DNA from: an uncultured Anaerolineae bacterium
GTDB taxonomy: Bacteria; Chloroflexota; Anaerolineae; Anaerolineales; Villigracilaceae
Assembly: GCA_903908605.1 (NCBI GenBank)
Contig: CAIVSQ010000221.1
Span: 1-55,995, forward strand
Direction: 5' to 3'
Length of the DNA stretch: 55,995 nucleotides
The first letter of the stretch is position 1. Each line of letters opens with the position of its first letter. Both the position numbers and the translations under genes were made by a program. A model generated the notes under the pieces. That model worked only from the letters and a program-made list of their open reading frames with translations, did not search any database and was not told the DNA's origin. Below, piece after piece: positions 1-55,995 of the stretch.

Positions 1-705
1 GATCTGTTCCAATCACACTCAAATGGCGCGCTGATTAACCTGTCGATAGCCTTGATGATTGCAAGTCTGACCGTTTTGGATTTGCCGGGAGTTTGTCCCA
101 ATGAAAAACTACGGTTCGAATTCAGGACCCAAATTACATCAACCCTGCTGGGGATGTCCAACGCACAGCATCTTGATCTTAGCAGGGAAGCGGAAACTGT
201 AACCCAGTGTTGGGAAATTGTTGGCGCAAAATCTGGATTGTTTTTTAAACTTGGTTGTTATCTTGGTGTCAGGATGGCAACCGACAACAAGGAAATTCTT
301 AACGCATTCATGAATTACGGTTATCATCTAGGAGTCATTGTTCAGATTGCAAATGACATCGCTGGTTTATGGAAAAAAGATCATAGCGGGGATATCTGCA
401 CAGGTATGAAGACACTGCCGATTGTTTATGCCCGCGAATATTATTCAGAGCAGAATAACCCTTTATTCGAAAAACTCCTATCAGAGGCCAAGGGATCATC
501 CGAGTCAGAACAGGCAGCGCGTAAAATGCTAATCGCAAGTGGGGCTATAATTTATCTGTGCCTTGAAGCCGAAAACCATAAAAAGGCAGCGATATCAGCG
601 ATCACATCCGTTCAGTCTCAACTGCGGCAGCCCCAACTCCTGATCGAAATGGTGGAGAACACATTCCAGTCTCATGAAATCCTTCCCTCTCAAGCCGGGT
701 ATTAA
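1..705 (+). CDS. ComQ-like isoprenyl transferase (polyprenyl synthetase family), 5' end outside window
   Basis: The reading frame is open from base 1, so the gene begins upstream and only about the last 234 residues are seen. The visible part matches the C-terminal two thirds of a trans-isoprenyl diphosphate synthase: a KSGLFF motif (the usual K-T/S-G), then a helix with the second metal motif as QIANDIAGLWKKD, then TLPIVYA. The second Asp-rich motif reads NDxxxxxxxD instead of DDxxD, a deviation I associate with ComQ-type enzymes that prenylate a peptide. The first Asp-rich motif would lie before the window. The gene overlaps the next gene, a ComP-like kinase, by 32 bp, which is the order comQ-comP. 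Base composition is clearly more AT-rich than the kinase that follows. An ordinary polyprenyl synthase is the alternative; the kinase neighbour argues for pheromone modification. Family call firm, ComQ role inferred. Confidence 0.75.
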   Translation, partial: DLFQSHSNGALINLSIALMIASLTVLDLPGVCPNEKLRFEFRTQITSTLLGMSNAQHLDLSREAETVTQCWEIVGAKSGLFFKLGCYLGVRMATDNKEILNAFMNYGYHLGVIVQIANDIAGLWKKDHSGDICTGMKTLPIVYAREYYSEQNNPLFEKLLSEAKGSSESEQAARKMLIASGAIIYLCLEAENHKKAAISAITSVQSQLRQPQLLIEMVENTFQSHEILPSQAGY

Positions 706-3046
706 CCTCATCTTCATCCTCGCCGCGCTCAGCTTATTGGGATTGCTGCTCTATTCCACCCGCCTCTCGCTCCAACAACCCTATTCTGAACTGCAGTGGA
801 ATTTCCGCAACGGCCTGGTCACCCGCGCTGTCAGCCCGGTGCGCACCGGCGACCGCATCGTCTCCATCGACGGCCTGTCCGTCTCCGCCGCGCGCCGCTT
901 CCCCGGCAAACACATCGCGGAAAGCGTGCTGATCGAATTCCAGGACCAGGCCGGAACCGTTCAGTCTACCCGGCTGATACTCTCCGCCCCGCCCGCCCTC
1001 GAACTCGCCAGCCGAATTAGCTTCCAGCTCATCGCCTTTGCTTTCTGGCTGCTTGCTGCCGCCATCCTGGCCTTTGGTTATCATGCCAGGGGCTATGCTA
1101 TTTTCATTCTCTTTTCCCAGCTCTTTGCCGTCATCTTCTCGCTTGGGTCCCTCTCTGCCTATGCCCCCATCTGGCTGGCCACTTTCTTTCACCTGGCCGA
1201 AATATGGATCGCCCCGCTTGCCATCCAGGCCCATGTCAACCTGCTTGGCTCAGCCCGCCCGCAACCGCACTTCACCAGGCTGGCCACCATCCTGGCTGGC
1301 ATCCTCTCCGCCCTCACCCTGTTCTTTGAAACCGGCCGGGATAACCCGGCCTGGGTGCGCTCCCTGCTGCTGATCTGGCTGGTGTCCACTGGCATTCTGC
1401 TGATTATCAGCCTTACCCACCAGCTTTTCTGGGGCCAGGAAAAGACCGCTTCCGCCACCCTCAAGCTGGTCCTGTCCGGGTTGGCCCTGGCTTTTGTACC
1501 CCTTGTGCTCTTTACGCTGTTGCCTGGGCTTTTATTCTCGCAGGTCGTCCTGCCATCCAGCCTCTCCCTGGCCTTCCTGGTTCTGATCCCTGCCAGCTAC
1601 GGCTACGCCATTTTTCGTAAAGAACTCATCCCTCTCGAACGTTATATCAACCACACCATCTCACTTTTTATCACCATCAGCCTGATTGCCGGGGTGTATG
1701 TCATCATCTTTCTGGCTGCCCGCCAGATTGTCCTCATCCCGGAACAATACCGGCTCGTCTTTGAACTGGTAGTCGTGCTGCTCCTGGCGTGGCTCGCCCA
1801 GCCCCTCTTCCAGAGGACCTCCGCCGCTGTTGGCAACCTGCTCTACGGGCCGCAATACGATCAGGTCACCACGCTCACCCTGGTCGGCGACGCGCTTTTC
1901 GGCACGCGGGGCGATCTGCTCGCCATCCTCGTCATCCTGGGCCAGTCTCTCATCCAGACCATGCAGATCGTCTATATTCGCATCCTGCTGCCGGGCAAAG
2001 TCATCCTGCTGGATGCCCAGGCTGGCCAGGTTCCCCAGCCCCAACAGATCGAAACCCCCGCCAGCCGCCAGCTCCTGGAAAACCTGCCCCGGCTGCCCGC
2101 CTACCAGTTCCAGCCCATCGGCCAGCTCGAGACTCTCTTACGCCGCAACAGCCTGACCCTCGCAAGGTTCGCCTGCGAAAATGCCCAGACCTGGCTGGTT
2201 GTCGCACGCCAGGAGCAGCCCCTTTGCCTGATCGTCTTTGGCAGGCAGCGCGGCGGCCGGGAATTTGACCAGCGCGAACTCAGCACGCTCGGCACGCTTT
2301 TCCAACAGGCTGCCGTCTCCATCGAAAACGCCATCATGGTCCAGGAATTGGAAACGCGCGCCGGGATGATCCGTCAGCTGCACCAGCGCCTGGCCGCCAC
2401 CCGCGAGCAGGAGCGCAAAAAAATCTCGCATGACCTGCACGACCAGGTCATTCAGGCCCTCGTTGCGCTAAATTTTTCATTCCACCAGGCCCGCCGCTTG
2501 CCCGCGCTGCAGCTCCAGGATTTGGATCAACTGCAGACAGAACTGCACCAGGTCCTGGTGGAAACCCGCCGGATTTGTGCTGATCTGCGCCCGCCGGTCC
2601 TGGATACGATTGGCGTCGTCCAGCTCATCCGCGCCCGGGTGCATGAACTGCGCAGCCAGGCCTCTTTTCGTATCAGCTTGCAACTGCTTGGAAGCGAAAC
2701 CATCATCATCCCTGCCGAAATTGCGTCCATTCTTTACGGCGTTTTCCAGGAAGGGCTGCAAAACATCCGCAAACACGCCCACTCTTCGCGCGTGGATATT
2801 GTCCTCGAAATTCAGCCCGAGACACTCACCTTCACCCTCAGCGATAACGGCCTGGGCTTCGAGCTACCTGCCCGCCTGGAATTATTCTCACTCAACCATC
2901 ACTTTGGGCTGGTTGGCTTGCGTGAGCGCGTGGAATCGGCTGGCGGAACATTCCAGCTCGAGACCGCCCCGGGCCAGGGCTGCCGCCTGGTCTGCCGTCT
3001 GCCGCTTGTGGGTCCTGATACTGATTGGGGGAATACATCCATATGA
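674..3046 (+). CDS. ComP-like multi-TM sensor histidine kinase
   Basis: A 790-residue membrane kinase. One N-terminal TM helix (about 10-30) is followed by a short PDZ-like segment (about 35-108, with TGDRIVSIDGLSV). Eight or nine further TM helices follow (about 115-375), then a GAF-like linker (about 450-565). A HisKA_3 domain has ERKKISHDLHDQ with the likely phospho-His at residue 589. A HATPase_c domain follows, with an N box (EGLQNIRKHAHSS) and a G box (DNGLGFE). A PDZ-like loop plus many helices plus HisKA_3 is the layout of ComP. The start overlaps the ComQ-like gene by 32 bp and the stop overlaps the regulator start (ATGA), so the three are probably co-transcribed. Kinase class certain; ligand (an isoprenylated peptide) is inference from the neighbour. 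Confidence 0.9.
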   Translation: MKSFPLKPGINLIFILAALSLLGLLLYSTRLSLQQPYSELQWNFRNGLVTRAVSPVRTGDRIVSIDGLSVSAARRFPGKHIAESVLIEFQDQAGTVQSTRLILSAPPALELASRISFQLIAFAFWLLAAAILAFGYHARGYAIFILFSQLFAVIFSLGSLSAYAPIWLATFFHLAEIWIAPLAIQAHVNLLGSARPQPHFTRLATILAGILSALTLFFETGRDNPAWVRSLLLIWLVSTGILLIISLTHQLFWGQEKTASATLKLVLSGLALAFVPLVLFTLLPGLLFSQVVLPSSLSLAFLVLIPASYGYAIFRKELIPLERYINHTISLFITISLIAGVYVIIFLAARQIVLIPEQYRLVFELVVVLLLAWLAQPLFQRTSAAVGNLLYGPQYDQVTTLTLVGDALFGTRGDLLAILVILGQSLIQTMQIVYIRILLPGKVILLDAQAGQVPQPQQIETPASRQLLENLPRLPAYQFQPIGQLETLLRRNSLTLARFACENAQTWLVVARQEQPLCLIVFGRQRGGREFDQRELSTLGTLFQQAAVSIENAIMVQELETRAGMIRQLHQRLAATREQERKKISHDLHDQVIQALVALNFSFHQARRLPALQLQDLDQLQTELHQVLVETRRICADLRPPVLDTIGVVQLIRARVHELRSQASFRISLQLLGSETIIIPAEIASILYGVFQEGLQNIRKHAHSSRVDIVLEIQPETLTFTLSDNGLGFELPARLELFSLNHHFGLVGLRERVESAGGTFQLETAPGQGCRLVCRLPLVGPDTDWGNTSI

Positions 3047-3681
3047 CCATCAAAATCCTTTTAGCCGACGATCATCCGCTCATCCGCTCCGGTATCCGCC
3101 TTGAGCTAACCCGCCAGGCTGGTATCGAAGTTGTCGCCGAGGCTCTCAACAGCGAAGATGCCCTCACCCTGGCGTTAAACCTCCTGCCCGATATTCTCAT
3201 TATCGATGTCAACATGCCTGGCCGTCCGGTTTATAAGATCATCCAGGAACTGAAATCCAAAACCCCCGCGCTGAAAGTCCTGGTACTCTCGGCCTATGGT
3301 GACCTGGGTACTGTTTCGGCCATGCTGCAGGCCGGTGCCAGCGCTTACGTGCTCAAGGATGATGACCCGGATGTCATCCTGCAGGCTGTCTACAGCTTGC
3401 AGCAGGGAGGCACCTGGTACAGCCGCCAGGTCCGTGAGCTGCTGGAAGGTTTGCGCCTGGACAGCCAGGAAAGCACCCCGCTTATGACCGAGCGCGAATC
3501 CGCCCTGCTGGACCTGCTGGTGGCTGGTGTTTCCAACAAGGAGATCGGTCATCAACTCGGTATCACCGAAAGGACGGTTGAATTTCACCTGGACCGAATC
3601 ATGGACAAAATCGGCCTGCGCGGCCGAACCTCCGTCGCCCTCTGGGCCCAGGAGCATCAATTTCTGCGCACAAGAAAATGA
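3043..3681 (+). CDS. NarL/ComA-family response regulator
   Basis: A 212-residue two-domain regulator. The receiver domain (1-120) has D9/D10, phospho-acceptor D55 (IIDVNMPG) and K105 (AYVLKDD). The C-terminal LuxR-type helix-turn-helix (about 145-205) contains LTERESALLDLL-like and SNKEIGHQLGITERTVEFHL motifs. I chose ATG 3043 over TTG 3025 because it overlaps the kinase stop as ATGA, begins directly at the family N-terminus (MTIKILLADDHP), and has a G-rich ribosome site at 3027-3031. It is the expected partner of the upstream HisKA_3 kinase. Target promoters are unknown; no obvious repeated operator was seen next to it. Confidence 0.93.
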   Translation: MTIKILLADDHPLIRSGIRLELTRQAGIEVVAEALNSEDALTLALNLLPDILIIDVNMPGRPVYKIIQELKSKTPALKVLVLSAYGDLGTVSAMLQAGASAYVLKDDDPDVILQAVYSLQQGGTWYSRQVRELLEGLRLDSQESTPLMTERESALLDLLVAGVSNKEIGHQLGITERTVEFHLDRIMDKIGLRGRTSVALWAQEHQFLRTRK

Positions 3682-4079
3682 TCAGTGTACTATTTCTCTC
3701 CATGTGAATGGGGTCATAACTGGCTGACTGTTTTGGCCACAAATAGAAACATACACTGCCCATGACATCATCATTGCTGTTTTTATTCGAATATAAAACC
3801 TTAAGCGAAGTTCTGTAATTCACTTTGCTGCTCTATCTGCTGGATGTTCACTTACTGGTTGCCATTTTGGACAGGCGTTCGGCCTGCTGGCATAAGGTTT
3901 TAGCGTCAGGGCATCCTACGCAGGTTTAATTACTTGAAATTTCCGTACATTACAAACTGAATACTGATTTTTTTTGCCGGGTAGTACAAATATTTTACTC
4001 ATGGGAGGATAAGGCTCTGCAGGGCTGGGCCCACTGAATTAAACCAGGCTCGCAAGGGGCGAACAGCTTTATTTTTGTG
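3682..4079. other. Non-coding gap between convergent genes
   Basis: About 400 bp, AT-richer than its flanks, between the response regulator and the convergent pirin gene. I see no convincing gene. The only peptide of note is 3844-3903 (+), 19 codons with two tryptophans but no ribosome site. No strong terminator was found; a weak stem (TGGC...GGCCA, about 3721-3740) is the best candidate. Confidence 0.5.
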
Positions 4080-5111
4080 TTATTTTTCTTTGGCTGGGCG
4101 GGTTTCGGTTTCGCCGTTGGCGTAGCGTGCGAAGCGGCCTGCTTCTCGCGGGTGGACCGGGTCGGTGCGATCCCAGGGCCAGCCGCCAAACTCGGTGCGC
4201 TGGTAGTCGGAGTAGGCCTGGCGGATTTCCTGCTGGCTGTTCATGACGAAGGGGCCGTACTGTACGACCGGTTCGGCGATGGGGACGCCCTGTAACAGCA
4301 GCAGGCGGGCTGGCTCGGAGCCTGTTTGCAGATCGAGACTGGTGGCGGGGCGCAGGTCAATGGCGTGGTAGGTGGGGATATCACGCCCGGCGGCGCGCAG
4401 GCCGGTGCCGGCAAAATAATAGAGGGTGCGTTGGGCATTTGGCCCGGCGGCGGGCAGGCTGAACTGTGCGCCCGCTTCCATCTCGATGATGGCGATAGCG
4501 ACTTCGTTAAGCGGGTCGGCGGCCCAGGAATCGGGGGCGGGGGCCAGGGCGTGGGCGCTGTTTAATTCGCCGGCGAAGAGGGTGATGTGCGTGGTTTTGC
4601 CGGAGGGGTCTGTGCTTTGCAGGTGGGTCATCTCTTCGGCCCACAGCATTTTGTAATGGGGGGTTGCGAACTTTTTGGCAGCCGGCAGGTTGAGCCAGAT
4701 CTGGAATAGCTCGAGTGGGTTTGGGTTGTCGCGGTCGAGCAGCGGGAACATTTCGGCATGCTGGAGGCCGCTGCCTGCGGTCATCCACTGCACGTCACCG
4801 TTGCCATAGCGGCCGGCGGCGCCGTGTGAATCGGAATGATCGACAAAACCGTTCAGCACGATTGTGACGGTCTCGAAACCGCGGTGGGGGTGGGCCGGGA
4901 AACCGGGCACCTGCTCGCCGTGATACATGCGCCAGCCATCACGCGGGGTGAAATCCTGGCCGAGGTCGCGGCCGGCCAGCGAGGCCTGCGGGCCAAATTG
5001 TTGGTTGCCGCGCGGGTAGGCGTCGGCGTGGTGGACACAGAAGAGGAAGGGGTCGATGGTTTCCCAGGCAAAACCGAGCGGCCTGAGGCGCAGGATGTCA
5101 TTGGCGGGCAT
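4080..5111 (-). CDS. Pirin family protein
   Basis: A 343-residue bicupin of the pirin family. The N-terminal cupin has HPHRGFETVT (metal ligands H74 and H76) and GLQHAEMF (H118, E120), the four usual iron-binding positions of pirin. The C-terminal cupin ends with the family-typical GPFVMN and Q-E-I-R-Q-A-Y-D-Y-Q segment. Bacterial pirins include quercetin-dioxygenase-like enzymes and regulators of metabolic enzymes; the role here is not clear. The start has a good AGGAG-type site. The upstream flavoprotein gene ends 3 bp before, so the two are co-transcribed. At 343 residues it is longer than the usual 230-300, through an extended C-terminal tail. Family certain, function open. Confidence 0.93.
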   Translation of the reverse strand: MPANDILRLRPLGFAWETIDPFLFCVHHADAYPRGNQQFGPQASLAGRDLGQDFTPRDGWRMYHGEQVPGFPAHPHRGFETVTIVLNGFVDHSDSHGAAGRYGNGDVQWMTAGSGLQHAEMFPLLDRDNPNPLELFQIWLNLPAAKKFATPHYKMLWAEEMTHLQSTDPSGKTTHITLFAGELNSAHALAPAPDSWAADPLNEVAIAIIEMEAGAQFSLPAAGPNAQRTLYYFAGTGLRAAGRDIPTYHAIDLRPATSLDLQTGSEPARLLLLQGVPIAEPVVQYGPFVMNSQQEIRQAYSDYQRTEFGGWPWDRTDPVHPREAGRFARYANGETETRPAKEK

Positions 5112-5114
5112 GGT

Positions 5115-6383
5115 TCAGTCTCCTTGCGGGGACGGGATGAGTTGGTTGGCGGTCAGCCAGGCCAGGGCGCCCTGCCCGGCGGCGCGGCCGGTGGAGAAGC
5201 AGGCCGTCAGCAGGTAGCCGCCGGTGGGGGCTTCCCAATCGAGCATTTCACCGGCGCAAAAGACGCCGGGCTGGTCTTTGAGCATCAGGTGTTGGTCGAG
5301 ACCCTCGAAGCGGACTCCACCGGCGGTGCTGATGGCTTCGGCCAGCGGGTGAGGGGCGATGAGAGGGATGCGCAGGGCTTTGATGGCGGCGGCCAGCTTG
5401 ACGGGGTCTTCCATGATCAGGCGCGGCAGGAATTCCCACAGCAGGCCGGCTTTGACGTCGCGCAGGCCGGTGGATTTTTCCAGGTGGCTGGAGAGCGAGC
5501 GTGAACCGCGCGGGCGGGCCAGGCGGGCGAGCAGCTCTTCGCGCGTGTGCCCGGGGGCCAGGTCCAGGTGGATGGTGGCGCTGCCGGCGCGCTCAATTTC
5601 ATCACGGATGAAGGCTGAGAAGGCGTAGATCAGGCTGCCTTCCAGGCCGTCACGGGTGACGATGAACTCGCCCTGGCGGCGGATGGCCGGCTGGCCGGCG
5701 GGGGTGAATTCGAGGACCACGGCTTTGAGCGGGCTGCCATCGAAGCGTTCGCGGAAGTGCTCGCTCCAGTGCACGTCGAAGCCGCAGTTGGCGGGTTTGA
5801 AGGGTGCCAGCGGAGTGCCGCGTGAGGCCAGCAGTTCGGCCCAGTCGCCGGTGGAGCCGAGCTGGGGCCAACTGGCGCCGCCCAGGGCCAGGATGACGGC
5901 CAGGTGTTGGGCGCTTTGCTCACCACTCTCGGTTTCGAAACGGAGATCCCCATCGGCGTTCCAGCCCAGCCATTTGTGGCCTGGGTGGAAGCGCACACCG
6001 CTTTCTTCCAGGCGTTTGCGCCAGGCCGAGAGCAGCGCGGCGGCTTTCATCTCAACCGGGAAAACCCGCCCGGAGGTGCCGGTGAAGGTTTCCACACCCA
6101 GCCCGGCGGCCCAGGCCAGCAGCTCTGGCGGGCCAAAGGCCTGCAGGTAGGGTTCCAGCTGTAGGCGGCGTTCGCCATAGCGGGCCAGGAACTGCTCGGG
6201 CGGCTCGGAGTGGGTCAGGTTGAGACCGCTGGAGCCGGCCACCAGGAATTTACGACCAACCGAGGGGTTGGATTCGTACAGGTCGACCGGCAGGCCAGCC
6301 TGGCTGAGGACTTCGGCGGCCATCAGGCCAGCCGGGCCGCCGCCGATGACGGCCGCGGGCGAGAGGGGATTGTTCAAATTCAA
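5115..6383 (-). CDS. HI0933/YhiN-type NAD(P)/FAD-dependent oxidoreductase
   Basis: A 422-residue flavoprotein. It starts with a Rossmann FAD site ([16 protein letters not shown], residues 12-27), then the family block [19 protein letters not shown], and ends with the C-terminal FAD-contact region ([20 protein letters not shown]). The GLNLTH version of the block is that of the PP4765-like subfamily (TIGR03862 type), not the GRCNxTN of YhiN itself. Substrate is unknown. The start overlaps the stop of the VF530 gene upstream by 4 bp, and pirin follows 3 bp downstream, giving a tight VF530-flavoprotein-pirin operon. Confidence 0.9.
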
Positions 6384-6607
6384 CCTGTCTTTCGGATGGT
6401 GTAGAGATAGAGTTGCTCAACTTTTTCGCGGGCCCAGGGGGTGCGGCGCAGGAATTTTAAACTGGACTTGATGGACGGGTCGTTCTTGAAGCAGTTTATG
6501 TCGATCTGCCTGGATAGCTCCGGCCAGCCATAGTGCTCCACCAGGTGGGTCAGGATCATTTCGAGGGTGATGCCGTGCAGGGGGTTATTGGGTTGGGTCA
6601 GAGTCAT
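6380..6607 (-). CDS. VF530/DUF2132 family small protein
   Basis: A 75-residue protein with the signature of the VF530 family: [21 protein letters not shown] near the N-terminus, then [24 protein letters not shown], then a basic tail. The family is a small helical fold with suspected DNA binding; no activity is established. It overlaps the next gene by 4 bp and is the first gene of the short operon that continues through the flavoprotein and pirin. A weak AGG site precedes the ATG. Confidence 0.88.
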
Positions 6608-6736
6608 GTTTGCCTGGAAAATATTTGTTGGTTTGATGCGGCCTGGATTGTTTATTGCTCCAATTTAGTGTACGGTATATTGGTGGACCTGTAAAGATGG
6701 CGAGCCAGTTGCCAGTGGGCGGCTGAGGGTCGCAGG

Positions 6737-7633
6737 CTAACTGGAGGCGGGGGTGTGCTTGAGGCGGTAGGAGACAAAGGCCAGGGTGTGGTTATCGGGT
6801 GACCATGAATTGACGTTGAGGGTGCCCTGCCCGCCAAACAAGCTGGCGATGGTTTTGGAAGCTGCGCCGCTGGCGGGTGCCAGGCGCAGCTGCACGTTTT
6901 TATTGGCGGGGTGATCACCAGGGGCGACATCTTCTTTGGCGTAGACGATGTAGACCAGCCAGTTGCCATCCGGCGAGAGGTGCGGGAACCAGCAGTTGGC
7001 ATCCTCGTGCAGCATGTGGAGCGGGTTGGCGCCATCGGCTTGCATGCGCCAGATTTGCATCAGGCCGCTGCGGGTGGAGTTGAACCAGATGTGCTGGCCG
7101 GAGGGGGAGTATTCGGGTCCATCATCGAGCCCGGGTTCATTGGTCAGGCGGGTTTCCTGGCCGCCCTGGACGGAGATGGTGTAGATATCGTATTGACCAT
7201 TGCGCTCGGCACAGTAGGCCAGGCGCTGGCCATCCGGCGACCAGCCGTGCAGGTAGCTGGGGCCGAGCGGGGTGATCAGCCGCGGGCTGCCGCCTTCAAT
7301 GGGCAGGATGTAGATGCGGGATTTGAAATCGCCGCTGGTGTGGTGACTGATGGCGATCTGGCGGTTGTCGGGCGAGAGGACGTGGTCGTTGTTGCAGTTG
7401 ACGGCGAAACCGGTCGGCAGTTCGTGGATGGCAGCACTGGCAAGCTCGAAGCGGTAGATGCGTCCGTTGGAGTTGTAGAGCAGGGAACGGCCGTCCAGGG
7501 TCCAGTTGGGGGCCTCAATGATCTCCTCAAATTCCTTCAGGACGGTTCTGACCCCCGTGTGGATATCGATGGTTTCCAAAATGCTGATTGAATCGCGCTG
7601 CTGGTTGTAGTGCTGTATGCTGGTGTCATCCAT
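6737..7633 (-). CDS. TolB-like PD40 beta-propeller protein
   Basis: A 298-residue protein made of WD40-like PD40 repeats. Repeats of the type [65 protein letters not shown] and [14 protein letters not shown] recur about every 45 residues, giving five or six blades. There is no signal peptide, unlike TolB of the Tol-Pal system, so it is probably cytoplasmic, perhaps a binding scaffold. Related stand-alone propellers are often next to glycan genes, but no such link is visible here. GGAG lies upstream of the ATG. Confidence 0.85.
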
Positions 7634-7781
7634 TGGTTTTTATTCTCCAGTTGAACGTTGTTTTTTTTAGAGGCGAGGCCAAATCCCATGTGAATCATTT
7701 CACAAAGGCGGCGGTCAGAGAGTGGGTGCGGGGGTTATAATTTTGGTGGTATCCCTGCCAACCCGATGAGGAGAGATAACA

Positions 7782-8903
7782 ATGACGTCATCCACGCGAA
7801 TAAATTTTCTTGGGAATCTGCGCGCTTTTGTAGTGCTGCTGGTGATTGTACTTCACGGTGCCCTGACCTACATGGTTAATCCACCGACCTGGTGGTACGT
7901 CATCGACCGGCAGAATCATCCGTTGTTCACCACACTGGTCTTGCTGATTGATGTGCCGATCATGCAGATCATGTTCTTTATTTCCGGTTATTTTGCGCTG
8001 CCATCCCTGCAAAAACGTGGGGCGGCTGGCTTTAGCCGTGAAAAATTCATGCGCATCGGCCTGCCCTGGTTGGCGGGGGTCCTGCTGCTGGCGCCTCCGA
8101 CAACCTACCTGATCTACCTCTCGCGGGCTGTGCCAGTCAGTTTGCTGGATTTCTGGCGCAGGGATTTCTGGGGGGAATTATTCCAACAGTCGGTCTATTG
8201 GTACCTGGGGGTGCTGCTGGCGCTGTTCCTGCTGCTGGCGCTGGTGTATGAATCCAGCGAGCGGCTGCGAAAGCTGGCTGTTGAGCCGGCCAGGCCGGGT
8301 TGGAAGGTCTTCGTGGGCTTTGGGGCTGTGATGACGGCCAGCTACTTCTTTCTCAACCTGTTTTACCATGTCGATAGCTGGAATCATTTCTGGTATTTGT
8401 TTCTTTTTCAACCGGTGCGTTTGCCGTTGTATGCTGGTTATTTTTGCCTGGGGTTGTTTGCCCAACAAAAGGGCTGGTTTGGGCCAGGCGGTTACGTACC
8501 GCAGGCGGCAGGTTGGCTGGCTGCCTGTGCCCTCTCGGGGTTATTATACCTTGGCCTGCGTTTTTCCCCGCTGATGGCTCCCGTTGACCCGCTGCCTGCG
8601 GTGAAGCTTTATAACGCGATCCTGTTCAACACTTTCTGCCTTTCCAGCCTGATGGGGCTGCTGGCGGTCTTTCAGGCGCGGGTGAGCGGGGATGGCCGAA
8701 TCTGGACCAGCCTGTCGAATTCATCCTACGGGATGTATTTTTTTCACCCGGTGATTCTCTACCCGCTGACGTTGGTGCTGCTGCTGGTGGATTTGCCTGC
8801 CCTGCTGAAGGGCAGCCTGGCGATTGTGCTCGGGATTGGGTTGAGCTGGTTGTTTGTCAGCCAGGTGGTCCGGCGCCTGCCCTGGCTGAGGGACGTTTTT
8901 TAG
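7782..8903 (+). CDS. Acyltransferase 3 family membrane protein
   Basis: A 373-residue integral membrane protein with about ten TM helices. The N-terminus carries the family signature: NFLGNLRAFVVLLVIVLHGAL (the conserved R and H of acyltransferase 3) and an FFISGYFA block. This subgroup resembles OpgC/MdoC, which O-acylates periplasmic glucans, but the acceptor here is unknown. A strong GAGGAGAG site precedes ATG 7782, and a TATAAT-like box lies near 7735, so this gene has a normal leader. A hairpin at 8929-8946 follows the stop. Confidence 0.87.
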   Translation: MTSSTRINFLGNLRAFVVLLVIVLHGALTYMVNPPTWWYVIDRQNHPLFTTLVLLIDVPIMQIMFFISGYFALPSLQKRGAAGFSREKFMRIGLPWLAGVLLLAPPTTYLIYLSRAVPVSLLDFWRRDFWGELFQQSVYWYLGVLLALFLLLALVYESSERLRKLAVEPARPGWKVFVGFGAVMTASYFFLNLFYHVDSWNHFWYLFLFQPVRLPLYAGYFCLGLFAQQKGWFGPGGYVPQAAGWLAACALSGLLYLGLRFSPLMAPVDPLPAVKLYNAILFNTFCLSSLMGLLAVFQARVSGDGRIWTSLSNSSYGMYFFHPVILYPLTLVLLLVDLPALLKGSLAIVLGIGLSWLFVSQVVRRLPWLRDVF

Positions 8904-8928
8904 CTGCCTGCCCGGTAAAAAGCACAGA

Positions 8929-8946
8929 CCCCGCACGAACGCGGGG
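8929..8946 (+). terminator. Weak hairpin after acyltransferase gene
   Basis: CCCCGC and GCGGGG form a perfect 6-bp stem with a 6-nt loop 25 bp after the stop. No T-run follows, and the next gene starts 20 bp further on, so it may only slow transcription or separate the two messages. Confidence 0.35.
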
Positions 8947-8966
8947 CTGATTTCCAATGGAGTGAG

Positions 8967-9503
8967 ATGAGCAAACCTGCCTGTATTTATTTAATCCGGC
9001 ACGCGACCCCGGATTGGTCGCGCAAGGATATCCCCTATGACATTCCGCCCGGGCCGCCGCTGACGGCTGAGGGGGAGCGTGAAGCGCTGGCGCTGGGGGC
9101 CTTCCTGAAGCAGGCCGGTGTGGCGATGGTTTACCACAGCCCGATGGAGCGCGCGCTGCGAACAGCGCAGATTGCGGCCGGTGTGGCCGGGGTGGAGATG
9201 CTGCTGCGAGATGATTTATCCGAGTGGCGTTCAAAGGAAAAAGACGAGGATGTGCATGCGCGGGTCTGGCGGGTGGCGCAGGAGTGCCTGACGCAGAGCG
9301 AGGCCGGCCGCCCGGTGGGCCTGGTGACGCACGGCGGGCCGATTGGTCTGCTGCTGTGTGAGTTCAAGCTGCCGGCCGGGCAACTGGATGCGCAGCGGCG
9401 CCTTTATGACCACGGTAACCCGCTGCCACCGGCCGGAGCCTGGCTGGTGAGAGCCTGCCAGGATGGCTGGGAGCTGGAGCTGGCGTTTAAGCCGGGGGGT
9501 TAG
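8967..9503 (+). CDS. Histidine phosphatase family protein (PhoE/GpmB-like)
   Basis: A 178-residue branch-1 histidine phosphatase. The catalytic RHG-type motif reads YLIRHATPDW (phospho-His at residue 11). The second arginine lies in SPMERALRTAQIA, and the second catalytic histidine in VTHGGPIG. Size and motif order match small broad-specificity phosphatases or cobalamin phosphatase-like enzymes; there is no cobalamin context. GGAG precedes the ATG. Its 3' end overlaps the convergent NAD(P)-binding gene by 4 bp. Confidence 0.87.
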   Translation: MSKPACIYLIRHATPDWSRKDIPYDIPPGPPLTAEGEREALALGAFLKQAGVAMVYHSPMERALRTAQIAAGVAGVEMLLRDDLSEWRSKEKDEDVHARVWRVAQECLTQSEAGRPVGLVTHGGPIGLLLCEFKLPAGQLDAQRRLYDHGNPLPPAGAWLVRACQDGWELELAFKPGG

Positions 9504-10144
9504 CGGGCAATGTGGAAGTTGAAGTGGTAGCTGCCGAGGGCCTGGCTGATGGAGATCCAGGCGGGCAGGAGCATTTCCATGCCGCGGGCGTGGGTCAGGT
9601 CGCCCAGGTCGAGGATGTGCTGCCAGCCAAACCAGGTGCTGAGCAGGGCGCTGACTTCGGCTTTGGCGGCCGGGTCGTTGCCGCACAGGAGCAGTTCGTG
9701 TGGGCCGGGAACCAGGGCCGGGTTGACCATCACGGCGGCGTTCATGGTGTTGAAGGCTTTGACGACGCGGGCGCCAGGGCAGGCGCGCTGGATCTGTTCG
9801 CCGAGTGAATCGGTGTTGCAGACGGTCAGGCGCAGGCTGCCGCTGGAATAATCGAGCGGGTTGGCCAGGTCGATCAGGATTTTGCCGGACAGGTCTGCGG
9901 CCGGGATGCTTTGCAGGGCGGCCAGTGAGGCCTGGCCGGAGGTGCAGTTGAAAAGGAGCTGGCTGGCGGCGGCTGCGCTGGCGAAGGTGGCGTGGCTGGC
10001 GTTTGAGCCGGCGGTGCTGGCCCACTGGACGGCGACGGGGTTATCCGCGCTGCGTGAGCCCATGCAGACGGTCAGCCCGCGGTTGGCCAGGTGGCTGGCA
10101 ATGGTACGGCCCACCCCGCCGGTGCCGAGAATAGCGATATTCAT
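9500..10144 (-). CDS. NAD(P)-binding F420-reductase/NADP-oxidoreductase-like protein
   Basis: A 214-residue Rossmann protein of the COG2085 type. It starts MNIAILGTGGVGRTIASHLANRG, a dinucleotide site, followed by MGSRS and later VVKAFNTMNAAVM, the family block around the substrate pocket. This group includes F420H2:NADP oxidoreductases and bacterial relatives that use NADPH. The open frame extends 33 codons upstream, but ATG 10144 is preceded by GGAGG and begins exactly at the Rossmann strand, so it is the start. Physiological substrate unknown. Confidence 0.85.
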   Translation of the reverse strand: MNIAILGTGGVGRTIASHLANRGLTVCMGSRSADNPVAVQWASTAGSNASHATFASAAAASQLLFNCTSGQASLAALQSIPAADLSGKILIDLANPLDYSSGSLRLTVCNTDSLGEQIQRACPGARVVKAFNTMNAAVMVNPALVPGPHELLLCGNDPAAKAEVSALLSTWFGWQHILDLGDLTHARGMEMLLPAWISISQALGSYHFNFHIAR

Positions 10145-10217
10145 GTTGGCCTCCAAATTGGATAAAGTTGGTTGTATTTTATCGTACATCCGGCCGCCAG
10201 GCCGGATGAGAACGTAA

Positions 10218-10265
10218 ACAAGGCCAGCCCGGTGACGCAACATTGGCGTCCGGGGCTGGCCTTGT
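10218..10265 (-). terminator. Terminator of the ars operon
   Basis: A 13-bp perfect inverted repeat, ACAAGGCCAGCCC with GGGCTGGCCTTGT, lies 16 bp after the arsC stop and is followed on the minus strand by a short T-rich stretch. A second hairpin with 8-bp arms (CATCCGGC/GCCGGATG) lies beside it at 10188-10209. Confidence 0.75.
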
Positions 10266-10281
10266 GTTTATATCGGTTGAT

Positions 10282-10683
10282 TCAGGGTTGGTTGGAGAGC
10301 AGGGCGATCATTTCGCGGGCGATGTCGTCGCGCACCTGGCGAAAATCTTGCAGCTCGCCGCTTTTGGCGGGGTCGGGGAAGCTGTGGTGTACGCGGCGAC
10401 CCTGGCCCAGCCAGAGGGGGCAATCCTCGGCGGCCGAATCGCAGACGGTCACCACCAGGTCGAAATCGACACCGGCGAATTCATCGGCCAGCTTGGAGCG
10501 GCCCTGGTGCTGGATGCCGATTTCTTGCAGGGCTGTAATGGCCAGAGGGTGTACGTACCCGGCCGGACGGGTGCCGGCGCTGAAGGCCTGCCAGGTTTCG
10601 CCCAGGCGGGCGTTAATGATGGCTTCGGCCAACTGCGAGCGGCAGGAGTTGCCGGTGCATAGAAAGAGGACTTTGCGTTTCAT
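10282..10683 (-). CDS. arsC: Arsenate reductase, thioredoxin-coupled LMW-phosphatase type
   Basis: A 133-residue enzyme reducing arsenate to arsenite. The P-loop FLCTGNSCRSQLAE holds catalytic C9. The disulfide pair is C81 and C88 (VTVCDSAAEDCP), and the general-acid Asp lies in HSFPDPAK. Spacing matches the Staphylococcus/Bacillus type (C10, C82, C89), which takes electrons from thioredoxin, so the small thioredoxin at 14081 may serve it. The start overlaps the upstream 97-residue gene as ATGA. It is the last gene of the ars operon and is followed by a strong terminator. Confidence 0.95.
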   Translation of the reverse strand: MKRKVLFLCTGNSCRSQLAEAIINARLGETWQAFSAGTRPAGYVHPLAITALQEIGIQHQGRSKLADEFAGVDFDLVVTVCDSAAEDCPLWLGQGRRVHHSFPDPAKSGELQDFRQVRDDIAREMIALLSNQP

Positions 10684-10973
10684 GCTTTTTCTTGCTCCAT
10701 GAGGGTTTGTATTTTGCGGCGAATGGCGGGCAGGGAGATTTTTCCGCCGCTGCTGAGGACTTCGGACTGGATCAGCACGAGCGGCAGCAGGGCACCGGCG
10801 GGCAGGGGCGGGCAGGCCGGGTCAAACAGGTCGAAGTACTGCACGAGGACCTGGTCACCAAAGCGGGCTTGAAGTTGGGCGGCCAGCCAGCGGGCGGTAT
10901 CACGCCAGGCGTCCTTGACGCCTTCCTGGCAGGCAATGGGGGCTGCGATGATTTGAACGGGGATGGGGTGCAT
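10680..10973 (-). CDS. Thioredoxin-like (YuzD-resembling) 97-residue protein of the ars operon
   Basis: I do not recognise this protein with certainty. Its pattern (beta strand IPVQIIAAPI, a long helix DTARWLAAQLQARFGD, strand QVLVQYFDLFDP, then LLPLVLIQSEVLSSG and a final helix) resembles the small thioredoxin-fold family that includes YuzD. Two cysteines are present (C15 and C54) but no CxxC. It overlaps arsC by 4 bp and lies 29 bp after the cation transporter. The context suggests a redox or metal-handling helper for arsenate reduction. Fold assignment is inference. Confidence 0.55.
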   Translation of the reverse strand: MHPIPVQIIAAPIACQEGVKDAWRDTARWLAAQLQARFGDQVLVQYFDLFDPACPPLPAGALLPLVLIQSEVLSSGGKISLPAIRRKIQTLMEQEKA

Positions 10974-11002
10974 GCATGGCCTCTCTTGATCAGGATCTGG
11001 AG

Positions 11003-11800
11003 CTATTTGGCGAGCTGGAGGATGCGGTATGCGCCGCGGGCAACGATCACAAAGACGATGGCACCGACCAGCAGGTCGGGCAGTGCGGAGTGGGTAAAGA
11101 GAACCAAGACACCCGCCAGGATGACGCCCAGGTTGACGATGACATCGTTGGAGGTGAAGATCATGCTGGCCTGCATGTGGGCCTCGGTATTGCGGCTTTT
11201 TTGGAGCAGGAACAGGCTGGCGGTGTTGCCGAGCAGGGCCAGGATGGAGATGGCGATCATGACCTGGAAGTTGGGCAGCTCGTCGAAGCCGAGAAAACGG
11301 CGGATGACTTCCAAGGCGCCCAACACGGCCAGCCCCAATTGCAGGTAACCACTGGCGCGGGCGATGTTCTTCTTGCGGGTGATGGTCCCGCCAATGGCGT
11401 AGAGGGCCAGGGCGTACACGAAGCTATCGGCCAGCATATCCAGGCTGTCGGCCACCAGCCCGATGGAATGGGAGAAGACGCCCATGAGAATTTCGAGCAG
11501 GAAGAAAAAGAAATTGATGGCCAACACCTGCAGCAACAGCCTGCGTTCGGCGCCGTGGGCGGTGGGGGCGGGCTGGTCTGCGCTCACTGCGCTGGTGGAG
11601 AGGTAGGTGGTATCCAGATCGAGGCTCTCAAGCTGGGCGAGGATGGGCTGGTAGGCCTGGCTGTGATAGACCTGCAGCACCCGGTCGGTGAGGTCAAATT
11701 GCAGGGCGGTGATATCGGTAAAATCGGCCAGCTTCAGGCGGATGAGCTGCTCCTCTGTCGGGCAGTCCATTTTTTGCAGGTGAAAAATACTTTTTTGCAC
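11003..11800 (-). CDS. Cation-efflux-like transporter with N-terminal HMA-like domain
   Basis: A 265-residue protein. The first 70 residues look like a heavy-metal-associated ferredoxin fold with a reduced motif (MDCPTEEQ, one Cys instead of CxxC). Residues about 90-265 hold six TM helices of the cation diffusion facilitator type: the TM2 block ADSLDMLADS keeps the Asp pair, but TM5 reads SNDVIVN, so the usual HxxxD appears as DxxxN. There is no C-terminal cytoplasmic domain. The start is GTG 11800, supported by GGAG 8 nt upstream; ATG 11770 would cut into the HMA fold. Its place between arsA and arsC suggests metalloid or metal efflux. Transport substrate unknown. Confidence 0.78.
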   Translation of the reverse strand: MQKSIFHLQKMDCPTEEQLIRLKLADFTDITALQFDLTDRVLQVYHSQAYQPILAQLESLDLDTTYLSTSAVSADQPAPTAHGAERRLLLQVLAINFFFFLLEILMGVFSHSIGLVADSLDMLADSFVYALALYAIGGTITRKKNIARASGYLQLGLAVLGALEVIRRFLGFDELPNFQVMIAISILALLGNTASLFLLQKSRNTEAHMQASMIFTSNDVIVNLGVILAGVLVLFTHSALPDLLVGAIVFVIVARGAYRILQLAK

Positions 11801-11817
11801 GCGGCGCTCCGGCAGGC

Positions 11818-13686
11818 TCAGGCGATCTGCGCGGCGGGCAGGGCAACCGGTTGGCTGCCATAGGCCAGCTCACCCAATTCGGCCAGCATGGGCAGGCCTT
11901 TCACTTCGCAGGGCAGCAGCGGGATTTCGAGGACGGGGGTGCTAAAGCGCTGGCGGATTTCGGCCAGGTATTTTTCTTGCATGCGGCGGCGGGCCATGGC
12001 GAAGGGTGTGCTGGCCTGGTCGGGGGGGATGACCAGGTTGGCAACCACCAGGCCAGGCTGAATGCCGACGGTGGATAGTTCCTGGGCGGCGCGCCAGGCT
12101 TCGAGGATGGGGGTGGATTCGGGTACCATGACGAAGGCAAAGGTGCTCTGGGCCGGGTCGCGCATCATTTCGATCACCCCGGCGAAGCGCTGTTTGGCGA
12201 CGTCATCGGCGGCGCTGCCATCGACCGAGGCGAAGACCTTGACATCGATCTGCTGGCTCCAATCGACTGGCAGTTCGAGCAGGCGCATGGTGTGCCCGGT
12301 GGGGGCGGTGTCAAAGACGACGGCCTGCCAATCGGACTGGGAGGCGTAGTCGATAAACTGGTCGAAGGCGGCCATTTCTTCGGTGCAGGGCGAATCGAGC
12401 TCTTCTCGCATGACCTGGATGGCGCTTTCGGGCCGTCCGCGCTGGCGGGCGCTGGCGAGGATGCGGGCCTTGTAGCTTTCGGCGGCGGCCTTGGGGTCGA
12501 TTTTGACAACCCACAGGTTGGGGGCGCCTGCAAGGGTGGCGGGTGTGTCGCCGACCGGTTGGCCGAGCACGTCACCGAGGTGGGCGGCCGGGTCAGTGGT
12601 CAGCAGCAGGGTCTTGTACCCTTGGCTGGCCAGCCAGACGGCACTGATGCAGGAGGAGACGGTTTTTCCGACGCCGCCTTTGCCGGTGAAGAAGATTGTG
12701 CGGCGCTGGCCGTCGGGCAGGATGCGGGCACGAATTTCATTGAGCGAAGACGGGGTGGGTTGGGCGGCCAGGTTGCCGGGCTGCGGGTCGATATCGAAGG
12801 CGCCCGGATCGTTTTCAAAGAAGATGCGAGCCACCTGGCGCAGGCGGGCGGGGCCCTTGATCTCGCCTGAAAGCAGGGTCATGCGCTGGGCGGGGTAGGG
12901 TAAGAGTGCCTGGATTTGCTGCAGGTAGCCGGCTTGCATTTCGGCGCGGGCGGCGAAGAGCGGGTTGGCTGCTTCGCTGGCGGGGATGATGCCGTTGATG
13001 ATCAGGCGGTGGGTGTGAATACCGAGCTTGCCCAGTTCGGCGATGGCGCGCCCGGTTTCGCGGATGGCGATTGCTTCGGGGTGCAGGACGAAGATGAAGG
13101 TGGAGAGGGTTTGGTTGCGCAGGGTGGCCAGGGCATTTTCATACTTGTGTTTGGCGTCCTGGATGGCGGCGGCCGGCCCGATGCAGGTCTGCCCGCTGCC
13201 GGCGCTGGCGGCGTCGATCGATTGGCTCCACTCGGCTGGCAGTTCCAGCAGGCGGATGGTGTGGCCGGTGGGGGCGGTATCGAAGATGATGATCTCAAAA
13301 TCGATGGTGGTCTGGTCCTGGACGATGAAATCGGTGAAGCGGTCGAAGGCGGCCACCTCGGCGGTGCAGGGGCCGCTCATCTGCTCTTCCATGACCTGCA
13401 CCATCGAGGCCGGAAAAGCGGCGCGGATGGGTGCCAGGGCGCGGTCGACGTATTCACGTGTGGCGCTATCGGGGTCGATCTCCATGGCCCACAGGTTGGG
13501 GATGGCGCTGATGGAGGTGAGCTGGTGCCCGATGGGCTGTTCAAAGACATCCGCCAGGTTGGAGGCCGGGTCGGTGGTGACGATGAGGGTGCGGCGGCCT
13601 TCATCGGCGAAGCGCACGGCCTGGGTGCAGGCCATGCTGGTTTTGCCGACGCCGCCTTTGCCAGAGTAGAAAATAAAGTGGGTCAT
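11818..13686 (-). CDS. arsA: Arsenical pump-driving ATPase, duplicated
   Basis: A 622-residue protein of two homologous halves. Each has a deviant Walker A (SGKGGVGKTS at about 8-17; TGKGGVGKTV at about 335-343) and the ArsA signature DTAPTGHT with RLLELP. C107, C168 and C434 fall where the E. coli ArsA arsenite-site cysteines (113, 172, 422) are expected, so allosteric activation by As(III) is plausible. ArsA normally energises ArsB; none is seen here, so the partner is likely the permease at 14356 or a pump elsewhere. The start overlaps arsD (ATGA), matching the usual arsD-arsA pairing. Confidence 0.94.
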   Translation of the reverse strand: MTHFIFYSGKGGVGKTSMACTQAVRFADEGRRTLIVTTDPASNLADVFEQPIGHQLTSISAIPNLWAMEIDPDSATREYVDRALAPIRAAFPASMVQVMEEQMSGPCTAEVAAFDRFTDFIVQDQTTIDFEIIIFDTAPTGHTIRLLELPAEWSQSIDAASAGSGQTCIGPAAAIQDAKHKYENALATLRNQTLSTFIFVLHPEAIAIRETGRAIAELGKLGIHTHRLIINGIIPASEAANPLFAARAEMQAGYLQQIQALLPYPAQRMTLLSGEIKGPARLRQVARIFFENDPGAFDIDPQPGNLAAQPTPSSLNEIRARILPDGQRRTIFFTGKGGVGKTVSSCISAVWLASQGYKTLLLTTDPAAHLGDVLGQPVGDTPATLAGAPNLWVVKIDPKAAAESYKARILASARQRGRPESAIQVMREELDSPCTEEMAAFDQFIDYASQSDWQAVVFDTAPTGHTMRLLELPVDWSQQIDVKVFASVDGSAADDVAKQRFAGVIEMMRDPAQSTFAFVMVPESTPILEAWRAAQELSTVGIQPGLVVANLVIPPDQASTPFAMARRRMQEKYLAEIRQRFSTPVLEIPLLPCEVKGLPMLAELGELAYGSQPVALPAAQIA

Positions 13687-14042
13687 GCGGGCTTCCCTTG
13701 CAGGGCGGCGCTGATCTCGGCCAGGGTGGGGTAGTCACCCGATTTGAGCAGGGTGCCGCGTACGACGGTGATGGGCAGGGCGGCCATTTCTTTTTCACGC
13801 ACCAGCTTCATCACCTGCGGGTTGGCCAGGAAGGAGTTGGGATGGCTGGTCATCTGGTAGCGTTCCACGCGCAGGTTATCGCGCTGCAGGTTCATGACCA
13901 TCTCGTTGACATCCAGCAGGGTTTGGTCCAGGGCCGGGCCACACAGGCCGGATGGGCAGCACATGGGCGGATCGAAGATTTCCACGTCCGGCGGGGCGAT
14001 TGAGGTGGGCAGGGTGCTCAGCAGCGGGATGACGTTGTTCAT
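13683..14042 (-). CDS. arsD: Arsenite metallochaperone
   Basis: A 119-residue ArsD. The core VEIFDPPMCCPSGLCGP carries C28, C29 and C34, matching C12/C13/C18 of plasmid ArsD, which hand As(III) to ArsA. Compared with the classical protein it has an 18-residue N-terminal extension before the core. The ATG used is supported by AGGAG 7 nt upstream. The C-terminal vicinal cysteine pairs of some ArsDs are absent, which does not stop chaperone function. The stop overlaps the arsA start. Confidence 0.93.
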   Translation of the reverse strand: MNNVIPLLSTLPTSIAPPDVEIFDPPMCCPSGLCGPALDQTLLDVNEMVMNLQRDNLRVERYQMTSHPNSFLANPQVMKLVREKEMAALPITVVRGTLLKSGDYPTLAEISAALQGKPA

Positions 14043-14080
14043 GGGGACTCCTGGTGGCTTTTAGCGGCCAGTGGTGGCGA

Positions 14081-14332
14081 TCAGGCGGTTTCGAGGGCGT
14101 TGGCGAGGAAGGTGGTAATCTCGGCTTTGGATGGGATGCGACCGGTGGAGACTACTTTCTCGTTGATGACCAACCCGGGGGTGGAGAGGATGTTGTATTT
14201 CATGATGTCGGGGTATTCGGTGACCTTGAGGACAGTGGCTTCGACGGACATATCTGCAACGGCATCCTTGGTGACCTGCTCCAGGCGTTTGCAGTTGGCG
14301 CAGCCCGAGCCGAGGACTTTAATGGTAAGCAT
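14081..14332 (-). CDS. Small thioredoxin family protein (CxxC)
   Basis: An 83-residue thioredoxin-fold protein starting MLTIKVLGSGCANCKRL with an active-site pair C11/C14, and a cis-Pro region STPGLVIN. This is the redox-active disulfide protein 2 family often found beside YraQ/ArsP permeases. The start is ATG 14332, preceded by AGGAG; the longer open frame continuing upstream is read-through of the permease gene in another frame. Position in the ars operon suggests it reduces ArsC or the permease's cysteines. Function inferred. Confidence 0.88.
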   Translation of the reverse strand: MLTIKVLGSGCANCKRLEQVTKDAVADMSVEATVLKVTEYPDIMKYNILSTPGLVINEKVVSTGRIPSKAEITTFLANALETA

Positions 14333-14355
14333 GGTTTTTTCTCCTGTGAATGGAA

Positions 14356-15393
14356 TTACATGATGAAGTTGAAAAGATAACCGGTCAGGATGATGGCCAG
14401 GGCGATGACACTCACGAAGATGGCGATCAGGCGCGGCTTGAGCACACGGCGCAGGATGACCAGTTCGGGCAGGCTGAGCCCGACGACGGCCATCATAAAG
14501 GCCAGAGCGGTGCCGAGCGAGGCGCCTTTCTCCATCAGGGCGCTGACGATTGGGATGATGCCGGCGGCGTTGGAGTAGAGCGGGATGCCGACCAGCACGG
14601 CGGCCGGGACGGACCACCAGGCCTGGCGGCCCATGATGCCCGCCAGGGCGCTCTCGGGTACGTAGCCGTGAATGCCAGCGCCCAGGGCGATGCCGATCAC
14701 CACGTACAGCCAGACTTTCGAGAAGATGTCTTTGACCGATTCCCAGGCTCGCAGGATGCGGTCGGACCAGGTCAGTTTTTCGATGACCCCTTCGCCGGAA
14801 GAGCGCATTTGCCAGACAAAATCCTCGACCTGCGATTCGAGCTTGAGCCGCCCGATGATCAGCCCGGCGCTGATGGCAATGACCAGGCCGGAGAGGATGT
14901 AGAGGCCGGCCACCTTCCAACCAAACAGGCCGAAGAGCATGACGATGGCCACTTCGTTGATGGTGGGGGCGGCGATCAGAAAGGAGAAGGTTACACCGAG
15001 CGGGATGCCGGACTCAACGAAGCCGATGAAGAGCGGCACGGCCGAGCAGGAGCAGAAGGGGGTGACGATGCCGAGCATGGCGGCCAGCACGTTGCCGACG
15101 CCTTCACGCTTGCCGCCCAGCAGGGCACGGGTGCGTTCGGGGCTGAAGAAGGTGCGCAGGAGCGAGATCAGGAAGACCATGCCTGAGAGCAGCAGCAGGA
15201 TCTTGGGGACGTCATAGAGAAAAAAGGCCAGCGATTCACCGAAGCGGGAATCCTGGGCGAGGCCGAGCAGTTCGAAGGATATCCAATTGGCCAGTGGTTG
15301 GATCAGGTTGTAGGCCAGCAGCCAGAGTACGGCGGCCAGGCCGGCCAGGACGGGCAGTTGGAAGGAGGGGCGGCGGATGGGTAAGGTGGTCAT
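14356..15393 (-). CDS. YraQ/ArsP-type permease (DUF318)
   Basis: A 345-residue permease with about eight to ten TM helices. The key block is TPFCSCSAVPLFIGFVESGIPLG, and it recurs as GIPLYSNAAGIIPIVSALMEKG, the two-repeat structure of this family. Members include ArsP, which exports trivalent organoarsenicals, and SO_0444-like metal exporters. I take ATG 15393, which overlaps the arsR stop as ATGA, over the frame's earlier codon inside arsR. It replaces ArsB or Acr3 as the only obvious arsenic permease of the operon. Whether ArsA drives it is unknown. Confidence 0.88.
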   Translation of the reverse strand: MTTLPIRRPSFQLPVLAGLAAVLWLLAYNLIQPLANWISFELLGLAQDSRFGESLAFFLYDVPKILLLLSGMVFLISLLRTFFSPERTRALLGGKREGVGNVLAAMLGIVTPFCSCSAVPLFIGFVESGIPLGVTFSFLIAAPTINEVAIVMLFGLFGWKVAGLYILSGLVIAISAGLIIGRLKLESQVEDFVWQMRSSGEGVIEKLTWSDRILRAWESVKDIFSKVWLYVVIGIALGAGIHGYVPESALAGIMGRQAWWSVPAAVLVGIPLYSNAAGIIPIVSALMEKGASLGTALAFMMAVVGLSLPELVILRRVLKPRLIAIFVSVIALAIILTGYLFNFIM

Positions 15394-15791
15394 TTTATAA
15401 TCAGGCTTTCGAGGGGAATCAGGTTGGGGATACAGTGCGGGCATTCGCACTCGCTGCCGGGCTCGGGGTTGGCCAGGGCGTCGACATCGGCGGGGCTGAG
15501 CCCGGCCAGGATGGCGGCATCACGCACCAGCGCCAGGATGGCTTCATCCTTGAGGCGGTAGTAGACATAGCGGCCTTCGCGGCGGTCGCTGAGGATATCG
15601 GCTTTGCGCAGGGCCATCAGGTGCTGGGAGATGTAGGCCTGGCGCCAGCCCAGGATGGATTCGAGATGGCAGACACAGGCCTCGCCGCGGCCGATGGCGA
15701 TGAGGATGGCGACGCGGGCGGGCGGGGCGATGACCTGCAGGGTCTCGGCGATGCGCTCGGAAAGCTCGGGGAGAGTCATATTTGGTTTCAT
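15390..15791 (-). CDS. arsR: ArsR/SmtB-family repressor
   Basis: A 133-residue winged-helix repressor. The metal site is GEACVCHLESILG (C39, C41 in the recognition-helix region, as in ELCVCDL of ArsR). The DNA-contact helix is QAYISQHLMALRKADIL, followed by the wing REGRYVYYRL. A second Cys cluster, ECECPHC, near the C-terminus may add metal ligands. ATG 15791 is preferred over ATG 15809 because the latter lies inside the operator and because a TATAAT box ends 6 nt before 15791, implying a leaderless message. First gene of the ars operon and probably self-regulated. Confidence 0.9.
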   Translation of the reverse strand: MKPNMTLPELSERIAETLQVIAPPARVAILIAIGRGEACVCHLESILGWRQAYISQHLMALRKADILSDRREGRYVYYRLKDEAILALVRDAAILAGLSPADVDALANPEPGSECECPHCIPNLIPLESLIIK

Positions 15792-15797
15792 GAATAT

Positions 15798-15834
15798 ATT
15801 ATATATCATATTCGAGATTTTGAATATGATATAT
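15798..15834 (-). promoter_or_regulatory. ars operon promoter and ArsR operator
   Basis: A perfect inverted repeat with 13-bp arms (ATATATCATATTC at 15801-15813 and GAATATGATATAT at 15822-15834, 8-nt spacer) covers the region upstream of arsR. On the minus strand TATAAT (15798-15803) overlaps one arm and lies 6 nt before ATG 15791. Bound ArsR would block RNA polymerase directly. The only space to the upstream gene's stop is about 22 bp, so some read-through from that gene is possible. Confidence 0.8.
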
Positions 15835-15856
15835 AAGCCGGTATTGTGTGCTGCGA

Positions 15857-18559
15857 TCAGGGCAGGATATATTCCACTTTCAAGGTCGGACGAGAGCCGG
15901 TTGAAGTTGAATTGCCGGAGTGGAAGGCGATGTAATCGGCAATCAGGTTATTGTTATCGTCCTGTGCAAAACGCAACCTGAATTGGGTGGGTCCGAATCG
16001 ATTGATATACAGGTAATTGGCTGGAGTTAACACCAGCTGATAAAAACCAGCGGCGCCGCTGACCGGGGTGAAGCTGCCGATACTTTTCTGGATGCCGGGT
16101 GATTGAAAATCAGCGACCTGCAGGCTTGGCAGGCTGCCAAAGAAACCGGTGGCGATATCGGCGGTTAGCTTGCCATAGGTGTCGAAGGGGTTGCTGCCTT
16201 CCACCCAGGCCTTCCGAATCACCAGGGTGACTTTTGTGATCTGGGCACGTGCTGGAATGGTGCTGGTGTTGAAATGCAGAATGGTGCGGTATTGGCGATT
16301 GAGAATGTCATCACCTGCGTAGAGAAACCTGGCGGAATTGACAGAGCCGCCGTTTTGACCAAACTCGGAAGATTCCAGTACCCAACCATCGAGAACGGCG
16401 GAGGAAGTGAATGTGTTGGCATGGTTGATGGTATAGTGCGGACCGTCCCAGGAGTAAGAACCTGTGCCGTTGTCGTTAAGAGGTTTGCCGATTGCATTTT
16501 TGATACTATCGTTATCATAAACGAGTAATTGAAGGGTGTTGGAGTCCTTGTCGGTGCTTACTGTAACGGTTCGCGAGGCTCCGCTTCCTGTTACTAAAAT
16601 TAATGTTGGCCTCTTCGTGAGACCATATCCAGAAAAATAAAAATCCTTTGCATCGACACCACTGACTGGCTCTGAAAAATTTACGGTAAAGCGGACCCTG
16701 GCTGCACTTGTTGGATTGGGGTCAGCCAGTTGGATGGAGGTGACACGGGGATAGGAGCGGTCGATAACGTAGTATTCACCTGCGGTGTAAGGCAAGGCCG
16801 TCATTGGGTTTCCAAGGGTGTCTTTTATAGTGGCGCTGCTGGGGATATCGAGGCGCAGGGTGCCGCTGCCCATGCCGGTGGAGACAGTTACGTATGCACG
16901 GTTCCAACCCTGATCAATTTTCACTATTTTCACATTTGTCAGACCGGGTGAGACCAGCATAAAATCGGCTATATCTACACCTGTAACGTCTCTCGAAAAT
17001 TCTATATGAAATGTAACAGTATCGGAGTAGGTTGGATTGTAATCATATCTTTTGATGGATACAACCTTAGGTTTTCCCTTGTCAATAATATAGGGTTCCT
17101 CGGCTGTATAAGGCAAGCCAATGAGTTGATTACCAGCGATATCCTTGATCACGGCAGAAGATGGTATTCGTAGATCAATCGTTCCACTGCCGGTACCGGT
17201 TGCAATTGTAATGGTACGAGAAGTTCCGGTTCCGCTTACACTGGTAACCCGAGCGCCGGTGATACCAGTGGAGATCAGGTTGAAGTCTGTAGTTCCCACC
17301 CCGGTTACTTCTTCTGAAAATTCGATGGAATACGAGATGAACTTTTCCCCAGTAGGGCTGGCATCTTCTTTCGATACGTAACCAACCTCGGGCGGAGTTT
17401 TGTCTATTTGATAATACTCGACACTATAGTCATTCCATGTTAATTCCAGCCCAGACATATCGGTGATGGTGGCGGTATCTGAGATTCTTACACCGATGGC
17501 CCCGTTACCGATGCCTGTGTTTACTGTGACTGTCCAGGTATCATCCATACCGGTTACGTCAATGATGCTGGCATTTTCTATCCAGTAATCCGCATCGAGG
17601 ACAAAATCATCGGTATCAACCCCAGTTACAGGTTCGGAGAAAATTACACTAAATTCCAGATTGGCAGCATTGGTAAGTGCGGGCGGCGTGATGGTAATTG
17701 CGGTGACCCAGGGTCTTTTTTCAATTGTGTAATATTCATCGCCAGTATAGGGCAGATTTGAAAGCAGATTACCAGCAAAATCGGTGATAGTGGTATCGAT
17801 TGGAATATCCAACCCCAGGGTACCATCTCCGCTACCTGTAGCAACAGTAACTATGTATTGTGTGCCATCACTATAAATGTCGGTTATTGAGGTTATGGAG
17901 GAACCGCTGACACCGGTTGCATTGAGTAGAAAAGTGGAAGGGTCTTCAACAACTGTTACAGGTTCCGAAAACGTTACATAAAAGTTAACGGTGGAAGCAG
18001 TTGTAGTACTGGGTGGTGTTATTAAAATTGAATTAACCGACGGAGCAGTTTTGTCGATCGAATAATAATCCCCGATGCTGTATGGAATATTTGTCATCGG
18101 GTTCCCCGCGAGATCGTTAATGGTCGCCTCAGCAGGGATATTCAGCTGTAGAGTACCATCGCCAGTGCCTGTATCGATGGTGACATAAAAAATATCATTT
18201 GCGCCATTGCTAGAAATATTTGTGATTGAAGCCCCGGTTATTCCAGTTGAATCCAGAACAAAATCTGCGGCATCCACATCCATCACGGATTCCGAAAACG
18301 TGACGGAAAAGTCTAGATACTGTAAATTTGATGTACAGTAAACATCACAAGAAATACCGATCACATTCGGAGGGTCAATATCCTGATTTTGCACACTTGG
18401 CTGGAACTGGCGAAGCACTGGATTGGGATCCTGGATAAAGATATTTGCAGGGAACGATGTATCCATGGGTTGATTGTAAGCACGGACTTTATCTAGCGGG
18501 AAAAAGCTTATGAAAGCCAGTAGAATGACAATCTGGAATATGATATGGATTTTTTTCAT
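15857..18559 (-). CDS. Large secreted Ig-repeat protein with C-terminal DNRLRE-like domain
   Basis: A 900-residue exported protein. Residues 1-27 are a signal peptide (KK, hydrophobic core, cut near KVRA). From about residue 63 to 660 six Ig-like repeats of about 100 residues follow, each running from a P-x-V start through FSExVxGVDxxDFxL and TGxGxGTLxLxIP to GNxLxxLPYTxxEYYxIDK. The last 240 residues look like a DNRLRE/CBM96-type domain (LHFNTSTIPARAQITKVTLVIRK). There is no sorting signal or C-terminal TM helix. The gene is more AT-rich than its neighbours, which may mean transfer or simply repeat-protein composition. A surface or matrix adhesin is likely; ligand unknown. Confidence 0.82.
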   Translation of the reverse strand: MKKIHIIFQIVILLAFISFFPLDKVRAYNQPMDTSFPANIFIQDPNPVLRQFQPSVQNQDIDPPNVIGISCDVYCTSNLQYLDFSVTFSESVMDVDAADFVLDSTGITGASITNISSNGANDIFYVTIDTGTGDGTLQLNIPAEATINDLAGNPMTNIPYSIGDYYSIDKTAPSVNSILITPPSTTTASTVNFYVTFSEPVTVVEDPSTFLLNATGVSGSSITSITDIYSDGTQYIVTVATGSGDGTLGLDIPIDTTITDFAGNLLSNLPYTGDEYYTIEKRPWVTAITITPPALTNAANLEFSVIFSEPVTGVDTDDFVLDADYWIENASIIDVTGMDDTWTVTVNTGIGNGAIGVRISDTATITDMSGLELTWNDYSVEYYQIDKTPPEVGYVSKEDASPTGEKFISYSIEFSEEVTGVGTTDFNLISTGITGARVTSVSGTGTSRTITIATGTGSGTIDLRIPSSAVIKDIAGNQLIGLPYTAEEPYIIDKGKPKVVSIKRYDYNPTYSDTVTFHIEFSRDVTGVDIADFMLVSPGLTNVKIVKIDQGWNRAYVTVSTGMGSGTLRLDIPSSATIKDTLGNPMTALPYTAGEYYVIDRSYPRVTSIQLADPNPTSAARVRFTVNFSEPVSGVDAKDFYFSGYGLTKRPTLILVTGSGASRTVTVSTDKDSNTLQLLVYDNDSIKNAIGKPLNDNGTGSYSWDGPHYTINHANTFTSSAVLDGWVLESSEFGQNGGSVNSARFLYAGDDILNRQYRTILHFNTSTIPARAQITKVTLVIRKAWVEGSNPFDTYGKLTADIATGFFGSLPSLQVADFQSPGIQKSIGSFTPVSGAAGFYQLVLTPANYLYINRFGPTQFRLRFAQDDNNNLIADYIAFHSGNSTSTGSRPTLKVEYILP

Positions 18560-18942
18560 GATCGTTCCTTTGTGCGTGAGGGAGTTTAAGATGTGAAATT
18601 AGCGACGATTAAATCCGAAAGTTACTTTGCCTACACAAGCTCGGGTGATAAGTTGAATGGGAATAAAGGAGAAAACTCTGATACCTAAACCCTGGATTGG
18701 TATTCTAGAGCATAGGGCAGGCCTCGTCAATTGACATTCGTCACGATTTGGAAATTATTGGTAATTGAGTATGGGGAGGATACATCAACAAAGATGGAGT
18801 TGTCGGCATGATTGTTCAATCCCCCGCGTGTAGGTTAAGGTTTTTCCAATCGATCCTGCGGTTTACGCAGCCTGGTGAAAAAAATCTACTCAATGGAAAA
18901 GTCCAACAAGAGATGATTTGTGGTTGGCAGTGGTTGGAATCA
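18560..18942. other. Leader and upstream region of the Ig-repeat gene
   Basis: About 380 bp without a recognisable gene. It holds the promoter at 18702-18730 and a 5' leader of roughly 135 nt. A short minus-strand frame across 18816-19028 runs through the repeat element and shows no family features. Confidence 0.5.
18702..18730 (-). promoter_or_regulatory. Sigma-70-type promoter of the Ig-repeat gene
   Basis: On the minus strand TTGACG (18725-18730) and TAGAAT (18702-18707) are separated by 17 nt. Start of transcription would fall near 18695, giving a leader of about 135 nt before ATG 18559. Confidence 0.6.
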
Positions 18943-19020
18943 CCGCCGATAAACCGCCGATAAAATGATAAAAAAAAGACAGGCGGGACACCCGTTTTTG
19001 GGGGTGACTGGCCTGTCCTG
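18943..19020 (-). repeat. Terminator-repeat element, copy A
   Basis: Two tandem 11-mers CCGCCGATAAA (18943-18953, 18954-18964), an A-rich stretch, then a hairpin with arms GACAGGC (18978-18984) and GCCTGTC (19011-19017) and inner CACCC/GGGTG pairing. On the minus strand the hairpin is followed by a long T-run, so it terminates the ABC exporter operon. The first 33 bp are identical to copy B at 20991. Confidence 0.85.
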
Positions 19021-19097
19021 GGTGTCATTTTCCTAACAGAGTGCGTTGATGGAGTTTCATCATCTGCTGGTATGAGGGGCCGCTTCTCGCTGGTTGA

Positions 19098-19910
19098 TCA
19101 GGGCAGCAGGAATATTCCGATGACAAAGGGCAGTAAGGCCAGCAAGGCAAGCAGGGGATGCCCATGCCGAGAGGTATTGCGGCTGTCCCAACTAAACAGA
19201 TAGATCGCCAGGCCAAATGCCATCACGCCGCTGGCCAATAGCATGATCACCGAAGCCCAGGGGGAATAGGCGGCTTGTTGTCCCATGGCCAAGCCATTGA
19301 AGGCGTTCATGGCCTGGGTGGCAGGCAAAAGCTGAGCGAATTTTCCGGCTATGTTGGGCAACATGCTGTATGGAACCATCATGCCACCTAAAAGCATGGA
19401 GGGCACAAAAACAATTTGTGACCACAGCACCGTCATGCGCGAATTGGGGGAGACTACTCCGATCAGAATACTTAGGCCTGCGCAGGCAATTGCCATGGCT
19501 GCAAAGGTAATAATAAAGTTGGGCCAGTTGACCGGCGAAGGAGCGCCGAACAACACGGGTGCGCTGACCGTGATGATGACTGTTACGAGCACCAGGTGCA
19601 GCATGGTTGTTAATGCCGGAATGATCAGGATCGAGATGGAAGGGATGCCGTTGATTTTGTAACTGCGGAAAACTCCGTTTTCACGGGCGTTCACCAATGG
19701 ATCGGGGATGCCCAGCAGGGTGGCTGCCAGAATGCCAAAAACAACCATGGCCGGGATAAGGTTATCCTTGAAGGGTGGGTTGATGGCAGGCATGATAAAC
19801 CCCATCATCAGGTAAAAACCCAGCGGGAATAAATAGTTCATCAAGAGCAATTGTTTGTTGCGGATTCCCGCTCGAAATTCAAACGTGAAGTGGTGGATAA
19901 ATGCGTTCAT
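19098..19910 (-). CDS. ABC-2 type transporter permease
   Basis: A 270-residue permease of the ABC-2 (DrrB/YadH-like) family with six TM helices: helices near 22-40, 57-75, 107-130, 140-162, 172-192 and 230-260. The typical motif PLVNARENGVFRSYKINGI lies between helices 2 and 3. It pairs with the ATPase whose stop overlaps its start by 4 bp. Such pairs export drugs, lipids or polysaccharides; nothing here tells which. The operon ends at terminator-repeat copy A. Confidence 0.9.
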   Translation of the reverse strand: MNAFIHHFTFEFRAGIRNKQLLLMNYLFPLGFYLMMGFIMPAINPPFKDNLIPAMVVFGILAATLLGIPDPLVNARENGVFRSYKINGIPSISILIIPALTTMLHLVLVTVIITVSAPVLFGAPSPVNWPNFIITFAAMAIACAGLSILIGVVSPNSRMTVLWSQIVFVPSMLLGGMMVPYSMLPNIAGKFAQLLPATQAMNAFNGLAMGQQAAYSPWASVIMLLASGVMAFGLAIYLFSWDSRNTSRHGHPLLALLALLPFVIGIFLLP

Positions 19911-20824
19911 TGGGTAACTCCGGTGTTGGTGATTTCGAGGAACCGGTCTTCCAGCGAGGGTCGCTCCACGCGCAAGTCGATTAATGGATCCTTTTGGAGT
20001 TCAATGTGCGCGATAATGGCGGAGACGGTCGGGCCGATATCGGCGCTGAAGTAGATGTTGTAATCGTCTTTCAGCATGTGCTGGCGAACACCCGGGAAGC
20101 TGATCGGTACGGCCGACAGGCTGGCGGTTTGAGTCCGGACCGAAATTTTTGTCAGGCCTGCGCCGGTCGCGGTTATTTCCATCGGCGTGCCGATATTGAC
20201 CAGTTTTCTTTGCAGCAGAATGGCCACCCGATCTGATAATTGCTCTGCCTCGGCCATGTCGTGCGTCGCCAGGATGATGGTGATTCCGTCCGCCTGCTGC
20301 TCGCGCATGATCTTGTGTAGTTCGACGCGTGTTGCCACATCCAGCCCGGCGGTGGGCTCATCCAGAAAGAGGACTTGTGGTTTGTGAGCTATCGCCAAAG
20401 CCAGGACAAGCCGGCGCTGTTGCCCGGCTGAAAGCTCATAGAACTGGGTATCCCGTTTCTCGACCAGGCCCAGCCGTTCCAGCAAATCGAAGCGCGGCGC
20501 CACATTGTGATAGGCGCAGAAAAATTTCATCGCTTCGTCCGGGGTGATGCTTTCCGGTAATCCGGCCGATTGCAGTTGTACACCGATCAGTTGGCCCAGT
20601 TTGCGCGATTCGCTGGCCGGGTTCAGGCCTGCCACGCGCAGCGAGCCGGCACTTGGCGCGCGCAATCCCTCCAGACATTCCAAGGTGCTGGTTTTCCCGG
20701 CGCCATTCGGGCCGAGTAGCCCGAATATTTCACCCTGTTGTACACTAAAGCTGATTCCATCCACAGCAACGGTATTGCCGTAGGTCTTACGGAAATCCCT
20801 TACTTCAATGATTGAATTTTTCAT
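19907..20824 (-). CDS. ABC transporter ATP-binding protein
   Basis: A 305-residue ATPase of the drug/antibiotic (CcmA/DrrA) class. Walker A is GPNGAGKTS (about 38-46), Q-loop VQLQ, signature LSAGQQRRL (131-139), Walker B VLFLDEP (151-157) and the switch His in ATHDMAEAEQLSDR. The last 85 residues form the accessory domain common in this class. AGGATGA precedes the ATG. First gene of the two-gene exporter operon. Confidence 0.94.
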   Translation of the reverse strand: MKNSIIEVRDFRKTYGNTVAVDGISFSVQQGEIFGLLGPNGAGKTSTLECLEGLRAPSAGSLRVAGLNPASESRKLGQLIGVQLQSAGLPESITPDEAMKFFCAYHNVAPRFDLLERLGLVEKRDTQFYELSAGQQRRLVLALAIAHKPQVLFLDEPTAGLDVATRVELHKIMREQQADGITIILATHDMAEAEQLSDRVAILLQRKLVNIGTPMEITATGAGLTKISVRTQTASLSAVPISFPGVRQHMLKDDYNIYFSADIGPTVSAIIAHIELQKDPLIDLRVERPSLEDRFLEITNTGVTQ

Positions 20825-20990
20825 GGTTGGATCATCCTTTGTAATAATTCTCTTTAATTATCATACATCAGGTAAGGCCATAATGCACCTGTTGTGTGAC
20901 CATAAAGCCGGTTCGTTCGGTAAATTTTGCATGAACATCAGCTGAAATGCACACTAAATTGAATTTTTGTTAAGCCAAACCGCCGTTATT

Positions 20991-21074
20991 CCGCCGATAA
21001 ACCGCCGATAAAATGATAAAAAATAAAAGGCAGGCGGGTACACCCTGTTGGGGGTGACCGGCCTGCCTTTTTGT
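20991..21074 (-). repeat. Terminator-repeat element, copy B
   Basis: Tandem CCGCCGATAAA units (20991-21001, 21002-21012), preceded by a degenerate third unit CCGCCGTTATT (20980-20990), then a hairpin with arms AGGCAGGC (21028-21035) and GCCTGCCT (21061-21068). T-runs lie on both sides, so it can work in both directions. It sits 12 bp after the GH4 stop and terminates the glycan operon. Same orientation as copy A. Confidence 0.85.
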
Positions 21075-21085
21075 CAAATTAACTT

Positions 21086-22417
<1,332 letters not shown>

Positions 22418-22441
22418 GGGGTGGGTTCCTTTCGGGTGGGG

Positions 22442-23479
22442 CTAGATGGATAGGTTGAAGAGCCGTGCGGCGTTCTGGTGGTAGACGCGTGCCAGGACGT
22501 CATCGGGCAGGAAGATGCCGTTAATGAACCAGCGGCCCTGGCGCGGGATTGGACCGGTATTGTAATTGAAGTATTCATCATCTGTTTCGAGGAAGCGATA
22601 CGAGATGTGGTAGTTGGGCAGGGAGGGACCGGTATCCAGGCCGAAGAGGATGCGCCCGGCGTACTGCAGGAAAAAGCGGCGGGCGCTGTAGGGTTGGCGG
22701 CCCAGTTCGCCCAGGCGGGCAGAGATGTCGATGTGGTAGTTGGGGCACTCGTCCAGCATGGCACCCACCCAGGCCAGGTTTTCGGCGTAACAGCCGACAT
22801 GGGCACCGATGAAGGTGGTGGCGGGGTGACGGCGGACCACCTGGCGGAAGCCGGTGAGGATCTCGAGGAAGGGCGGAAAGGGTGGGCTGGTGAAGGCCCA
22901 ATCGGGGTTGGCGCCCAGCTCCTCCCAACGTTCGTTGCTGGCGTCGATCGGGTCAAAAAAGGCGACCGGGTCGGCCACGTGGGCCAGGACGGGCAGGCCC
23001 AGCTCGCCGGCGGTCTGCCAGAGCGGGTCGAGGCGGGTGTCACCGGTGTGAACGAGGGTGCCGTGCTGGTCGCGGACGTGCAGGCCGAAGGGTTTCCAGA
23101 TCTTGAGGCCCTGGGCGCCGCGTTCTTTTTGCAGACGCAGGCGACCGGCGGCCCATTCGGGGAAGCGGTTGCCCAGTTCGGGCCATTTACTCCAATCCAC
23201 GCCGCCGAAGATGATGAAGCGATCGGGGGCGGGCTGCTTGAAGTAGTCGAGATGGGCATGGAGGATGTCCTCGCCCCAGCCGCCATCCAGATCGATGTAG
23301 GTGCGCACATTGGCCTGGTCGAGCTGGTCCAGCAACTGGGCGAGCGGTTTTTTGTGCCAGCCACCGCCGAAGGGGTCGCCCAGGTGGTTGTGGGCGTCGA
23401 TGACGGGGAAGCGCGGCCGGGTGACCTGGCTGTGCTGGCTGACGAGTTTGGACTGGGGCTGGAAATCCTGCAGCTGCAT
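22442..23479 (-). CDS. Amidohydrolase-2 family protein
   Basis: A 345-residue TIM-barrel metal-dependent hydrolase. The N-terminal metal motif is IDAHNHLGD (H30, H32); further ligands are VLAHVADP and FIGAHVGC, and the catalytic Asp is probably in ILFGLDTG. The last part (DDVLARVYHQNAARLFNL) is the typical family end. Relatives act as decarboxylases or lactonases. Its place between GH38 and GH4, 8 bp from the former, suggests a role in sugar-acid or glycoconjugate breakdown; this is inference. Confidence 0.87.
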   Translation of the reverse strand: MQLQDFQPQSKLVSQHSQVTRPRFPVIDAHNHLGDPFGGGWHKKPLAQLLDQLDQANVRTYIDLDGGWGEDILHAHLDYFKQPAPDRFIIFGGVDWSKWPELGNRFPEWAAGRLRLQKERGAQGLKIWKPFGLHVRDQHGTLVHTGDTRLDPLWQTAGELGLPVLAHVADPVAFFDPIDASNERWEELGANPDWAFTSPPFPPFLEILTGFRQVVRRHPATTFIGAHVGCYAENLAWVGAMLDECPNYHIDISARLGELGRQPYSARRFFLQYAGRILFGLDTGPSLPNYHISYRFLETDDEYFNYNTGPIPRQGRWFINGIFLPDDVLARVYHQNAARLFNLSI

Positions 23480-23487
23480 GGCGGGTC

Positions 23488-26400
23488 CTAGGCGTGGGGC
23501 AGGCGCAGGGTAACGACCTGGTAGGGGCCGGCTTTAAAGGGGAAAGCGCCTTGTGGGTCGGGGGAAAGCGGGCTGCCGGGTTCTTCGGCCAGGTTGGACA
23601 GTTCGGCGCGGGGCAGGGGCAGGTTGGTGGCCAGGGAGAGCTGAAGTTCGCCGGGGCCGGGGTTGCAGCCGCGGACGATCAGCGCGCTGCCATCCTCGGA
23701 GAGCTTGATGGCCTCGAGGTGGAAGTGGGAGGCGCCGGCGCCGTTCAGGCTGAGAAAAGCGCCGGTGGCGGGCAGGTCACCGGGGTGGGCGGGGGTGGCA
23801 ATGGCGCGCAGCGGGGCGTTGAAGCCCCAGGCCAGGTGGGCGGCGGCCGAGGCGGGCTGGCGGCCGTGCGGGATGACGGCGTAGTCAAATTCCCAGTTTT
23901 GTGGGCCGAAGCCGGGTTGGTTGAGCATTTGGGCGGCGGGGGTTTCGAGCCCGGGGCCGGCATGGCCGCGGCGGGTTTGCAGGTCGTCACGCGAGAGCCA
24001 GCCGACGCAGCGCAGCAGGGTGAGGGCGATGCCGCTGCCGCTGGCGGTGCGCTGGGCTTCAACCTCGGGCAGGCCGCGGTTGGCAATGGTCAGGCCGCCT
24101 GCGCTGCCTGGGGCGGTCAGGCAGGTGAAAGCGCGCTGGGGCACCTCGGGGCGCGGGTCCTCGGCCCAGCTCTGGCGGTCAAATTCGGGCACACCCAGCC
24201 GGCGTGGAACGATCTCAAAATGGCCGTCGTGTTCGGCCTGTTCGACGCGGAAAGGGGCCGGGAAGTGCACACGCAGGCGGTGGTCACGGGCATGATTTTC
24301 CAGGCTGGTGTGGATGTCGATTCGCTCCAGGCCGGCGGTGAGGTGGATGGTGGTAGTGATGGGCAGCTTGATCAGCTCACGGGCGCGTGACTGGCGGTCG
24401 GGGCTGAGAGAGGCGGGGATTTCTAGCTGCAGTTCGATGCGCATTGTCTGGCGCACCGGCCCATGCTGGATGGTGGCCTGCAGCAGGCGCGCGGTGAAGT
24501 GCGGGTTGGCGGCGGGTGGGGAGTAGTTGTACTCGTCGCCGGCGTCGCCGCCATCCACGAAGCGGTTGAGCCCGGGGTAGGCCTGGCCGGTACGCTTATC
24601 CAGCAGGTGGAAGGTGCCGGTCGGTTCGAGGGTGACGCGGAAAAATTCGTTTTCGATGGTGCTGCCCGGGCGCGAACTGCGCAGGCGGGCCAGCAGGCGG
24701 CGGGTGGCGGGCAGGGCGGCGGTGCGCTGGACGAGCGGGTGCGAGCTGACCCGCGAAATGAACGGCAGGGCAGCGCTGAGCAGGGCTGGGATGCGCACGG
24801 GGCCGGCGGGGACCGGGCGGGCTGCCAGGCGGAAGGTGCGCCAGCCGTGGGCCGGCAGGTCGTGGGCGGAAAAGACCAGCCGGATGATCTCGGGGGTGTG
24901 GGCACGCACCTGGAAGCTGGTGACGGTGGGGTCTTCGAGCAGGGTGTTGACCTGGGCAGCGCCCTGGCGCCAGAGCTTCTGGTCGGGTTCGCCTTCAGCC
25001 AGGGTGATGTCGATCGAGACGGTCTCGCCCTGGCGGTTCAGGCTGAAGGTGCGCACGCCCAGCCCGATGGCACGACCATCGTGCACGCTGGCAAAGGCAG
25101 CGCGGAAGTCTTTGACGTTCATGACCGTGTTGAGCAGTTCACGCGCGCCCAGGCCAAGGGTTTCATAAGGCAGCTCACGGCCGCTGTCATCCAGCAGGGC
25201 AAAGCCCTCCAGCCCGCCTGGGCCAGGGTTGACCTCGACGGTGACCAGGTCGGTGCGGACGGCGGAGGAGGGGTTGAAGACCACCAGGCAGGCCAGGGCC
25301 GGTTGCCCGTGCGCGGCGGAGGTATCGATGCGCGTGCTGAGGGCTTCGAGCGATTGGCGGGTGAGTTCGGCGCCAATTTGATCGACCTGGTCGAAGCGGG
25401 TCTTCATCTCGTCGTGCAGTTGGTCGATGCCGCAGCCGCAGATCGAATCGTGCGGGTGGTTTTCCATCAGCAGGCGCCAGGCCTGGCGGATGAGACCCTG
25501 CGGGCGGCGCAGGCGTGGCCCACTGGTCTCGAGCAGTTCGGCAAAAGCGCCAAAAGGTTCCACCCAGCGGGTGAGCAGTTCCTCGGCGGCGGTGCTGCGC
25601 TGTTTGATCCAGATGCGGGTGGAGAGCACGCCGGGCAGCAGGTGCATGCGGCGCGACTGGCGTAGTTCACCGGTCACCACCGGTAGGTTCAAGCCAGCCA
25701 GGGCGGGCTGAATGGCGGCCAGATAGAGCGGCAGGGTGGAGTGTTCGATGCGCAAATCGGGCAGGGAGGCGTTGGCCCGCGCGATGTTGGCAGCGGTGTA
25801 GGGCGAGGGCTGCATGTGATCGGTGCCGAGCATGATTAACTGGTGCGCGACGGCCGAGTGGCTGGCGAGCGATTCACCCAGCTCGACCAGGCCGCTGACG
25901 AAAGGGTCGAGCGTTTGCGGGTCGGCGGGAGGGTCGCCGGGCAGCCAGGCGCCGTTGGAGTAGCTGTCACGCAGGTTGGCCATCAGCACGCGTGAGCCAT
26001 CCGGCGATTGCCACCAGAACTCGGCCGGTTCTTCATCCAGGCCGCGCCACAGGCAGGCGCTTTGCAGGCCAAAGCCGCGCAGAAGCTGGGGCATCTGGCC
26101 AATGTGGCCAAAGGAATCGGGCATGTAACCGACGGGCATGCGTGATTCAAAGGCCCGGCAGGTGCGGGCGCCCTCCAGCAGGTTGCGGATGTGGGCCTCG
26201 GGGCCAGGCAGGAACATATCGGGCAGGATGTGCCAGGGCCCAATCAGCAGGCGCCCGGCGCGGATTTGGGCGCGCAGGCGGGTTTCGTTTTCGGGCCGCA
26301 TCAGCAGGTAGTCTTCCAGCACGATGGTCTGGCCATCCAGCATGAAATAGCGGAAGGCGGGGTCGTTTTCGAGCAGGTCTAGCAGCTCGTCGACCAGTTT

Positions 26401-26493
26401 GACCAGGCGCAGGCGGAACTGTTGGAAGGTTTCGTACCACTCGCGATCCCAGTGGGTATGCGAGATGATGTGCAGGGTGCGGGTCTCGGGCAT
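23488..26493 (-). CDS. GH38 alpha-mannosidase
   Basis: A 1001-residue family 38 glycosidase. The N-terminal catalytic barrel begins ISHTHWDREWYETFQQFR (zinc His and Asp at about 12-16), and the likely nucleophile is D92 in GPWHILPDMF. The family block MPVGYMPDSFGHIGQMPQLL follows, and NHPHDSICGCGIDQLH contains another zinc His pair. Beta-sandwich domains make up the second half. There is no signal peptide, so it acts inside the cell on imported mannosides or oligosaccharides. ATG 26493 is chosen over GTG 26523 because it avoids overlap and has an AGGA site. Middle gene of the glycan operon. Confidence 0.93.
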   Translation of the reverse strand: MPETRTLHIISHTHWDREWYETFQQFRLRLVKLVDELLDLLENDPAFRYFMLDGQTIVLEDYLLMRPENETRLRAQIRAGRLLIGPWHILPDMFLPGPEAHIRNLLEGARTCRAFESRMPVGYMPDSFGHIGQMPQLLRGFGLQSACLWRGLDEEPAEFWWQSPDGSRVLMANLRDSYSNGAWLPGDPPADPQTLDPFVSGLVELGESLASHSAVAHQLIMLGTDHMQPSPYTAANIARANASLPDLRIEHSTLPLYLAAIQPALAGLNLPVVTGELRQSRRMHLLPGVLSTRIWIKQRSTAAEELLTRWVEPFGAFAELLETSGPRLRRPQGLIRQAWRLLMENHPHDSICGCGIDQLHDEMKTRFDQVDQIGAELTRQSLEALSTRIDTSAAHGQPALACLVVFNPSSAVRTDLVTVEVNPGPGGLEGFALLDDSGRELPYETLGLGARELLNTVMNVKDFRAAFASVHDGRAIGLGVRTFSLNRQGETVSIDITLAEGEPDQKLWRQGAAQVNTLLEDPTVTSFQVRAHTPEIIRLVFSAHDLPAHGWRTFRLAARPVPAGPVRIPALLSAALPFISRVSSHPLVQRTAALPATRRLLARLRSSRPGSTIENEFFRVTLEPTGTFHLLDKRTGQAYPGLNRFVDGGDAGDEYNYSPPAANPHFTARLLQATIQHGPVRQTMRIELQLEIPASLSPDRQSRARELIKLPITTTIHLTAGLERIDIHTSLENHARDHRLRVHFPAPFRVEQAEHDGHFEIVPRRLGVPEFDRQSWAEDPRPEVPQRAFTCLTAPGSAGGLTIANRGLPEVEAQRTASGSGIALTLLRCVGWLSRDDLQTRRGHAGPGLETPAAQMLNQPGFGPQNWEFDYAVIPHGRQPASAAAHLAWGFNAPLRAIATPAHPGDLPATGAFLSLNGAGASHFHLEAIKLSEDGSALIVRGCNPGPGELQLSLATNLPLPRAELSNLAEEPGSPLSPDPQGAFPFKAGPYQVVTLRLPHA

Positions 26494-26503
26494 GCGTAAA
26501 ATC

Positions 26504-29038
26504 CTAGAGGGTGACTTTCTCACGGGTCAGGTCGGCTGCTTCTTGCAGGGCAGCCGGGCGGATGGAGATGGGGTAGCGGCCGGTCAGTGGGCTGATGCGC
26601 GCGCCGAAGCTGGTGGGTGCCAGGATGCCCCAGCGGGTGAGCGGGCGGACCGGGCCGGTCAGCTCAACGGCTTCGCGCAGTTCACCGAGGGTGTCGTTAT
26701 CCCAGCCGCCAAACAGGCCATAGAAGAACATGTAGAGCGGGAAGCTGGGCAGGATGCCGATCAGGAAGATCAGTACACTGGTGATCTGGTCGCCTTTCCA
26801 GACCAGGGAGGTGACCAGCCAGAGCACGCCGAAATGGGTGGCGCCGGCCAACAGCGGGGCGGCGAGTGACTGCCAGAAGTAGAAGCGCTGGGGGAAGCAC
26901 AGGCGGTTGTTGATAAAGTAGGCGCTCAGACCCTTGGCGAACAGGCCAATGAAGTAGGCGATGATCAGGGCGGTGACCTGGTAGCGTGCCAGCAGCATCC
27001 AGGCCAGGATGACACGCAGGACCTGTTCGCCGAAGACCAGGATGGATTTTAGATAGGGTTTGTTGGCGCCGAGCTGGACGATATCACCAACCCAGGAGGG
27101 GTATTGGAAGGCGCCCCAGATGATGAGTGGAATGACATAGATGGCGGCACGCTGAAATTCGATGCCTGAGGCGCCGATGATAAAGCGCGGGGCAACTGCC
27201 AGCAGGACGGCTGCCAGGAATGCGCTGACCATGCCGTTGTACTTGTAGGCCATGGCGGCGTAATACTGGCTGAGGATGCGCTTGCCGCTCGAGAAGGCTT
27301 CGGAGATGGCCGGCATGACACCGTCGTTGAGGGTCTGGGTGACGTTGAAGGCGAAGATGAAGTTTTGGGCCATGCCCCAGTTGCCCCAGATTTCGGCATA
27401 GTTGATCAGGCGGGACTGGGTGATGGCGATCTCGGCGGCCTGCCCAAAGGACCAGGCGGCCGAACCGAGCATTTCAAAGACGCCAAACTTGAAGCTGGTT
27501 TTGACCACATCCCAGTCGAAGTGAGCCAGGAAGAGCACGCGGGTGTTGTAGCCGGCCCGGCGGTAGAGCCACAGACCCCACAGGAAGACGCATAACTCGG
27601 CGGCATAGGCGGCCATACCCAGGCCAAACAAGCCGCCCATTGGGCCGCCATAGGCGGGGTGCGAACGGCCCCAGGCGTACATCAGACTGACGAAGACCGG
27701 CTGGACCAGCATGGGCAGCACCACGTTCAGGCCGATATCGAGCAGGCGCGAGTAATCGAGGCGCTGAAAGCCGGTCAGGGCGTGGCGCAAGACCTGGTAA
27801 AAACCGGGCACCTGGATGAGGGCATGGATGATGATGCTCCAGGTGTAGAGCGCATAGGCAGAGCCGGGGGCAAAACTGCCGGCCAGCGATATGACCAGGG
27901 CAACCTGGATGGCACCGGAGAGAAGCTGCCACCAGACAAAAACCTGGCCATACTGAATGCCTTTCTTGGGGTCATGTACGCGGTACTCGGAGAGGTATTT
28001 AATGAAGGCGATGCTGGTGCCCATATCGAAGAACAACCAGGCCAGATTGAAGAACTGGGTGACGCGCGCCCAAATGCCGAGGGCCTGGGCGGAGGGCAGG
28101 ATGTAGACCGGCAGAATCAGGTTCTGGTAAATGATGAGCGGGATGAAGAGCAGCAGACCAATCGAGAGGGCGACCAGGAAACCACCCAGGGGACGGTGGA
28201 AGCCGACGTTTTCCCATTCGGTGCCGGCCTGGTTGGCCAGGGCGTGGGCCGGGTTGACGATGCCATCCAGGGCTTCGGGGTGGGCCAGGCTGTAGCGGCG
28301 CACGAAGAAGAAGACGGTGAAGGCGGTAATGACCAGCAGACCCATCAGGCCAATCAGCAGGGTGCGCTCGTTAGCGTGGGGCAGCGGGCTGGCAGGGTAG
28401 CCGGCAAAGGTGAGCGGGCTGCCGCCGCCAGCGCGGACGGCCAGGTGGTAGACCAGGTAGTTGAAGTAGCCCCATTCCTGGATCTGCGGGTTGGTGTCGG
28501 CGCCAAGATAGGCGTTGAAGACGAAGATGTTGGGGCGGGCCTGCCAGAGCAGCCATTCACCATCTTCGTAGCTGCTGGCCAGCGGTTGGACGGAGGAGAG
28601 CGTGGTAAGAAATTCGCTGCGTTCGCGTACCTGTGGGGCGCTGTTCCAGACCACCTGGGTGATGAGCGGGTCATCGAGGGCCAGGGCGGTGGGCGAAACA
28701 GGTTCGCTCTTGGGCTGCAGGCTGACCGGGATGCCCAACAGGGCGGTGGCGGTCTCGCTATCGATGCCAGGGCCGGCGATCAGCACCAGACCGGCGCCCT
28801 CGGCCACGCGCGCGGTGCTGATTTCGAGCAGCGGCGCTTCGCCATTCAGGAAGAGCACATCGGCCTGGGCGGGGTCATCCACCAGGGTGAAGGTGCCGGC
28901 CGGGGCCAGTTTTAACGCGGTGAGGACGGCGCCCTGCGGGCCAGCGTAGTAGATGCGTAACACGTTGCCGGCGTGGGCCGGGGCGGCCAGGCTAAAGATC
29001 AGGAAGATAGTGATCAGGGCGGTGATGAATTTACGCAT
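26504..29038 (-). CDS. Fusion of exported alpha/beta domain with polysaccharide flippase-like membrane domain
   Basis: An 844-residue protein. Residues 1-23 are a signal peptide (ITALITIFLIFSLAAPAHA). Residues about 24-235 form an extracellular alpha/beta domain of glutamine-amidotransferase-like pattern (VLFLNGEAPLL, GLVLIAGPG). One TM helix follows (about 245-270), then from about 300 on a 12-14 helix region resembling MATE/Wzx-type flippases (MPAISEAFSSGKRI, ILVFGEQVLRVILAW). The frame extends 44 codons upstream, but ATG 29038 has AGGAG and starts the signal peptide. It leads the glycan operon. Possible export or import of a lipid-linked glycan; I do not know this fusion as a named family. 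Confidence 0.7.
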   Translation of the reverse strand: MRKFITALITIFLIFSLAAPAHAGNVLRIYYAGPQGAVLTALKLAPAGTFTLVDDPAQADVLFLNGEAPLLEISTARVAEGAGLVLIAGPGIDSETATALLGIPVSLQPKSEPVSPTALALDDPLITQVVWNSAPQVRERSEFLTTLSSVQPLASSYEDGEWLLWQARPNIFVFNAYLGADTNPQIQEWGYFNYLVYHLAVRAGGGSPLTFAGYPASPLPHANERTLLIGLMGLLVITAFTVFFFVRRYSLAHPEALDGIVNPAHALANQAGTEWENVGFHRPLGGFLVALSIGLLLFIPLIIYQNLILPVYILPSAQALGIWARVTQFFNLAWLFFDMGTSIAFIKYLSEYRVHDPKKGIQYGQVFVWWQLLSGAIQVALVISLAGSFAPGSAYALYTWSIIIHALIQVPGFYQVLRHALTGFQRLDYSRLLDIGLNVVLPMLVQPVFVSLMYAWGRSHPAYGGPMGGLFGLGMAAYAAELCVFLWGLWLYRRAGYNTRVLFLAHFDWDVVKTSFKFGVFEMLGSAAWSFGQAAEIAITQSRLINYAEIWGNWGMAQNFIFAFNVTQTLNDGVMPAISEAFSSGKRILSQYYAAMAYKYNGMVSAFLAAVLLAVAPRFIIGASGIEFQRAAIYVIPLIIWGAFQYPSWVGDIVQLGANKPYLKSILVFGEQVLRVILAWMLLARYQVTALIIAYFIGLFAKGLSAYFINNRLCFPQRFYFWQSLAAPLLAGATHFGVLWLVTSLVWKGDQITSVLIFLIGILPSFPLYMFFYGLFGGWDNDTLGELREAVELTGPVRPLTRWGILAPTSFGARISPLTGRYPISIRPAALQEAADLTREKVTL

Positions 29039-29233
29039 GGCGGCTTTCTCCTGGGGTGATGTGGTGATTTTAACCCCGCGCGATGGACGGGGTGGCAGCG
29101 AACCTATCTTGAAGATTGTCCAGGCGGCAGTATAAAACCGGGCTGGCCATGGAGAAATGTAAAAACCCAATCTCTAGCGGTTAATTCGACAATTTACGTA
29201 TGTTGATCCTGTTGAAAACTGCTACCGAAAAAG

Positions 29234-29259
29234 AATTCACCCAACGGGTTGGGTGAATT
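29234..29259 (-). terminator. Rho-independent terminator of the DUF309 gene
   Basis: Perfect 12-bp arms AATTCACCCAAC and GTTGGGTGAATT with a 2-nt centre, followed on the minus strand by CTTTTTC. It lies 13 bp after the stop. Confidence 0.8.
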
Positions 29260-29272
29260 TAATGAATACGGG

Positions 29273-29680
29273 TCATTCGTCCTGGGGGGCAAGGTAGCTG
29301 ACTTTTTTAAAGAGAAGCGGGTTGAAGCTGTGCAGGCGGCTGGGGCCGAGCTGCTCAACAGAGGCGATCACTGTGGCCAGGTTGGCGCGCAGGCTGGCTA
29401 TGTCGATGCCACGGCAGGTGGCGGGCCAGGCGGCCAACTTGGCGCCCGCGCGAGCCGAAAGTTTGAGAGCTCCCTCATAATTATCGTGCTGGACGTGCAA
29501 GTAGGTGACGGCGACCTGTAAAATGCCCTGGTACAGCAGGCGAACGGGGCCGGTTTCATCGCGCCAGGCATCCTCGAGCGCCTCGTGGGCCTCGAAATAT
29601 TCACCGACATTGAAAAGCTCCAGCCCGCGCAGGGCGGCCGGGTGCAGGGGAACGGAACAATCGTCGGGTGAGGTGGGCAT
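29273..29680 (-). CDS. DUF309 domain protein
   Basis: A 135-residue helical protein with the DUF309 signature FNVGEYFEAHEALEDAWRDE, then LLYQGILQVAVTYLHVQHDNYEGALKL. The HExxE-like EAHEALED and the later histidines are conserved in the family; no function is established. ATG 29680 is preferred to the TTG at 29701. A TATAAT box on the minus strand at 29704-29709 would give a leader of about 17 nt without a ribosome site. Divergent from the DUF4129 gene, 33 bp away. Confidence 0.85.
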   Translation of the reverse strand: MPTSPDDCSVPLHPAALRGLELFNVGEYFEAHEALEDAWRDETGPVRLLYQGILQVAVTYLHVQHDNYEGALKLSARAGAKLAAWPATCRGIDIASLRANLATVIASVEQLGPSRLHSFNPLLFKKVSYLAPQDE

Positions 29681-29696
29681 AGAATATGGTTTCGAG

Positions 29697-29713
29697 TACA
29701 ATAATTATACAGT
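29697..29713. promoter_or_regulatory. Very short divergent promoter region
   Basis: Only 33 bp separate the start codons of the DUF309 and DUF4129 genes. The minus strand has TATAAT (29704-29709) and the plus strand TACAAT (29697-29702). The two -10 boxes nearly overlap, so the two transcripts probably compete. Confidence 0.5.
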
Positions 29714-30589
29714 ATGAAGAAGCTCCTCAATAACAAGACAGTGGTGTTTTTAATAGCCCTGGCCGGGTTGGTAGCCCTGGCGTTGTTGGCCGCGGCTCTG
29801 CGCGATTTGAAATTTCAACCGGCAGCGCCGGTTTCATTTAATTTCGGATCGGTCCAGGTGTCTGGGGCTGGTTTCACAGGCCCAACCGATATCGCCATGT
29901 GGCGCTACCTGCTGTTTGCGGCTCTGGCAATCCTGATTGTTGCGATTATATTTGTCCTGCTGGATCCGGAACTGCGCAAGAAACTGCTTCTACGGGTCGT
30001 TCAGATTGTTATCTGGATGCTGGCGATTGGCTTCTTGCTGAATTTCGCATTTGAGAATGGCAAGTTAAACCAGCAAAGCGGGGATAATGGTGGGCCGCCA
30101 GGGTGGTCGCAGTCTACCTTTAACCAGGGAGATGCTCCGGTCTACAGCCCGCCTGAAATCAGCCCGTGGGTGACCTATACGGTCAGCTTCGCGATCGGGT
30201 TGGGGTTGACGGCGGTGGGGTGGCTGATCTACAGCAGGCGACAGAAAAACAGCGGCAGCTTGGCGCGTTTTGAGCTGGCCGGTATTGCCCGGCAGGCACT
30301 GGAGGAATTGAAGCCAGGTGGCAACTGGGATGATGCCATTATCAAGGCCTATGTGCGTATGAATGAAGTGGTGGTGAGCGAACGCGGGTTGCTGCGTCAG
30401 CCGGGCAACACGCCTCGTGAGTTTGCGCTGCGGATGGAGCGAGTTGGGCTGCCGGGCGAGGCTGTGCGCACCCTGACCAGCCTGTTTGAAGGGGTGCGCT
30501 ACGGTAACCGCAGCTCGAGTCTGACCGAACGCGACCTGGCAGCGGCGGCCCTGAGTGCGATTGTGCACGCTTTAGGACGGGATGCATGA
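29714..30589 (+). CDS. DUF4129 domain membrane protein
   Basis: A 291-residue protein with three TM helices (about 8-25, 60-82, 93-112) plus one near 155-172, and a C-terminal cytoplasmic DUF4129 domain (about 185-290: ARQALEELKPGGNWDDAIIKAYVRMNEVV, then TPREFALRM). DUF4129 is usually the C-terminal part of large transglutaminase-like proteins in MoxR/DUF58 clusters; here it is a stand-alone protein. The stop overlaps the next start by 4 bp. No ribosome site; short leader likely. Confidence 0.85.
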   Translation: MKKLLNNKTVVFLIALAGLVALALLAAALRDLKFQPAAPVSFNFGSVQVSGAGFTGPTDIAMWRYLLFAALAILIVAIIFVLLDPELRKKLLLRVVQIVIWMLAIGFLLNFAFENGKLNQQSGDNGGPPGWSQSTFNQGDAPVYSPPEISPWVTYTVSFAIGLGLTAVGWLIYSRRQKNSGSLARFELAGIARQALEELKPGGNWDDAIIKAYVRMNEVVVSERGLLRQPGNTPREFALRMERVGLPGEAVRTLTSLFEGVRYGNRSSSLTERDLAAAALSAIVHALGRDA

Positions 30590-31278
30590 ACCAGCCACGC
30601 ATTTCAATGAAACGCGCGGCCCTGTTGGGCGGCGCACTTGTTGCGGCGGCCCTGGTGATCGCCTTCCTGCTGCGCGATGTGGTCGAAATGGTGATCATCC
30701 GCCCGATGGCTTACCTGTTGTGGTTGCTGAGCATCATCTACCGGATCATCCCGCAGCCAGTTTTATGGCTGGGGCTGGTGCTGCTAATGGCGTACCTGCT
30801 ATTGGGGCGCCTGACCAAGGGTGTGCGGCTGGGCGGCGAGGTGGAAGTACCCCATCGCAAGGTGCTGGGGCCGGTGGCAGATTTGGCCAACTTGATTGAG
30901 CGCAAGGATGGCGGGATTTATTTCAAGTGGAAAATTGCGCGCAGCCTGGCCATGATCGCGGTGGAGATCCAGGAACTGCGCACGCACCAGCGTCCGCGCC
31001 AACTGGCTTTTGATGGGCAGTCGGTCTCGAGCTGGGTACGGAAATACCTGGACGCCGGGTTGAACACCAGCTTTTCAGATTACCCGCTGGCGCGCAATAC
31101 GCTGCTGGCGGGCTGGCTGCTGGGCCGCAGCGAGTGGCTGCGCAAAAACCTGCCGTCCAATTTAATTAAACTGACTAATCAGAGCGCCCAGCCGACCCCC
31201 TTTGACGGAGATATCGGCCCGGTGGTTGACTTCCTCGAATCTCAAATGGAGAACAACAATGATTTCAGACGTTCGTAA
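30586..31278 (+). CDS. Uncharacterised two-TM protein of the MoxR cluster
   Basis: A 230-residue protein that I cannot assign to a named family. Two hydrophobic helices (about 13-33 and 38-70) are followed by a soluble basic domain (LTKGVRLGGEVEVPHRKVLGPVADLANLIERKDGG...KWKIARSLAMIAVEIQELR). Neighbours on both sides overlap (4 bp at the start, 20 bp at the end), which ties it to the MoxR/DUF58 system. Probably a membrane partner of the AAA ATPase. Confidence 0.7.
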   Translation: MNQPRISMKRAALLGGALVAAALVIAFLLRDVVEMVIIRPMAYLLWLLSIIYRIIPQPVLWLGLVLLMAYLLLGRLTKGVRLGGEVEVPHRKVLGPVADLANLIERKDGGIYFKWKIARSLAMIAVEIQELRTHQRPRQLAFDGQSVSSWVRKYLDAGLNTSFSDYPLARNTLLAGWLLGRSEWLRKNLPSNLIKLTNQSAQPTPFDGDIGPVVDFLESQMENNNDFRRS

Positions 31279-32221
31279 TGTGGCTGCGCTTGGCAAAAAG
31301 GTGATTACTGAAGTTGAGCGGGCTGTGGTTGGCAAGCATGACCTGCTGGAGACGGTGATCTGCTCCGTGCTGGCTTCCGGGCATATCCTGTTTGAGGATT
31401 TCCCCGGGCTGGGCAAGACGCTGATTGCGCGCAGTTTCGCCACCGCGCTGGGCTTGGATTTCAAGCGTATCCAATTCACGCCGGACCTGCTGCCGGGGGA
31501 TATCACTGGCGGGTATATTTTCAACCGCAACGAAAGCAGCTTTGAGCTGCGCAAAGGCCCGATTTTCTCGCACCTGATCCTGGCGGATGAAATCAACCGT
31601 GCCTCGCCCAAGACCCAGTCGGCACTGCTGGAAGCCATGCAGGAGGCGCGGGTGACTCTGGAGGGTGAGACCCTCAACCTGCCTGAGCCTTTCCTGGTGC
31701 TGGCAACCCAGAACCCGATTGAATATGAAGGTACTTTTCCACTGCCGGAAGCCCAGCTCGACCGTTTCATGATCAAGCTGAGCGTTGGTTACCCGACGCT
31801 GGAACAGGAAAAGGAGATTTTGCAGCGGCGTCACAGCCGGCGGATCGAAGAAGTGGTGTTGATCCCGGTTACCAGCGCGGCTGAGGTGCTTGAAATGCGC
31901 GAAGTGGTGGAGACGGTGCACGTGGATGAAGACCTGGAGATGTATATCGCCCGGTTGGTGCATGAGACCCGCAGCGACCGGCGGGTGGCGGTGGGCGCAT
32001 CTCCGCGTGCATCGCTGGCATTTTTGAAGATGGCCAAGGCGCGGGCGGCGCTGAACGGGCGCACCTATATCCTGCCGGATGATATCAAGCATTTCGCCAT
32101 CCCGGTGCTCAGTCACCGCATGATTATGCAGCCCGAGTACTGGATGGGGCGGCGGGTGGCCGAAGAAGTCATCGCGGATGTGCTCAGCAAGGTCGCGGTG
32201 CCGGTGATGCGCGCTGTTTAG
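31259..32221 (+). CDS. MoxR-family AAA+ ATPase
   Basis: A 320-residue AAA_3 ATPase. Walker A is EDFPGLGKTLIA (about 46-57), Walker B LILADEINRASPKTQ, sensor 1 ATQNPIEYEGTFPLPEAQLDRF, and a lid domain near the end with DDIKHFAIPVLSHR. MoxR proteins remodel or insert cofactors in partner proteins that often carry a VWA or DUF58 domain. ATG 31259 begins the conserved region and has GGAG 8 nt upstream; the frame's earlier codon lies inside the preceding gene. Followed 15 bp later by the DUF58 gene. Confidence 0.94.
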   Translation: MISDVRNVAALGKKVITEVERAVVGKHDLLETVICSVLASGHILFEDFPGLGKTLIARSFATALGLDFKRIQFTPDLLPGDITGGYIFNRNESSFELRKGPIFSHLILADEINRASPKTQSALLEAMQEARVTLEGETLNLPEPFLVLATQNPIEYEGTFPLPEAQLDRFMIKLSVGYPTLEQEKEILQRRHSRRIEEVVLIPVTSAAEVLEMREVVETVHVDEDLEMYIARLVHETRSDRRVAVGASPRASLAFLKMAKARAALNGRTYILPDDIKHFAIPVLSHRMIMQPEYWMGRRVAEEVIADVLSKVAVPVMRAV

Positions 32222-32236
32222 GCGGAGAAACCAGTT

Positions 32237-33541
32237 TTGAGTTCACAAAGCGTGTCACGAATTTATCTGCCCGGGTTGTTATTGCTCCTGCTGCTGTTGG
32301 GCGGGCTGGCTACGTTTAACCCTGGCTGGCTGGAGCTGGCGGTGCCGTTGGTGGTCTACCTGTTGGCGGGTTTGTTTTTTGGCCCTGAAAAGCTGGACCT
32401 GACGGTGGAGCGCACGCTTTCGAGCGAACGTGCAGCGCCCGGGCAGCCGATCAGCGTGGAATTGAAGATTCATAACAACGGCGGTGATATTCGCGAGCTG
32501 CTGCTGCGCGATTGGCTGCCGGAGCATAGCAGTGTGGTGGAAGGTTCGGATCGCCGCTTGGTGTCGTTGAAGGGCGGTGAGACGCTGGTTTGGAAGTACA
32601 GCTTTCAGGGCAAGCGTGGGTTTCATGCTTTTACGCACCTGCAAGCCAGCGCGAGCGATATGTTTGGCATCCTGACGGTGCGGCGGGATTTCGCCACTAG
32701 CGGGCAGGTCCTGATTTTGCCGGTGGCGCCGCGCGTGCGGCGGATTGCCATCCGCACCCGAAACACGCGGGTGTATTCAGGGACAATCCCTTCCAGGCAG
32801 GGCGGCTCGGGTGTGGATTTCTTTGGGGTGCGCGAGTACCAGCCGGGGGATACGATGCACGCGGTTAACTGGCGCGTTTCGGCCCGGCAGACACAGGCCT
32901 TGTATGCCAACGAGTACGAACAGGAGCGGGTGGCGGATGTGGGTATCATCCTGGACGCGCGCAAGCAGTCCAACCGGGTGGGCGAGGCGCTTTCGATCTT
33001 TGACGAGTCGGTCGTGGCGACGGCTTCGCTTTCGGATGCTTTCCTGGCGGCGGGCAACCGGGTGGGACTGCTGATTTACGGGCAGTACATCAACTGGACG
33101 CTGCCTGGCTATGGCAAGGTCCAGCGTGAACGCATCCTGCATGCCCTGGCGCGCTCTACGACCGGGGAGAACCAGGCCTTCGCAGGGATTTACATCCCGC
33201 GCAGTTTGTTCCCGGTCCATTCGCAGCTGGTGTTTATCAGCCCGCTGACCGATGATGACGTGGATCCGCTGGTCAACCTGCGCGCCCAGGGATATGCGCT
33301 GATTGTGGTCAGCCCGGATGCTGTCCGTTTTGAGAGCGCCAGCCTGCGGCAGAGCGAAGAAGTCCGCCAGGCGACGCGCATATTGACCCTGCGGCGGCGG
33401 GCGACGATGCAGCGCCTGCGCCATTCGGGCATACAGGTGGTGGATTGGGATGTAAGCAAGCCGTTTGAGCAGGTGGCCGAGGCGGCGCTGGCACGTCCGC
33501 CAGCTTTCATTCGCGCGATCGGCGCTGGGGGTGCATTTTGA
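32237..33541 (+). CDS. DUF58 domain protein
   Basis: A 434-residue protein with two N-terminal TM helices (about 10-45). An extracytoplasmic beta domain follows (60-160, VERTLSSERAAPGQPISVELKI). Then comes the DUF58 block VDFFGVREYQPGDTMHAVNWRVSARQ, followed by a degenerate VWA-like fold (VADVGIILDARKQSN). The start is TTG 32237 with GGAG 8 nt upstream. Together with MoxR it forms the standard MoxR-DUF58 pair, often linked to cell-envelope or stress functions. Overlaps the next gene by 4 bp (TTGA). Confidence 0.9.
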   Translation: MSSQSVSRIYLPGLLLLLLLLGGLATFNPGWLELAVPLVVYLLAGLFFGPEKLDLTVERTLSSERAAPGQPISVELKIHNNGGDIRELLLRDWLPEHSSVVEGSDRRLVSLKGGETLVWKYSFQGKRGFHAFTHLQASASDMFGILTVRRDFATSGQVLILPVAPRVRRIAIRTRNTRVYSGTIPSRQGGSGVDFFGVREYQPGDTMHAVNWRVSARQTQALYANEYEQERVADVGIILDARKQSNRVGEALSIFDESVVATASLSDAFLAAGNRVGLLIYGQYINWTLPGYGKVQRERILHALARSTTGENQAFAGIYIPRSLFPVHSQLVFISPLTDDDVDPLVNLRAQGYALIVVSPDAVRFESASLRQSEEVRQATRILTLRRRATMQRLRHSGIQVVDWDVSKPFEQVAEAALARPPAFIRAIGAGGAF

Positions 33542-34059
33542 AATTCATCAAGGGGATCACCCCGGGTGGATATGTGCTGATGGCGAGCCTGGTGATTGGG
33601 ATGCTGCTGCTGGGCCAGGGCTGGCTGATGACTGATTATGCCTGGGTGGGTTTCGGGTTATTTGCGCTGACGCCGGTCGCCCTGGTGTTGGTGATGCGCC
33701 GGGTTCGGGCGGCGTTGGGGGTGGTATTGGGGCTGGCGGTTGTGCTGGCGGGTGTCGGGCTGTGGACCGGTGTGGCACTCTGGCGGGCCTTGCCTGGCCT
33801 GGTGTGTGTGCTGGTGGCCTGGGACCTGGATGGCTTTTTACAGCGACTGGCGTTCGCAGCCGAGGAAGATAACCCGCGTGAAATGGAGCGGCGACACCTG
33901 CTGCAAATGGGGCTGGTGGTGCTGGGCGGGCTGGCAGTGGATTTAATTTCGGAGAATATCCGCTTTGCGCAGGGCTTCGAGTGGGCGCTGGGGCTGGCGG
34001 TGCTGGCCTTTGTTGGGATTGGCGCCCTGGTACTGCGGATCCGCGGGACGAACGGCTGA
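33538..34059 (+). CDS. Uncharacterised membrane protein, last gene of the MoxR cluster
   Basis: A 173-residue protein with about six predicted TM helices and a short polar stretch in the middle (FLQRLAFAAEEDNPREMERRHL). No family recognised. It starts with TTG overlapping the DUF58 stop. It occupies the place where related clusters often carry a transglutaminase-type gene, but it shows no catalytic motif. Confidence 0.65.
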   Translation: MKFIKGITPGGYVLMASLVIGMLLLGQGWLMTDYAWVGFGLFALTPVALVLVMRRVRAALGVVLGLAVVLAGVGLWTGVALWRALPGLVCVLVAWDLDGFLQRLAFAAEEDNPREMERRHLLQMGLVVLGGLAVDLISENIRFAQGFEWALGLAVLAFVGIGALVLRIRGTNG

Positions 34060-34079
34060 GTTGGCGATTATTAAAAGTT

Positions 34080-34118
34080 GCTCCATGTGCGGGTGCATCC
34101 GGAGCGGCTTTGTTTTTT
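34080..34118 (+). terminator. Probable terminator of the MoxR cluster
   Basis: Stem GCTCC...GGAGC with inner ATG/CAT pairing 20 bp after the stop, followed after 7 nt by a run of six T at 34113-34118. Confidence 0.5.
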
Positions 34119-34163
34119 AAAGCCAACGTGAAGCCCATTGGGGACGGCAAGCCGTGTGGATAT

Positions 34164-34706
34164 TTACTCGAGCGATTCAAACCACTGTTGGGTCTCACGC
34201 GGGGTGTGCAGGTGAATTAGCTGCAGGTGTGGGTGAGCGGCTATCAGGAGCGGGAATTCGCGTTTGCGGCGCCAGTAGGTTGCGAAGAGCCAGGCGAAGA
34301 GCGAATCTTGTTTTGACCAGAGCTTGAAGTGGTCCAGCATGTTTTCGCGGTTGGTGCCCCAGAGCAGTTCGCGGGTCCACCAGCGCCGCCAGGTGCGGTG
34401 CCAGAGCCGCCAGAAGATGGTCCAGAGTGGGTAGTCCAGCCAGATGATTAGCTGGGCGCGTGGCCAGGTCAGGTCGCGAACTGAGCTGTAATTACCGGCA
34501 ATGACCCAGCGCGGGCCCTGGGTGGCCTGTTCGGCGCGGGCGCGGAAGTCCTCCAGCGGGCGGGATTGCCAGCCGGGCAACCAGTGCAGGGCGTCCAATT
34601 CAATCCATTCCAGCCCCAGCTTGTTGGCCAGGTTCTCGGCCAGGGTGGATTTTCCGGCGCCGGTGGCGCCAATGACGATCAGGCGGGTGTAGGGCAAGGG
34701 TGGCAT
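34164..34706 (-). CDS. P-loop nucleotide kinase-like protein
   Basis: A 180-residue small kinase of the adenylate-kinase-like or topology-modulation (FlaR) type. Walker A is VIGATGAGKSTLAENLA (about 11-27), then ELDALHWLPGWQ (the ELDxxHW motif typical of FlaR-like proteins), then WVIAGNYSSVRDLTWPRAQLIIWLDYP with the lid region rich in Trp and Arg. Substrate unknown. A TAAAAA box (34713-34718) ends 6 nt before the ATG and there is no Shine-Dalgarno sequence. Confidence 0.85.
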   Translation of the reverse strand: MPPLPYTRLIVIGATGAGKSTLAENLANKLGLEWIELDALHWLPGWQSRPLEDFRARAEQATQGPRWVIAGNYSSVRDLTWPRAQLIIWLDYPLWTIFWRLWHRTWRRWWTRELLWGTNRENMLDHFKLWSKQDSLFAWLFATYWRRKREFPLLIAAHPHLQLIHLHTPRETQQWFESLE

Positions 34707-34712
34707 GGCCTA

Positions 34713-34718
34713 TTTTTA
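34713..34718 (-). promoter_or_regulatory. Leaderless -10 box of the nucleotide kinase gene
   Basis: TAAAAA on the minus strand, 6 nt before ATG 34706. Part of the recurring pattern described in the findings. Confidence 0.45.
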
Positions 34719-34876
34719 CCATAAGATTGCGTGCATGCTAAATGGGTGATCCCAGCGGGGAAAGCAGGCTGTAACAGCGGACAAAGTGCACCAGGCTACC
34801 GTGACAATTGACCGGTTTTTTTGTGTTAGGATTGGTTAACAGGACCATTTAAAAAACAGTTACCAAAGAGGAAACC

Positions 34877-36226
34877 ATGTTTGATTTACCCGATGACCAG
34901 ATTGTGCCGCTTTCGAAGGAGCATGTTTTTTGGACATGGTCGGCCCAGGCCAGGGTTAACCCGATCGCGGTCAGCCATGCCAAGGGTGTTTATTTTTGGG
35001 ACACCGCCGGCAAACGTTATCTCGATTTCAACTCGATGACGATGTGCGTGAATATCGGTCACGGCGATCAGCGCGTGATTGATGCGATGAAGTCCCAGCT
35101 TGACCAAATTCCTTATGCTGCGCCGGGCATGACTACCAAAATCCGTGCGATTGCCAGCAAAGCGGTGGCAGATGTGACCCCGGGTGGGCGTTTGAGCAAG
35201 GTGCTCTTTACCCTGGGCGGAGCCGATGCCAACGAAAACGCCATCAAGCTGGCCAGGGCGCACACCGGGCGGCACAAGATCCTGACGCGCTACCGGTCAT
35301 ATCACGGGGCGACGGCCGGGGCGATGGCTGCCACGGGTGACCCGCGGCGGGTGAGCTGGGAGCCAAACCTGATGCCAGGCGTGGTGCATTTTCTCGACCC
35401 CTACCGCTACCGGTCTACTTTTCACCGCAGCAATCCGAATATTTCGGAGGCGGATTTTTGCCAGGATTATCTCAATCACCTGGAAGAGATTATGCTGTAC
35501 GAGGGGCCGGAAAGCATCGCGGCGGTGCTGATGGAATCGGTGACCGGCACGAATGGAATCATCATTCCCCCGGCCGGCTATATGCAGGGTGTGCGCGCGC
35601 TGTGTGATAAATATGGCATCCTGATGATCGCGGATGAGGTGATGGCGGGCTTTGGGCGCACGGGAAAGTGGTTTGCGATTGACCACTGGAATGTGGTGCC
35701 GGATTTGATGACGATGGCCAAGGGCCTGACTTCGGCCTATGCGCCGCTGGGCGCGGTGGCGATGAAGCCTGAGATTGCGGCCAGTTTTGACGAGCATGTC
35801 TTTGAATCGGGTCTGACCTATACTTCACACCCGATTTCGCTGGCGGCAGCGGTGGCGAATATTGGGGTGATGAAACAAGATCACATGGTGGAGAATGCGG
35901 CGGCGATGGGTGCGGTGCTGCATCAGCTGTTGACTGACCTGGGCGAGTCGCATCCTTCGGTGGGTGATGTGCGTTCGATTGGCTTGTTTGGGATTATTGA
36001 GGTGGTCAAGAACCGCGCGACGCGTGAGCCGATGGCGCCCTGGAACGGTAACAGCCCGGCGATGGTGGCGCTGCGCAAGGCCTGCCTGGATAGTGGCTTG
36101 TTCCTGTACACGCACTGGCACACCATCCTGATCATTCCGCCACTGATTGTCAACGAACAACAACTGCGTGAGGGCTTCGCGGCGATTGACCAGGCGCTGG
36201 CAATTACGGATAAAGCGATGGGGTAG
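34877..36226 (+). CDS. Class III aminotransferase (PLP-dependent)
   Basis: A 449-residue aminotransferase of the acetylornithine/omega-amino acid family. The PLP-binding Lys lies in DLMTMAKGLTSAYAPLGAV, preceded by LMIADEVMAGFGRTGKWFA with the cofactor Asp. The N-terminal YLDFNSMTMCVNIGHG and the YRSYHGATAGAM block fit taurine- or beta-alanine-pyruvate-type transaminases. The true amino donor cannot be told. An AGAGG site precedes the ATG. Monocistronic, closed by a terminator shared with pdxS on the other side. Confidence 0.9.
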   Translation: MFDLPDDQIVPLSKEHVFWTWSAQARVNPIAVSHAKGVYFWDTAGKRYLDFNSMTMCVNIGHGDQRVIDAMKSQLDQIPYAAPGMTTKIRAIASKAVADVTPGGRLSKVLFTLGGADANENAIKLARAHTGRHKILTRYRSYHGATAGAMAATGDPRRVSWEPNLMPGVVHFLDPYRYRSTFHRSNPNISEADFCQDYLNHLEEIMLYEGPESIAAVLMESVTGTNGIIIPPAGYMQGVRALCDKYGILMIADEVMAGFGRTGKWFAIDHWNVVPDLMTMAKGLTSAYAPLGAVAMKPEIAASFDEHVFESGLTYTSHPISLAAAVANIGVMKQDHMVENAAAMGAVLHQLLTDLGESHPSVGDVRSIGLFGIIEVVKNRATREPMAPWNGNSPAMVALRKACLDSGLFLYTHWHTILIIPPLIVNEQQLREGFAAIDQALAITDKAMG

Positions 36227-36323
36227 GGTAGCCGATATTTCCTGCAGGCTTGTGCTGAGGTGAGTGAATGCCATGGTGCAAAAATGTGTTTATTCGGTAG
36301 TATGAAGTAAATAGCAAGACAAA

Positions 36324-36381
36324 AACAGGCTCATCCTGGAGCATAGTCCCCGTAACAGCGGGAATGCCGGATGAGCCTGTT
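36324..36381. terminator. Bidirectional terminator between aminotransferase and pdxS
   Basis: Arms AACAGGCTCATCC (36324-36336) and GGATGAGCCTGTT (36369-36381) pair perfectly over 13 bp, with an inner CCCG/CGGG stem. A-runs before and T-runs after serve both strands. It lies between convergent genes. Confidence 0.85.
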
Positions 36382-36400
36382 TCGTTTATTTAATCAGACC

Positions 36401-37288
36401 TTACCAACCGCGGGCGGCGATCAATTCTCCGAGCGGGATGCTGTTGATCTGGCGTCCAACCATTGCTTCGCCGAGGTTGCGGCTGACCTGGGCGAGGATA
36501 TTGGCGTCTCTGAAGTGGGTGGTGGCTTTGACGATGGCTTCGGCCCGTTTGGCCGGATCACCGCTCTTGAAAATGCCCGAGCCAACAAAAACGCCATCGA
36601 CACCAAGCTGCATGAGCAGGGCGGCATCGGCCGGGGTGGCGATGCCACCTGCCGCAAAGTTGACGACCGGTAAGCGGCCTGACTGGCGGGTTTCTTTCAG
36701 CAGTTCGTAGGGGGCGCCAATGTTCTTGGCAAATGCCATCAGCTCTTCTTCTGGCAAGTTTTGCAGGCGGCGGATTTCACCCAGGATGGTGCGGCCGTGC
36801 CGAACGGCCTCGACCACGTCCCCGGTTCCGGCCTCGCCCTTGGTGCGGATCATGGCAGCGCCTTCACCGATGCGGCGCAAGGCTTCACCCAGGTTGCGGG
36901 CCCCGCACACAAATGGAATGGTGAAGTTGTGCTTCAGGATGTGATGTTCTTCATCCGCGGGGGTGAGCACTTCGGATTCGTCAATGTAATCGACGCCAAT
37001 GGCTTCCAGGATTTGCGCTTCTACAAAATGGCCAATCCGGCACTTGGCCATGACTGGGATGGTAACTGCCTCTTTGATGCGGATGATGAGTTCCGGGTCA
37101 CTCATGCGTGCCACGCCGCCCTCGGCGCGGATATCAGCCGGGACGCGTTCGAGTGCCATGACAGCACAGGCCCCTGCGTCTTCCGCGATGCGGGCGTGTT
37201 CTGGCGTGACTACATCCATAATTACGCCACCTTTGAGCATTTGGGCCAGCCCTTTTTTGGCGGTCCAGGTTCCAGTCAGTTTATCCAT
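36401..37288 (-). CDS. pdxS: Pyridoxal 5'-phosphate synthase lyase subunit
   Basis: A 295-residue PdxS (SNZ) TIM barrel, which makes PLP from ribose 5-phosphate, glyceraldehyde 3-phosphate and ammonia. D25 ([11 protein letters not shown]), catalytic K82 ([10 protein letters not shown]) and K150 ([11 protein letters not shown]) are present, and [30 protein letters not shown] is the phosphate site. The glutaminase PdxT is not in the window. It lies 34 bp after metY with its own AAGGAA site, so it is likely in the SAM-riboswitch operon. Confidence 0.97.
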
Positions 37289-37322
37289 TACGAAAATTTC
37301 CTTGTTTTGATTTACCGTTCAA

Positions 37323-38612
37323 TTACGCATTCAAAGCCTGGTTGAGGTCCCACAGAATATCGTCGACATCTTCGAGCCCGATGCTCAGGCGGATGAAATC
37401 GGGGCTGACGCCGGCGGTCAGCTGCTCTTCGGCCTTCAACTGGCTGTGAGTGGTGGTTGCCGGGTGAATGGCCAGCGATTTCGCGTCGCCGACGTTGGCG
37501 AGGTGGCTAAAGAGCTGCAGGCTTTCGATGAATTTCCGACCCGCCTCGGCCCCGCCTTTGATGCCGAACCCGAGAATTGCACCTGCGCCCTTGGGCAGGT
37601 AACGCTTTGCGCGCTCGTAATCGGGGTGGCTTTTCAGGCCAGGGTATTTGACCCAGCTGACCTTGGGGTGTTTCTCGAGGAATTCGGCCACTGCCAGGGC
37701 ATTCTGAACATGGCGTTCAACGCGCAGGGAAAGTGTTTCGATGCCCTGGATGGTCTGCCATGAGTTGAAGGGCGATTGCGAGGCACCAATATCGCGCAGG
37801 GTCTGAACGCGCAGCTTGATGGCAAAGGGCGGCAGGCCCGCGCCCAACAGGCTGGCATAGACCAGGCCATGATAGGAAGGATCGGGTTCGGTGAAGCCCG
37901 GGTACCGTCCGCTGGTGTAATCAAAGTTGCCGCCATCGACGACGATACCGCCGATGCTGGTTCCGTGCCCGCCGATGAATTTGGTGGTGCTGTGGGTGAT
38001 GACGTTTGCGCCCCACTCAAACGGGCGGAACAGGTAGGGGGTGGCGAAGGTGTTATCGATCATCAGCACGATCTTGTTCTTTTGGGCGATTTCGGCTACT
38101 TCTTCAAAGGGGAAGACGGAGATATCTGGGTTGCCGAGGGTTTCGCCGTACAGGATCTTGGTGTTGGGGCGGATGGCGCGGGCGAAATTTTGGGGATCCG
38201 CCGGGTCAACGAAGGTGACGTCGATCCCGAGTTTTGCCAGGGTGTAGTGGAACTGGTTGTAGGTGCCACCATACAAGCGGCTGGAGGAAACGATGTGGTC
38301 GCCTGAGCCAAGCAGGGTGAAAATGGCCTGGGCCTGGGCAGCATGACCGCTGGCAGCGGCCACTGCGGCGACGCCGCCTTCCAGGATAGCCAGGCGCTGT
38401 TCGAGAACATCAGTGGTGGGGTTCATCAGGCGGGTGTAGATGTTGCCCAATTCTTTGAGGGCAAACAGGTTGGCAGCGTGTTCGGTGCTCTTGAACTGAT
38501 AGCTGGTGGTCTGGTAAAGGGGCACTGCGCGGCTGCCAGTGGTCGGATCGGGGGAGTAGCCGGCGTGGAGCTGCTGGGTGGCGAAACCGTACTTGCGGGT
38601 GTTGGTGGACAT
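37323..38612 (-). CDS. metY: O-acetylhomoserine sulfhydrylase
   Basis: A 429-residue Cys/Met-metabolism PLP enzyme. PLP Lys is K211 in [12 protein letters not shown]. Other conserved blocks are [17 protein letters not shown], the PLP-stacking [11 protein letters not shown], and [12 protein letters not shown]. Length and the GGHGTSIGG segment match MetY rather than MetB/MetC. It makes homocysteine from O-acetylhomoserine and sulfide. TAGGAGA precedes ATG 38612. Expression is under the SAM-I riboswitch upstream, which agrees with a methionine role. Confidence 0.95.
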
Positions 38613-38723
38613 GCGATGATCTCCTAAGGAATGGTTGATTGAATGGGTTGTGATAAAGGCGTGAACTCAGCTGTAAAGATGATTATCGACACATACAACA
38701 CATAAGATATTCTCCTGTGGGTA

Positions 38724-38750
38724 AACAAAAAGCCTCTTCGGAAAGAGGCT
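38724..38750 (-). terminator. Riboswitch-controlled terminator
   Basis: Hairpin AGCCTCTT/GAAAGAGGCT (38731-38750), followed on the minus strand by TTTTTGTTT. Its upstream arm can alternatively pair with the 3' part of the SAM aptamer, giving terminator/antiterminator switching. Confidence 0.85.
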
Positions 38751-38765
38751 AGAGTTTTAGCAAAA

Positions 38766-38873
38766 GCCTCCCATCTCCCAGAAGTTACTTCTGTCGGAAT
38801 TGGCACCTTGACGTGTGTGTCAGGTTGCCGAGGCATCATTGGGCCGGGCCCTCCGCCTCTCTGGATAAGAGTA
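38766..38873 (-). ncRNA. SAM-I (S-box) riboswitch
   Basis: Read on the minus strand, all S-box landmarks are present in order: CTCTTATCCAGAGAGGCGGAGGG, matching the 5' P1/P2 region (38850-38871), then the GGCAACC internal loop element (38823-38829), then AAGGTGCCAATTCC (38794-38807), then GAGATGGGAGGC closing P1 (38766-38777). The terminator follows 15 bp downstream. SAM binding should switch off metY and pdxS. Confidence 0.93.
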
Positions 38874-39279
38874 AATCAGTTATTCAGTTGTCTTGCTTGG
38901 TGCAGCACCAAAACCGGCGGGTGACAGAACGCAAAAAGGCATAGGTCGTTATTGCTCAAAAACTGGTTCGGCTGTGCAAAGCTATCAATGGTGCCAGCTT
39001 TTGTTTCTGTCAGAACGACGATTATTTATGTCGTATATAAAGGATAAAAATTTTTGCGCCTGGATCAGCGCAGGAAAAAAATCTTTATAACGACCTTGTT
39101 AGTCGTTATTATACGCATGTTTGGAATTTCGTCAAGAGTTTTTGGGTTTTTTAACCCCAAGTGTACGGAGATTGACCGGGGTGTTCAGTAGATGGGTGAA
39201 CTTAATGTCCAAAATGTTGATTGATTATGGGATGAAAACGAAGAGGTAAACAATGCGCTGGTTAACGCGGGTGTGTTTA
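38874..39279. other. Intergenic region upstream of the SAM riboswitch
   Basis: About 400 bp, AT-rich. It must hold the metY promoter; I could not fix the boxes. An inverted repeat ATAACGAC/GTCGTTAT lies at 39087-39109 (7-nt loop). A 65-codon plus-strand frame at 38893-39090 has no family features and no ribosome site and is not taken as a gene. Confidence 0.5.
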
Positions 39280-39304
39280 AAGCCGGTTGGCAAACCAACC
39301 CGGC
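39280..39304 (-). terminator. Probable terminator of the LysE gene
   Basis: Stem GCCGGTTGG/CCAACCCGGC with one bulge and a CAAA loop, followed on the minus strand by TTTAAA. It lies 36 bp after the stop. Confidence 0.5.
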
Positions 39305-39339
39305 AGGTGCAGCCCGACCCCATTCCCGCCAGCGGAGGT

Positions 39340-39951
39340 TTATATGCCCTGGAAGGCTTGCCAGAGTTGCAGCAGGCCAAAGAGCGCTAATGCCAGGACG
39401 GAGATGCCGAGCAGGATGCGGCTGACTTGCTGGCCGAGTCCTTTGGCGGCACCGAATATGGCCAGGATGACCAGCAGGCTGGCGATCATCACCAGGTAGA
39501 AAGCTGCCAGGAATGACAGGCCATCCAATGGAGATTGCTTCCAACCGGAAATGAGGATGGGACCGGTGACCAGGCTCCAGTAAAGATACGGCATGGGGCT
39601 GAGCGCGTTCATCATGGCTGCTTTGAGGATTGTCTGGTGACCAGAGGAAAGTGGGGCGGCATCTGGTGAGACAAAGTTACGCCATTGTTGAAAGGCGTTC
39701 CAGGCCAGGTAGAGGATGAAAAAACCGCCCAGCAGGTTGAGAGCACGCTGCAACCAGCTGGGCATTTGCACCAAGACCAGGATGGCAATGGCGATGATTG
39801 GGCCGTCGCTGATGAGCGGGGCGAAGGCGGTCATCCAGGTTTTGCGGAAACCGAGGGTGAGGGTCTGGTTGACCAGGTAGGCCATGAAGGGCCCGGGTTG
39901 AACGGCAGCGGCGAAGCCGAGGGCAGCTCCCTGCAAGAATAAAAGACTCAT
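39340..39951 (-). CDS. LysE/RhtB family exporter
   Basis: A 203-residue membrane protein with six TM helices. The N-terminal signature QGAALGFAAAVQPGPFMAYLVNQTLTLGFRK (P-G-P block) is that of LysE/RhtB amino-acid exporters, and the middle has ILKAAMMNALSPMPYLYW (the N-x-x-P-P-like block). Substrate unknown. TAAAAT (39958-39963) ends 6 nt before the ATG, with no Shine-Dalgarno sequence. Confidence 0.88.
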   Translation of the reverse strand: MSLLFLQGAALGFAAAVQPGPFMAYLVNQTLTLGFRKTWMTAFAPLISDGPIIAIAILVLVQMPSWLQRALNLLGGFFILYLAWNAFQQWRNFVSPDAAPLSSGHQTILKAAMMNALSPMPYLYWSLVTGPILISGWKQSPLDGLSFLAAFYLVMIASLLVILAIFGAAKGLGQQVSRILLGISVLALALFGLLQLWQAFQGI

Positions 39952-39957
39952 GGCGCG

Positions 39958-39963
39958 ATTTTA
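39958..39963 (-). promoter_or_regulatory. Leaderless -10 box of the LysE gene
   Basis: TAAAAT on the minus strand, 6 nt before ATG 39951, no ribosome site between. Confidence 0.55.
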
Positions 39964-39975
39964 TCAGACACGGGC

Positions 39976-40004
39976 TTGTCTTTCGGGTAGAATATCATTA
40001 CACT
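39976..40004 (+). promoter_or_regulatory. Candidate promoter of the deoxynucleoside kinase operon
   Basis: TTGTCT (39976-39981) and TACACT (39999-40004) with a 17-nt spacer. A leader of about 38 nt would precede ATG 40049. Confidence 0.45.
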
Positions 40005-40048
40005 GATCGTACCGGTGTGTACTCCATCCCATCCATAGAGACGTGTAA

Positions 40049-40684
40049 ATGAGAAAAAGAATCATTGTTGTGGCCGGAAATATTGGCGCAGGAAAAACCT
40101 CGCTGACAGAGCGAATTGGTGCGCGCATGAATTGGCTGACCGGGTTTGAATCGGTCTCTGACAACCCGTACCTGCCGGATTTTTATGCGGATATGAAGAG
40201 TTGGTCTTTTCACCTGCAGGTATATTTCCTGGGGCACCGGGCGGACCAATATTTGCAGGCGGCCAACGCGACACGCTCGGCCATCCTGGATCGTTCGATC
40301 TATGAAGACGCTTATATCTTTGCGCGCGCGCTTCACCACATGGGTAATCTCTCGGAGCGCGATTATATGGCATACCGGCGCTTGTTTGAGGTGGTGATGA
40401 ATGGCCTGCCCGCGCCGCACCTGTTGATTTACCTGAAAGCACCGGTGGAAGTCTTGATGGAACGGATTCACCGGCGGGCGCGGGGGATTGAGACCGGTAT
40501 CACCATCAGTTACCTGACGTTGTTGGAATCTTTTTACGAGGAATGGTTGGGGTCGTTTGACCTGTGCCCGATGCTGACCATCCGGACGGATAACCTGGAT
40601 TATGTCAACCAGGAAAGTGCGCTTGAGACGGTGACGAGGAGCATCACCGATAAGCTATCGGGCAAGGAAGTGATTGAATTATGA
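40049..40684 (+). CDS. Deoxynucleoside kinase
   Basis: A 211-residue kinase of the dNK/dGK family. Walker A is VVAGNIGAGKTSLTERI (about 7-23). The substrate block with E (FESVSDNPYLPDFYADM) and the DRS motif ILDRSIYEDAYIFA follow, then the lid RRARGIETGIT. It phosphorylates deoxynucleosides for salvage; purine or pyrimidine preference is not visible. First gene of a run with two acetyltransferases, joined by ATGA overlaps. Confidence 0.93.
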   Translation: MRKRIIVVAGNIGAGKTSLTERIGARMNWLTGFESVSDNPYLPDFYADMKSWSFHLQVYFLGHRADQYLQAANATRSAILDRSIYEDAYIFARALHHMGNLSERDYMAYRRLFEVVMNGLPAPHLLIYLKAPVEVLMERIHRRARGIETGITISYLTLLESFYEEWLGSFDLCPMLTIRTDNLDYVNQESALETVTRSITDKLSGKEVIEL

Positions 40685-41193
40685 GTGAGCTGAGTGCCGG
40701 CCAAAGCCAGGTGCGTTTGACGATGATGAGCGAGGAAGATTTCGCGGCCTTTTTGCGCAAGTCTATCCCGGAATATGCCTATGACCAGATGCGTGCCGGC
40801 AACTGGACCGCCAGTGAGGCGGTCGGCAAGGCGCGGGCTGAGTTTCAACAGATGCTGCCCAACGGGCCAGAAACCCCAAATGCTGGCTTGCGCAGCGTGC
40901 TGGATGAAGCCGGGCAGAAGATCGGCATGGTTTGGTATTACATCGATCCGAGCCGGACGCGCAAAACGGCATTTTTGATCGACTTTTTTATCTTCCCGGA
41001 AAAACGTGGCCAAGGCTATGAGGCCGCCGCGCTGGCGCTATTTGAAGAAGAAGCGCGCAACCAGGGCGTGGAGCGGGTGGAGCTGCAAATATTTGCGCAT
41101 AAAGACGAAGAAATTGAGTTATATCGTCAGAATGCTTACCTGGATACCAGTATTATCTTAGCCAAGGACCTGGGCCAGGCGGGGCAGGTATGA
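40681..41193 (+). CDS. GNAT-family acetyltransferase, first of a tandem pair
   Basis: A 170-residue GNAT fold. The N-terminal helix block FAAFLRKSIPEYAYDQMRAGNWTASEAVGKA is almost the same in the next gene, showing duplication. Motif A reads FFIFPEKRGQGYEAAALALFEEEA: the acetyl-CoA loop Q/RxxGxG/A appears as RGQGYE, with Glu where a small residue is normal. The end, VELQIFAHKDEEIELYRQNAYL, keeps the usual Y-x-x-x-x-F/Y pattern. Overlaps both neighbours by 4 bp. Substrate unknown. Confidence 0.85.
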   Translation: MSELSAGQSQVRLTMMSEEDFAAFLRKSIPEYAYDQMRAGNWTASEAVGKARAEFQQMLPNGPETPNAGLRSVLDEAGQKIGMVWYYIDPSRTRKTAFLIDFFIFPEKRGQGYEAAALALFEEEARNQGVERVELQIFAHKDEEIELYRQNAYLDTSIILAKDLGQAGQV

Positions 41194-41654
41194 TCCGTTT
41201 GGTACGCATGGATGAGGCTGAATACCAGGCCTACCTGGAGAAAAGTATCCCGGCTTATGCCGCCGACAAGCTGCAGGCCGGCAACTGGACGGCAGATGAA
41301 GCGCTGGAGCGGGCTCAGTTGGAGTATGGGCATTTCTTACCGCAGGGCGTTGACACCCCGGGCCATTTTGTTGGCAAGCTGTTGAATGAAGTGGGTGAAG
41401 TGGTTGGTTACCTGTGGTACGCTGGCTTGGACAACAACCCTGGGACCGCTTTTATCTTTGATTTTGAAATCTACGAGACATTCCGGCGGCGCGGGTATGC
41501 CAGCGAAGCCCTGGCTGTGCTGGTTGACGAGGCACGGGGGCAGGGTTATAAGCGCCTGGCCCTGCATGTTTTTGGGGCGAATACCGCCGCACGGATGCTG
41601 TATAAAAAGAATGGTTTTATTGAAACGAATGTACAGATGGCCCGTGATATATGA
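41190..41654 (+). CDS. GNAT-family acetyltransferase, second of a tandem pair
   Basis: A 154-residue GNAT, paralogue of the gene before it. It keeps the standard loop RRRGYASEAL in motif A (FDFEIYETFRRRGYASEALAVLVDEA) and ends LHVFGANTAARMLYKKNGFIETN, the motif B signature. The N-terminal QAYLEKSIPAYAADKLQAGNWTADEALERA is shared with its neighbour. Substrate unknown. The phosphatase gene follows after 28 bp with its own AAGGAG site. Confidence 0.9.
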   Translation: MIRLVRMDEAEYQAYLEKSIPAYAADKLQAGNWTADEALERAQLEYGHFLPQGVDTPGHFVGKLLNEVGEVVGYLWYAGLDNNPGTAFIFDFEIYETFRRRGYASEALAVLVDEARGQGYKRLALHVFGANTAARMLYKKNGFIETNVQMARDI

Positions 41655-41682
41655 GAGCTGATCGCCAAGGAGCAACCAGCCT

Positions 41683-42963
41683 ATGAGCAATGATATGCCC
41701 GAACACACCACCCCGTTAATACGGGAAGACTTGATCACGCTACTGCGCCAGATGCCGTTGTTCAGTGATCTGCCGCGTGGAGAATTAAAATACCTGGCGT
41801 ATACCCTCGAGCTGCAGATGCTGGAGGCAGAGCATATTATTTTCCGCGAGGGCGACCAGGGTGACAGTTTTTACGTGGTGGTCAGCGGCGGGGTGGATGT
41901 GATCATGGCGATCGGTAGCACGGATGAGAAATTGCTGGCTTCGCTTGGCCCCGGTGAATATACGGGCGAGATGAGCCTGGTGATCCCGGGTGGCAAGCGC
42001 TCGGCCAGCATTCGCACGCGCTCGGCTACGCAGGTGCTGGTGATGACCCGTGAGGATTTTGATGAGCTACTGCATCGCCAACCGCATGTGGCCTACGCGA
42101 TGGTGAAGGTGATGAGCGACCGGCTGCGCAACTCAGATAACAGCGCTTTTCATGATTTGCGCGAAAAAAACCAGCAGCTGCAGCGGGCGTATGACGAGTT
42201 GAAATCTGCGCAGGCGCAGATCATTGAAAAGGAACGCATGGAGAAGGAGCTGCAGCTGGCAGCCGATATCCAGATGTCTCTGCTGCCGCGCAGGCTGCCA
42301 GAAGTGCCAGGGGTCGATTTTGGTGGATATATGGACCCGGCGCGCAGTGTGGGCGGTGATTTGTACGATGTTTTCGAAATTGACAAGAACCGTTTAGGTG
42401 TTTTGATTGGAGATGTAGCCGATAAGGGCGTGCCTTCGGCGATTTTTATGGCACGCGCGCACGCGTTGCTGACGGCGGAGAGCCTGCGCGGTGCAGCGCC
42501 CGGGGATGTGCTGCGGAACGTCAATAGCTATCTGACGCGCCTGGATCAGACCGATCTGTTTGTGACGGTGATTTATGGGATTTACGATCTGCGCAGCGCG
42601 GTATTTCAGTTTGCGCGGGCTGGGCATGAGCTGCCGCTGCTGTTATTCGAAAATGGTGAAGTACGCGAGATGGAGCGTAAGGAAAGCCTGCCGATCGGTT
42701 TTTTTGCCGAAATTCCGCTGGATGAGCAGATGATCGAGATTCCACCCGGGGCAACCTTGTTGTTGTTCACCGATGGGATGTGCGACTGCCGTGACCCGCT
42801 GGGGGAGGAATTTGGACGGGACCGCATCCGCCAGAACCTGGCGATGCTGCATGGCTTGAGCGCGCAAGATAGCTGTGATGGGTTGGTGAGTGCGCTGCAG
42901 GCTTTCAGGCAGGGCGCGGCCCAGGATGATGATGTTTCGCTGGTAACGCTGCACCGGCAGTAA
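41683..42963 (+). CDS. cNMP-binding domain plus SpoIIE/RsbU-type PP2C phosphatase
   Basis: A 426-residue signalling phosphatase. Residues about 15-140 are a cyclic-nucleotide-binding domain (FREGDQGDSFYVVVSGGVDVI, GEYTGEMSLVIPGGKRSASIRTRS). A coiled coil follows (about 160-200), then a PP2C domain of SpoIIE/RsbU type (about 210-426) with metal ligands in SVGGDLYDVF, IGDVADKGVPSAIFMA, LFTDGMCD and DDDVSLVTL. Such enzymes dephosphorylate anti-anti-sigma proteins; no STAS or anti-sigma gene is nearby. The PRCP-type RSA(S) loop suggests cAMP or cGMP binding. A strong terminator follows. Confidence 0.93.
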   Translation: MSNDMPEHTTPLIREDLITLLRQMPLFSDLPRGELKYLAYTLELQMLEAEHIIFREGDQGDSFYVVVSGGVDVIMAIGSTDEKLLASLGPGEYTGEMSLVIPGGKRSASIRTRSATQVLVMTREDFDELLHRQPHVAYAMVKVMSDRLRNSDNSAFHDLREKNQQLQRAYDELKSAQAQIIEKERMEKELQLAADIQMSLLPRRLPEVPGVDFGGYMDPARSVGGDLYDVFEIDKNRLGVLIGDVADKGVPSAIFMARAHALLTAESLRGAAPGDVLRNVNSYLTRLDQTDLFVTVIYGIYDLRSAVFQFARAGHELPLLLFENGEVREMERKESLPIGFFAEIPLDEQMIEIPPGATLLLFTDGMCDCRDPLGEEFGRDRIRQNLAMLHGLSAQDSCDGLVSALQAFRQGAAQDDDVSLVTLHRQ

Positions 42964-42978
42964 ACATATAAAGAAATG

Positions 42979-43025
42979 AAAAGCAGGGCCAGACGCTGGT
43001 TGGCAGCGCTCGGCCCTGCTTTTTT
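42979..43025. terminator. Bidirectional terminator after the phosphatase gene
   Basis: Arms AAAAGCAGGGCC and GGCCCTGCTTTT (42979-42990 and 43012-43023) with T-runs on both strands. Between convergent genes. Confidence 0.9.
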
Positions 43026-43038
43026 GATTGCTTGGTTG

Positions 43039-43902
43039 TTAGAGTAAGTCTTCGATCAGGTGTATGGGTAGGATGGCGGCGCCAACGATGCCGGGGCCGG
43101 TGTGAACACCCAGGACGGGCGAGATGCGGTTGACTTCCAGCCGGGCGGTGTTCAGCCGTTTGCGGGCGATTTCGGAAAACATGTCGGCGCCCTGTTGGAA
43201 GCGGCCATGCAGCACGTTGACCCAGACCGGGGTGTTGGCGTAAATGCCGACCAGGTTGTCGGCAATGGCCTGCAGGCCGGCGGGGATGGTGCGGGCCTTG
43301 GTGACGGTGCTGTATTTACCGTCTTCGTGCGAGACGTTGATGACTGGTTTAAGTTTGAGCAGGGAGCCCATCAGGGCCTGGACGCGGCCGATACGACCAC
43401 CGCGGGCCAGGTATTCGAGCGTTTCGAGGGTGTAGATGACTTCGGTGTTGGCACGAATTTCGGTCAGGCGCTGTTGGATTTTTTCCATGCTCCAGCCGGC
43501 TTTGTCGGCCATGGCGGCGGCCAGGACCTGGAACCTTTCACCCCCCGAGAGGGTCATGGTGTCCCAGATGGTCACATTTGCCTGGCCCTGGAGCTGTTCG
43601 GCGCCAACGCGGGCGGAATTGATGGTTCCGCTCAGGCCTGAGGAGATGTGGATGGAGAATATATCTTGGCTGGTTTCGGCTAATTTGCGGTAGATGTCGG
43701 AGAAGGTGCCGCTGGATGGCTGGGCGGTGGTGGGGATGGCCGGGCGCATGGCTTCCAGGCGGTTGTAGAAATCATCGGCGCTAATGTCGGCTGCGTTAAC
43801 TTCCCCTTCGGGGAACTGAATATAGAGAGGAGCCAGGGTGATCCCGAAGGCTTCCATTTCGCCGGGGGTGAGGTCCGCGGCGGAATCGGTAACAATTTTC
43901 AT
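43039..43902 (-). CDS. DegV family fatty-acid-binding protein
   Basis: A 287-residue DegV protein. It starts MKIVTDSAADLTPGEMEAFGITLAPLYIQF, with PTTAQPSSGTFSDIYRKL and SIHISSGLSGTINSA holding the fatty-acid carboxylate contacts, and YLARGGRIGRVQALMGSLLKLKPV near the C-terminus. In bacteria these are FakB-like proteins that present fatty acids to the FakA kinase; no fakA is in the window. ATG 43902 is chosen over the frame's far upstream codon because the family starts exactly there. Confidence 0.93.
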   Translation of the reverse strand: MKIVTDSAADLTPGEMEAFGITLAPLYIQFPEGEVNAADISADDFYNRLEAMRPAIPTTAQPSSGTFSDIYRKLAETSQDIFSIHISSGLSGTINSARVGAEQLQGQANVTIWDTMTLSGGERFQVLAAAMADKAGWSMEKIQQRLTEIRANTEVIYTLETLEYLARGGRIGRVQALMGSLLKLKPVINVSHEDGKYSTVTKARTIPAGLQAIADNLVGIYANTPVWVNVLHGRFQQGADMFSEIARKRLNTARLEVNRISPVLGVHTGPGIVGAAILPIHLIEDLL

Positions 43903-43939
43903 TAATTTCTCGCTTTCTTGATTGCTGTATTGAATGGGG

Positions 43940-44521
43940 TTAGTTGGTTGGGGGGCTGAGATGGTGAAAATCCAGGCGGGCGTTAAGCAGACGTTGGTAC
44001 TTGCGGATTTCACGCAGCAGGCCGTCCATTTCGATAAAGTTAAGGGTGACGGCTTCCCACATGAAGACCCAGCCACCAATCAGGATTGCTTCACGCAACA
44101 GGCTCCAGGGGAAGAGGATCAGGTCGACCTGTTCGCTAAGCAGGTAGAGGGCCAGGCACAGGCAGGAAACCAGCAGATAGCGCAGGGCGCGGGCGCGTTG
44201 ATGGCGAATGTGGCTGCGGATGACGAGGATTTCATGTTTGTAGAAGGTGCCCAAGCTGCGCAGGCATTCATCCACCTGGCGGGCAGTGGGTTCTTCGGCA
44301 CGGATTTCAACGGAGATGACAAGCGGGTGGTTTTCGGGGATTTCGTCCGAGCACTGGTTGAGATATTCCACCAGGTCAGGCGATAGGTCACGAGCCGGGG
44401 CTGGGGAAGGATCGAGCGGGTTGAAAAAATCCTGGCAGGTTTCCAGGCGGGTGGGGATGGTGAATGTGCGTGAGCGCGGATCATAAGGATAGATGTCGCG
44501 CAGGTTTTCTACTGTTTGCAT
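43940..44521 (-). CDS. Uncharacterised two-TM protein
   Basis: A 193-residue protein that I do not recognise. The first 110 residues are soluble (VISVEIRAEEPTARQVDECLRSLGTFYKHEILV), two TM helices follow (about 115-160), then a basic tail. TATAAT (44528-44533) ends 6 nt before ATG 44521, so a leaderless message is likely and the longer frame start at 44560 is rejected. DegV follows after 37 bp on the same strand. Confidence 0.7.
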   Translation of the reverse strand: MQTVENLRDIYPYDPRSRTFTIPTRLETCQDFFNPLDPSPAPARDLSPDLVEYLNQCSDEIPENHPLVISVEIRAEEPTARQVDECLRSLGTFYKHEILVIRSHIRHQRARALRYLLVSCLCLALYLLSEQVDLILFPWSLLREAILIGGWVFMWEAVTLNFIEMDGLLREIRKYQRLLNARLDFHHLSPPTN

Positions 44522-44527
44522 AAATTC

Positions 44528-44584
44528 ATTATATATCAGGCTGGGCAGGTTAGTGCGCAACAGGCTGGTTTGAGTGGTTATAAT
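44528..44584. promoter_or_regulatory. Divergent leaderless promoters
   Basis: TATAAT on the minus strand (44528-44533) ends 6 nt before ATG 44521, and TATAAT on the plus strand (44579-44584) ends 6 nt before ATG 44591. Neither gene has a Shine-Dalgarno sequence. Confidence 0.65.
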
Positions 44585-44590
44585 TGATGA

Positions 44591-45064
44591 ATGATGAGCA
44601 ATAACAACATAAATGGTACGATTCGAGCTTATAGGCCGGGTGACCTGGATGCGGTGGTGATCCTGTGGCGGGTGTCACGCGAGCAATCGCTGCCGGATTT
44701 TCAGCAGCGCAAGGGTTATTTCTTTTTCCAGGATATTGCTTATTTTCGCGAGCATATCTTGCCGGCCAATGATGTATGGGTGTTGGTGGACGAGAAGGAT
44801 TATCCACTGGCATTTATGGCGATGAAAGATGATTTCATTGATCAGCTTTTCATCCATCCCGATCACTGGCGCGAGGGGCTGGGTACGCGCTTGCTGGAGC
44901 ATGCGCGTAGACGATCACCAGAGCGCTTGTGGTTGTACACGCTGCAGGTGAATGTGAACGCGCGCGCGTTTTATGAAAAGAATGGCTTCAAGGTTGAGGA
45001 GCTTGGTATCAGCCCGCCACCAGAAAGCGAGCCGGATGTGAAGTACGCCTGGGAGGCCGGTTAG
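44591..45064 (+). CDS. GNAT-family acetyltransferase
   Basis: A 157-residue GNAT. Order of blocks: IRAYRPGDLDAVVILWRVS at the start, WVLVDEKDYPLAFMAM, IDQLFIHPDHWREGLGTRLLEHA (motif A, GLG loop) and LQVNVNARAFYEKNGFKV (motif B), all of the RimI/YitH style. Unlike the tandem pair at 40681 it lacks their N-terminal helix block. Leaderless promoter as noted. Its stop overlaps the convergent phosphatase gene by 4 bp. Confidence 0.9.
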   Translation: MMSNNNINGTIRAYRPGDLDAVVILWRVSREQSLPDFQQRKGYFFFQDIAYFREHILPANDVWVLVDEKDYPLAFMAMKDDFIDQLFIHPDHWREGLGTRLLEHARRRSPERLWLYTLQVNVNARAFYEKNGFKVEELGISPPPESEPDVKYAWEAG

Positions 45065-45861
45065 ATCCCGAGCGAGTTGTAGCGTTCGAGGATGAAATCC
45101 AGGACGGGCTGGGAAGCTGCCAGGATGATATTTTTAGATGCGAGCGTGAATTCACCGCCACCAATGGCCCGGTAACAGGCCCCGGCTTCAGAGGCGATCA
45201 GCAGGCCTGGCAGGATATCCCACAAGCCAAATGAAAACATAATGTAAGCATCGATCCGTCCGCCTGCCAGGGAAGTTGTGTCGACACAGGCTGCGCCGTG
45301 GAGCCTGATTTTGAAAACGTCAGCAGCGATCGCTTCCATGGCGCCCAAGCGGCGGCGGTTTTCCGCTTGCGGGTTTTGACGCTTGGAGAGGTCACCCATG
45401 GCAACGATGGCCTCATGGGGCAGGCGGTTGATGTTAGCGCTCAGGCGCTGGCCGTTAAGATAGCTGCCGCCCCCCAGGCTGGCTTCGTATAACTCATCCA
45501 GCACGGGCAGGTAAACGGCAGCGACAACGGGGATGGAATTTTCAACCAGGGCGACCTGGACACCGAAGTAGGGAATGCCGCGCGAAAAGTTGATGGTCCC
45601 ATCGATCGGGTCGAGGCACCAGAAGCGCCCATTGCCGATGACGGTATCGGTATACTGCTCTTCGGCCAGGATCTGGTCGTTGGGATAGGCGGCGTGAATG
45701 TGGTCGACAATGTAGCTTTCGATGGCTACATCCAGGTTGGTGACGAGGTCGCGGGGGGTCTTGTTACTGACCGTCATGGTCAGGGTGCTTTTGCAATGCT
45801 GGTAGGCCTCGACGACGATATTCTTTGCGAAGGCCAATTCTTGCTGGTAATTGGTGGACAT
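45061..45861 (-). CDS. Inositol monophosphatase family protein (SuhB-like)
   Basis: A 266-residue Li+-sensitive phosphatase. Metal-site blocks are AEEQYTD (E-E), WCLDPIDGTINFSRGIPYFGVQVAL (the DPIDGTxNF motif) and the second Asp motif FGLWDILPGLLIASEAGA. AGGAG precedes ATG 45861; the open frame continues upstream into non-coding sequence. Substrates may be inositol phosphate, a sugar phosphate or NADP-like compounds. Confidence 0.92.
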   Translation of the reverse strand: MSTNYQQELAFAKNIVVEAYQHCKSTLTMTVSNKTPRDLVTNLDVAIESYIVDHIHAAYPNDQILAEEQYTDTVIGNGRFWCLDPIDGTINFSRGIPYFGVQVALVENSIPVVAAVYLPVLDELYEASLGGGSYLNGQRLSANINRLPHEAIVAMGDLSKRQNPQAENRRRLGAMEAIAADVFKIRLHGAACVDTTSLAGGRIDAYIMFSFGLWDILPGLLIASEAGACYRAIGGGEFTLASKNIILAASQPVLDFILERYNSLGI

Positions 45862-45991
45862 TAGGTTCTCCTGGACGGGTAATTGCGGAGATGATATCAC
45901 TATTGTGGTGAATGGTGTCGGGTATAATCTCGCCGGGCCAGTTTTAAGATGGCAGGATGTGGAGTTATTTTGGCAAAGGTGGAAACGAAAT

Positions 45992-46696
45992 ATGATTGGA
46001 ACCCTGATTAATTTTGCGGCGATTATTGCTGGCAGCGCGCTGGGAATCTTGTTCGGCTCGCGCCTTTCTGAAAACCTGAAGAAGACTGTCATTGCCGGGA
46101 TGGGTCTGTTTACCTCGGCGGTTGGGCTGCAAATGTTTTTGAAAACAGAAAATGCGCTGATTGTGCTGGGCGCGCTCATTCTGGGCGCCATCCTGGGCGA
46201 ATGGTGGGGGTTGGAAGAGAAACTGGCTACTTTGGGAACCTGGTTGGAAAAACGGCTTTCCGGCAGCTCTGGCGGCAACTCCAGTAATTTTGTGCGCGGG
46301 TTCCTGACCGCTTCTGTGCTGTTTTGTACAGGCCCGATGGGCGTGTTGGGTTCGATCAGCGATGGGCTGCGCGGGGATTACCTGACTTTGTCGATCAAAT
46401 CCGTGTTGGATGGCATCACTTCGATCGCATTCGCGTCCACGCTGGGTATTGGGGTGGCGTTCTCGGCACTGCCGGTTTTGGTCTACCAGGGGTTGATCAG
46501 CCTGTTGGCCGCCCAGTTAAATTCGATCATGAACATCAGTATGATGAACGAGATGACTGCCACGGGCGGGGTGCTGTTGATTGGCATTGGCATCAGCAGC
46601 CTGTTGGAAATAAAGAAAATCAGGGTCGGTAACTTTTTGCCGGCGCTGGTGCTGGCCCCAGCCATGGTGTATTTATTGGCGTTGGTGACCCGGTAG
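45992..46696 (+). CDS. DUF554 family membrane protein
   Basis: A 234-residue protein with seven TM helices. Family signature: MIGTLINFAAIIAGSALGILFGSRL at the start, FVRGFLTASVLFCTGPMGVLGSISDGLRGDYLTLSIKSVLDG in the middle, and MTATGGVLLIGIGISSLLE near the end. DUF554 has no assigned function; transport is suspected. ATG 45992 fits the family N-terminus and has a GGTGG site; the earlier frame codon lies in the upstream leader with a TATAAT near 45931. Confidence 0.9.
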   Translation: MIGTLINFAAIIAGSALGILFGSRLSENLKKTVIAGMGLFTSAVGLQMFLKTENALIVLGALILGAILGEWWGLEEKLATLGTWLEKRLSGSSGGNSSNFVRGFLTASVLFCTGPMGVLGSISDGLRGDYLTLSIKSVLDGITSIAFASTLGIGVAFSALPVLVYQGLISLLAAQLNSIMNISMMNEMTATGGVLLIGIGISSLLEIKKIRVGNFLPALVLAPAMVYLLALVTR

Positions 46697-46755
46697 AATC
46701 AATCAATTTTGCTGGAGAACAGGGGCGATTCTTTCATAAAAGCATCGGCAGGCAG

Positions 46756-46761
46756 TAAAAT
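46756..46761 (+). promoter_or_regulatory. Leaderless -10 box of alr
   Basis: TAAAAT 7 nt before ATG 46769, no ribosome site between. Confidence 0.5.
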
Positions 46762-46768
46762 AGCAAGC

Positions 46769-47929
46769 ATGAATACTCCTCTTAGACCGACTCACGCAGT
46801 CATCCAATTAAGTCAATTGCGCCGCAATGTAGAAGCCATCCGTGCGAAGGTTTCGCCAGCCAGGGTGTTGGTGATGCTGAAAGCCAACGCCTATGGACAT
46901 GGGATTGACGGCGTGGCCCCCTATATTGAACCATTCGTGGATGCCATTGGTGTGGCTGTCCTGGATGAAGGCGTGCATCTGCGCGAGCTGGGCATTAAAA
47001 AGCCGGTGCTGGTTGCAGGCGGCACGCTGCCAGAACATGTGCCTTACTATTTAGAGCATGACCTGACGCTGACGATTTCCTCAGCCGAGGTGCTGCAGGC
47101 GGCGGAAGCGGCTTCGCAGGCGGCTGGCAAGCGTCTGAAAGCGCACCTGAAGATCGATACCGGCATGGAGCGGGCGGGGGTGCGCTGGTATGAAGCCGAA
47201 GCATTCCTGGAACAGTCGCTGCTTTGCAAACATGTTGAGATTGAAGGGATTTATACGCACTTCGCCAATTCGGAGACACTTGAGCCGGAAGGGCTGGAGC
47301 ACAAGCCCGGTTTTTCGTACGCCAGCACCCAGTTACAGCGCTTTAATGAGGTGCTGGCGTTTTATCCGCGGCGCGGGCTGCCGCCTCCGCCGCTGCGACA
47401 CACCGCCAATTCGGCTGCCATTCTGAACATGCCGGAGAGTTATTTTGACATGGTGCGGCCGGGGGTGATGTTCTATGGTGTGTACCCGGATGATGAGGCA
47501 CTGCGCAGCGTTGCGATTGCCCCGGCCCTGACCTGGAAATCGGCGGTGGTGTACAGCAAACAGACCCTGCCGGGTAACCCGGTCAGTTACGGTTCGCTGT
47601 GGGTCTCCGATCGTCCGGTGCGTACCATCACCATCCCGTGCGGGTATGCGGACGGCTACTTCAGGCGAATGACCAACCAGCCCAAGGTGCTTGTCAATGG
47701 CAAGAAATACCAGCAGGTGGGGCGCATCTGCATGGACCAGTGCATGGTTAACCTGGAAGACGACCAGGCCGGCATCGGTGATGAGGTGATTTTGTTGGGC
47801 AAGGCGGCCAATGGCGAGTGTATACGGGCCGAAGATCTGGCTGTTTGGGCGGGGACGAACTCTTACGAGGTGATGACCAACATCAGCGCGCGGGTGCCGC
47901 GTGTTTTTGAGATCGAAGAGGGTGGCTAA
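46769..47929 (+). CDS. alr: Alanine racemase
   Basis: A 386-residue fold-III PLP enzyme that makes D-alanine for peptidoglycan. PLP Lys is K38 in VLVMLKANAYGHG. The phosphate and substrate blocks LKIDTGMERAGV, HTANSAAILNMPESYFDMVRPGVMFYGV and the second-domain catalytic Tyr in PVSYGSLWVS are present, followed by CGYADGYFR and GRICMDQCMV. ATG 46769 is used because the protein family starts there and a TAAAAT box lies 7 nt upstream; the frame's earlier codon 46709 adds 20 unlikely residues. Confidence 0.95.
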   Translation: MNTPLRPTHAVIQLSQLRRNVEAIRAKVSPARVLVMLKANAYGHGIDGVAPYIEPFVDAIGVAVLDEGVHLRELGIKKPVLVAGGTLPEHVPYYLEHDLTLTISSAEVLQAAEAASQAAGKRLKAHLKIDTGMERAGVRWYEAEAFLEQSLLCKHVEIEGIYTHFANSETLEPEGLEHKPGFSYASTQLQRFNEVLAFYPRRGLPPPPLRHTANSAAILNMPESYFDMVRPGVMFYGVYPDDEALRSVAIAPALTWKSAVVYSKQTLPGNPVSYGSLWVSDRPVRTITIPCGYADGYFRRMTNQPKVLVNGKKYQQVGRICMDQCMVNLEDDQAGIGDEVILLGKAANGECIRAEDLAVWAGTNSYEVMTNISARVPRVFEIEEGG

Positions 47930-47980
47930 GCTCACCCTGCTGGTACAATACAGTGATCTGTACGTAATTTTGGAGGCAAT

Positions 47981-48499
47981 TTGAAGATTATTAAGACGTA
48001 TGCCAGCCTGTTCACCGTGGCTGCTGTGATTATCGCACTCGACCAGTGGAGCAAATCGCTGGTGCGCATCCTGCCGCTGGGCACAACCTGGTTGCCCGAG
48101 GGCTGGGAATGGTTGATGCCGTATGCGCGGGTGGTCCATTGGTATAACACGGGCGCGGCGTTTGGTTCTTTCACCGAGTATGGCTGGGTCTTTACGATCC
48201 TGGCTTTCGTGGTGAGCGGGTTGATCATTTATTATTATCGCCAGGTGGAAGATAGCGAATGGTGGTTGAAGCTGGCGATGGGTATGCAAATGGGCGGGGC
48301 GCTCGGAAATGTGATTGATCGCCTGACCTATGGCGGCAAGGTGACGGATTTTATTTCCGTTGGCACCTTTGCGGTCTTTAATGTGGCCGACGCCAGTATT
48401 TCGACCGGCGTGGTGTTGTTGTTGATTGGGCTGTGGGTTAAAGAGCGCGAAGATCGCAAAAAAGTTGCGCCAGTCGTAGAGGATTCAGCCGGTGAGTGA
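47981..48499 (+). CDS. lspA: Lipoprotein signal peptidase (signal peptidase II)
   Basis: A 172-residue membrane aspartic protease with four TM helices. Signature blocks are IIALDQWSKSLVRILPLG, VVHWYNTGAAFGSF, GGALGNVIDRLTYGGKVTDFI (first catalytic Asp) and FAVFNVADASISTGVVLLLI (second catalytic Asp). It removes prolipoprotein signal peptides. The start is TTG 47981 with TGGAGG 6 nt upstream. The next gene begins inside its last codons (8-bp overlap), the common lspA-rluD pairing. Confidence 0.95.
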   Translation: MKIIKTYASLFTVAAVIIALDQWSKSLVRILPLGTTWLPEGWEWLMPYARVVHWYNTGAAFGSFTEYGWVFTILAFVVSGLIIYYYRQVEDSEWWLKLAMGMQMGGALGNVIDRLTYGGKVTDFISVGTFAVFNVADASISTGVVLLLIGLWVKEREDRKKVAPVVEDSAGE

Positions 48500-49412
48500 C
48501 CGGACAGAATTGTTTCAATACGCTGGTGATGGTGAACGGCTGGACAAATACCTGGTGATTTGCCTGCCCGAGTTTTCGCGTGCGCGTTTGCAAGGGTTGA
48601 TCCTGGACGGGTTCGTGGAGGTCAATGGGCGGGTGGCGAAGAAGGGCGGGCAGATGCTGGGCGGAGGTGAACGGGTGAGTGTTCGCATCCCACCCGTGCA
48701 GTCGGTTGGCCTGGTGGCTGAAGATATCCCGCTGGATGTGATTTTTGAGAATGATGAATTAATTGTGGTCAACAAACCGGCGGGGATGGTGGTCCATCCC
48801 GGGGCCGGGCATGAGAGCGGTACCCTGGTCAATGCGGTGTTGGGTTACGAGCCAGACATTGAAGGCATCGGTGGTGAGGAACGCCCGGGGGTGGTGCACC
48901 GGTTGGATAAGGATACCTCCGGGTTAATTATCCTGGCCAAGAATGAGCGCGCTCACCGTTGGCTGCAGGACCAGTTTCGTCTGCGCAAAGTGGAAAAGAC
49001 ATACCTGGCACTGGTGGATGGCAAGCCGCCAACACCTTCCGGGCGGGTGGAAGCGCCGATCGGGCGTGACCCGAGCCACCGCAAGCAGATGGCGGTGACC
49101 ACGCTGGAACGCGGGCGTGAGGCGATCAGCGAGTATAAGACCTTGCAGAGTTTCCCGCGTCATACGCTGCTTGAGTTTCATCCGCATACCGGGCGGACGC
49201 ACCAGATCAGGCTGCACTGTGCCTTCCTGGGCTGCCCAATTGTGGCGGATCCGATTTATGGGCATAAGAGGTCGAGCCTGGAGCTAAACCGGCATTTTCT
49301 GCACGCCTTTCGTTTGAAGATTACCCTGCCCGGTGAAAAAGAGCCGCGCAGTTTTGAAGCACCGCTGCCGGCCGACCTGGCCGGGGTTCTCGAGACACTG
49401 CGCAATGCGTAG
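48492..49412 (+). CDS. rluD: 23S rRNA pseudouridine synthase, RluA/RluD family
   Basis: A 306-residue enzyme. An N-terminal S4 domain (about 12-75, RLDKYLVICLPEFSRARLQGLILDGFVEVNGR) is followed by the RluA catalytic domain with VVNKPAGMVVHPGAG and HRLDKDTSGLIILAK (catalytic D139). FHPHTGRTHQIRLHCAFLGCPIVADPIYG closes the active site. Start GTG 48492 overlaps lspA. RluD-type by the S4 domain and position; exact uridines cannot be told. Confidence 0.93.
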   Translation: MSDRTELFQYAGDGERLDKYLVICLPEFSRARLQGLILDGFVEVNGRVAKKGGQMLGGGERVSVRIPPVQSVGLVAEDIPLDVIFENDELIVVNKPAGMVVHPGAGHESGTLVNAVLGYEPDIEGIGGEERPGVVHRLDKDTSGLIILAKNERAHRWLQDQFRLRKVEKTYLALVDGKPPTPSGRVEAPIGRDPSHRKQMAVTTLERGREAISEYKTLQSFPRHTLLEFHPHTGRTHQIRLHCAFLGCPIVADPIYGHKRSSLELNRHFLHAFRLKITLPGEKEPRSFEAPLPADLAGVLETLRNA

Positions 49413-49480
49413 TGATTGGGTGGCAGGCTGTTAGCGGCCTGGGTTTGAAATAGTTTATTAAGGCTGAATTTTTAGATAAG

Positions 49481-49507
49481 AAAACGAGCGTTTATGGCGC
49501 TCGTTTT
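49481..49507. terminator. Bidirectional terminator after rluD
   Basis: Arms AAAACGAGCG and CGCTCGTTTT with a 7-nt loop and T-runs on both strands, between convergent rluD and amidase genes. Confidence 0.9.
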
Positions 49508-49528
49508 TGATTCGGGTGGCTGGTTTTG

Positions 49529-50917
49529 TTAGATCTGGCTGAGATCAGGGTGCTGATTGTGCCAGGGGGTGGCTTGTTCATAGGCGTGGGCGGCGCGCAG
49601 CAGCTTGCGTTCTTGCCAGGCGGGGGTGATGATCTGCAGGCCGACTGGCAGGCCGTTGGAGGAAAAGCCGCAGGGCAGCGAGATGGCCGGCAGGCCGGTC
49701 AGGTTGAAGGGCGCGGTGAAGCGCGTCAGGCGGCGGGCTTGCTCGAGGGCGTCGTTGCCTTCGATGAAGGGCGCGGTGATGGGTGTGGCGGGCAGCAGCA
49801 AGGCGTCGAAACCCTGGCCTGGCAGGGCGGCGCCGCTGAAAAAGACTTCCATACGCCGGCGGGCTTCGGTTTGGGTGCGGCGGGCCAGGGCGTATTCACT
49901 GGAGGTAAAGGAGGCGCCGGTCTTGAGACGCTGGCGGACATCCTCACCAAAGCCAAGCGGGTGCTCGGCCATCCGTTCACGGTGGAAGGCGGCTCCGTCG
50001 GCCTGGGTCATCAGGCTGTTGGCCAATGCAGCGTCGCGCAGGAAATTGAGTTCGACGGGCAGGACGGTGGCGCCGAGGGTCTTGAAGACTTCGGCAGCTT
50101 CGCGAACGATGTCGAGCACTTCGGGGTCGGTTTCCCAGGCGTATTCGCCGGTCAGGACGGCGATGCGCCAGCCCTGCACGCCGGTGTCAATACTGGTGAG
50201 GTAGTCATCGACCGGTAGGTTGAGCGAGGATGGGTCGAGTTCGTCGTAGCCTGCCAGCACTTGCAACAGCAGGGCGGCATCACGTACTGAGCGGGTGAGC
50301 GGCCCGGCGTGGTCCAGGTTCCATGAGAGCGGCAGGATACCGCGCAGCGAGATGCGCCCGTTGGTGGGCTTAAGACCCACCACGCCGCACAGGCTGGCGG
50401 GGATGCGGATGCTGCCACCCGTATCGGTGCCGAGGGCGGCGGGAACCATGCCGGCGGCGACTGCTGCGGCGCTGCCACTGGAGGATCCGCCGGTGATGCG
50501 CCTGGTATCCCAGGGGTTGTGGACCGGGCCGTAGTGTGGGTTAACGCCGGTGACGCCCAGGGCGATTTCGTGCGTATTGGTTTTGCCGGCGATGGAGGCT
50601 CCGGCGGTTTTGAGTTTTTCCACGACCAGGGCATCCTGCTCGGGGATAAAGTCAGTAAAGAAGGTGGTGCCGGCGGTGGTGCGTACACCGGCGGTTTGGT
50701 ACAGATCTTTGATGGCAATCGGGATACCCGCCAGGGGGCCGCTTGCCGCGGGGGGGACCTGGAAGCGGGCGGCATCGGGCCGGGTGATGAAGGCATTGAT
50801 GGCGGGATCGAGCCGTTCAACAGCCTGGGTGCAGGCCGCGTACAGCTCGCCGGCGGTCAGGCTGCCGGTGCGAAGAGCTTGCAGGGCGGTGGTGATGGTC
50901 AGGTTTTGGATATCCAT
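49529..50917 (-). CDS. Amidase signature family hydrolase (GatA-like)
   Basis: A 462-residue amidase. The Ser-cis-Ser-Lys triad is visible: K70 (IPIAIKDLYQT), cis-Ser S145 (ITGGSSSGSAAAVAAG) and nucleophile S169 (GTDTGGSIRIPAS). The rest follows the family pattern (VGLKPTNGRISLRG, LDHAGPLTRSV). It may be GatA of Glu-tRNA amidotransferase, but gatB and gatC are not adjacent, so a free amidase is more likely. The longer frame upstream belongs to fhs read out of frame; ATG 50917 has TAAAAT 7 nt before it. Confidence 0.9.
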   Translation of the reverse strand: MDIQNLTITTALQALRTGSLTAGELYAACTQAVERLDPAINAFITRPDAARFQVPPAASGPLAGIPIAIKDLYQTAGVRTTAGTTFFTDFIPEQDALVVEKLKTAGASIAGKTNTHEIALGVTGVNPHYGPVHNPWDTRRITGGSSSGSAAAVAAGMVPAALGTDTGGSIRIPASLCGVVGLKPTNGRISLRGILPLSWNLDHAGPLTRSVRDAALLLQVLAGYDELDPSSLNLPVDDYLTSIDTGVQGWRIAVLTGEYAWETDPEVLDIVREAAEVFKTLGATVLPVELNFLRDAALANSLMTQADGAAFHRERMAEHPLGFGEDVRQRLKTGASFTSSEYALARRTQTEARRRMEVFFSGAALPGQGFDALLLPATPITAPFIEGNDALEQARRLTRFTAPFNLTGLPAISLPCGFSSNGLPVGLQIITPAWQERKLLRAAHAYEQATPWHNQHPDLSQI

Positions 50918-50924
50918 GGCGCTT

Positions 50925-50930
50925 ATTTTA
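50925..50930 (-). promoter_or_regulatory. Leaderless -10 box of the amidase gene
   Basis: TAAAAT on the minus strand, 7 nt before ATG 50917, no ribosome site. Confidence 0.5.
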
Positions 50931-51005
50931 CGCCATCTCTGCCCGGAAAGGCGGCTGATTTTGGGACTATTTTTTGTCGAGGGGGAAAAGAAAAGAGGTG
51001 TGCAT

Positions 51006-51044
51006 AAAAAAATGGGCCACCCGGTAAGGGCAGCCCATTTTTTT
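51006..51044 (-). terminator. Terminator of fhs
   Basis: Arms AAAAAATGGGC and GCCCATTTTTTT, with long A and T runs, lie 16 bp after the fhs stop. Confidence 0.85.
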
Positions 51045-51059
51045 ATAAATGTGAGCGGG

Positions 51060-52964
51060 TTAGAACAGGCCGACAACCTTGCCGGTTTCGAGGTCGAGAT
51101 CGACATCGAAGAAGACCGGGCGGGTGGGCAGGCCGGGCATGGTGCGCATGGTGCCGAGCAGCGGGTAGAGGAAGCCTGCGCCGACTGAGGCACGAATGTC
51201 ACTGATGTTGACGCGGAAGCCGCGCGGGGCGCCCTTGAGGGCGGCATCGGTGGAGAAGGACAGGTGGGTCTTGGCCATGCAGAGCGGCAGCTTATCAAAG
51301 CCGAGGCGGGTGTAAAGTTCGATCTTGCGTTCGGCCTCGGGCGAGTAATCGACGCCATCGGCGCGGTAGATCTCGCGGCAGATGGTTTCGATCTTGGTCT
51401 TGATGTCCTGTTCCAGCGGGTAGAGGAATTTGAAGTTGCTGGGTTGCTCGCAGGCTTTGACGACTGCTTCGGCCAGGGCGATGGCACCCTTGCCGCCTTC
51501 CATCCAATGGCGTGAGACGACTGCATCCATGGCGCCGGCTTCGATGGCGGCCTTGCGGACCACTTCAACTTCAGCATCGGTGTCATTGGCGAAGGAGTTG
51601 ACCGCCACGACGACGTTGACGCCGTATTTGAGGGCGTTCTCAATGTGCTGAACCAGGTTGGGCAGGCCCTTCCTGAGCAGGTCGAGGTTTTCTTCGGTGT
51701 ATTCAGCGGCAAGCGGTTTGCCAGCCACCACCTTGGGACCACCACCGTGCATCTTGAGCGCGCGGACAGTGGCGACCATGACAACCACCTGGGGGGTCAG
51801 GCCAGAGTAACGGCACTTGATATCGAAGAATTTTTCCATACCGATGTCAGCGCCAAAGCCGGACTCGGTGACGACGTAATCGGCCAGTTTGAGGGCGATC
51901 TTATCGGCGATGATGGAGGATTGGCCGTGGGCGATGTTGGCGAAGGGGCCGGCATGTACAATGGCGGGTGTGCCTTCGAGGGTCTGCATCAGGTTAGGCT
52001 TGATGGCATCTTTCATCAGGACGGTCAGGGCGCCGGCGACACCCAGGTCTTCGGCGGTGACGGCTGCGCCGTGCCTGTCGGTGGCGACGACCATGGCGCC
52101 AAGGCGTTCACGCATATCGGCCAGGTCGGTGGTGAGGGCCAGGATGGCCATGATTTCGCTGGCAACGGTGATATCGTACCCAGAGCGATGCTCGAAGCCG
52201 GCTTCTTCCTTGCCCAACCCGACCTGAACTTCACGCAGGAAACGGTCATTTACATCGACCACGCGGCGCCAGGTGACGTTGGCGGGGTCGATATCCAGGC
52301 GGGCGAAGCGCGAGCGTTCTTCGGGAGTCATTTCATTGGGATCGGTCTTATTGATGCCGAGTTTCTTCAGGCGGCGCAGCATGGTTGGCGCGAATTTGCG
52401 AACGCCCTTTTTATCGGGCGGGCAAAGGGCATCAAAGAGCTTGGTGTCGTCGGGGGTGTTGACTTCGTGCATCATGCGGGCATCCAGAGCGGCTGCGCAC
52501 AGGTTGTGAGCGGCGGTGATGGCATGAATGTCACCGGTCAGGTGCAAGTTGAAGTCTTCCATGGGGATGACCTGGCTGTAACCGCCACCGGCAGCGCCAC
52601 CCTTGATGCCAAAGGTGGGACCCTGCGAGGGCTGGCGGATGACGGTCATAACGCTTTTTCCCAGGTGGGCGCCGAGGGCCTGGGAAAGGCCAACGGTGGT
52701 GGTGGTTTTGCCTTCACCAAGCGGGGTGGGCGTAATGGCTGTAACGTCGATATACATGCCATTGGGGCGGTCCTTGAGGCGTTCGAGAGTCTCGAGTTTA
52801 ATCTTCGCCTTGAAGGGCCCGTAGAGTTCGAGTTCGTTTTCCTGCAATCCCAGTTCCTCGGCAACCTGCATGATTGGTTTGAGGGTACCGGCCTGGGCAA
52901 TATCGATGTCGGATGGTACTGGGTTCAGAAGTTTGATCGGGGTGGGGGTGAACTTTCGATTCAT
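51060..52964 (-). CDS. fhs: Formate--tetrahydrofolate ligase
   Basis: A 634-residue enzyme that makes 10-formyl-THF from formate, THF and ATP. The P-loop [16 protein letters not shown] (about 78-93) and blocks [41 protein letters not shown] and [12 protein letters not shown] are characteristic. Length matches the somewhat long bacterial form (usual 555-560) with extra insertions in the first half. It could serve one-carbon assimilation or the methyl branch of acetyl-CoA synthesis; no other gene of that path is nearby. GGAGA precedes the ATG. Confidence 0.96.
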
Positions 52965-53117
52965 AGCTTCTCCATAATAGTGTCTCGCCTGAGTGGGCGG
53001 AGTGAGTAGTGAAATTTCACACTAATTATGGAATTTTTTGCGCACTTTGACAATATAAATAATGTCACCCGTTTGTCATATTTGTCTGACAAATGTATGA
53101 ATTTGGAGGTTGAGCCA
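52965..53117 (-). promoter_or_regulatory. fhs upstream region with two palindromes
   Basis: It contains GTGAAATTTCAC (53009-53020, perfect palindrome) and TTTGTCTGACAAA (53081-53093, 6-bp arms around one base). On the minus strand TTGTCA and ATAATT about 18 nt apart lie between them as a possible promoter. Candidate operators; the regulator is unknown. Confidence 0.4.
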
Positions 53118-53930
53118 TCAAACGGCGGAGAGCAGGGTGCCGAGTTGATCTCCGCGCAGGGTCTTTAGCAGGCTGCCGCTTTCTTCGCCGGAAAAGATTT
53201 GTGCGCTCATGCCTGGCTGGCGGGCTACCAGGTCCAACATTTGGCGCACCTTTGATTCCATGCCGCCGGTGACATCTGCGCCGTGAGAAGCGCCCAGGTT
53301 GGCGCGAATGGATTCAAAGGTGAGTGGGGTGATGTGTTCCACCCGTTGGCTGCGGGTGGGAAAATCGGCCCAGACCGCGCCCTCCAGCCCGGCTAGCAAA
53401 ACGCGCTGGGGGTTGAGCGCGGCGGCGAGGTGTTCAAAGAGGTCTTCGGTTGAAAGAATGGTGCCGCCGCGGGTTTCGTCGATGACCACGTCGCCGTAGA
53501 CCACCGGCAGCAGTCCTGCGCGCAGGGCAGCCTGGAGTGGGGCGAGATCCCAGTGGGCGACTTTGCCGTTACGAGCGGTCACCGCGGCAACCGGGGCGAA
53601 TGCCACCGCCGGAAGGCCGGCGCGCTGAAGGGCGTCCATGACGTGCCGGTTGAGGGCTGAGGCCTGGTACCAGACTTGTGAGAAGCCATCCCAGTAGCGG
53701 TGTGCATCAGTGGCAGGTGACAGACCGTCGCGGGTGTGGAATTTGCGAGCAGCTGTGTGCCCGAATGAGCCGGATCCATGGCCGAGCAGGATGGCCTGGT
53801 CGGGTTGCAGGCGGCGGGCCTGGGCGAGCTGTGCGGCAAGGTCGTCCAGCTTGGCGAGGTGGGGAGTGTAGGGGCGGGTTTTATCGGTGATCAGTGAACC
53901 ACCAAGTTTGAGGAAGACGAGTTCAGGCAT
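53118..53930 (-). CDS. Isopentenyl phosphate kinase
   Basis: A 270-residue amino-acid-kinase fold enzyme that phosphorylates isopentenyl phosphate to IPP, the last step of the alternative mevalonate route. Signature blocks: LVFLKLGGSLITDKTRPYT, LLGHGSGSFGHTAARKF (with the catalytic-pocket His H58), VVYGDVVID, and VTGGMESKVRQML near the end. The GSFGH His separates it from glutamate and uridylate kinases. GATAAT (53937-53942) lies 6 nt before the ATG. No other isoprenoid gene adjoins it. Confidence 0.92.
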   Translation of the reverse strand: MPELVFLKLGGSLITDKTRPYTPHLAKLDDLAAQLAQARRLQPDQAILLGHGSGSFGHTAARKFHTRDGLSPATDAHRYWDGFSQVWYQASALNRHVMDALQRAGLPAVAFAPVAAVTARNGKVAHWDLAPLQAALRAGLLPVVYGDVVIDETRGGTILSTEDLFEHLAAALNPQRVLLAGLEGAVWADFPTRSQRVEHITPLTFESIRANLGASHGADVTGGMESKVRQMLDLVARQPGMSAQIFSGEESGSLLKTLRGDQLGTLLSAV

Positions 53931-53936
53931 GGCTTA

Positions 53937-53942
53937 ATTATC
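53937..53942 (-). promoter_or_regulatory. Leaderless -10 box of the isopentenyl phosphate kinase gene
   Basis: GATAAT on the minus strand, 6 nt before ATG 53930, no ribosome site. Confidence 0.5.
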
Positions 53943-54019
53943 CCCAAAAGGGCGGGTTTGTGCAATGAGGAAATACATCTCGGGGTGGTATTTGCCGAGA
54001 GGCATGATGATTGTCGAAC

Positions 54020-55807
54020 TTACGGGTGTTGGGTAGCTCCTGCATCGCCAGTGGGCGTGGAGTAGATTTCCACCCGGTTGCGCCCGTTTTTCTTGGCGAT
54101 ATAAAGGGCCTGATCAGCTTTGTGAACCAGGTCGGTCATACTCATGTGGGGATTTAACATATCGCTAGGGAGCAACTCGGTAATGCCGATGCTGACCGTG
54201 ATGGAGATATTTTCGTGACCGGTGTCGACTTTCGATTGGCTGATTGTTTTTCGAATTCGTTCACCAATTTGGCGGGCTTGTTGGAGGAGGGTGTCCGGCA
54301 AAATCGCGATGAATTCTTCGCCACCAAACCGCCCGATGATGTCTGAATCACGCAGCAGGTTTCTCATTATGGATGCCATTGAGATGAGCACCCTGTCTCC
54401 GCTCAGGTGGCCGTAACGATCATTGATGGATTTGAAATGGTCGATATCGAGAAAGAGCACTGAGAGGGGGTGCCGGTGAGCGAGCGAATGTTCCAGCTCC
54501 TGGTTGGCAAGAATGGAGAAATGTCGACGGTTGAAAAGTTCGGTAAGAGGATCGATCATTGCCAGTTTTTCATACATGGCAGTCTCGTGCCGGCCGGCTT
54601 CGATTTCGTGCTCGAGCTCCAGGTTCTTCACACGAACCTGGTCGGCCTCACGGCGGGTGTGTTCCATTTGGTGTTCGGTCTTGAGAAGTGCGATTTTACG
54701 GCCATTTTCAATGTTGGCATTGTTGGTATGTAAGACAAAATACTGTTTGAAATGCATGAGAGCTTTGGCCGGCTGATCAAGCTTTTCATAAATTTCACTG
54801 AGCAATGAGTGGCATGACTCCTGGTCGATTTTATAGTTGTTTATTGTGGCGATCTCAAGTGACTGTAGAAGATGGCCTTCGGCCTGGTGGTAGTCCTGAT
54901 TTTTATAAAATAGAATTCCCAGGGTTTGCACAAGGTAAGAATAGGGCTTGGTGCCAGTTTTATGCTTAATTTTGTTCAGTGTTTCACGCAGGAGTGTTTC
55001 GGCTTGGGTATATTTTTTTAGCAGGGTTAGTGAAATCACCATGGTACTGATAAAGATGATTTCTTCATCGGCATAACCGTGTTGACGGGCAAGATTGACG
55101 CTTCTTTCGCTATATTCCAAACCTTCTTCAACTTTGTTGGATTCATTCAGGAATACTGCGTGGTTATTATAGATAATCATGTGGATGACAGGCGACTCAA
55201 TTGCTGGCAGCATTTGCAAAACTACAGCGTGTTGTTCAAGTGCGTCTGGAATGTCGTTCATGAGGGCATAGCAACAGGCCAGCAAATCCATGGCATACAC
55301 TTCGCGCTCCAGGTCATGCAGATCCCGCGCGATTTGAAGAGCAGGCAAGGCATAATCCAGGGCGGTGGAGGCTTCACCTGAATAGTTTTTCACCCAGGCA
55401 ATTGCGCAGCGCGCGTCACAGGCAGCGGGAAGGAGTGGCAACCCATCCATCAGCGTCATGGCCTGGATGGAGTCATTCAGGCTTTCTTCCAGTTTGAATT
55501 GAGCCTGGTAAACAAATCCGCTGGTGGCCAGGGCGGTTACCAACCCTGCCAGGTAGGGCTGCCCCTGGTATTCTCCCGGTTGAGATAATTGGCGGGCAAG
55601 ATGACTGAGGCGCAAGGCTTTTTGCTTGTCCTGGTAGCGCAGCTGCCAGGCAAGTTCATTGAGCATATCCACTCTTTTAGAGACCGGGTGAATGTGCTCA
55701 AACTCTTTTTCCATTTCTGGGGTTTCATTCAATCGTTCCATACCTTCTGAATGGCAAACTGTAATCAGTAAACCGAGAAAGGACATGACCACCGTCCTTT
55801 TGTCCAT
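54020..55807 (-). CDS. TPR-repeat diguanylate cyclase (GGDEF)
   Basis: A 595-residue soluble protein. Residues about 40-370 are TPR-like helical repeats (for example ALDYALPALQIARDLHDLEREVYAMDLLACCYALMND and QTLGILFYKNQDYHQAEGHLLQSLEIA). A coiled coil follows (about 370-410), then a GGDEF domain with the active GGEEF and a product-inhibition RxxD site five residues before it (RDSDIIGRFGGEEF). So it should make c-di-GMP and be feedback-inhibited. There is no TM helix after the first residues, so it is cytoplasmic. The start could also be 55786 or 55741; the codon at 55786 has AGGAC upstream. AT-richer than its neighbours. Confidence 0.92.
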   Translation of the reverse strand: MDKRTVVMSFLGLLITVCHSEGMERLNETPEMEKEFEHIHPVSKRVDMLNELAWQLRYQDKQKALRLSHLARQLSQPGEYQGQPYLAGLVTALATSGFVYQAQFKLEESLNDSIQAMTLMDGLPLLPAACDARCAIAWVKNYSGEASTALDYALPALQIARDLHDLEREVYAMDLLACCYALMNDIPDALEQHAVVLQMLPAIESPVIHMIIYNNHAVFLNESNKVEEGLEYSERSVNLARQHGYADEEIIFISTMVISLTLLKKYTQAETLLRETLNKIKHKTGTKPYSYLVQTLGILFYKNQDYHQAEGHLLQSLEIATINNYKIDQESCHSLLSEIYEKLDQPAKALMHFKQYFVLHTNNANIENGRKIALLKTEHQMEHTRREADQVRVKNLELEHEIEAGRHETAMYEKLAMIDPLTELFNRRHFSILANQELEHSLAHRHPLSVLFLDIDHFKSINDRYGHLSGDRVLISMASIMRNLLRDSDIIGRFGGEEFIAILPDTLLQQARQIGERIRKTISQSKVDTGHENISITVSIGITELLPSDMLNPHMSMTDLVHKADQALYIAKKNGRNRVEIYSTPTGDAGATQHP

Positions 55808-55894
55808 TGATTACAAAGATGTCGTATATTGTGGTAGAGGAAACTTCACACTAGCGTAACGGTTGTGCAATCAGAAGCGGAAACGTGAAAAGTG

Positions 55895-55995
55895 ATGAAT
55901 TTTGAACATTACCAACTGAATAAGGATGACATAATCTTGAGCCATATCAGCAAGCAGGAATGGAAATGGCCCAAGAACGAGATACTCAACATGCC
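55895..55995 (+). CDS. Possible gene start running off the right edge
   Basis: ATG 55895 opens a frame of 33 codons without a stop up to the window end (MNFEHYQLNKDDIIL, then HISKQEWKWPKNEIL). It is divergent from the GGDEF gene, about 87 bp from it. No family can be recognised from so little, and the ribosome site is weak. It may be real or chance. Confidence 0.35.
   Translation, partial: MNFEHYQLNKDDIILSHISKQEWKWPKNEILNM

Follow-up and report, generated by a model that had tools for sequence, protein, structure and literature searches.

The window, by which we mean the whole stretch of 55,995 nucleotides from an uncultured Anaerolineae bacterium, opens with three overlapping genes on one strand (Table 1). 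The first-pass annotation had described an isoprenyl transferase overlapping a multi-TM HisKA_3 kinase, which in turn overlaps a NarL-type regulator, and this layout was recovered with Pfam and the open reading frames, as were the two overlaps (32 bases, and then ATGA between the kinase and regulator genes). Because the transferase and kinase genes overlap, a precursor gene cannot lie between them. Base 1 of the contig (C221) is also the start of the window and lies inside the transferase, so that the available sequence lacks the N-terminal part of the enzyme, including the first Asp-rich motif. Misbinning of the contig was ruled out, the formate-tetrahydrofolate ligase of the window being 95% identical to that of the same-genus genome G001 and less similar to those of the other genomes listed.

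Bacillus and its relatives are the described hosts of systems that couple an enzyme lipidating a peptide Trp to a membrane kinase sensing the small product. Judged by the domains that define ComQXPA, the transferase fragment matches PF00348 (E 1.2e-11, profile positions 106-247) and is adjacent to the kinase on the same strand, the kinase combines multiple TM helices with PF07730 and PF02518, and the adjacent regulator carries Response_reg (PF00072) and GerE (PF00196) domains. ComQXPA loci likewise consist of a PF00348 transferase, a multi-TM HisKA_3/HATPase kinase and a NarL-type regulator, encoded on one strand by overlapping genes.

Table 1. Coordinates of genes and features at the start of the window
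Feature	Position	Strand	Remarks
Trans-isoprenyl-synthase-like transferase	1..705	+	234 aa, 5' end cut by contig start; PF00348
Second Asp-rich region, Q-IA-ND-IAGLWKK-D	343..372	+	Q is residue 115 of the fragment
Transferase/kinase gene overlap	674..705	+	32 bases
Sensor histidine kinase, ComP-like	674..3046	+	790 aa
PDZ-like loop between TM1 and TM2	776..994	+	residues about 35-107; AlphaFold2 model
Sensor membrane helix bundle	995..1870	+	residues 108-399
HisKA_3 dimerisation/phosphoacceptor domain	2411..2602	+	Pfam
HATPase_c domain	2732..3007	+	Pfam
NarL/ComA-type response regulator	3043..3681	+	receiver plus GerE HTH

The transferase and its clade

The second motif of the transferase reads Q-I-A-N-D-I-A-G-L-W-K-K-D in the translation, and the variant NDxxxxxxxD form had thus been given correctly in the first-pass annotation. 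Asn in place of the first Asp of this motif is found in all 15 Bacillota ComQ and ComQ-like rows, which share Q-x-x-N-D with the window, and in 1 of 52 other Chloroflexota rows. The Gln just before the motif is also present in 34 of 34 housekeeping rows and is therefore not discriminating for Trp-prenylating enzymes.

In the tree, the window transferase falls in a Chloroflexota clade that forms its own branch, apart from the housekeeping enzymes and from ComQ; the ComQ-side clade (support 100/99) comprises three ComQ from annotated comX loci and 12 Bacillota rows. The transferase scores 193 bits with the profile of its clade, 102 with that of the Bacillota ComQ-like enzymes, 69 with that of ComQ only and 89 with that of the housekeeping enzymes, and its highest-identity relative (in G112) is 30% identical. 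Neither the tree nor profile-profile scores join the Chloroflexota clade to ComQ over the housekeeping enzymes. Another contig of the source genome carries two further, strong polyprenyl synthases. A housekeeping FPP/GGPP synthase was ruled out, as tree and profiles place the transferase outside the clade of the other polyprenyl synthases of this genome and its relatives; the clustering with housekeeping synthases that would have spoken against the first-pass reading was not observed with the fragment used.

A fold search with a transferase model, that of a modelled relative, was not discriminating, since GGPP synthases ranked above Ord1. This tryptophan farnesyltransferase (PDB 9v4g family) shares the trans-isoprenyl-synthase fold with the window enzyme and differs from it in using free Trp as substrate, according to the available part of PMC13290415, and in sequence, with about 21% of residues identical between Ord1 and the modelled relative. 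By their titles, solved structures of Ord1 include the mutants Q216A and D219A; the two altered positions, spaced by three residues, are presumably the Gln and Asp of the Q-x-x-D in the second motif. Searches of plasmids and phages with transferase sequences returned matches that were weak or unrelated, with the exception of three plasmids with annotated comX, which were retained as ComQ references, and a weak transferase-like match in L037 was dropped owing to its position inside a kinase gene.

The clade set used for counting comprises the 53 loci with DNA at hand (L064, L074-L103 and L104-L126 without L115), out of a larger number of places that reach these scores, others being G262:C199, G295:C60, G405:C254 and further copies in G435, G551 and G650. 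Related loci in this set are not independent observations, and no weight is placed on P values. One search separates the last clade place, at 142.5 bits, from a following one at 133.5, and in another there was no clean gap to the housekeeping enzymes.

The kinase sensor and its pairing with the transferase

The first 400 residues of the window kinase contain ten hydrophobic segments, and its HisKA_3 domain was matched at E 1.3e-10. The sensor half resembles ComP in its succession of TM1, a PDZ-like loop and a TM bundle; ComP has a PDZ-like first extracellular loop, according to the accessible portion of PMC9620489. A PDZ-like loop had been noted at first pass as well. The loop between TM1 and TM2 is beta-rich in the AlphaFold2 model, but Pfam finds no PDZ domain in the window kinase, and the Foldseek matches of the loop, to PDZ-bearing proteases, have a probability of 1.00 but E values of 0.07-0.2, which are not significant. 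The homologous kinase of L144, the sole case among eight kinases scanned, has a PDZ_2 match (E 5e-9), and its loop gives matches to DegP/YlbL.

The sensor half occurs with two unrelated transmitter types, HisKA_3 and, in some relatives and in contrast to ComQXPA, PAS-HisKA. Used alone, without a profile, the window sensor matched two comX-locus kinases at E 0.13 and 0.41 only. The sensor profile gave 28-59 bits with the comX-locus kinases, the match to the Priestia kinase being heavily bias-corrected, and 83-91 bits with three Chloroflexota kinases of the control set, which thus score higher and have no transferase beside them in the DNA stretches examined.

A ComP-like sensor starts downstream of the transferase at 47 of 50 clade loci, a count that is circular for the ten window or Chloroflexota loci whose sensors are rows of the profile (12 Bacillota loci lie outside it), versus 1 of 32 housekeeping loci, the single case being L022, a divergent system. 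The window is among the 50; three of the 53 loci have fewer than 700 bases downstream and are outside this count. Together with the recurrence of the same neighbours in other genomes, the pairing indicates that the arrangement is more than chance. The survey of Anaerolineae suggested at first pass finds the pair again: it recurs across the window's class and order, including other families of the order, and in dozens of genomes of both the genes for precursor, enzyme and receptor occur together.

Precursors in relatives and known systems

A small open reading frame with a Trp near the C terminus was found just upstream of the transferase at 42 of 49 clade loci versus 6 of 38 controls, a contrast that is lowered by the presence in the control set of L017, a clade locus at the same place as L096, and of L022. 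The 49 exclude four of the 53 loci, including the window, in which the upstream DNA is shorter than 300 bases; seven of the 49 escaped the rule, and in one of these, L074, a precursor is recognisable by eye. In 21 of these 42 frames the Trp is at -2; one to three residues follow it in 28, and it is the last residue in none; in the two copies of G112 it is internal, 19 and 20 residues from the precursor end. Leader and Trp are conserved and the stretch between them is variable, and three precursors (L087, L112 and L114) have three to four repeated Trp cores. NF038399 was matched at E<=1 by seven of eight relatives' precursors, the highest score of 39.2 bits falling just short of the cut-off of 40, and by their sequences they appear to bear RiPP leaders of an NHLP-like kind. 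The ComX model PF05952 matched none of the eight at E<=1, in a scan run with no known ComX as positive control.

ComX is defined by a length of 52-73 aa, a position between comQ and comP and a Trp within the last 5-10 residues, as given in the part of PMC4008528 at hand. ComQXPA loci and the relatives of the window locus share a short precursor with a Trp near the C terminus; however, ComX follows the transferase, whereas the relatives' precursor lies upstream of it and the overlap in the window leaves no gap, the relatives' precursors appear to have NHLP-like leaders, and the Chloroflexota transferases form a branch separate from ComQ.

In Paenibacillus alvei, one cluster, PalX/PalQ/PalP, encodes an NHLP-type precursor with a conserved C-terminal Trp, an isoprenyl-synthase-like transferase and a histidine kinase, according to the portion of PMC10853753 available. 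Going by its description, the Chloroflexota loci appear similar to it in the kind of leader and transferase and in the histidine kinase. A Gly before the Trp helps PalQ (PMC13290415, partial text), and Gly is common at this place in the Chloroflexota frames (GWR, GWM). In contrast, PalQ needs Trp as the last residue (PMC10853753, partial text), which is the case in 0 of the 42 frames, and the window operon includes a NarL-type regulator. Desulfosporosinus fructosivorans (L150) shares with the Chloroflexota loci the order X-Q-P-A, with the precursor first and a Trp near its end (..RFWV), and the ComP-like sensor, but its transferase groups with ComQ and not with the Chloroflexota clade.

A putative prenyl-peptide signalling system

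Gene order, overlaps, homologies and the co-conservation of precursor, transferase and sensor support the system class, and we read the three genes, with a probability of roughly 0.75, as a prenyl-peptide signalling system of the same build as ComQXPA and the Paenibacillus Pal cluster, with the first gene encoding the transferase, the second the receptor and the third the regulator. It is not a strict ComQXPA system, given the upstream precursor, the lack of ComX-model matches and the frequent Trp at -2. The comQ-comX-comP-comA reading of the first-pass annotation holds for the class, the sensor likeness and the Trp precursors of relatives; it fails on the missing gap for comX and the separate transferase branch. 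Of its peptide-prenylation quorum sensing outside Bacilli, tree, pairing and precursors bear out the system class, and the signalling itself is proposed here as follows. A short precursor with an NHLP-type leader, encoded upstream of the transferase in relatives and here presumably beyond the contig start, would be recognised by the transferase, which would place an isoprenyl chain on the Trp near its C terminus. The core would be cut free and then probably exported, and the lipidated peptide would be sensed outside by the kinase module of TM1, PDZ-like loop and TM bundle. The kinase would phosphorylate the NarL-type regulator and thereby change the transcription of target genes, possibly in a density-dependent manner. 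Several observations weigh against this reading: the window's precursor and the first transferase motif are missing from the assembly, the tree and profile scores leave the clade unjoined to ComQ, the ComX model gives no match, the Trp is never the last residue and is internal in G112, the window sensor matches the comX-locus kinases weakly and three control kinases outscore them, three of the 50 clade loci show no sensor downstream, no gene for export, cleavage or a target emerged, and G001 lacks the locus at the syntenic place.

It is fairly unlikely that the source species harbours an orphan or decaying copy, with a transferase acquired separately or a precursor lost, and a kinase that answers a neighbour's signal or nothing. 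The third-position GC of the transferase (0.457) is well below that of the kinase (0.749), the regulator (0.684) and five other window genes (0.67-0.81), and this gap is larger than in 11 other loci examined. The locus is absent from the syntenic place in G001, and no transferase-kinase pair was shown in same-genus genomes by a transferase search and the scoring of at most 16 kinase candidates per genome, a search that could miss a very divergent copy because G099's own transferase scored only E 4.2e-7. Absence of the pair in close relatives, named at first pass as an argument against its reading, is thus indicated in part, within the genus, and not in the other families of the order. The precursor profile found nothing in the source genome versus six of six other genomes, though all six had contributed profile rows. 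An initial contig scan with the transferase fragment gave nothing, and no other contig of the source genome was found to share the first 141 bases of C221, which one without overlap could still continue. Yet the three frames are open and tightly overlapping, the conserved Q and second motif are present, and the contig stops short of the precursor's expected place.

The product could instead be a prenylated RiPP that acts as an antibiotic or in some other way, in which case the kinase and regulator would form a local switch for self-sensing or immunity rather than a sensor of population density. Leaders of the NHLP-like kind typify RiPP natural products, multi-core precursors resemble product-making clusters, PalQ was introduced as a RiPP enzyme, and peptides with prenyl groups can be antimicrobial (PMC13290415, in the part available). 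We consider this unlikely, as no transporter, protease or immunity gene was recognised by eye among the listed flanking frames as travelling with the set, the flanks differ between loci, and a precursor, a transferase and a receptor together make up the gene set expected of a signal module.

That the transferase makes a prenyl diphosphate or a small isoprenoid, for example a free amino acid carrying a prenyl group as in the case of Ord1, and that the kinase senses this product, would agree with the fold of the enzyme, with the Ord1 structures among the fold matches and with the invisibility of the window's precursor. The upstream frames would then be incidental, which their enrichment over controls, their conserved leader and Trp around a variable stretch and their repeated cores make very improbable. 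An ordinary polyprenyl synthase overlapping a kinase by happenstance, for which the sole Pfam name (polyprenyl_synt) speaks, is extremely unlikely in view of the two other synthases of the genome, the position outside the housekeeping clade and the conserved pairing.

A prenyl-peptide signalling system in this phylum would extend the known range. A 2014 census lists no comQXPA-like loci outside Firmicutes in the part of PMC4008528 available, a 2022 survey gives only a kinase-regulator pair for Chloroflexi in the accessible part of PMC8895600, and searches of the open-licence PMC literature listed no report recognisable as a Chloroflexota prenyl-peptide system; as far as we found, peptide signalling in Chloroflexota is little described. 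The chances are about even that Trp-prenylating peptide signalling has a third lineage, specific to the phylum Chloroflexota, with transferases that split from or arose apart from ComQ, NHLP-leader pheromones, some with three to four tandem cores, and one ComP-type receptor module on both HisKA_3/NarL and PAS-HisKA outputs. As precursor, enzyme and receptor occur together in dozens of genomes, the prenyl-peptide reading lends itself to a direct test in which the proteins are co-expressed and analysed by mass spectrometry. The Chloroflexota transferases may be a new pool of Trp prenylation catalysts, and the multi-core precursors and swapped transmitters offer a natural experiment on the wiring of a lipidated-peptide receptor. 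If the third-lineage reading is true, the same kind of lipidated peptide would drive different regulators across the phylum.

Three genes of the window and the transferase lineage

Open reading frames and Pfam matches confirm the three genes of the first-pass annotation, a transferase, a HisKA_3 kinase and a NarL-type regulator, with an overlap of 32 bases between the first two and an ATGA shared by kinase stop and regulator start. Contig C221, which forms the window, begins within the transferase gene, and the N-terminal part with the first Asp-rich motif and everything upstream fall outside it. Its first 141 bases are common to no other contig of the genome, and a precursor profile search of this genome gave zero matches; two further, strong polyprenyl synthases are encoded in it, both on contig C11.

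Features of the window
Feature	Position	Strand	Remarks
Transferase fragment, 234 aa	to 705	+	open frame at contig start; PF00348 match from profile position 106
Kinase, 790 aa	start 674	+	HisKA_3 and HATPase_c (Pfam)
Regulator	ATG at 3043	+	Response_reg and GerE (Pfam)
Pirin-like and flavoprotein-like genes	4080-6383		also in stretch L173
622-aa protein	11818-13686	-	two ArsA-like ATPase halves (read by eye)
Permease	14356-15450	-	close to ArsA-like gene
900-aa protein	15857-18559	-	probably exported; repeated Ig-like units, C-terminal DNRLRE-like part (by eye)

In an unrooted tree of 105 transferase rows, the window groups with Chloroflexota transferases (97/92 for a starred set of 34 rows, 100/92 for the whole group of 53), and this group stands apart from a ComQ clade (100/99) as well as from 34 housekeeping rows; the ComQ clade comprises 12 Bacillota rows and three ComQ from Lysinibacillus, Anoxybacillus and Priestia plasmids with annotated comX. 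The fragment therefore does not cluster with housekeeping synthases; such clustering of the complete enzyme had been named beforehand as speaking against a signalling enzyme. A shared origin of the Chloroflexota and ComQ groups apart from the housekeeping enzymes is settled neither by the unrooted tree nor by profile scores.

A His precedes the first Asp-rich motif in 33 of the 34 housekeeping rows and in none of 52 Chloroflexota and 15 Bacillota rows. The second motif is Q-x-x-N-D in all 15 Bacillota rows and Q-x-x-D in 51 of the 52 Chloroflexota rows; its conserved Gln is also found in 34/34 housekeeping rows and is hence no proof by itself. The description of the window motif (Q-I-A-N-D) as a variant was apt, as the ComQ-type letter is absent from all but one other row of its branch. 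The modelled transferase of a relative has an ordinary trans-isoprenyl-synthase fold.

Precursor genes and sensor kinases

Directly 5' of the transferase, relatives carry a small gene with a Shine-Dalgarno-like site, mostly of 62-94 aa (full range 49-125), and in its product a Trp lies close to the C terminus (GWR, NWR, GWM, SWVL, PWVI, PWTII). By one rule, an upstream ORF with Trp in the last 25 residues was found in 42 of 49 clade loci (the 53 Chloroflexota loci minus four with too little upstream DNA, the window among them) versus 6 of 38 housekeeping controls, and with Trp in the last 10 residues in 31/49 versus 2/38, the controls including two actual members, L022 and L017 (a clade locus, the same place as L096). 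The Trp is at position -2 in 21 of the 42 ORFs. Most loci within the order share the precursor start MxLAqVVYqlStDxxFA..DPexAL..GLxLSxEE, and starts outside the order are different. Among eight precursors scanned, seven match NF038399 (Os1348 family, NHLP clan) with E<=1 and five with E<1e-4, the best at 39.2 bits, slightly below the curated cut-off of 40, and that of locus L067 has no match; four match the Frankia_peptide family weakly.

The Trp core (GPWGWQF, SWYQ) is repeated in tandem within one precursor, three times in loci L087 (oriented 1186-1470) and L112 and four times in L114 (oriented 996-1373); several peptides may come from a single gene of this kind. Genome G127 has two precursor genes in tandem. 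For four Bacillota transferase-kinase pairs (L154, L164, L165, L166), no Trp-tailed ORF was listed upstream of the transferase; the precursor may lie between the two genes, as in comQXPA.

According to a sensor profile made from the window kinase plus nine kinases of Chloroflexota, a ComP-like sensor start follows the transferase in 47 of the 50 clade loci with at least 700 bases downstream (the exceptions being L084, L119 and L121), in 12/12 Bacillota loci and in 1/32 housekeeping transferase loci. This sole housekeeping match, L022 of genome G107 (L178 1770-5226), has a very divergent transferase outside the main clade, on a long branch beside the housekeeping clade, which overlaps a ComP-like kinase and is preceded by a small ORF ending GWGGWY, so that it is probably a divergent member of the system. 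Among 102 control ORFs, three other Chloroflexota kinases scored 83-91 bits and the rest at most 2.2 bits. Because the stretches fetched for these three and for two kinases of genome G099 contain no transferase, the sensor type also occurs alone. Kinases related to that of the window, without a transferase match in the stretch fetched, are those of L068, L069, L175, L176 and L177, which would be orphans or would respond to other signals; that of L037/L175 seems to have no PDZ-like loop.

The same profile matched two comX-locus kinases at 59 and 28 bits and, like these, the kinase of Desulfosporosinus fructosivorans (L150) at 51 bits, collinear over the full sensor, although for the 28-bit match the bias correction exceeds the score. 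Used alone, the window sensor reaches the two comX-locus kinases at no better than E 0.13 and 0.41. The AlphaFold2 model of window kinase residues 1-400 (11 rows, mean pLDDT 74.5) has TM1 at 8-34, a beta-rich loop up to residue 107 and then a helix bundle. The beta-rich loop is consistent with the PDZ-like loop claimed earlier, as are Foldseek matches to PDZ-bearing proteases (probability 1.00 over about 88 columns); however, every Foldseek E was at least 0.05, and Pfam found no PDZ in the window kinase. One of eight related kinases scanned (L144) passed the PDZ_2 cut-off, and its loop matches DegP and YlbL chains. For ComP of B. amyloliquefaciens, PMC9620489 describes ten TM segments, the first and second of which flank a PDZ domain.

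The transmitter is HisKA_3 in the kinases of the window, G112, G099 and L144, and PAS plus HisKA in L134, L142 and L147. The sensor thus keeps its association with transferase and precursor across different transmitters, and this is the best indirect evidence that the ligand of the sensor would be the product of the transferase.

Recurrence and genomic setting

Transferase, kinase and regulator lie side by side in genomes G112, G099 and G139, and transferase and kinase are adjacent in G127 (fragment search of 150 related genomes, kinase search of 61); G112 apparently has a second copy, divided over two contigs. A six-row transferase profile found, in 400 genomes of the order, 34 places in 32 genomes with at least 142 bits, including the window and the profile's own source loci, the next place having 133.5 bits. 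With a 25-row profile, 396 genomes of the class yielded more members in other orders, with scores lacking a clean gap, and of 18 named loci from a similar search, one is from Desulfosporosinus fructosivorans and the other 17 are MAG records labelled Chloroflexota, Anaerolineales or Anaerolineae. The survey of relatives suggested at the outset thus shows that the pair recurs in order and class. Nevertheless, transferase-fragment and kinase searches gave no match at the level of a paired locus in any of the 10 same-genus genomes (the strongest transferase match there had 1.3e-13, and the kinase was matched in its transmitter part only), the kinase search covering at most 16 candidates per genome and the transferase of the paired G099 itself reaching just E 4.2e-7. 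Absence from close relatives, which had been expected to count against the proposal, is therefore apparent for the genus at the sensitivity of these searches, which may miss a very divergent copy, and does not hold for the order and class; the distribution is patchy.

The contig belongs to this genome, as judged by the 95% identity between its formate-tetrahydrofolate ligase and the enzyme of the same-genus genome G001. The pirin-like and flavoprotein-like genes are syntenic in G001, where other genes follow; with gene names assigned by eye, an aldo/keto-reductase-like gene stands further on in place of the operon, which marks a synteny break. Third-position GC is 0.457 in the transferase versus 0.749 in the kinase, five other window genes also being far above the transferase, and this gap, larger than in 11 other loci, suggests that the transferase was acquired separately or recently. 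There is a hint that the transferase, presumably with its precursor, is exchanged apart from the receptor. Elsewhere on the contig, the ArsA-like protein and the permease look, by eye, like an arsenic resistance pair.

Relation to known signalling systems

By analogy, the locus would work like ComQXPA of Bacillus and like PalXQP of Paenibacillus alvei, yet it fails defining features of each. In contrast to ComQXPA, no precursor lies between transferase and kinase in the window, and none of the eight relatives' precursors matches the ComX model PF05952; in contrast to PalXQP, the Trp is the last residue in 0/42 of the relatives' ORFs. The comQ-comX-comP-comA order proposed earlier is retained for transferase, ComP-like kinase and regulator, but there is no room for a precursor between the first two. 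Prenylation, trimming, export and sensing would probably follow the pattern of ComQ and PalQ (PMC10853753, PMC13290415): the leader would dock the precursor onto the transferase, the precursor Trp would receive an isoprenyl group from this enzyme, the peptide would be trimmed and then leave the cell, and the exported trimmed peptide would act on the sensor.

A 2014 census states that it found no comQXPA locus outside Firmicutes (PMC4008528), and a 2022 paper says that the kinase-regulator pair is present in Chloroflexi (PMC8895600). A search limited to open-licence papers, most of them judged by their listing, found no report of a complete system in Chloroflexota.
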